Shown here one piece after another: positions 1 to 20,386 of a stretch of DNA of 20,386 bases (its first letter is position 1; each line of letters opens with the position of its first letter). Position numbers and translations under genes: made by a program. A model generated the notes under the pieces. The model made no database searches, was not told where the DNA came from, and saw only the letters and a list, made by a program, of their open reading frames with translations. The DNA comes from a virus. Where the stretch lies: IMG/VR virus record IMGVR_UViG_3300034109_000901, positions 1 through 20,386 of that record; one strand, written 5' to 3'.

Positions 1-90
1 GAGTTAAAAAATCTTTATGATCTTTTAACATATTACTATACTCTTAATATTTCTGAGCAAGTTAAAATGGTGGCGATAGATAATGAGTAA
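1..90 (+). CDS. C-terminal end of an unidentified protein (partial)
   Basis: The frame beginning at base 1 is open to a TAA at 88-90 and gives the last 29 residues of a protein that starts outside the window. The tail is rich in Leu, Tyr and Asn and ends in Asp-Asn-Glu. It is too short to assign a family. The stop overlaps the next start in the string ATGAGTAA, the translational-coupling arrangement seen again at 243-250, which supports this being a genuine gene end. Confidence 0.6.
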   Translation, partial: ELKNLYDLLTYYYTLNISEQVKMVAIDNE

Positions 91-250
91 TTGGCCAAGA
101 AGTGAAGACGACCATATGGAAATTGGAGACACTGGATGGGTTGCTATTAGTGAAGGTATATGGAGAAATGTATATACTGGACATTTTTTTGATGAATTAG
201 GAAAAGAATATGATTCTGAATGGAATCTAATTGAGGACAATGATGAGTAA
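83..250 (+). CDS. Small acidic hypothetical protein, 55 aa
   Basis: An ATG at 83 inside the stop of the preceding gene opens a 55-residue frame ending at TAA 248-250. The protein is acidic and Trp/Tyr-rich, with a central stretch around residues 16-46 reading GDTGWVAISEGIW, then VYTGHFFDELGKEYD, then an acidic tail ending NDE. A GGTGG upstream can act as a weak ribosome binding site. It overlaps both neighbours by eight bases, and the same stretch on the other strand holds only an out-of-phase shadow frame. I do not recognise the family. The tight coupling to the nuclease gene downstream suggests a small early-operon accessory protein, but no function can be read from it. Confidence 0.6.
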   Translation: MSNWPRSEDDHMEIGDTGWVAISEGIWRNVYTGHFFDELGKEYDSEWNLIEDNDE

Positions 251-1034
251 TGTCGCAATTATTAGAAATGAAGATGTAACACCATTTGAATCTTTATATA
301 TAAAAGATTTTTCATATTCTAGAATAGATACATATTCTTCATGTAGGGCAAAATATTTCTATACATATATTTTGAAAAAGCCTAGAGTCTTTAGCCCTGC
401 GGCAACTCTCGGAAATATAGTTCACGATACTCTAGAAAATTGCATAGATAACGGTGAGCAGTTAGACTATAGGAAACTAAAAACTGAATACATTAATCAA
501 ATTCCAAAGTGGGATCCAGATAAACTAATTCCTAGAGAGTTAGTCGATGCCGGGCATACAATGCTAGATGACTTTTTTGATGATCATTCAGAAAAATCTT
601 TCAATACCTATTATAAAGAAATGCCGTTTAGCTTCATTATTGGCTCGTATAGAATAAATGGTTTTATTGACAGAGTAGATATTGAAAATGAAACAATTAG
701 AATTGTAGATTATAAAACTTCTAAATATGAACTTTCGCAAAAAGCCGTTCCTCAGAATCTTCAATTAGGGATTTACGCATTAGCGCTTTCAAATATTTTT
801 CCTGATAAAGAAATATACGCAGAGTTACACTATCTTAGATCTGGAAAAAAGAAAGGTCATCTCTTTTCTAAAGAAGATTTAGAGAATGTAAAACTAAAAA
901 TATTAGATATATGTAATACAATTATCAATGACAAGATGTTTAAACATACTTCTAATACAAGACTATGTTCGTTTTGCGATCATGCAGCTTCTGGCAGTTG
1001 TCCAGTTGGAGTTTATAGGAATAATAAGAGATAA
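243..1034 (+). CDS. RecB/Cas4-like PD-(D/E)XK exonuclease, 4-Cys type
   Basis: A 263-aa nuclease of the PD-(D/E)XK superfamily, closest in layout to the RecB C-terminal domain and Cas4-like phage exonucleases. Visible motifs in order: SYSRIDTYSSC at residues 24-34, GNIVH with His61, GFIDRVD at 140-146, DYKTS at 156-160 with the catalytic D-x-K, and a Q-x-x-x-Y motif at 174-178. C34 together with C242, C245 and C253 makes the four-cysteine set that binds an Fe-S cluster in Cas4/AddB-type enzymes. Such proteins resect DNA ends in recombination and replication. The ATG at 243 is chosen over the in-frame ATG at 240 and TTG at 231 because GAGG at 233-236 is better spaced from it and it repeats the ATGAGTAA coupling. 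A strong terminator follows directly. It is not a CRISPR Cas4: there is no array or cas1/cas2 here. Confidence 0.85.
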   Translation: MSNVAIIRNEDVTPFESLYIKDFSYSRIDTYSSCRAKYFYTYILKKPRVFSPAATLGNIVHDTLENCIDNGEQLDYRKLKTEYINQIPKWDPDKLIPRELVDAGHTMLDDFFDDHSEKSFNTYYKEMPFSFIIGSYRINGFIDRVDIENETIRIVDYKTSKYELSQKAVPQNLQLGIYALALSNIFPDKEIYAELHYLRSGKKKGHLFSKEDLENVKLKILDICNTIINDKMFKHTSNTRLCSFCDHAASGSCPVGVYRNNKR

Positions 1035-1073
1035 CTAAAAAGGCTGGGAGGCGAACCCCCCAGCCTTTTTAGT
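1034..1073. terminator. Bidirectional rho-independent terminator
   Basis: A perfect 15-bp inverted repeat: the arm 1034-1048 (ACTAAAAAGGCTGGG) pairs with 1059-1073 around a 10-base loop. The GC-rich core is flanked by A5 on one side and T5 on the other, so it can terminate from either direction. That fits its position between the plus-strand nuclease gene, whose stop it abuts, and the convergent minus-strand gene ending at 1091. Confidence 0.93.
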
Positions 1074-1090
1074 TTAACTTTAAATGTTTA

Positions 1091-1261
1091 TCAGAAATCT
1101 GAAGGATTAGCGCTCGCATCTTCAGCAAAGTTATATCCGTCAAACTCAGTAACAACTTTAACAGCGTTATCATGTGAGTAACCAAGATCCATCAGATCAT
1201 CAATGATCTGCTCATTGATTTGCTGGAGAGCACCATTGACGATTGAAGTTAGAGTGATCAT
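1091..1261 (-). CDS. Small acidic protein with UBA-like helical pattern, 56 aa
   Basis: This is the only credible minus-strand gene in the window. It starts at an ATG (complement of 1259-1261) and ends with TGA then TAA (complement of 1088-1093). An AAAGG at 1274-1278 lies 12 bases upstream, a rather long but usable spacing. The 56-residue product begins MITLTSIVNGALQQI and contains a segment reading LMDLGYSHDNAVKVV, followed by Asp-Gly-Tyr-Asn and an Ala/Asp-rich tail. The pattern helix, Leu-Gly-Tyr loop, helix ending in hydrophobics, Asn-containing loop, third helix resembles UBA-like three-helix bundles, but in so short a protein this is only a fold guess. It converges on the terminator at 1034-1073 and diverges from the promoter near 1308. 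It may be a small regulatory or host-interaction protein. Confidence 0.75.
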   Translation of the reverse strand: MITLTSIVNGALQQINEQIIDDLMDLGYSHDNAVKVVTEFDGYNFAEDASANPSDF

Positions 1262-1283
1262 TTTATTTTATTACCTTTCGGAA

Positions 1284-1313
1284 TTGAATTATTTAATTTG
1301 AATGTTGTATAAT
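1284..1313 (+). promoter_or_regulatory. Predicted sigma-70-type promoter
   Basis: A perfect -10 hexamer TATAAT lies at 1308-1313, with a partial -35 TTGAAT (four of six consensus bases) at 1284-1289, 18 bases apart. It sits in the only divergent intergenic gap, about 30 bases before the gene at 1347, so it probably drives the operon running from 1347 to at least 5380. An ATG overlapping the -10 at 1302 is in frame with that gene but is not a likely start. Confidence 0.65.
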
Positions 1314-1346
1314 GGCTGTAATCCATCACGACATAAAGGATATCTC

Positions 1347-1913
1347 ATGGATCTAGAAGTTGTCAAGCCAGAAGTATTTTTTCTAGAAAAATCTTCTTTT
1401 AAAAAACATCCTAATTTGAATAACATTAGAAATAAGCAAATTGATAACACCCTTATTGAAAATGATGGTGTCACTTCAAGGAAAAGTGGTAACGCCTTTC
1501 AGTTTACAAAAACTGGTTTCAGGAAAGACATTGAAATGAACGTTAGGTCAAGTTGGGAAGCAAACTTTGTAAGAGTTTTGAATATCTACAAAATTCAATT
1601 TGAGTTTGAACCTACTGTGTTTTCTTTCCCAATTAAAAGGGGAACGAAAGGTTATACTCCAGATTTTTTCTTAACAAGAAATAATGAATGGATTGAAGTT
1701 AAGGGATATTTGGATGATAAGAGTAAAATTAAACTTAAAAGATTTAAAAGATATTATCCAGAAGAATTTGAAAAGTTTACCTGCGTGATCAGTAGATATA
1801 ACAATGATGGCAAAAGATTCATGGCAGATATTGAAGTTCCACAAGTAATCTTTTATGAAGATATAAGAGATTATTATAGTGAATATATTCTAAATTGGGA
1901 AGGCAAACGCTAA
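1347..1913 (+). CDS. PD-(D/E)XK endonuclease, T7 endonuclease I-like
   Basis: A 188-aa nuclease. The core reads RSSWEANF with Glu71, then YTPDFFL at 103-109 with Asp106, then WIEVKGY at 115-121 with the E-x-K pair E117/K119. That E...PD...ExK order and spacing match T7 endonuclease I, which resolves branched DNA such as Holliday junctions; other small phage nucleases share the fold. The lysine-rich stretch after the active site could contact DNA. The ATG at 1347 is preferred to the one at 1302 because AAAGGA at 1335-1340 lies six bases upstream and the earlier ATG overlaps the promoter -10. It is the first gene after the predicted promoter, followed by the sigma-like gene. The role is probably recombination-intermediate resolution or genome trimming before packaging; a homing-type nuclease is less likely. 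Confidence 0.75.
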   Translation: MDLEVVKPEVFFLEKSSFKKHPNLNNIRNKQIDNTLIENDGVTSRKSGNAFQFTKTGFRKDIEMNVRSSWEANFVRVLNIYKIQFEFEPTVFSFPIKRGTKGYTPDFFLTRNNEWIEVKGYLDDKSKIKLKRFKRYYPEEFEKFTCVISRYNNDGKRFMADIEVPQVIFYEDIRDYYSEYILNWEGKR

Positions 1914-1914
1914 T

Positions 1915-2760
1915 ATGGCTAGTTATAAAGAGCAGTACTATTCTCTGCCTGAACAAGAAATGCAGGAACTTATCGCTAAAGCAAAAACTGGTTCTGCAAA
2001 ACATCAATCTGAATTATTAAAAGTATTCAATAACTTTTTAACAAAGTATATTACCTTACTTTATCATGGCAAGTATAATTTACAGGATTACGATATTCGA
2101 AGATTTGTTTCCCTATTCATAAAAGATGCAGGTACACGATTCTCTCTTATGAAAAATAATATTAATAATACTACATTGAAAAATGTACAAGAATGCATGA
2201 GAGGAATCCACTATATGTCCCGAAGGTATTGTGATGAGGAAGATATTAGACAAACCGTTTATATGACCTTCTTCCAATGCATTGCTAGATATGAAAGAAA
2301 GGGACCAATTCCATTTAGTGGATTTTTGTATAGCTATTTCTTTTACCTACTTAAAAAGAATGTAGATGTATTTTTAATAGATCAACTTGGTAGAAAAACT
2401 TTTCCACTATTAGATGACGAGTCCTCAAGTGAGGATGAAGAAAATGCAACAGTTATAGGTTTTAAAGCAGATCCTGTCGAATACAGCATAGAACAAATGC
2501 TTGCATCTGATAAAATAGATGAGTTCTGGATATTGGGAGAAAGAACCAGCCCACCCTTTGATAAACTCACCATTCAAGAAAGACAACTTATAAAATGGAG
2601 ATACGTTGATGGTCAGAGATCTAGTGAGTTATCGAATAAGATTAATGAACATCCGAATACGATTAGAGAGCATTTGGCTAAAATAAAATTAAAGATCAGA
2701 GATTTAGTTATTGAGTTAGAATTGGATGAGTTTTCAACACTCGTAACAATGGAGAAGTGA
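1915..2760 (+). CDS. Divergent RNA polymerase sigma factor
   Basis: A 281-aa protein with the layout of a compact sigma-70-family factor. Residues 100-150 (CDEEDIRQTVYMTFFQ, then PFSGFLYSYFFYLL) resemble region 2, which binds core polymerase and the -10 element. A strongly acidic linker at 167-176 (DDESSSEDEE) follows. Residues 217-265 form a region-4-like helix-turn-helix (LTIQERQLIKWRYVDGQ, then SELSNKINEHPNTIREHL). Phages use such factors (T4 gp55 and actinophage sigma-like proteins are examples) to steer host polymerase to later genes. The start is two bases after the preceding stop, with GGAAGG upstream; the gene shares bases with the next gene. The acidic linker and diverged region 2 are unusual. 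It could be an ECF-type factor or a sigma-like activator; which promoters it reads cannot be told from the window. Confidence 0.75.
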   Translation: MASYKEQYYSLPEQEMQELIAKAKTGSAKHQSELLKVFNNFLTKYITLLYHGKYNLQDYDIRRFVSLFIKDAGTRFSLMKNNINNTTLKNVQECMRGIHYMSRRYCDEEDIRQTVYMTFFQCIARYERKGPIPFSGFLYSYFFYLLKKNVDVFLIDQLGRKTFPLLDDESSSEDEENATVIGFKADPVEYSIEQMLASDKIDEFWILGERTSPPFDKLTIQERQLIKWRYVDGQRSSELSNKINEHPNTIREHLAKIKLKIRDLVIELELDEFSTLVTMEK

Positions 2761-3278
2761 TGCTGGATAAAGATATAATTGAAGATTTACAGAACGCTCT
2801 AAATAACTTTTTAGGGCCACAGTTAAGAGAAGTCATCAATGCATACAGTGATACTGCTAATGTTAGTAAATACTTTGTGGAAATACCCGAAGTTGATACA
2901 GTAGATTTGGGATTTGAAAATATTGCTTCATTAGTTGCTAGAACATCAAACGTATATGGAAGAGCAGCTAGATTCGCTGGGATAGCGAGAGCGCAATATA
3001 AGATTTTTGAAGGAAATTATAAAAGAGTTTACAAAGCTAATCGTGTCGGAAAAAACGAAGCCCAAAGAGAAGCTTCAGCAATGGAAGCTGCAGAGACTGA
3101 GCACGCAGCTCTGACTACATGTAGTGCTATTGTAGACTTAGCCGAATCTATTGAGACTTCTGCAAGAATTGCCTCAGAGTCAGCAAGAAAACTGATGGAC
3201 AAAGTGCAGGCAATGCAGATAGCTTCATTTAGAGAAGATAAGGGTTCTTATTTAGAATCTGATTTTAGTACATATTAA
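2760..3278 (+). CDS. Helical protein, possible UvsY-like recombination mediator
   Basis: A 172-aa, almost entirely helical protein. ATG at 2760 overlaps the sigma gene's TGA; GGAG just upstream supports it over the in-frame GTG at 2757. The N-terminal third reads LQNALNNFLGPQLREV. The middle is rich in Ala, Arg and Lys (RAARFAGIARAQYKIF, then KNEAQREASAMEAAE), and the C-terminal helix carries ARKLMDKVQAMQIASFRE followed by Asp-Lys-Gly. T4 UvsY, which loads the UvsX recombinase on ssDNA, has a comparable plan: a basic helical middle and a final helix ending in a short Met/Arg/Phe-rich segment and Gly. The likeness is of pattern only. The setting, among two nucleases and RNase H, is compatible with that role. 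A coiled-coil structural or scaffold-like protein is an alternative. Confidence 0.45.
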   Translation: MLDKDIIEDLQNALNNFLGPQLREVINAYSDTANVSKYFVEIPEVDTVDLGFENIASLVARTSNVYGRAARFAGIARAQYKIFEGNYKRVYKANRVGKNEAQREASAMEAAETEHAALTTCSAIVDLAESIETSARIASESARKLMDKVQAMQIASFREDKGSYLESDFSTY

Positions 3279-3287
3279 GGGGTATCG

Positions 3288-3497
3288 ATGTTCATGGGTC
3301 ATTATAAGGCAGTAAATTCTTCTACTGAATTTTATTCAGAGTTTAGATCTACTATTGATTTTCCAACTCAGGTTGTTTATAATAATGAAAGATTTTTATT
3401 ATATAAAACAATTCAAGTCACATCTAAAAAGCAGCAGGAGAGAATTTTTACTTCGGCTAAAAATTTGAATATTAGTTACAACGTTGAAATTGATTAA
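3288..3497 (+). CDS. Small hypothetical protein, 69 aa
   Basis: A 69-residue frame whose ATG at 3288 follows a good AAGGGG ribosome binding site; an ATG at 3294 (Met3) is a possible alternative. The product mixes beta-type and charged segments, including TIDFPTQVVYNNERFLLYKT and a Lys/Gln-rich stretch near residues 46-52. No signal peptide, membrane segment or catalytic motif is visible. It sits nine bases after its upstream neighbour and two bases before the RNase H gene, so it belongs to the same operon. I do not recognise the family. Confidence 0.75.
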   Translation: MFMGHYKAVNSSTEFYSEFRSTIDFPTQVVYNNERFLLYKTIQVTSKKQQERIFTSAKNLNISYNVEID

Positions 3498-3499
3498 TT

Positions 3500-3931
3500 A
3501 TGAATATCGAAGTTTTTTGTGACGGAGCATCTAGAGGTCAAGGTCAGAAGAAAATTGGCGAAGCAGCGTGTGCTGTCGTCGTCTATAAAAATAGAAAAAA
3601 GGTAGCACAGTTTGCTAGAGGTTTAGGTAAAAGAAATAATAATGAAGCAGAGTATGAAGCTGTGATTGCTGGTTTATTAATTTGTTCAATGGCAGATTTA
3701 TTAGATCCAATTATATATACAGATTCTGCTTTAGTGGCTAATCAAATAAATGGTAAGTGGAAGTGTAAAAAAGATAATTTAATTCCGCTTCTAATGACTG
3801 TTGAAGAAATAAGAGAAGAGTATAATTTTAGAGTGGTCCAAGTTCCTAGGGCTTTTGTTTGGGAGCCAGATTCTTTGGCTAATACTTTTCTTGATGGTTT
3901 ACAATTAAGAAGAGATGATTTAGATATATGA
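3500..3931 (+). CDS. rnhA: Ribonuclease HI
   Basis: A 143-aa RNase H of the HI fold, which cuts the RNA strand of RNA-DNA hybrids; in phages it removes lagging-strand primers. The acidic catalytic set is visible: D8 in FCDGASRG, E51 in NNNEAEYEA, D75 in IYTDSALV, and a last acidic position at D124 in WEPDSLAN. The segment NQINGKWKCK matches the substrate-contacting region after the third acid. The length is typical of single-domain enzymes. ATG at 3500 is two bases after the previous stop. Its end overlaps an ATG at 3928, but the next gene probably starts at 3943. The lack of the usual His near the last Asp suggests a plant or viral-like HI subgroup; the activity call itself is firm. Confidence 0.88.
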   Translation: MNIEVFCDGASRGQGQKKIGEAACAVVVYKNRKKVAQFARGLGKRNNNEAEYEAVIAGLLICSMADLLDPIIYTDSALVANQINGKWKCKKDNLIPLLMTVEEIREEYNFRVVQVPRAFVWEPDSLANTFLDGLQLRRDDLDI

Positions 3932-3942
3932 TTGGAGATAGA

Positions 3943-4728
3943 ATGAATCAACCAATAATAATTGGACTCTCAGGACTCGCTGGTGCTGGGAAAACTTCAG
4001 TTGCTGATTGGATAGTCCCACAAGGGTCTATGTTTAGTGCAGATACAGATATAGTTTGGAATCATATCTTTTTTGCTCTTCCACTTTATGAACTTGCATC
4101 AATCAAGAAAACAATTAGTGGGATTAATGAAAAGAAGAGAAAACTCTTTGCGATACATGAAGTCTTGTACGACATTTACGGAAGATCTTCTATTGGTAGG
4201 ATTCCAGAGTATCAAGATTTTGTTGAACTAGTTTCAACTATTGAGTCTTTACCAATCAATCAAGATGGTAAACCAAGATCATTTTTACAGAAGGCTGGTG
4301 ATCTCTGTAGAAACTTTAATCCAGATTGTTTTGCTGAATGGGGGATTAATAGATCAAAAGATTTATATAGATCATATATTAGCTCATTAAAGCAAAGTGA
4401 TGTAGATACTGATGCGCAAGTAGATATCAAACCTTATGCAGTTATTATTTCTGATGTACGCTTCTACAATGAGGCTCTAGCTATTAAGTCGCATCCTCAT
4501 GGTATCCTTATTAATTTTGATGCAACTGAAGAAACCAGAAATAAAAGACTGTTGGACAGAGATGGATTTTTAATGTCCAGTGAACAAAAGGCGCATAAAT
4601 CAGAGAATGAAATGGACCTTGTTAAAAGTCTTTGTGATATAATTATAGATACCAATGATATGACTGTTGAAGAGCAGGCAAATAGTACAATTAACTTCAT
4701 TAAAGGAATGGTGTATGCCAAAAATTAA
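3943..4728 (+). CDS. P-loop (deoxy)nucleoside monophosphate kinase-like protein
   Basis: A 261-aa P-loop protein. The Walker A sequence GLAGAGKTS occupies residues 11-19, right at the N-terminus after a hydrophobic beta strand. A later ISDVRFYNEA segment, a DATEETRNKRL helix and HKSENEMD resemble the base- and phosphate-contacting parts of phage dNMP kinases of the T4 gp1 type, which turn dNMPs into dNDPs. An insert at about residues 45-150 makes it longer than a minimal nucleotide kinase. ATG at 3943 is preferred over 3928 because GGAG at 3934-3937 is correctly placed for it, leaving an 11-base gap after RNase H. The call rests on motif and context; another P-loop kinase substrate is possible. 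Confidence 0.72.
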   Translation: MNQPIIIGLSGLAGAGKTSVADWIVPQGSMFSADTDIVWNHIFFALPLYELASIKKTISGINEKKRKLFAIHEVLYDIYGRSSIGRIPEYQDFVELVSTIESLPINQDGKPRSFLQKAGDLCRNFNPDCFAEWGINRSKDLYRSYISSLKQSDVDTDAQVDIKPYAVIISDVRFYNEALAIKSHPHGILINFDATEETRNKRLLDRDGFLMSSEQKAHKSENEMDLVKSLCDIIIDTNDMTVEEQANSTINFIKGMVYAKN

Positions 4729-5035
4729 TACAGATGCCCAACAGGAAGAAAACGGTCAGCCACTAGCAGATACTGTTAAGAATGCAATTTCTTCAATTGC
4801 TATTACGACAAGTCCAGTTTTTATTTGTGGGGTAAATAGAAAAGTAAATATTGGTGACTTTGAAAATATTGATATATATGCCGGTATAGCTCTTCCAATC
4901 CCTGATGCCTCACTAGACGATCTAGATAACCTATCAGCTATGGTTGAAAAGGCGGCTATATATGGGTTCGGATTAACTTCGAAAGAAACAGGTGAAAGAT
5001 ATGCTGTAATTAAAGATGCACAGTCCAATAGGTAA
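4715..5035 (+). CDS. Hypothetical protein, 106 aa
   Basis: ATG at 4715 lies inside the end of the kinase gene (14-base overlap) and is preceded by AAAGGA at 4702-4707, seven bases away. A TTG-initiated extension from 4667 is therefore unlikely. The 106-residue product has a polar N-terminus, then a beta-rich core (NRKVNIGDFENIDIYAG) and a helix with LDDLDNLSAMVEKAA, and ends in a charged tail. The Asn-x-Gly-Asp/Asn-Phe/Tyr-Glu pattern followed by alternating hydrophobics recurs in small phage proteins near replication genes as I recall them, but I cannot name a function. It is the last gene of the metabolism block before the lysine-rich proteins. Confidence 0.75.
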   Translation: MPKINTDAQQEENGQPLADTVKNAISSIAITTSPVFICGVNRKVNIGDFENIDIYAGIALPIPDASLDDLDNLSAMVEKAAIYGFGLTSKETGERYAVIKDAQSNR

Positions 5036-5071
5036 TTTTTAATAAACAGTAACAACAAATAAGAAGGTATC

Positions 5072-5380
5072 ATGCAAAACATCAAAGCCAAGTTTTTAAA
5101 TTTAAAAACATCTATTTATTCAAAATTTATACGTTTACAAAATCCAGAAATATTTAAATCAGATAATGATGACGAAAAAAATATTGAAGTAATACTGGAA
5201 AATACAGCAATCGATATTGCAGATGATCCAGTAATTGAAACTACTGATGAGCAGATTGAAGAAAAGACTGTTTCTAAATTGGATGAAAATAGTGTCGATA
5301 TAAAAAAGAATAATCCTATTCCAAAAAAGAAAAGTTCAAAACCACCTACTAAAAAACCAATCGCTAAAAAAAACGTGTAA
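5072..5380 (+). CDS. Hypothetical protein with acidic middle and Lys/Pro-rich tail, 102 aa
   Basis: A 102-aa protein with three compositional parts: a basic aromatic N-terminus (residues 1-30), an acidic middle (about 31-75), and a Lys/Pro tail (IPKKKSSKPPTKKPIAKK) at about 82-100. No hydrophobic segment is long enough for a membrane span and most of the chain looks disordered. AAGAAGG just before the ATG is the ribosome binding site, after a 36-base gap. A terminator follows the stop, so this closes the upstream transcription unit. The tail resembles nucleic-acid-binding tails and histone-like tails, but no specific family is recognised. Confidence 0.7.
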   Translation: MQNIKAKFLNLKTSIYSKFIRLQNPEIFKSDNDDEKNIEVILENTAIDIADDPVIETTDEQIEEKTVSKLDENSVDIKKNNPIPKKKSSKPPTKKPIAKKNV

Positions 5381-5397
5381 AACTATAAAATATATAG

Positions 5398-5436
5398 TAG
5401 AAAAGAGGTTCCAAAAATGGGCCTCTTTTCTATTTT
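5398..5436 (+). terminator. Rho-independent terminator
   Basis: The 11-bp arm 5398-5408 (TAGAAAAGAGG) pairs perfectly with 5422-5432 around a 13-base loop, followed by TTTTC. It follows the 5072-5380 gene by 18 bases. A short inverted repeat ACTATA/TATAGT lies just upstream at 5382-5398. An ATG at 5417 lies in the loop and is thus an unlikely start for the next gene. Confidence 0.85.
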
Positions 5437-5476
5437 CTGTTACTATTTATTTAAACTGTATGAAAGGGTTTATATT

Positions 5477-5602
5477 ATGGATGGCAAGAGTTTAGGTATG
5501 AAAACTTCGTCAGAAAATAATCATTATAAGTTACTGAAAGATTCAGTAATGAAAGTTCAAGATTTTAAAAAGCAGAATCCTCCTATTAAAAAGAAGAGCT
5601 GA
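5477..5602 (+). CDS. Small basic protein, 41 aa
   Basis: The start at ATG 5477 is preferred because AAAGGG at 5463-5468 lies eight bases upstream. An in-frame ATG at 5417 sits in the terminator loop and would add 20 odd hydrophobic residues. The product is 41 residues, basic, ending in PPIKKKS. It opens the run of small lysine-rich genes and shares its stop with the next start (TGATG). With so short a chain, function cannot be assigned; good ribosome binding site placement and coupling are the main support. Confidence 0.6.
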   Translation: MDGKSLGMKTSSENNHYKLLKDSVMKVQDFKKQNPPIKKKS

Positions 5603-5757
5603 TGGCTTTTAAAAAAAAGATATATATTAGTGGGCCTAGAATGGGGACTAATAATCAAAAGTCTGTGACTGATAAATCTTTAAAATTTATTTCTACTAGA
5701 AAACGAGACAATAATGGCAGAAAAAAAGGATCCAAGGTTAGCTCGCGCAGGAGTTAG
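5602..5757 (+). CDS. Small basic protein, 51 aa, overlapping the next gene
   Basis: ATG at 5602 overlaps the previous TGA, and the frame runs to TAG at 5755-5757, 44 bases into the gene at 5714. The 51-residue product starts MAFKKKIYISGPRMG and ends in a dense Arg/Lys/Ser tail (RKKGSKVSSRR). AGAAGAG just upstream is a weak ribosome binding site. The long overlap is unusual here, where overlaps are otherwise 1-14 bases. Part of the tail could be chance reading of the neighbour's start. Kept because coupling and composition match the rest of the cluster. Confidence 0.45.
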   Translation: MAFKKKIYISGPRMGTNNQKSVTDKSLKFISTRKRDNNGRKKGSKVSSRRS

Positions 5758-6001
5758 TGGTTATAATAAGCCAAAAAAAACACCTTCACATCCAACTAAA
5801 TCTCATGTTGTAGTCGCTAAAGTTGGCGCAAAAGTTAAGACTATTAGATTTGGTCAACAGGGCGTCGTAGGTGCTGGTGATAGCCCTAAATCTGCTAAAG
5901 ATAAAGCTAGAAAGAAGAGCTATTATGCTAGACATAATGCTCAGGATCCTAATCCAAGTAAGTTATCTGCTAGATATTGGTCGAATAAGGTTAAGTGGTG
6001 A
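5714..6001 (+). CDS. Conserved-looking basic phage protein, 95 aa
   Basis: A 95-aa, strongly basic protein with distinct N- and C-terminal blocks: MAEKKDPRLARAGVSGYNKP at the start, a PTKSHVVVAK strand-like segment and IRFGQQGV in the middle, and SARYWSNKVKW at the end. I recall small proteins of this pattern (KARHN-type helix then a YW...KVKW end) from many environmental phages and plasmids, usually with no assigned function. The middle could form a small beta sheet while both ends contact nucleic acid. It precedes the holin-like gene by six bases. Confidence 0.8.
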   Translation: MAEKKDPRLARAGVSGYNKPKKTPSHPTKSHVVVAKVGAKVKTIRFGQQGVVGAGDSPKSAKDKARKKSYYARHNAQDPNPSKLSARYWSNKVKW

Positions 6002-6007
6002 TTCGCA

Positions 6008-6268
6008 GTGGAAGCGATCATTGTTGCCGTAATTGCTGCAGTTGGAACTGTCCTTGCAGGTCTCGTTCAAAAAAGTCGTAGAGAGAATAAAAACGATCAT
6101 AATACCGTTGCGGAAATGATCATTGATGTCAAAGATCAAATTATTAATTTACATCATAAGATAGATCATGTAGATAATCAAGTTGATAAAGTTGAAGTTC
6201 AAATGCAGGATCATATGATGTGGCATTATCGTAAATCTAATCAATTTAAGAAAAAAGAGGAGGTGTAA
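6008..6268 (+). CDS. Holin-like membrane protein with coiled-coil tail, 86 aa
   Basis: Reading from GTG at 6008, the first 19 residues form one hydrophobic segment (EAIIVAVIAAVGTVLAGLV), followed by a positive stop (QKSRRENK) and then a long amphipathic helix with heptad-like hydrophobics (IIDVKDQIINLHHKIDHV). This resembles one-span phage holins and holin-associated proteins with an N-out membrane anchor, which permeabilise the inner membrane for the endolysin. The endolysin lies 0.8 kb downstream on the same strand. The ribosome binding site is poor (AAGTGGTG, distant), so expression may depend on upstream translation. It could instead be a membrane-anchored spanin or adhesion-accessory protein. 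No signal-peptide cleavage site is evident. Confidence 0.6.
   Translation: MEAIIVAVIAAVGTVLAGLVQKSRRENKNDHNTVAEMIIDVKDQIINLHHKIDHVDNQVDKVEVQMQDHMMWHYRKSNQFKKKEEV
6257..6265 (+). promoter_or_regulatory. Near-perfect Shine-Dalgarno sequence
   Basis: GAGGAGGTG at 6257-6265 is the strongest ribosome binding site in the window, five bases before the ATG at 6271. It lies wholly inside the last codons of the holin-like gene, whose Glu-Glu-Val end it encodes. It supports the 37-aa gene being real and highly translated. Confidence 0.85.
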
Positions 6269-6270
6269 TT

Positions 6271-6384
6271 ATGGCTTATAAAAAGAAAGCTTCAGCAAAA
6301 AAGTCAACTACAAAAATGACCGCAGCGCAGAAAAAACTTCCTCCTTTTATTAAAAAGGCAATTATGAAGAAAAAAGGTATGTGA
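6271..6384 (+). CDS. Very small lysine-rich protein, 37 aa
   Basis: ATG at 6271 follows the near-perfect ribosome binding site at 6257-6265, and the frame ends at TGA 6382-6384. The 37-residue product begins MAYKKKASAKK, has KMTAAQKKLPPFIKKAI in the middle, and ends KKKGM; about fifteen of the 37 residues are Lys. A short helix with Pro-Pro-Phe is the only recognisable structure. Strong translation signal plus extreme basicity suggests an abundant nucleic-acid- or virion-associated peptide, but no function is known to me. It lies two bases after the holin-like gene. Confidence 0.75.
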   Translation: MAYKKKASAKKSTTKMTAAQKKLPPFIKKAIMKKKGM

Positions 6385-6389
6385 TTTAA

Positions 6390-6566
6390 ATGGTCAAAAA
6401 GAATGTTCCTAAAAATCCTAAGTTATGGTCAAAAGTTAAATCTCAAGCTAAATCAAAATTTGATGTATATCCCTCAGCATATGCAAATGCTTGGGCATCC
6501 AAAAAATATAAAGCTTCGGGTGGAACATGGAAAACTGTTAGCACTAAGAAGTCTGGAAAGAAATAA
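6390..6566 (+). CDS. Small basic protein with YPSAYANAW motif, 58 aa
   Basis: The frame opens at ATG 6390, five bases after the previous stop, and ends at TAA 6564-6566 with a second stop right behind. The 58-residue product contains KFDVYPSAYANAWASKKY followed by KASGGTWKT. This Tyr-Pro-Ser-Ala-Tyr-Ala-Asn block with a following Lys-Tyr...Gly-Gly-x-Trp is a pattern I recall from small proteins of many environmental phages, without known function. The chain is otherwise Lys-rich. An AAGG about a dozen bases upstream is its only ribosome binding site, so coupling to the preceding gene is likely. A 99-aa minus-strand frame over it is a shadow. Confidence 0.8.
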   Translation: MVKKNVPKNPKLWSKVKSQAKSKFDVYPSAYANAWASKKYKASGGTWKTVSTKKSGKK

Positions 6567-6568
6567 TA

Positions 6569-6853
6569 ATGGCTGGACCTAAAGGTGTTGGTTTGACAAA
6601 ATGGTTTAATCAACAATGGGTTAATATCGGTGCGCCAAAAAAGAATGGAAAGTGGCAACCATGTGGAACGTCTGGCGCAAGTGGAAGCGGATATGCTAAG
6701 TGTGTTCCGGTAGCAAAAGCGAATGCTATGAGTTCTGGACAACGTTCTTCAGCAGTTAAAAGAAAAAGGGCTTCTGGAACTCCTTCTAAGGGAACTAAAG
6801 GTCAGAAACCAAAGAATGTCTCCACTTTTCCAAAAAAGAAAAAAGGAAAATAA
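6569..6853 (+). CDS. Small basic protein with WFNQQWVNIGAPKK motif, 94 aa
   Basis: A 94-aa basic protein with a conserved-looking N-terminal half: LTKWFNQQWVNIGAPKK, then WQPCGTSG, then YAKCVPVAKANAMSSGQ with a second Cys, and AVKRKRASG. The last third is disordered and Lys/Ser/Gly-rich (VSTFPKKKKGK). Two Cys (in PCG and KCVP) could pair or bind metal. I recall this W-F...W-V-x-I-G-x-P-K-K...C-G...KCVP layout from many uncultured-phage proteins of unknown function. GGAAAG upstream is the ribosome binding site; the start is two bases after the previous gene. Not related to known nucleic-acid enzymes as far as can be seen. Confidence 0.8.
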   Translation: MAGPKGVGLTKWFNQQWVNIGAPKKNGKWQPCGTSGASGSGYAKCVPVAKANAMSSGQRSSAVKRKRASGTPSKGTKGQKPKNVSTFPKKKKGK

Positions 6854-6855
6854 TT

Positions 6856-7065
6856 ATGGCACAAAAGAAGAATGATAAATGGATCCAGGGTGCAATTAAG
6901 CGACCAGGCGCTTTCACAGCTAAAGCTAAAAAAAAGAATATGTCTGTTTCAGCTTTCGCTACAGCAGTAACTAAAAATCCTTCAAAGTATAGCTCTACAA
7001 CTGTTCGTCAGGCTAATCTGGCAAAAACTTTAAAAAAGATTTCAGCTAAAAGAAAGAAAAAATAA
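6856..7065 (+). CDS. Small basic protein with KWIQGAIKRPGA motif, 69 aa
   Basis: A 69-residue, Lys/Ala-rich protein: KWIQGAIKRPGAFTAKAKKK, then MSVSAFATAV, then RQANLAKTLKKI and a KRKKK end. The first block and the ANLAKTLKK helix form a pattern I recall from small proteins of diverse phages and large viruses, with no assigned function. GGAAAA upstream of ATG 6856 is the ribosome binding site. It lies two bases after its neighbour and one base before the endolysin gene, so it shares that transcript. Confidence 0.8.
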   Translation: MAQKKNDKWIQGAIKRPGAFTAKAKKKNMSVSAFATAVTKNPSKYSSTTVRQANLAKTLKKISAKRKKK

Positions 7066-7066
7066 T

Positions 7067-7918
7067 ATGTCTAGACTTCCAATTTCTCCAGTTGTTTTAC
7101 CTAAAAGTTTATCAAATCAGCCTAATGGAAATTTAGATGTTTCTCTTTTAGTTGAAATAGGCAATAAGGGTAAATTGCATGTTAATGCAGCTAGAGCTTG
7201 GAGAGCCTTTGTTGCTGAAGCTTCTAAAATTGGTTTAGATTTAACATATACCTATGGTGGAGCATATAGATCATATCAGGATCAGGTGAACCTGTTTAAA
7301 CAACGATACACTACTTCTCTTTTACAGGGTAGACCTAGAAAGTGGTGGAATAATCAATGGTGGTATTTGCGACCAAAGATGGCAGAAGCGGCAGTCCCAG
7401 GTACATCTAATCATGGAATCGGTCTAGCGATAGATGCTGCATTTGACAAAGATCCTTCAGATGGAATTGGGCCAGATGATGCGGCAAGTATATCGGGTCA
7501 TCCAAAATTTGGATGGTTCAGAGATAATGCTATTAGATTTGGCTTTAGTTTCGAACTTCAATCTGAACCTTGGCATATCCGATATGTTGCAGGTGACAAT
7601 GTTCCTGCAGGTGTTCTATTATGGGAGGGTTCAGTTGCGCCAGCAATACCGCCATTTGATCCAGAGAATGGGAAATGGAGTCTATGGCCTTTTGCAAATA
7701 AACCAGCGGCAAAAGAAGGTGATGCGGGCGACCGTGTCAAATATTTGCAAGGTGTTCTGAAATTAAAGGCTGCTCAAGATATTGGTAAGATAGATGGATT
7801 TTTTGGTCCAAAAACCGAGCAAGCTGTTATGAATGTTCAGAGACTATTTAAGCTTGGTGTTGATGGCTGGGTTGGTCCAAGAACATGGCAGGCAATAGAT
7901 TTATTGGCCGGAAAATAA
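7067..7918 (+). CDS. Endolysin: M15/VanY-type peptidase with C-terminal peptidoglycan-binding domain
   Basis: A 283-aa modular lysin. Residues about 40-175 form a zinc peptidase of the M15/VanY type: GGAYRSYQDQ at 64-73, the PGTSNHGIGLAID block at 111-123 holding H116 and D123, and EPWHIRY at 167-173 with E167 and H170. H116, D123 and H170 are the zinc ligands. After a Pro-rich linker (190-205), residues about 215-283 form a PG_binding_1 domain with GDRVKYLQGVL, KIDGFFGPKTEQAV and VDGWVGPRTWQAI. M15 enzymes cut the peptide part of peptidoglycan. There is no signal peptide, so export would rely on a holin such as the 6008 product. The ribosome binding site is weak (AGAAAG) and the start lies one base after the previous stop, suggesting coupled translation. 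A virion-borne lysin is a less likely alternative. Confidence 0.9.
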   Translation: MSRLPISPVVLPKSLSNQPNGNLDVSLLVEIGNKGKLHVNAARAWRAFVAEASKIGLDLTYTYGGAYRSYQDQVNLFKQRYTTSLLQGRPRKWWNNQWWYLRPKMAEAAVPGTSNHGIGLAIDAAFDKDPSDGIGPDDAASISGHPKFGWFRDNAIRFGFSFELQSEPWHIRYVAGDNVPAGVLLWEGSVAPAIPPFDPENGKWSLWPFANKPAAKEGDAGDRVKYLQGVLKLKAAQDIGKIDGFFGPKTEQAVMNVQRLFKLGVDGWVGPRTWQAIDLLAGK

Positions 7919-7961
7919 ACTTATATATTGATTGTAAAATTTTTAATCTTTGTTATTTTTG

Positions 7962-7970
7962 TGCTATAAT
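7962..7970 (+). promoter_or_regulatory. Predicted extended -10 promoter
   Basis: TG at 7962-7963, one base, then a perfect TATAAT at 7965-7970 gives an extended -10 element. No good -35 is seen at the expected distance, which extended -10 promoters can tolerate. It lies in the 99-base gap after the endolysin, 48 bases before the first glycosyltransferase gene, and would start the 8018-14859 block. The surrounding gap is very AT-rich with no terminator hairpin, so read-through from the lysin gene is also likely. Confidence 0.6.
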
Positions 7971-8017
7971 TATTGTTAGTTGCTAGAAATTGTTCTACTT
8001 ATTAGCATTGGAGTAAT

Positions 8018-8734
8018 ATGGCAAAGGTTAGTATAATACTGACAGTTTACAATAAGCCAGAGTGGTTAAAAGAATGTATTGATTCTGTTATTGATCAGAC
8101 CTATCAGGATTGGGAACTCCTTATTATGGAGGATAACTCACCAGATAAAACTGTAGTTGAGATTATAAATTCATATGATGATAAGAGAATTCTTAAATTC
8201 TTTTCAAATGTTTCAGATGAAGATAGATATAAAACAGCGCGTTACGCAACATTAATAAATACTGCTTTCCCTCTGAGCGTTGGGGAGTATATTACATATT
8301 TAGTTGATGATGATAAATATTATCCTGATAGACTACAAACATTAGTTGAATATATGGATAGCAATCCTGGTCATCAAGTAGTTTATCATTCTTTAGCAAA
8401 TATTGATGCAAATAGTAATCCTGGTGGAATTCGCAGCATTAAAGGGATACTTGATGGAAAGTCTGATGATACAATGGCCTTCAATTACGTCGACCATAAT
8501 ATGGTTATGCATACAAGACAGGCATTTATAGATGTTAATGGTTGGTATGATGTTCCTGGTGTTTGGGGTGGCGCAGATGCGTATTTTTGGCGTAGATTAA
8601 ATGAAGCTGGATATTGCTTATATCCAGTCGGAACTGCCGATAAACCTCTTGCAGCAAAAAGATATCATGAAAAAAATGTACAGTCTTTAATTGTGCGTGG
8701 TGAATTTTTTCCTGATGGAAAGACTCCGTGGTAA
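8018..8734 (+). CDS. Family 2 glycosyltransferase
   Basis: A 238-aa GT-A glycosyltransferase of the GT2 type. The opening VSIILTVYNKPEWLKECIDS and the WELLIMEDNSPD segment are the standard nucleotide-binding start; ITYLVDDDKYY at about 92-102 carries the DDD (DXD-type) metal site at residues 97-99. Downstream GGADAYFWRRL at about residue 190 fits the acceptor/catalytic-base region. It transfers a sugar from a nucleotide donor; donor and acceptor cannot be read from sequence. No membrane segment is present, so it acts in the cytoplasm. GGAGTAAT before the ATG is the ribosome binding site. First gene of the glycan block after the predicted promoter. Confidence 0.88.
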   Translation: MAKVSIILTVYNKPEWLKECIDSVIDQTYQDWELLIMEDNSPDKTVVEIINSYDDKRILKFFSNVSDEDRYKTARYATLINTAFPLSVGEYITYLVDDDKYYPDRLQTLVEYMDSNPGHQVVYHSLANIDANSNPGGIRSIKGILDGKSDDTMAFNYVDHNMVMHTRQAFIDVNGWYDVPGVWGGADAYFWRRLNEAGYCLYPVGTADKPLAAKRYHEKNVQSLIVRGEFFPDGKTPW

Positions 8735-8735
8735 C

Positions 8736-9407
8736 ATGCCGCAATATCCAATTTTCATTAACTGTAGAGATAGATTAACATGCACATCAATGCTATTGGA
8801 TCGTTTAGTATCTGTAGGATGTGAAAACATTCTTTTGGTTGATAATGGATCTACTTATGAACCTTTATTAGACTGGTATAAAAGTGTTAATGTTGAAGTT
8901 ATCTATTTGAATGATAACTTTGGTCAGCAAGCACCATGGCGAGCTGGCTTAGTTGAAAAATACGCTTCAAATAATTATTTTGTAGTAACAGATCCTGATA
9001 TTCTTCCAATTGATGAATGTCCAGATGATTTTATGGATTATTTTAAATCAGTTCTAGACAGATATAGTGATCGAACAAAAGTTGGATTCAATCTAAAAAT
9101 AGATGACATTCCTGATCATTATAGATTTAAAAAAGAAGTGATTGCACATGAGTCTCAGTATCAAAATTGGCTAGGTCCAGAAGACTTACTTTTGTTTGCA
9201 CCTATAGATACTACATTTGCACTTTATCGACCGAATGCGTCTATAGATATTAGTTTTAGTTGCAGAACTAAATACCCGTATATAGCTAGACATTATCCTT
9301 GGTATTTAGATTCAAACAATCCAGGTGATGAAGAAATCTACTATATTAATAATGCTAATCCAGTCATAAACAGTTGGTCACATATGCGCAAGCCATTTTG
9401 GATGTAA
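8736..9407 (+). CDS. Glycosyltransferase-like protein
   Basis: A 223-aa protein with a GT-A-like plan: PIFINCRDRLTCTSMLLDRL at the start, ILLVDNGSTYEPLLDW at 32-47, and FVVTDPDILPID at about 82-93 with a D-P-D metal-site candidate at 86-88. A later HYPWYLDSNNPGDEE segment may form the acceptor side. ATG at 8736 is chosen because it gives the family-type N-terminus and sits one base after the previous stop; in-frame 8715 and 8691 lie inside the preceding gene. The ribosome binding site is weak, implying coupled translation. Substrates unknown. It is a distant relative of its neighbours, not a recent duplicate. Confidence 0.78.
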   Translation: MPQYPIFINCRDRLTCTSMLLDRLVSVGCENILLVDNGSTYEPLLDWYKSVNVEVIYLNDNFGQQAPWRAGLVEKYASNNYFVVTDPDILPIDECPDDFMDYFKSVLDRYSDRTKVGFNLKIDDIPDHYRFKKEVIAHESQYQNWLGPEDLLLFAPIDTTFALYRPNASIDISFSCRTKYPYIARHYPWYLDSNNPGDEEIYYINNANPVINSWSHMRKPFWM

Positions 9408-9409
9408 AA

Positions 9410-10096
9410 ATGGATAACTATACAAGTATTGTGATTCCAACAATAGGTAAAGATAATATGATCCTATCTTTAATCGATAGGATTAAAGACATTAACGATA
9501 CCTGTGTTAAAGACATATTTATATTCGATAACGGAATGCCTAATGACACGTTGCAGGCATGTCAATCTTATAATGTAAGAGTAATCCATTCTCATGGAAA
9601 AAATATTTATTCTATGTGGAATGACGGAGTTAGTTATGCATTATTGAATAACAGTAAATCCATATGCATTTTCAATGATGATTTAAATATACCATTAATA
9701 AATGATTGGTTTAAAAAATTAATTAGACCATTATCTGAAGATGATGTGTGGGCAGTCTCGGCTAACTATAATCCATTTATTCATAACGATGATACCGAAT
9801 TTAAAGAAGTGATTGGCACTTTTAAAGATGGCGGATTTGCAGGCTTTTGTTTTGCAGTTAAGCTTGATGCCTATATTAAGGGCTTGCCATTATTTGACGA
9901 TACATATAATTGGTGGTTTGGTGACGACGACTTCGTACATTCTGTACATAAAGCCGGTAAAAAAACTGTTATATCTTTGAATGCAATTGTAGAACATATC
10001 CATGGTGGATCTAGATCAGTGCATCAATATACTCCAGAATTTAATACAATGGTTGAAAAAGATAAGCAACACTACTTCAGAAAGTGGCATTCATGA
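9410..10096 (+). CDS. Family 2-like glycosyltransferase
   Basis: A 228-aa GT-A protein. The N-terminus SIVIPTIGKDNM and IFIFDNGMPND fit nucleotide-sugar binding; CIFNDDLNIP at about 86-95 holds an N-D-D metal-site motif at 89-91; GGFAGFCFAVK and NWWFGDDDFVHSV at about 141-180 fit the acceptor side, with the GDDD acid cluster; VEHIHGGSRS near the end is a plausible metal-coordinating His region. ATG at 9410 follows GGATG seven bases upstream, two bases after the previous stop; the ATG at 9374 is inside the previous gene and rejected. A cytoplasmic sugar-transfer role in the surrounding glycan cluster is inferred; substrate unknown. Confidence 0.83.
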   Translation: MDNYTSIVIPTIGKDNMILSLIDRIKDINDTCVKDIFIFDNGMPNDTLQACQSYNVRVIHSHGKNIYSMWNDGVSYALLNNSKSICIFNDDLNIPLINDWFKKLIRPLSEDDVWAVSANYNPFIHNDDTEFKEVIGTFKDGGFAGFCFAVKLDAYIKGLPLFDDTYNWWFGDDDFVHSVHKAGKKTVISLNAIVEHIHGGSRSVHQYTPEFNTMVEKDKQHYFRKWHS

Positions 10097-10776
10097 ATCA
10101 AGTTTCTATACCCAAAGTTCTATTAGGTGTTATTGATAATAAAAGACCAGAATTTTTAGCCGCAACTATTGAGTCGTTACAAAAGAATATCAACTATAAC
10201 TTTGGTTATAAAGTTCTCATAAATGATTCTGGTGATGCAGAGTACGCAAGGTTTTTGGAGAGTGTTTATGGTGATTATTTTGATCAAATAATTTCTCATA
10301 AAGAAAACTTGGGGTTATCTGGTTCAATTAGAAGTTTATGGGCTTTAGCTGAAGAATTAGATGTCGATTACGTTTGGCACCAGGAAGGTGATTTCACATT
10401 TAATGAAAATATCTCAATCGAACATATTATTAAAATTCTGGAAAATGATAGATTTTTAGCGCAGGTAGCTTTAAAAAGGCAACCATGCAATCCAACAGAA
10501 TTGGAGTATGGTGGATTTATGGAATTGAATAGAGATTCATATTTATATAATGATGAGCTTAACTATCTTAGCCATTCTAATTTTTTTACACTGAATCCAA
10601 GCTTATACCCAAGATGGGTATATAAACTTGGTTGGGAAAGTGGCTGGGGAGAAGCAGAGTTTTCTAGTATGTTATTTTCAAATAGATTTTTGAAGTGTGG
10701 ATATCTTGGTAGTCTCATTGATCAACCAAAAGTTCTTCATATTGGCGGATATCGTGCCGAAGGTTGGTTTGTATGA
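10093..10776 (+). CDS. Phage-type glycosyltransferase with GNDSGD/EGDF motifs
   Basis: A 227-aa protein with KVLLGVIDNKRPEFLAATI at 8-26, VLINDSGDAEYARFL at 41-55, ENLGLSGSIRSLW at 71-83 and DYVWHQEGDFTFNENI at 92-107, then VALKRQPCNPTE and a terminal VLHIGGYRAEGWF. I recall this family, with DNxRPxFL and a HQE-x-DF metal motif, from actinobacteriophages, where it is annotated as a glycosyltransferase. Here the metal motif reads E98-G-D100 rather than the E-D-D I expect. The start overlaps the previous TGA (ATGA). A cytoplasmic role is likely; acceptor unknown. Confidence 0.8.
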   Translation: MNQVSIPKVLLGVIDNKRPEFLAATIESLQKNINYNFGYKVLINDSGDAEYARFLESVYGDYFDQIISHKENLGLSGSIRSLWALAEELDVDYVWHQEGDFTFNENISIEHIIKILENDRFLAQVALKRQPCNPTELEYGGFMELNRDSYLYNDELNYLSHSNFFTLNPSLYPRWVYKLGWESGWGEAEFSSMLFSNRFLKCGYLGSLIDQPKVLHIGGYRAEGWFV

Positions 10777-11414
10777 GTATTTATGATGAGTCTTTTTATG
10801 AATATATTGATTCTGGAGCTTTAAGATCTGCAAGAGTAGTAGTTCCGTATCTAATGGATATTTTTAATCCATCTTCAGTAGTTGATATTGGCTGTGGTAC
10901 AGGTGCGTGGTTAACGGCTTTTGCTGAAAATGGGATAACGGATATATTTGGTGTTGATGGTAGTTATAATGAATTTGCTCCAAAAATTCTAGGTGATAAT
11001 TTTATGGCTGCAGACCTATCAGAAAATTTTATCATAGATAAAAAGTTTGATTTAGCAATAACCTTAGAGGTTGCAGAACATATATCCGAATTTAGTGCAG
11101 ATATTTTTGTTCAAAATGTATGCAGATTATCTAATAATATAGTTTGGTCTGCCGCAGTCCCTGGTCAGAGAGGTTTAAATCATGTTAATGAACAATTTCC
11201 TAGTTACTGGATTCCAAAATTTAAATCTTTAGGATACAAATGTGATGGTGAATTTAGGTTTAAATTATGGTATAATGATGATATCGAAACTTGGTATCGG
11301 CAAAATATACTCTTATTTTCTAAAGAGATGATTTCTGATACCGATGTTAGAGATTTAATCCATTATAATAATTTTTCTAACTATGATACTATCGAGGATA
11401 GATATGTTTACTGA
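10773..11414 (+). CDS. SAM-dependent methyltransferase, class I
   Basis: A 213-aa Rossmann-fold methyltransferase. Motif I reads VVDIGCGTGAWL at 36-47, followed by IFGVDGSYNEF with the acidic Asp that contacts the SAM ribose, AADLSENF, and FDLAITLEVAEHI as motif IV-type strand. The C-terminal part (NNIVWSAAVPGQRGLNHVNE) forms the later strands. It donates a methyl group from SAM; in this glycan cluster a sugar hydroxyl is the likely acceptor, though protein or other small-molecule targets cannot be excluded. ATG overlaps the previous stop as ATGA; a TTG/GTG start farther up is inside the neighbour. It overlaps the acyltransferase gene by 11 bases. Confidence 0.86.
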   Translation: MSIYDESFYEYIDSGALRSARVVVPYLMDIFNPSSVVDIGCGTGAWLTAFAENGITDIFGVDGSYNEFAPKILGDNFMAADLSENFIIDKKFDLAITLEVAEHISEFSADIFVQNVCRLSNNIVWSAAVPGQRGLNHVNEQFPSYWIPKFKSLGYKCDGEFRFKLWYNDDIETWYRQNILLFSKEMISDTDVRDLIHYNNFSNYDTIEDRYVY

Positions 11415-12060
11415 AGATGAGATCAGGCCAACTGCGGTTATTATTATTGGCGCAGGTGGACATTCTCATGACATTGTTGATATCTGCTTGTCGGCAAGAA
11501 TGCCAATTCTAGGTTTTTTAGATGACAATGTAGACGGTAGTTTTATATTGGGTAGGGTAAAAGATTATAAGGATATTATAAATAATCCAAGTTATTCTTG
11601 GTGTAATGTTAAGTATGTTATTGGAATTAATGATAGTGTTATTAGAAAAAGAATTGATCAAATTTTAAGTGAGATGTATGCAATTCCCGCTACCATCGTT
11701 CATGGTAGTGCGATAGTGGGATCTAATGCTAAGATTGGTCCAGGTTGTGTTTTAGGGCCGGGTGCAATTCTAACTACTAATGTGACTTTAGGTAGACACG
11801 TACATCTGAATACTCATGCCTCAGTAAACCAAGGTTCCACTATCGGAGACTACTGCACGCTTAGTCCAGGAGTTAAGGTCTGTGGTGATGTCGTAGTCGG
11901 AGATTGTGTCCAGTTTGGAGCCAATTCATCTATCATTAATATGATCACAGTCGGAGATAATGTTACTTTAGGTGCTGGCGCAGTAGTTGTAAAAGATTTA
12001 CCTAGCAATTGTACGGCAGTTGGAGTACCAGCAAAAGTTATTAAGGAGAAAAATGTCTGA
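11404..12060 (+). CDS. NeuD/PglD-type sugar O/N-acyltransferase, left-handed beta-helix
   Basis: A 218-aa protein with two parts. The N-terminal Rossmann-like domain has VIIIGAGGHSHDIVD at 12-26 and ILGFLDDN at 35-42. The rest is a left-handed beta helix of hexapeptide repeats: NAKIGPGCVLGPGAIL, STIGDYCTLSPGVKV, then VTVGDNVTLGAGAVVV, ending VGVPAKVIK. These enzymes move an acetyl group from acetyl-CoA to an amino sugar (PglD) or sialic-acid-type sugar (NeuD). GAGGA at 11394-11398 fixes the start at ATG 11404. The usual catalytic His after the NT-x-A-S-V segment is replaced: residues 137-144 read THASVNQG, with Gln at the position where I expect His. Activity may therefore differ or be lost. 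Confidence 0.85.
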   Translation: MFTEDEIRPTAVIIIGAGGHSHDIVDICLSARMPILGFLDDNVDGSFILGRVKDYKDIINNPSYSWCNVKYVIGINDSVIRKRIDQILSEMYAIPATIVHGSAIVGSNAKIGPGCVLGPGAILTTNVTLGRHVHLNTHASVNQGSTIGDYCTLSPGVKVCGDVVVGDCVQFGANSSIINMITVGDNVTLGAGAVVVKDLPSNCTAVGVPAKVIKEKNV

Positions 12061-12658
12061 AGGAAGAATTGGTCCAGTTGGACCGGAATCAAGATTTAGT
12101 CGGAGTGATTGGCTGTGTCCTCATCCAGAATATTGGTCAAGTACTGATGATCACTCAACAGAAATTGAAGTATCTGATATGTTAGCGGGTCTGATTAGGG
12201 GTCTTCAGCCAGATTATGTTATTGAAACAGGAAGTGCATGGGGACAGACTTCTGAAGCTATTGGTAAAGCTTTAAAATTAAATGGACATGGAAGACTTGT
12301 AAGTCTAGAAGTAGACGAAGAGCGTGTTCAATATTCACTAGATAGATGCAAAGGACTTCCTGTTAATTGCTTACAAATGTCTTCTATGGATTTTATTCCA
12401 GAAGAAGAAATACAATTCGCTTTTTTTGATTCCTTGTTTCCTTTGCGGACTTTAGAATTTAAAAGATATTATCCATATATGAGAAAGAATAGCATTGTGG
12501 CATTTCATGATGCAAAACCTGGCCATGGTGGTGGTCAATTTCCAGATTACAATATGGATTTAAGAACAGCTATTCTAGTAGATTTAGAAAATGCTGGAAT
12601 GCTAAAAGCTATATATATGCCTACTCCTCGTGGAATTATGATAGCCGAAGTACAATAA
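12053..12658 (+). CDS. SAM-dependent methyltransferase, CmcI/Methyltransf_24-like
   Basis: A 201-aa class I methyltransferase-like protein. The SAM-binding loop reads DYVIETGSAWGQTSEAIG at 54-71 and RLVSLEVDEERVQYS carries the acidic residue of motif II; FAFFDSLFPLRTLEF and VAFHDAKPGHGGG match the metal-binding Asp and His-Asp features of the CmcI or rhamnosyl O-methyltransferase type. Such enzymes methylate sugar hydroxyls or related acceptors. AAGGAG at 12043-12048 supports ATG 12053, which overlaps the acyltransferase stop by eight bases. The first 30 residues are Pro/Ser/Trp-rich and unusual. A sugar acceptor is inferred from context only. Confidence 0.8.
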   Translation: MSEGRIGPVGPESRFSRSDWLCPHPEYWSSTDDHSTEIEVSDMLAGLIRGLQPDYVIETGSAWGQTSEAIGKALKLNGHGRLVSLEVDEERVQYSLDRCKGLPVNCLQMSSMDFIPEEEIQFAFFDSLFPLRTLEFKRYYPYMRKNSIVAFHDAKPGHGGGQFPDYNMDLRTAILVDLENAGMLKAIYMPTPRGIMIAEVQ

Positions 12659-12682
12659 ATTATTATTAGATTGGAGTAAGTT

Positions 12683-13186
12683 ATGCATGATGCAGCCTTT
12701 ACTTTTTACAAAGAAAGTTTAAGCCAATTAAGCCCAATGAATGTATTAGAGTTTGGTAGCTATAACATTAATGGATCGGTAAGAGATGCGTATCCTAATG
12801 CTAATTCATGGCACGGTATTGATGTTGTTCCGGGAAATGGTGTTGATGAAGTTGCTGATGCAGCTGTGTGGAAGTCTGATAGACGATATGATGTCGTTAT
12901 ATGCGCAGAAGCTTTTGAGCATACTTCGGATTGGGAAAAGATAATTAAAAATGCAAAAGAGCATTTGAATCATAATGGTCTATTCCTTGCTTCTTGTGCA
13001 TCTAGAAATCGACCTCCACATTCAGCAATTGATGGTGGACCTTTACGAGATGGTGAATATTATGAAAATATTTCTCCAGAAGAAATGACTCAATGCCTTG
13101 AGTCAATGAGCTGGTCAAGCTTTGAAGTCATTCCAGCTGATGGTTATTTTGGAGACGATGATCTTTATATTAAAGCAATTAAGTGA
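12683..13186 (+). CDS. SAM-dependent methyltransferase, Methyltransf_11-like
   Basis: A compact 167-aa methyltransferase. Motif I is NVLEFGSYNINGSVRD at about 20-35, HGIDVVPGNGVDEVAD supplies the ribose-binding Asp, and YDVVICAEAFEHTSDW is the motif IV strand. A GLFLASCASRNRPPHS strand-loop follows. It is shorter than most of the family, having lost most of the C-terminal lid. GGAG at 12672-12675 is the ribosome binding site after a 24-base gap. The target is unknown; in this cluster it is probably a sugar or a small metabolite. Confidence 0.85.
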   Translation: MHDAAFTFYKESLSQLSPMNVLEFGSYNINGSVRDAYPNANSWHGIDVVPGNGVDEVADAAVWKSDRRYDVVICAEAFEHTSDWEKIIKNAKEHLNHNGLFLASCASRNRPPHSAIDGGPLRDGEYYENISPEEMTQCLESMSWSSFEVIPADGYFGDDDLYIKAIK

Positions 13187-13192
13187 TATTGT

Positions 13193-13948
13193 ATGAGCAG
13201 TTTATTTGTTGTCGCAATGGTTAAAGATGAAGAGGACATAATTGGCCATAATCTTAACTACCTTTTAAATCAGGATATAGATCATTTTATTATTGCAAAT
13301 AACTTGTCTATAGATTCTACAAATGAAATTTTGCAGGATTTAAAATCTCAAAATCCAAATCTTTTTACAATTTTACAAGATGAGGAAGTCGCTTATTATC
13401 AATCGGCAAAAATGAACAAACTTATATATACTGCAGCCGAAATGGGCGCATCTCATATCATTCCACTTGATGCGGATGAGATCTGGTTTACACATAGTGG
13501 AAAGTCATTAGGTTCAGAAATCAAGAGTATGCTAGTTGATAAAACGTATGCAACAGTATTTGATATGGTGCCAAAAAATAATTCCTTTACATCTAATGGT
13601 AATCCGATTACAGATATATGCTTTCAAGAACCTAGGGTTAAAGCCTTACCATCTGTCGCTTTTAAGTTTACTGAAGGGTGCTCAATAGTCCAGGGTAACC
13701 ATGATGTAGTTATGCCAGGTAGTCAAAGTGAAGATTTACTATATATTAAACATTATCAATATCGAAGTTTTGATCAGTACAAAAATAAATTACGAAATGG
13801 CAAAAAAGTTTATGATGCAACAGACTTATCTTATGGCCATGGTACTCATTGGAGAATTGGTGGGGAAATGTCTGATGATGAACTGTTAAATAATTGGAAT
13901 AACTTTGTTAACCAACCCGATCTTATCTATTCGCCAACTTTTATTTAA
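13193..13948 (+). CDS. Glycosyltransferase, Glyco_tranf_2_4/GT92-like
   Basis: A 251-aa protein with the order VVAMVKDEEDIIGHNLNYLL at 6-25, HFIIANNLSIDSTNEIL at 31-47, HIIPLDADEIWF at 88-99 with a D93-A-D95 metal motif, and a late EDLLYIKHYQYRSFDQY segment. The MVKDEE...HN...L opening and DADEI/DADEF pair are hallmarks of this group (GT2 relatives that modify surface polysaccharides). It closes the run of sugar-modifying genes and starts six bases after the previous stop with ATG 13193; the ribosome binding site is weak. No membrane anchor is seen. Donor and acceptor unknown. Confidence 0.85.
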   Translation: MSSLFVVAMVKDEEDIIGHNLNYLLNQDIDHFIIANNLSIDSTNEILQDLKSQNPNLFTILQDEEVAYYQSAKMNKLIYTAAEMGASHIIPLDADEIWFTHSGKSLGSEIKSMLVDKTYATVFDMVPKNNSFTSNGNPITDICFQEPRVKALPSVAFKFTEGCSIVQGNHDVVMPGSQSEDLLYIKHYQYRSFDQYKNKLRNGKKVYDATDLSYGHGTHWRIGGEMSDDELLNNWNNFVNQPDLIYSPTFI

Positions 13949-13960
13949 AGGATAAATTAA

Positions 13961-14155
13961 ATGTCAAAAAAACCAGCAAAAACTCCTAATGACTATATTA
14001 ATAAAAAAGAAGATATTGTAGGTAAACCAGTACTATATATCGGAATGGGTGAAAAAATATTCACTTGCCCAACGTGTAGTCGGTCCTTTTCTAAAGGGAT
14101 GATTTACGAGCATGCGACTTTGGCCTATTGTTCTCGGCGCTGCATTACTGTTTAA
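13961..14155 (+). CDS. Small zinc-knuckle protein (TRASH/FCS-like), 64 aa
   Basis: A 64-residue protein whose C-terminal half reads FTCPTCSRSFSKGMIYEHA then YCSRRC. The cysteine pattern is C-x2-C-x17-C-x3-C, close to TRASH/FCS-type treble-clef zinc knuckles that bind one zinc ion. The N-terminal half is basic (KKPAKTP) with KPVLYIGMGE. AGGA before the ATG is the ribosome binding site, after a 12-base gap. Such modules bind metal, nucleic acid or proteins; here it lies between the glycan cluster and the Cys4 pair, so a virion assembly or regulatory accessory role is possible but unproved. Confidence 0.75.
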   Translation: MSKKPAKTPNDYINKKEDIVGKPVLYIGMGEKIFTCPTCSRSFSKGMIYEHATLAYCSRRCITV

Positions 14156-14171
14156 ATTTAAAGGAGTTACA

Positions 14172-14519
14172 GTGAAAATATATTGGTTAGCTGAATTTTT
14201 AGAGCAGATGGATTCTAAACTAGCACCTGCTGAGCAAGAGTATGTTAATTCAATGTTATCAATTGTTAAAAAATATGGTAAGTTAGCAGATAGAGACAGT
14301 AATGGTATATGGGTTGGTTATGTCGAACCTGAAGATAATGACAATTTTGAAATGGGCATTAAGTGTTCAAACTGTGCCTTTATGGAAACTGAAACATCTT
14401 GTCAAATTGTAGCTAGACCTATTTCTCCTGGTGGATACTGCAGATTAGCTGCCATCCCTCCTGGTTTAGTTACTTCTGACGACGAAGATGATTCAGAAGA
14501 TGATGGTGAAGAGGATTAA
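14172..14519 (+). CDS. Cys4-motif protein, 115 aa (paralogue A)
   Basis: Start chosen at GTG 14172, five bases after AAGGAG at 14161-14166; an in-frame start at 14112 lies inside the zinc-knuckle gene. The product opens KIYWLAEFLEQ, has a helix to about residue 45, then IKCSNCAFMETETSC, IVARPISPGGYC and RLAAIPPGLV, giving C-x2-C-x8-C-x11-C, and ends in an acidic tail (DDEDDSEDDGEED). The Cys layout with aromatic/Gly-rich loops resembles metal sites of high-potential iron-sulfur or zinc-ribbon type; which metal is not decidable. It resembles the following gene in both N-terminal WL-x-x-F and C-terminal Cys block, so the two are paralogues. Confidence 0.78.
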   Translation: MKIYWLAEFLEQMDSKLAPAEQEYVNSMLSIVKKYGKLADRDSNGIWVGYVEPEDNDNFEMGIKCSNCAFMETETSCQIVARPISPGGYCRLAAIPPGLVTSDDEDDSEDDGEED

Positions 14520-14523
14520 TACT

Positions 14524-14859
14524 GTGAGTGATAATATTTGGTTAAGTTCATTTATAGAATCTGAGGATGGCGATAGTGAAGATATTCCAGAGCCTCATAA
14601 CAATCTTAATGATCGTCAAAAAAAATTATATGAATACTATGAAAGTTTAGTTGAAGAATTTGGAATGTTCGATCAGTCAAGTAAGGCTAATGGTGCCCAT
14701 TATGCACCGGGTAATAAAAATCCATTTATTAGTAGTGGTATGATTTGTAAGAACTGTGTTTTTTTTGTTGGTGGCGGTGGCTGCGAATTAGTTAAAGGTG
14801 TAATTCAAGAAAATGCGATATGTAAGTTTTGGATTATTCCTGAAGTTTTGATTAAATAA
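14524..14859 (+). CDS. Cys4-motif protein, 111 aa (paralogue B)
   Basis: GTG at 14524, with GAGG at 14510-14513 upstream, gives a 111-aa product; an in-frame ATG at 14488 is inside the previous gene. Residues 4-11 (NIWLSSFI) match paralogue A. After an acidic stretch and a helix (RQKKLYEYYESLVEEFG), the end carries ICKNCVFFVGGGGC, then VKGVIQENAIC and KFWIIPEVL, giving C-x2-C-x7-C-x10-C. The C-x-x-C-x-F...C...V-x-G-x-I...C...W-x-I-P pattern is one I recall in phage proteins located beside tail-fibre genes, sometimes labelled HiPIP-like. Role unknown; adjacency to the fibre gene suggests virion assembly or fibre-related function. Confidence 0.78.
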   Translation: MSDNIWLSSFIESEDGDSEDIPEPHNNLNDRQKKLYEYYESLVEEFGMFDQSSKANGAHYAPGNKNPFISSGMICKNCVFFVGGGGCELVKGVIQENAICKFWIIPEVLIK

Positions 14860-14878
14860 ATTATTTTAAGGTGTCAAT

Positions 14879-17800
14879 ATGTCAACTAATATCCGTTTAA
14901 GAAGGTCCGGTAATCTAGGATCTGTACCTGAAACATTGCTTTTTGGCGAAGTAGCTATTAACTATAATGATGGTAAATTTTTTTATAAAAATACTTCTAA
15001 CGAAATTGTTACAGTTAAACTTATTCGTGACATAGTTGGTCAATCTAATCAAATTGGAATAACTGAATCTAATGGTATTTTTTCTTTATCTTTAACTAAT
15101 TCAGTAAATATTGATACATTGAATTTATCTAAACTTTTTGTAGATAATATTGAAATAGATACGACCTCTTCTCAACTGAATCAAATTTTACAGTTTAACG
15201 GAACTAAATATGTTCCTGTTAGTCCAAATCTTATCAGTTCAGCTTTAAATGATTTATCTGACGTAATAATATCTTCTCCTATTTCTGGTCAAAAATTATT
15301 TTACGATGGCTCAAGTTGGATTAACGATGTTGAACCTACTAGTGAACCAATCGGCCATACTGATAAATCTCAAAGTTTTATGGCCTTCAATGAGATAACA
15401 CGAACCTTTTCTATAACCCCTTCGGGAGCATCGTTTCAAGTTTGGTGTGCTGGTAAAAGATTTACGTATACTACGATCCAAAGTGTACAAATTCCCAGTA
15501 CAAGTGGATTGTATTATATATATTTCAGTTCTAATGGAGTTCTCTCGCAGAAGACAACATTTTTTACTTGGGATCAAGATTCCCCTACAGCTTATATATA
15601 TTGGAATAATGATGATGGGAAAGCGTACTTTTTTGCTGATGAACGCCACGGTATCACTCTAGACTGGCAAACTCACGAGTATCTGCACCGGACTCGTGGG
15701 GCGGCATATGCAAGTGGCTTTTCCATTGGTGCCTACACCATCACCGGCACTGGGGCGAATAATGCCGACATGCAGTTGGATATTGCTGATGGCACGTTCT
15801 TTGATGAAGACCTACAGGTCGACATCACTCACTCATCTTGGCCAACTCCGAACACCTGGCAACAGGTGCTTCAGGGTGGCGCTGAGATCCCAATCTTCTA
15901 TAGGTCTGGATCCGTTTGGAAACGAACCACGCCGACTAAATATCCTATTAAGCAAGGAACCCTTGCTCAGTACAACCTAAACACGGCTGGCAACTGGTCG
16001 ACCCCGGACCTTGCTACCAACAAGTATGGCGTGACATGGATTGTAGCGACGAACAACTTGAACTATCCAGTCATTGGCATCATGGGGCAGAAACAGTACG
16101 ACAACCTCAACAAAGTCGCTGAAGACACTTGGGCTGCTTTAGATCTCGCCAATCTTCCAATTTTTGAAATTCGACCATTGTGGAAGGTGGCTTATCTTGT
16201 CAGTAACGGGTTCGCTAATACCCCTAAGGCGGCTATTCGTGAAGTTGTTGACCTACGGGTCGTAGGGTCCACGGCCACTGGTCTACTCACGACACCAACT
16301 GATCACGGCTCACTGTACGGACTTTCGGATGACGACCACACGCAGTACTTCAATGAGACGCGAGGCGACGCTCGGTACCTGCAACTGACTGGCGGATCCT
16401 TGTCTGGTGCTCTATCCGTCACTGGAATCATCAGCGGCACCACGTTCTCGGGATCAGGTGCGTCACTGACAAGCATCCCCAACAGTGCCACGACGGCAAC
16501 AAGTGCGAACACTGTCAGCGCTATCGTCGCCCGTGATGCTTCAGGGAACTTTACAGCGGGCACTATTACGGCCGCATTGACCGGCAATGCGTCAACGGCA
16601 ACCACCCTTCAGACAGCCCGAAGCATCAACGGTGTGCCATTCAATGGTTCTAGTGACATCACCATCTCGGTAGTTGGAGCATCGCTTGCTCCTGTTCTTG
16701 TAGCGACAACTGCCAGCGGCACTCTAGCTAGTTCGTTTGCTAATGGTCAATTAGTAGATGGGGTTACTCTTGCAACAGGTAATCGTGTTCTCATTAAGAA
16801 TCAAACTGCTGCAGCCGAAAATGGTATCTATACAGTTAATGCTACTGGGGTGCCAACACGAGCGATTGACGCCAACTCTTCATCAGCACTTGCTGCAGGA
16901 ATGGTAGGCGTTCAAAGAGGTGCGGTAAATGGTGGAAAACTATTTTCCACCACGTTTAAGTCGACCGATACTCTTGACACGACTGGGATGAACTGGTTTG
17001 AGGTGTTCAACTCCAACACAGCTATCCCTAATACGTCTACCACTGCAACTAGCGCAAATACCGCTAACACTATTGTTTCCCGCGACGCCAGTGGAAACTT
17101 CACCGCTGGAACAATAACGGCTGCACTGACCGGCAACGCTTCCACTGCCACAACCCTGGCTACCGCACGCAACATCAACGGTGTGTCGTTCAATGGGTCA
17201 GCCAACATCACCGTTCCCGCAGCCGCTGGCACCTTGACCGGTGCGACACTTGCGTCTGGAGTTACGGCTTCGTCGCTTACAAGTGTCGGCACGCTCACCT
17301 CGCTAACTGTCAGTGGCCTCACCAATTTCACAGGCACAGTGACCAATACCTCCTCGCACTTCTTGTCAACGGGGAGCGGCGCTGCATTCTTTGCCAGAGA
17401 CAGAGACGGAACCGCTCGTGATGCAGGTCTCTACATGTCAAGCAACTTTGGCCGGTTGTACCACTCTTCGTACGGGGACGTTCTGACGTTCAACTCATCA
17501 GGTCAAGTCAACGTCGTCGCTGGCATCTACACGGCTGGAGGGGGATACATCGGCAGAGCCGCCGCTGGCTTTGGCCCATTCTCAACAGACAATCGCGCCC
17601 CAGCGCTACTGAGCGGAGCAGGAACCAACTGGATTCACTTCAACTGGGACGGAGCCTTCCGCTGTTACGTGGACTCAACGCTCGTCAAGACGTTCGTCAT
17701 CAACCACCCTGACGACCCTGACAAGTACCTCGTCCATGCCTGCGCTGAGGGGCCGACCGCCGACGTGTTCTATCGGGGCGAAGCACGCCTGGAAGAAGGG

Positions 17801-18112
17801 ATCGCCCGCATCGACCTTCCTGACTACTTTGAGTCGCTGACAGAACTAGAAGGACGCACCGTGCAGATCACGCCGATCATCGAACACGGCGAGGCGTGGA
17901 AGACGGCAAACCTCGCAGCATCCCGGGTGGAGAACGGGTGCTTCTACGTGTTCCAGACCGGCGGCATGATGAACAATGAGCAGCCGTTCTGGTGGCGTGT
18001 TGACGCTGTCCGCAAGGGCACGGCCTTCAATGTCGAACCGAGCAAGAGCGCCGTCACGGTCGCTGGAGAAGGCCCGTACACGTACATCGCTGCCATGGAA
18101 GAACTACCGTGA
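14879..18112 (+). CDS. Tail fibre / receptor-binding protein, 1077 aa, mosaic
   Basis: A 1077-aa adhesin. The N-terminus (NIRLRRSGNLGSVPETLLFG then EVAINYNDGKFFYK) matches the attachment end of many phage fibres. A DERHGITLDWQTHEYLHRT domain with EIPIFYRSG follows at about 250-465. Residues 535-597 and 718-780 are two copies of one repeat, flanking an ATGNRVLIKNQTAAENGIY-type module. The C-terminal 140 residues (VINHPDDPDKYLVHACAEGP, then VFYRGEARLEEGIARIDLP, then GEGPYTYI) resemble the terminal chaperone-like domain of fibres from environmental phages. From about 15640 the base composition becomes strongly GC-rich while the frame stays open. AAGGTG before the ATG is the ribosome binding site. 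Long minus-strand frames here are shadows. It likely binds the host surface; receptor unknown. Confidence 0.88.
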   Translation: MSTNIRLRRSGNLGSVPETLLFGEVAINYNDGKFFYKNTSNEIVTVKLIRDIVGQSNQIGITESNGIFSLSLTNSVNIDTLNLSKLFVDNIEIDTTSSQLNQILQFNGTKYVPVSPNLISSALNDLSDVIISSPISGQKLFYDGSSWINDVEPTSEPIGHTDKSQSFMAFNEITRTFSITPSGASFQVWCAGKRFTYTTIQSVQIPSTSGLYYIYFSSNGVLSQKTTFFTWDQDSPTAYIYWNNDDGKAYFFADERHGITLDWQTHEYLHRTRGAAYASGFSIGAYTITGTGANNADMQLDIADGTFFDEDLQVDITHSSWPTPNTWQQVLQGGAEIPIFYRSGSVWKRTTPTKYPIKQGTLAQYNLNTAGNWSTPDLATNKYGVTWIVATNNLNYPVIGIMGQKQYDNLNKVAEDTWAALDLANLPIFEIRPLWKVAYLVSNGFANTPKAAIREVVDLRVVGSTATGLLTTPTDHGSLYGLSDDDHTQYFNETRGDARYLQLTGGSLSGALSVTGIISGTTFSGSGASLTSIPNSATTATSANTVSAIVARDASGNFTAGTITAALTGNASTATTLQTARSINGVPFNGSSDITISVVGASLAPVLVATTASGTLASSFANGQLVDGVTLATGNRVLIKNQTAAAENGIYTVNATGVPTRAIDANSSSALAAGMVGVQRGAVNGGKLFSTTFKSTDTLDTTGMNWFEVFNSNTAIPNTSTTATSANTANTIVSRDASGNFTAGTITAALTGNASTATTLATARNINGVSFNGSANITVPAAAGTLTGATLASGVTASSLTSVGTLTSLTVSGLTNFTGTVTNTSSHFLSTGSGAAFFARDRDGTARDAGLYMSSNFGRLYHSSYGDVLTFNSSGQVNVVAGIYTAGGGYIGRAAAGFGPFSTDNRAPALLSGAGTNWIHFNWDGAFRCYVDSTLVKTFVINHPDDPDKYLVHACAEGPTADVFYRGEARLEEGIARIDLPDYFESLTELEGRTVQITPIIEHGEAWKTANLAASRVENGCFYVFQTGGMMNNEQPFWWRVDAVRKGTAFNVEPSKSAVTVAGEGPYTYIAAMEELP
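16481..16669 (+). repeat. Tail-fibre internal repeat, copy 1
   Basis: Encodes 63 residues with RDASGNFTAGTITAALTGNA in the middle and ending in INGVPFNGSSDIT. About 50 of 63 residues match copy 2 at 17030-17218, 549 bases (183 codons) downstream. Many matching residues use different codons, so the duplication is old or the copies came from separate fibres. Confidence 0.85.
17030..17218 (+). repeat. Tail-fibre internal repeat, copy 2
   Basis: Same 63-residue unit as 16481-16669: RDASGNFTAGTITAALTGNA is identical, and the ends differ in about 13 positions. The two copies bracket the ATGNRVLIKNQT module. Repeats of this kind form the shaft of trimeric fibres in related proteins. Confidence 0.85.
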
Positions 18113-18284
18113 TATTCACCGTCACTACTGTTGCAGTCAAGTAACTTACCGAACTAACTGCAGCATTAGAAAATCAAAATTCATCCAGATGATGCTTTAA
18201 TATTTTTTCTGATCAAATTATAGAAAAGAAAAATTTAAGATTACTATTGGTTCAGAAGATAATTAATTTTATATGGAGATTTAA
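18113..18284. other. Gene-free gap with possible relic of an older fibre 3' end
   Basis: This 172-base gap changes from GC-rich to AT-rich at about 18150. Reading the AT part in one frame gives LTELTAALENQNSS before a stop. Similar Leu/Glu/Ala helices end many tail-fibre proteins. No ribosome binding site or start precedes it. An imperfect inverted repeat (GTTGCAGT at about 18128 with ACTGCAGC at about 18157) has no T-run behind it and is not a convincing terminator. GGAG just before 18285 serves the next gene. Confidence 0.4.
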
Positions 18285-18686
18285 ATGGCAAATGCATTAT
18301 ATCCAAAATATAAAGAAGCTTTACTGCAATCTGGTGTAAACTTAAGCACCGGTAACGTTAAAGCAGTTTTAGTAGATTTAGCTGACTATACTTATAGTGC
18401 GGCTCATACTTTTTTATCAGATATTCCAAGTCTTGGTAGAGTTGCTACTTCAGGCAACTTAGGATCAAAAACTTTTACTAACGGTGTTTTCGATAGCGCT
18501 GATCCAAGCTTTACAGCCGTTACTGGTGACGTTAGCGAAGCGATAGTGCTGTTTGTCGATACGGGTACAGCATCAACGTCACCGTTGATAGCTTTTTATG
18601 ATACTGGCGTTACAGGTTTGCCTGTGACACCTAATGGTGGCGACATTAATATTGTGGTTAATGCTTCTGGTTGGTTTGCTCTCTAA
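18285..18686 (+). CDS. Phage structural-type protein, 133 aa
   Basis: A 133-aa protein: MANALYPKYKEALLQSGVNL at the start, VKAVLVDLADYTYSAAHTF at 25-43, SDIPSLGR, a SKTFTNGVFDSADPSFTAV segment, EAIVLFVDTG and LPVTPNGGDINIVVNASGWF at the end. I recall this order from many environmental phages beside fibre genes, where it is an uncharacterised virion protein. It has a beta-rich look with no membrane segment. The gene is AT-rich, lying between two GC-rich blocks. GGAG upstream is the ribosome binding site. Function is inferred from place only. Confidence 0.8.
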   Translation: MANALYPKYKEALLQSGVNLSTGNVKAVLVDLADYTYSAAHTFLSDIPSLGRVATSGNLGSKTFTNGVFDSADPSFTAVTGDVSEAIVLFVDTGTASTSPLIAFYDTGVTGLPVTPNGGDINIVVNASGWFAL

Positions 18687-18722
18687 ATTTTATTGTTATT
18701 GATTATTCAAAGGAATCTATAA

Positions 18723-19166
18723 ATGTCTGATAATGATATTCTCCCAGCAACAGGAACGAACGTTGCTACCGATGACATTGGTGGCGTCAAGTTCCAGCGC
18801 ATGAAGTTGATCCACGGCAACGACGGGATCAACGATGGTGACGTGTCGGGCGACAACCCACTGCCAACTCAGGCCACTCGCACCGACAATCTCTTAGAGA
18901 TGCTCCAGCGTATCGTCAAGTTGCTGGAGTCGAATGCTGTTGTAGACAGCGCCCAGCGTCAGCGTGTATCTCTGGACAACATCCCTGCCGGTGTTACGCT
19001 ACCCACCGTTACCACTGTTACCACCGTCGCCACTGTCACCACCGTGTCTGCCGTGTCTGCCGTGACGAACATGGTGGCGAACGCTGGTATGGATCGCGAA
19101 CAGCATATCAACGTCGCTAAGAACGTGTACGCCAACGCCATCCGGTCGAATCTCACCTTCGCGTAG
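18723..19166 (+). CDS. Phage structural-type protein with Thr-Val repeat, 147 aa
   Basis: A 147-aa protein whose N-terminus (ATDDIGGVKFQRMKLIHG, then NPLPTQATRTDNLLEML) fits virion proteins of environmental phages I recall. A helical part with LQRIVKLLESNAVV follows, then RQRVSLDNIPAGVTLP, a Thr/Val repeat at about 95-114 and a helical end with HINVAKNVYANAIRSNL. The 5' end is AT-rich and the rest GC-rich, with the change near 18750, about 10 codons in. AAAGGA eight bases before ATG 18723 is the ribosome binding site. Function not known; a virion or tail-baseplate component is likely. Confidence 0.78.
   Translation: MSDNDILPATGTNVATDDIGGVKFQRMKLIHGNDGINDGDVSGDNPLPTQATRTDNLLEMLQRIVKLLESNAVVDSAQRQRVSLDNIPAGVTLPTVTTVTTVATVTTVSAVSAVTNMVANAGMDREQHINVAKNVYANAIRSNLTFA
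19005..19064 (+). repeat. Nine-base (Thr-Val-x) tandem repeat
   Basis: Twenty codons form an approximate T-V-T tripeptide period (TVTTVTTVATVTTVSAVSAV), nine bases per unit at DNA level (for example ACCGTTACC and its variants). It lies inside the 18723 gene and probably forms an extended beta or rod-like linker. Copies vary at third positions, so the pattern is kept at protein level. Confidence 0.85.
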
Positions 19167-19174
19167 GAGAACTT

Positions 19175-20386
19175 ATGCCCGCACTGATTTCTAACACACT
19201 CTCCAAGCAGGTCGATCTCCCTACGTGGGAATGGACTCGTTTCGCCCCTGCTGTTTCTTCAGCGGTGTCATCCACGTGCTCGGCAGACAACCCTGACTTC
19301 TTGCAGACTGAACACGGTCGGTACCTCTACTACCTGATCTCTGCCACACAGTTTGTCAGGTATGACACGTGGACGGACATGTACCAGCCGTTGTCTGCGC
19401 CGCCAGTGTCACCTTTCAACGTGTCAGCAATGAAACTCGCTGGTGCATACGGCCCAGAGGGGAAGGTGATTGCTGCCACCAGCACGACGCTAACCTTGCC
19501 CTCCATTTCGATGGAAGCAATGCGCGGCTATGACGTGACCATCATCTCGGGCACTGGTGCTGGTCAGCGCCGCAGGATCATCGATGTGGCTGAACCGGTG
19601 GTTCATGACAGTGGCATCGTAACCGCCGTCGCTAACGCTCTTGGCGGCATCACTTTGACCGACACGCTGAAGACGTGGAGCGTAAACCAGTGGGCTGGCT
19701 ACACGGTACGTATCGCTGGTAACTCCGGTCTCGGGCAGTATCGGCGCATCCTGTCAAACGCTGCCACTGTGCTGACGGTTGGCGACTCTACGCAGATGAA
19801 TATGCGTTTCAACAACCCGGCGATCTTTGCCCCGGCTATTGCATCTACTGCGGGCGCACAGAGCGCTTATGTGGTCGAATCGCAAGTCGTGACACTAGAC
19901 AGCGCTTGGGCAGTAACTCCCGATACGACCTCAGTGTTCCGTATCCAATCAGGCATGATTATGCTGGTCAGTCCGAACGCAGCGACAGCAACAGCACCGT
20001 TCTATCTGACTCAGTTGTACGACATTCTTACTGACACGTGGTACGTGCTGCCCACGATGACAAACATCATCACCGCTGCTGTAACAGACCTCAGTCTGGA
20101 GCGGACGAGTGAGAACGCATCCATCTGGGCAAATGGCACTGCGACTGGAGGTACAACTACCACCCTCATTGACGCTTCGATGGGGGTAGAACGTGCCGCA
20201 TGGGGGACGAACCAGTGGGCAAACTACTGGGTCTACATTAGTTCAGGCACTGGTGAGGGCCAGATCCGTCAGATCGCATCGAATACCGGTACGACGTTGA
20301 CGTGGGCGACGGCTGGCACTGCCCCAACGGCAGGCAGTCGCTACCAGATTATTGGCTTCGACGCCGGTATCGCCACGGCGGGTGCT
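19175..20386 (+). CDS. Large repeat-containing virion-type protein (5' part only)
   Basis: ATG at 19175 with GGAGAA just upstream opens a frame that stays open for 404 codons to the window edge; the 3' end is missing. The N-terminus reads LISNTLSKQVDLPTWEWTRF, then TEHGRYLYYLISATQFVRYD. Three imperfect repeats follow, each with a G-x-G-x-G-Q-x-R-x-I core: VTIISGTGAGQRRRII, VRIAGNSGLGQYRRIL and VYISSGTGEGQIRQIASN, the last two preceded by N-Q-W-A-x-Y. This fits beta-rich structural or tail proteins with repeated domains. It is GC-rich and directly follows the 147-aa gene. No catalytic motif is visible in the portion seen. Confidence 0.8.
   Translation, partial: MPALISNTLSKQVDLPTWEWTRFAPAVSSAVSSTCSADNPDFLQTEHGRYLYYLISATQFVRYDTWTDMYQPLSAPPVSPFNVSAMKLAGAYGPEGKVIAATSTTLTLPSISMEAMRGYDVTIISGTGAGQRRRIIDVAEPVVHDSGIVTAVANALGGITLTDTLKTWSVNQWAGYTVRIAGNSGLGQYRRILSNAATVLTVGDSTQMNMRFNNPAIFAPAIASTAGAQSAYVVESQVVTLDSAWAVTPDTTSVFRIQSGMIMLVSPNAATATAPFYLTQLYDILTDTWYVLPTMTNIITAAVTDLSLERTSENASIWANGTATGGTTTTLIDASMGVERAAWGTNQWANYWVYISSGTGEGQIRQIASNTGTTLTWATAGTAPTAGSRYQIIGFDAGIATAGA

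Follow-up and report, generated by a model that had tools for sequence, protein, structure and literature searches.

The window, as we call the whole 20,386-nucleotide stretch of viral DNA analysed here (IMG/VR record IMGVR_UViG_3300034109_000901), carries on its plus strand a cassette of seven basic proteins and one membrane-anchored coiled-coil protein (positions 5477–7065), which appears to form a single transcription unit leading into an endolysin gene. The cassette opens with p41 (5477–5602; 41 aa), a small basic protein with homologs at 22 loci, followed by p51 (5602–5757; 51 aa; 98 loci), which combines a YISGPRMGTNN motif with a K/R tail and overlaps p95 by 44 nt in a different frame. 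p95 (5714–6001; 95 aa) belongs to the phrog_7595 family (PHROG E = 2.7e-33), represented in 28 phage records. Next come the membrane-anchored coiled-coil (TM) protein (6008–6268; 86 aa; phrog_32850, E = 2.2e-10) and p37 (6271–6384; 37 aa), a K-rich protein with an LPPFIQKAI motif and homologs at 102 loci. The last three genes encode p58 (6390–6566; 58 aa) of the YPSAYANAW family, p94 (6569–6853; 94 aa; 131 loci) of the WFNQQWVNIGAPKK family (phrog_23735, PHROG E = 7.3e-28), and p69 (6856–7065; 69 aa) of the KWIQ..IKRPGAF family (phrog_20603, PHROG E = 8.6e-21). The profile matches of p95, p94 and p69 are strong and near full-length. Directly 3′ of the cassette lies the endolysin (7067–7918, plus strand), with a VanY peptidase domain (Pfam E = 5e-16) and a PG_binding_1 domain (E = 2.3e-12); on inspection for a hydrophobic segment, no N-terminal TM/SAR segment was apparent.

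The first-pass annotation had listed eight strongly basic proteins of 102, 41, 51, 95, 37, 58, 94 and 69 aa, lying 1–6 bases apart or overlapping downstream of a terminator and leading into the endolysin. All eight open reading frames are present at these sizes, and from p41 through the endolysin neighbouring genes do overlap or are separated by 1–6 nt. The description fails for the first protein, p102 (5072–5380, plus strand), which has a net charge of +1 (19 K/R, 18 D/E) with lysine richness confined to its C-terminal tail, and whose homologs were confined to the record of this phage itself and to the near-identical locus L082. Because it is neutral, unconserved and upstream of an intrinsic terminator (5396–5434, plus strand; 16-bp stem) that separates it from the other genes, we place p102 outside the cassette. 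This argument rests on the position of the terminator rather than on the number of terminators, since one was found in the region and shuffled sequences averaged 1.9. A candidate phage promoter element, RTTACTATWW (5440–5447, plus strand), lies 30 nt upstream of the p41 start; among related cassettes its core was present in 55 of the 64 unique upstream regions, and 864 kb contained 201 occurrences on the plus strand and 43 on the minus strand. Common strand, tight spacing, the terminator and this recurrent promoter-like motif support the predicted co-transcription of the cassette, which is itself genuine, though with shifting boundaries.

We then compared charge and selection across the genes. 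The seven cassette proteins other than the TM protein carry a net charge of +15 to +35 per 100 residues, compared with −10 to +3 for the other genes of the window (p102 +1, TM protein −1); strong basicity thus holds for these seven, p41 being marginal without its tail. Median dN/dS was 0.39 for p51, 0.12 for p95, 0.40 for the TM protein, 0.20 for p37, 0.17 for p58, 0.17 for p94 and 0.22 for p69, these being the seven families with enough relatives. Purifying selection, which the first-pass annotation had named as a test of its proposal, therefore acts on all seven families (median dN/dS 0.12–0.40), and their coding status is not due to chance.

Co-occurrence had likewise been set beforehand as a test, and the cassette families were found together in about 100 related viral contigs; neither test speaks against the proposal. 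p58 was present in 75 of the 80 loci fetched with p94, and the 80 loci fetched with p69 contained p37 in 77 cases, p51 in 74, the TM protein in 62 and p95 in 52. Best hits of the cassette families lay on the same strand without exception (751/751), with a median span of 1.9 kb. Among 50,697 phage records, which are not fully independent, p58 and p94 showed an overlap of 2 (0.0013 expected) and p58 and p95 an overlap of 2 (0.006 expected). The window p95 gave 10 matches in genome contigs, every one in a metagenome-assembled genome and two with p69 or p58 adjoining p95, which suggests a viral and not a cellular family. A tblastn search of the phage collection with the dNMP kinase and the TM protein returned no match.

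The TM protein corresponds to what had been called a holin-like gene. A membrane segment is indeed present, a single N-terminal one followed by a near-neutral tail, but the holin label was rejected, as there is one TM segment only and a single, weak match to a holin family was obtained (phrog_443, E = 0.038). Its Pfam matches, DUF2730 (E = 0.0018) and SLATT_4 (E = 0.0037), fall below the cut-offs. Since the best of these is the Mu releasin family (PMC9239132) and the endolysin lies immediately 3′ of the cassette, we considered an accessory lysis function, in which disruptin-like cationic peptides would act on the outer membrane together with a releasin- or holin-like TM protein and the endolysin. 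Several neighbourhoods are consistent with such a role: in Thermus phage G20c a p69 relative adjoins genes for a holin and a peptidoglycan hydrolase, P12053L has a p95 relative a short distance 3′ of a PG-binding protein, and lysis-type genes are found near the relatives in Thermus phages, in a cobavirus and in 27 of the 47 distinct related cassettes. However, in 20 of the 47 distinct cassettes no homolog of the window's own lysin occurs within 1.5 kb (an unrelated lysin being possible in some of them), so that constant linkage of the disruptin type to a lysis cassette was not found and a role in lysis only is unlikely. At two loci (L101 and L132) an apparent lysin is located alone, away from the cassette. 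Relatives also occur in head-gene blocks and in eukaryotic viruses, and neither the endolysin, with no obvious N-terminal TM/SAR segment, nor the sub-cut-off DUF2730 match favours the scheme. We consider accessory lysis improbable, and the suggestion that the proteins attack membranes is weakened by the 20 cassettes with no nearby homolog of this lysin.

Relatives of the cassette genes are found together, at times as one fused protein, alongside head and DNA-packaging genes of many viruses that are not related to each other. In DSL-LC04 and cr50_1 they lie close to MCP, cement or portal genes (in cr50_1 between portal/peptidase and MCP), in P-SCSP2 between scaffold and MCP, and in C72C1 between TerS and portal. 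A search of 17 large related contigs for T4 gp23 (PF07068) gave no match, but the control likewise matched nowhere, so this negative carries no weight. The P-SCSP2 and cr50_1 positions would suit assembly cofactors, that is, scaffold-like or capsid-binding peptides that take part in building the head and might not stay in the particle, but the terminase and lysis positions do not fit one scaffold role and no cassette protein resembles a known scaffold, making this explanation distinctly improbable.

Domain fusions connect several of the families. In S-BM3, p94-like, p58 and DUF6321 domains occur in a single protein (SBM3_00185), and in S-CAM9_088 and its S-B43 counterpart, which is annotated as a 'structural protein', profile searches identified p94-like and DUF6321 domains, while a p58-like segment was recognised by eye; the three fusion genes adjoin terminase genes or lie between them. 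The p58-type and p94-type halves are linked more widely, being adjacent in the window and most relatives and spanned by one Pfam profile, DUF5872. p58 scores 27.1 bits against this profile, just under the 27.5-bit cut-off (E = 6.7e-6), whereas the P-SCSP2 p94-like protein reaches 53.3 bits; the window p94 itself gave no match. p95 falls below the cut-off for DUF6321 (PF19846; 15.8 vs. 28.5 bits, E = 0.022), whereas genes adjoining p58/p94 in HTVC027P, DSL-LC04 and P-SCSP2 pass it. Against Tlr6F/DUF5754 (PF19058), the window p95 scores 13.4 bits (cut-off 27.4), and of 16 p95 relatives 8 give a match with E ≤ 1, the best value being 0.011 (sub-cut-off). Tlr6F and DUF5872 are present in eukaryotic DNA viruses (PMC4642659, PMC12085832), and Tlr6F has been described as common to some phages too (PMC4642659); a search of the literature on DUF5872 and Tlr6F found no functional data. 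The cassette had been proposed as an undescribed system, yet its families are partly described already, in PHROGs 7595, 23735, 20603 and 27331 and in Pfam DUF5872 and DUF6321, to which Tlr6F/DUF5754 may possibly be added; all of these are annotated as being of unknown function.

Two lines of evidence connect these domains to virions. S-CREM2 gp137 was identified by four unique peptides in CsCl-purified virions by mass spectrometry (PMC10665884, Table 3), and it carries DUF6321 (E = 3.5e-10), the only domain it shares, being without p58 or p94. p69 is modelled as a four-helix domain (AF2, pLDDT 82.5). Sequence searches of the PDB with p58, p69, p94 and p95, profile searches with the p69 family (none above chance) and comparison of the p69 model with the PDB (Foldseek) and with VIA-align gave no match; Foldseek did match the model to crassvirus cargo protein 1. 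The p69 domain occurs inside homologs of crAss001 gp45 (phmmer E = 4.2e-40 and 1.5e-148; Pfam crAss_CARG1), a cargo protein that virions carry and, according to the published model, eject (PMC10172136); gp45 itself gave a non-significant score for the p69 domain (E = 1.7), and p69 did not match the CARG1 portal-binding domain (PF25725). The AF2 model of p95 was poor (pLDDT 58) and hence unusable for structure searches.

Together, the sequence comparisons show real genes, a common operon layout, conserved co-occurrence, domain fusions and terminase, portal or capsid neighbours in other phages, and a published proteome and structure place a DUF6321 relative and the class of proteins that can include the p69 domain in virions. 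With moderate confidence, we propose that the cassette is a late operon of small basic virion-internal proteins, associated with DNA and/or carried as cargo. The proteins would be made at assembly time, would bind or neutralise the DNA once packaged and/or enter the head alongside it, and some related domains would be ejected together with the genome. In the window's phage group, one of large aquatic phages, the p95, p58, p94 and p69 domains are separate genes; elsewhere the same or related domains are fused to one another or to known virion cargo. The TM protein and endolysin apparently share the operon because they are likewise late genes, and the TM protein may in addition contribute to lysis. 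Late expression, entry of the window's own proteins into the virion and their joint action are predicted on this reading, and we infer solely from net charge that they bind DNA. The best fit among the jobs proposed in the first-pass annotation is DNA compaction in the capsid, because relatives lie in head and packaging blocks, virions contain a DUF6321 relative and the p69 domain is part of virion cargo; evidence was found neither for nor against an attack on host chromatin. The presence of Tlr6F and DUF5872 in eukaryotic DNA viruses also counts for virion-internal proteins, since such hosts need no peptidoglycan lysis. Weighing against this reading are the relatives near lysis-type genes, the absence of a PDB match for p69, the poor p95 model, the non-significant p69 score of crAss001 gp45 itself, the restriction of the S-CREM2 match to DUF6321 and the sub-cut-off links of p95 to Tlr6F and DUF6321.

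The proteins might instead be intracellular late nucleic-acid binders that never enter the virion, serving as packaging, recombination or replication cofactors or as inhibitors of host transcription or translation. Their strong basicity would suit this, as would relatives between or adjoining terminase genes and, in the window, the exonuclease, resolvase, sigma-like, RNase H and dNMP kinase genes upstream of the cassette, the last two of which keep this position in relatives. Against it stand the DUF6321 relative in virions and the p69 domain in virion cargo proteins, and Pfam and PHROG profile searches revealed no resemblance to characterised takeover or packaging factors; we regard it as rather unlikely.

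A broader form of the virion-internal proposal, which we put forward only tentatively, is that p58, p94, p95/DUF6321/Tlr6F and p69 make up a mix-and-match toolkit of protamine-like DNA-condensing and cargo-loading proteins in eukaryotic DNA viruses and in tailed phages with many different hosts. The toolkit would take the form of an operon in the window's phage and of fusions elsewhere, with giant viruses and polinton-like viruses as the eukaryotic carriers. The families are frequent in aquatic phages and some extend to giant viruses; through the fusions and the connection to crassviruses, several separate families of unknown function come together in one hypothesis on how dsDNA viruses balance the charge of their genomes, condense them or package other material along with them.

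Comparison with known systems brings out both likenesses and differences. Mu gp25 releasin (DUF2730) resembles the TM protein in having a single N-terminal TM segment and a longer tail and in lying near an endolysin, but the TM protein scores 18.8 bits against a 24.9-bit cut-off and the window endolysin has no apparent SAR domain. Tlr6F/DUF5754 of polinton-like viruses, virophages and giant viruses is likewise small, and p95 is weakly similar to it around its TIRFGQQG motif. DUF5872 (PF19197), annotated in an algal giant virus, aligns with p58 over residues 1–54 and with divergent p94 relatives over residues 53–112, thus uniting in one family what the window's phage encodes as two adjacent genes. 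The T4-like cyanophage fusion protein (phrog_727/phrog_30733; T4-GC_119) brings p94-like, p58-like and DUF6321 domains together, but as a single large protein with extra domains and with no separate p69 or window-type TM gene seen adjoining. Finally, several homologs of crassvirus cargo protein 1 (crAss001 gp45; PF25725) include the p69 four-helix domain within an ejection protein of about 600–850 aa, whereas p69 is a lone 69-aa domain.

All eight small ORFs claimed by the first-pass annotation are present in the window, a single-contig virus record of 20,386 bases, and seven of the products (named by length in residues: p41, p51, p95, p37, p58, p94 and p69) are strongly basic as described, but p102 is not (net charge +1). 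The p102 gene lies upstream of a terminator with a 16-bp stem at 5396-5434, and no p102 relatives were found beyond its own phage record and a near-identical locus (L082; L-numbers denote fetched loci of related viruses). Because p102 precedes the terminator and lacks outside relatives, the cassette proper runs from p41 (5477) to p69 (7065); it stands as a conserved module, but with neither the boundary nor the count of eight first assigned to it. The lysine in the short C-terminal tails partly coincides with A-rich sequence just 5' of the next start codon; trimming the last ten residues leaves p41 at +6.5 per 100 residues and the other six proteins at +18 to +30, still strongly basic.

The finding of a conserved module is sound. 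Purifying selection and co-occurrence, which the first-pass annotation had proposed as checks, were both seen, the former with median dN/dS of 0.12 to 0.40 in the seven families tested and the latter in viral contigs and in phage records. In contig sets picked by p94 and by p69, and hence not a random sample, p58 was present in 75 of the 80 contigs found with p94, and the 80 found with p69 carried p37 (77), p51 (74), the mid-cassette transmembrane (TM) gene (62) and p95 (52). A further set of 50,697 phage records, independent of these contigs, agrees in direction: p58 and p94 are common to 2 records against 0.0013 expected, and p58 and p95 to 2 against 0.006. Best hits (n = 751) all lie on the same strand with a median span of 1.9 kb, and gene order varies chiefly by p69 and the lysin changing place. 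Upstream of the cassette, 55 of 64 unique regions contain an RTTACTATWW core, a strand-biased motif (201 vs 43 in 864 kb) that we consider a candidate phage promoter. One copy (5440-5447) follows the terminator 30 nt ahead of p41, and a second (18241-18248) precedes the gene at 18285; the number within the window alone is not above chance (5 vs 2.8 expected). The module is probably late.

Four of the proteins fall into families of unknown function: p95 (phrog_7595), p94 (phrog_23735), p69 (phrog_20603) and p58 (matching phrog_27331). The p58 protein matches residues 1-54 of the Pfam profile DUF5872 (E 6.7e-6, 0.4 bits short of the cut-off) and divergent p94 relatives match residues 53-112 (P-SCSP2, E 5e-14; HTVC027P, E 5e-4), so that the neighbouring genes p58 and p94 each correspond to one half of DUF5872, which has been annotated in an algal giant virus (PMC12085832). 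In L158 (6056-6988), an apparent intein of ~230 aa splits p58 exactly within its invariant motif (YP^SAYANAW), with an initial Cys, a TPDH-type block and an ITGN^S end; its Pfam intein match is weak (E 0.022). The resemblance of p95 to Tlr6F/DUF5754, a small protein reported from some phages as well as from polinton-like viruses, virophages and giant viruses (PMC4642659; PMC12220804), is weak (best E 0.011) and therefore counts as a lead rather than a result. The L083 cassette starts with another small basic family (4946-5131), DUF6496 (KQAIAIA motif); its relatives occur in 43 loci, and in MW202701 (L176:4638-4931) the family is found close to p95.

As claimed, the cassette leads into a VanY/PG-binding endolysin gene (7067-7918). 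Among 47 distinct cassettes with at least five families each, a homolog of this lysin is absent within 1.5 kb in 20, a count that covers homologs of the window's lysin and leaves room for other lysins. Inspection of L083 by eye showed no lysin near the cassette; L101 and L132 each have an apparent lysin as a lone gene further downstream, preceded by the same RTTACTATWW motif. The TM gene (6008-6268, GTG start), first called holin-like, has a product with a single N-terminal transmembrane segment followed by a tail that reads as coiled coil; its likenesses to SLATT_4 and to DUF2730, the Mu releasin family (PMC9239132), are weak and below cut-off. Several relatives (L096, L109, L115 and L132, around 4.4-4.9 kb) have a second membrane-anchored coiled-coil gene (MDNYYSVIVAVIASLSS...) that precedes the cassette by about 0.5-1 kb. 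Between the lysin and a tail-fibre-like gene, translations of 8018-13948 read as a run of predicted glycosyltransferases, methyltransferases and one acetyltransferase; the two neighbouring proteins of 14112-14859 resemble each other in their arrangement of cysteines (CxNCxF...C...C) and look like products of a duplication.

Gene neighbourhoods in other phages often involve packaging and capsid genes. T4-like cyanophages S-BM3 (337 aa), S-B43 (427 aa) and S-CAM9 (699 aa) join p94-like, p58-like and DUF6321 domains in a single protein, the p58-like segment of the latter two being recognised by eye (WPSAYASGALVKC) rather than by profile. In S-BM3 the fusion gene lies directly 3' of the small terminase gene; in S-B43 and S-CAM9 it sits between the two terminase genes, small and large. 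The S-B43 fusion protein is annotated 'structural protein'. In unrelated phages, the small genes are close to capsid and cement genes in DSL-LC04 (its p94 gene, L166:5971-6255, is unannotated in GenBank), between scaffold and MCP in P-SCSP2, between TerS and portal in C72C1, and some genes 3' of MCP in S-CBS2. S-CRES1 has consecutive TM/coiled-coil, basic, p58-like fusion and p95 genes; its gp95 'lysozyme' (L173:3897-4250) is likely a misannotated TM/coiled-coil protein. The p69 relative of Thermus phage G20c has lysis genes for neighbours; that of cr50_1 lies between the portal/peptidase genes and MCP.

The best-supported mechanism, held with middling confidence, is that these are virion-internal, DNA-associated or cargo proteins; for the window's phage we infer DNA binding, virion presence, late timing and joint action. 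S-CREM2 gp137, which is encoded between the terminase genes, ends in DUF6321 (E 3.5e-10) and lacks p58 and p94, was identified in CsCl-purified virions from four unique peptides (PMC10665884 Table 3). AF2 models p69 as four helices (pLDDT 82.5), and this model matches domains inside crassvirus 'cargo protein 1' proteins with an rmsd no greater than about 1 angstrom, as well as one crass-like protein named ADP-ribosyltransferase. Foldseek E-values are weak (0.1-0.8), and more weight therefore falls on the sequences, which align across the whole domain with strong profile searches. The cr127_1 'putative endolysin/lysozyme' (L164:4971-6701) is likely misannotated and related to cargo protein 1. 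In crAss001 gp45 itself the p69 domain is not significant. Its homologs in cr108_1 (E 4.2e-40) and cr128_1 (E 1.5e-148), with Pfam CARG1, do carry the domain; gp45 has been observed in virions, and a published model has it ejected (PMC10172136).
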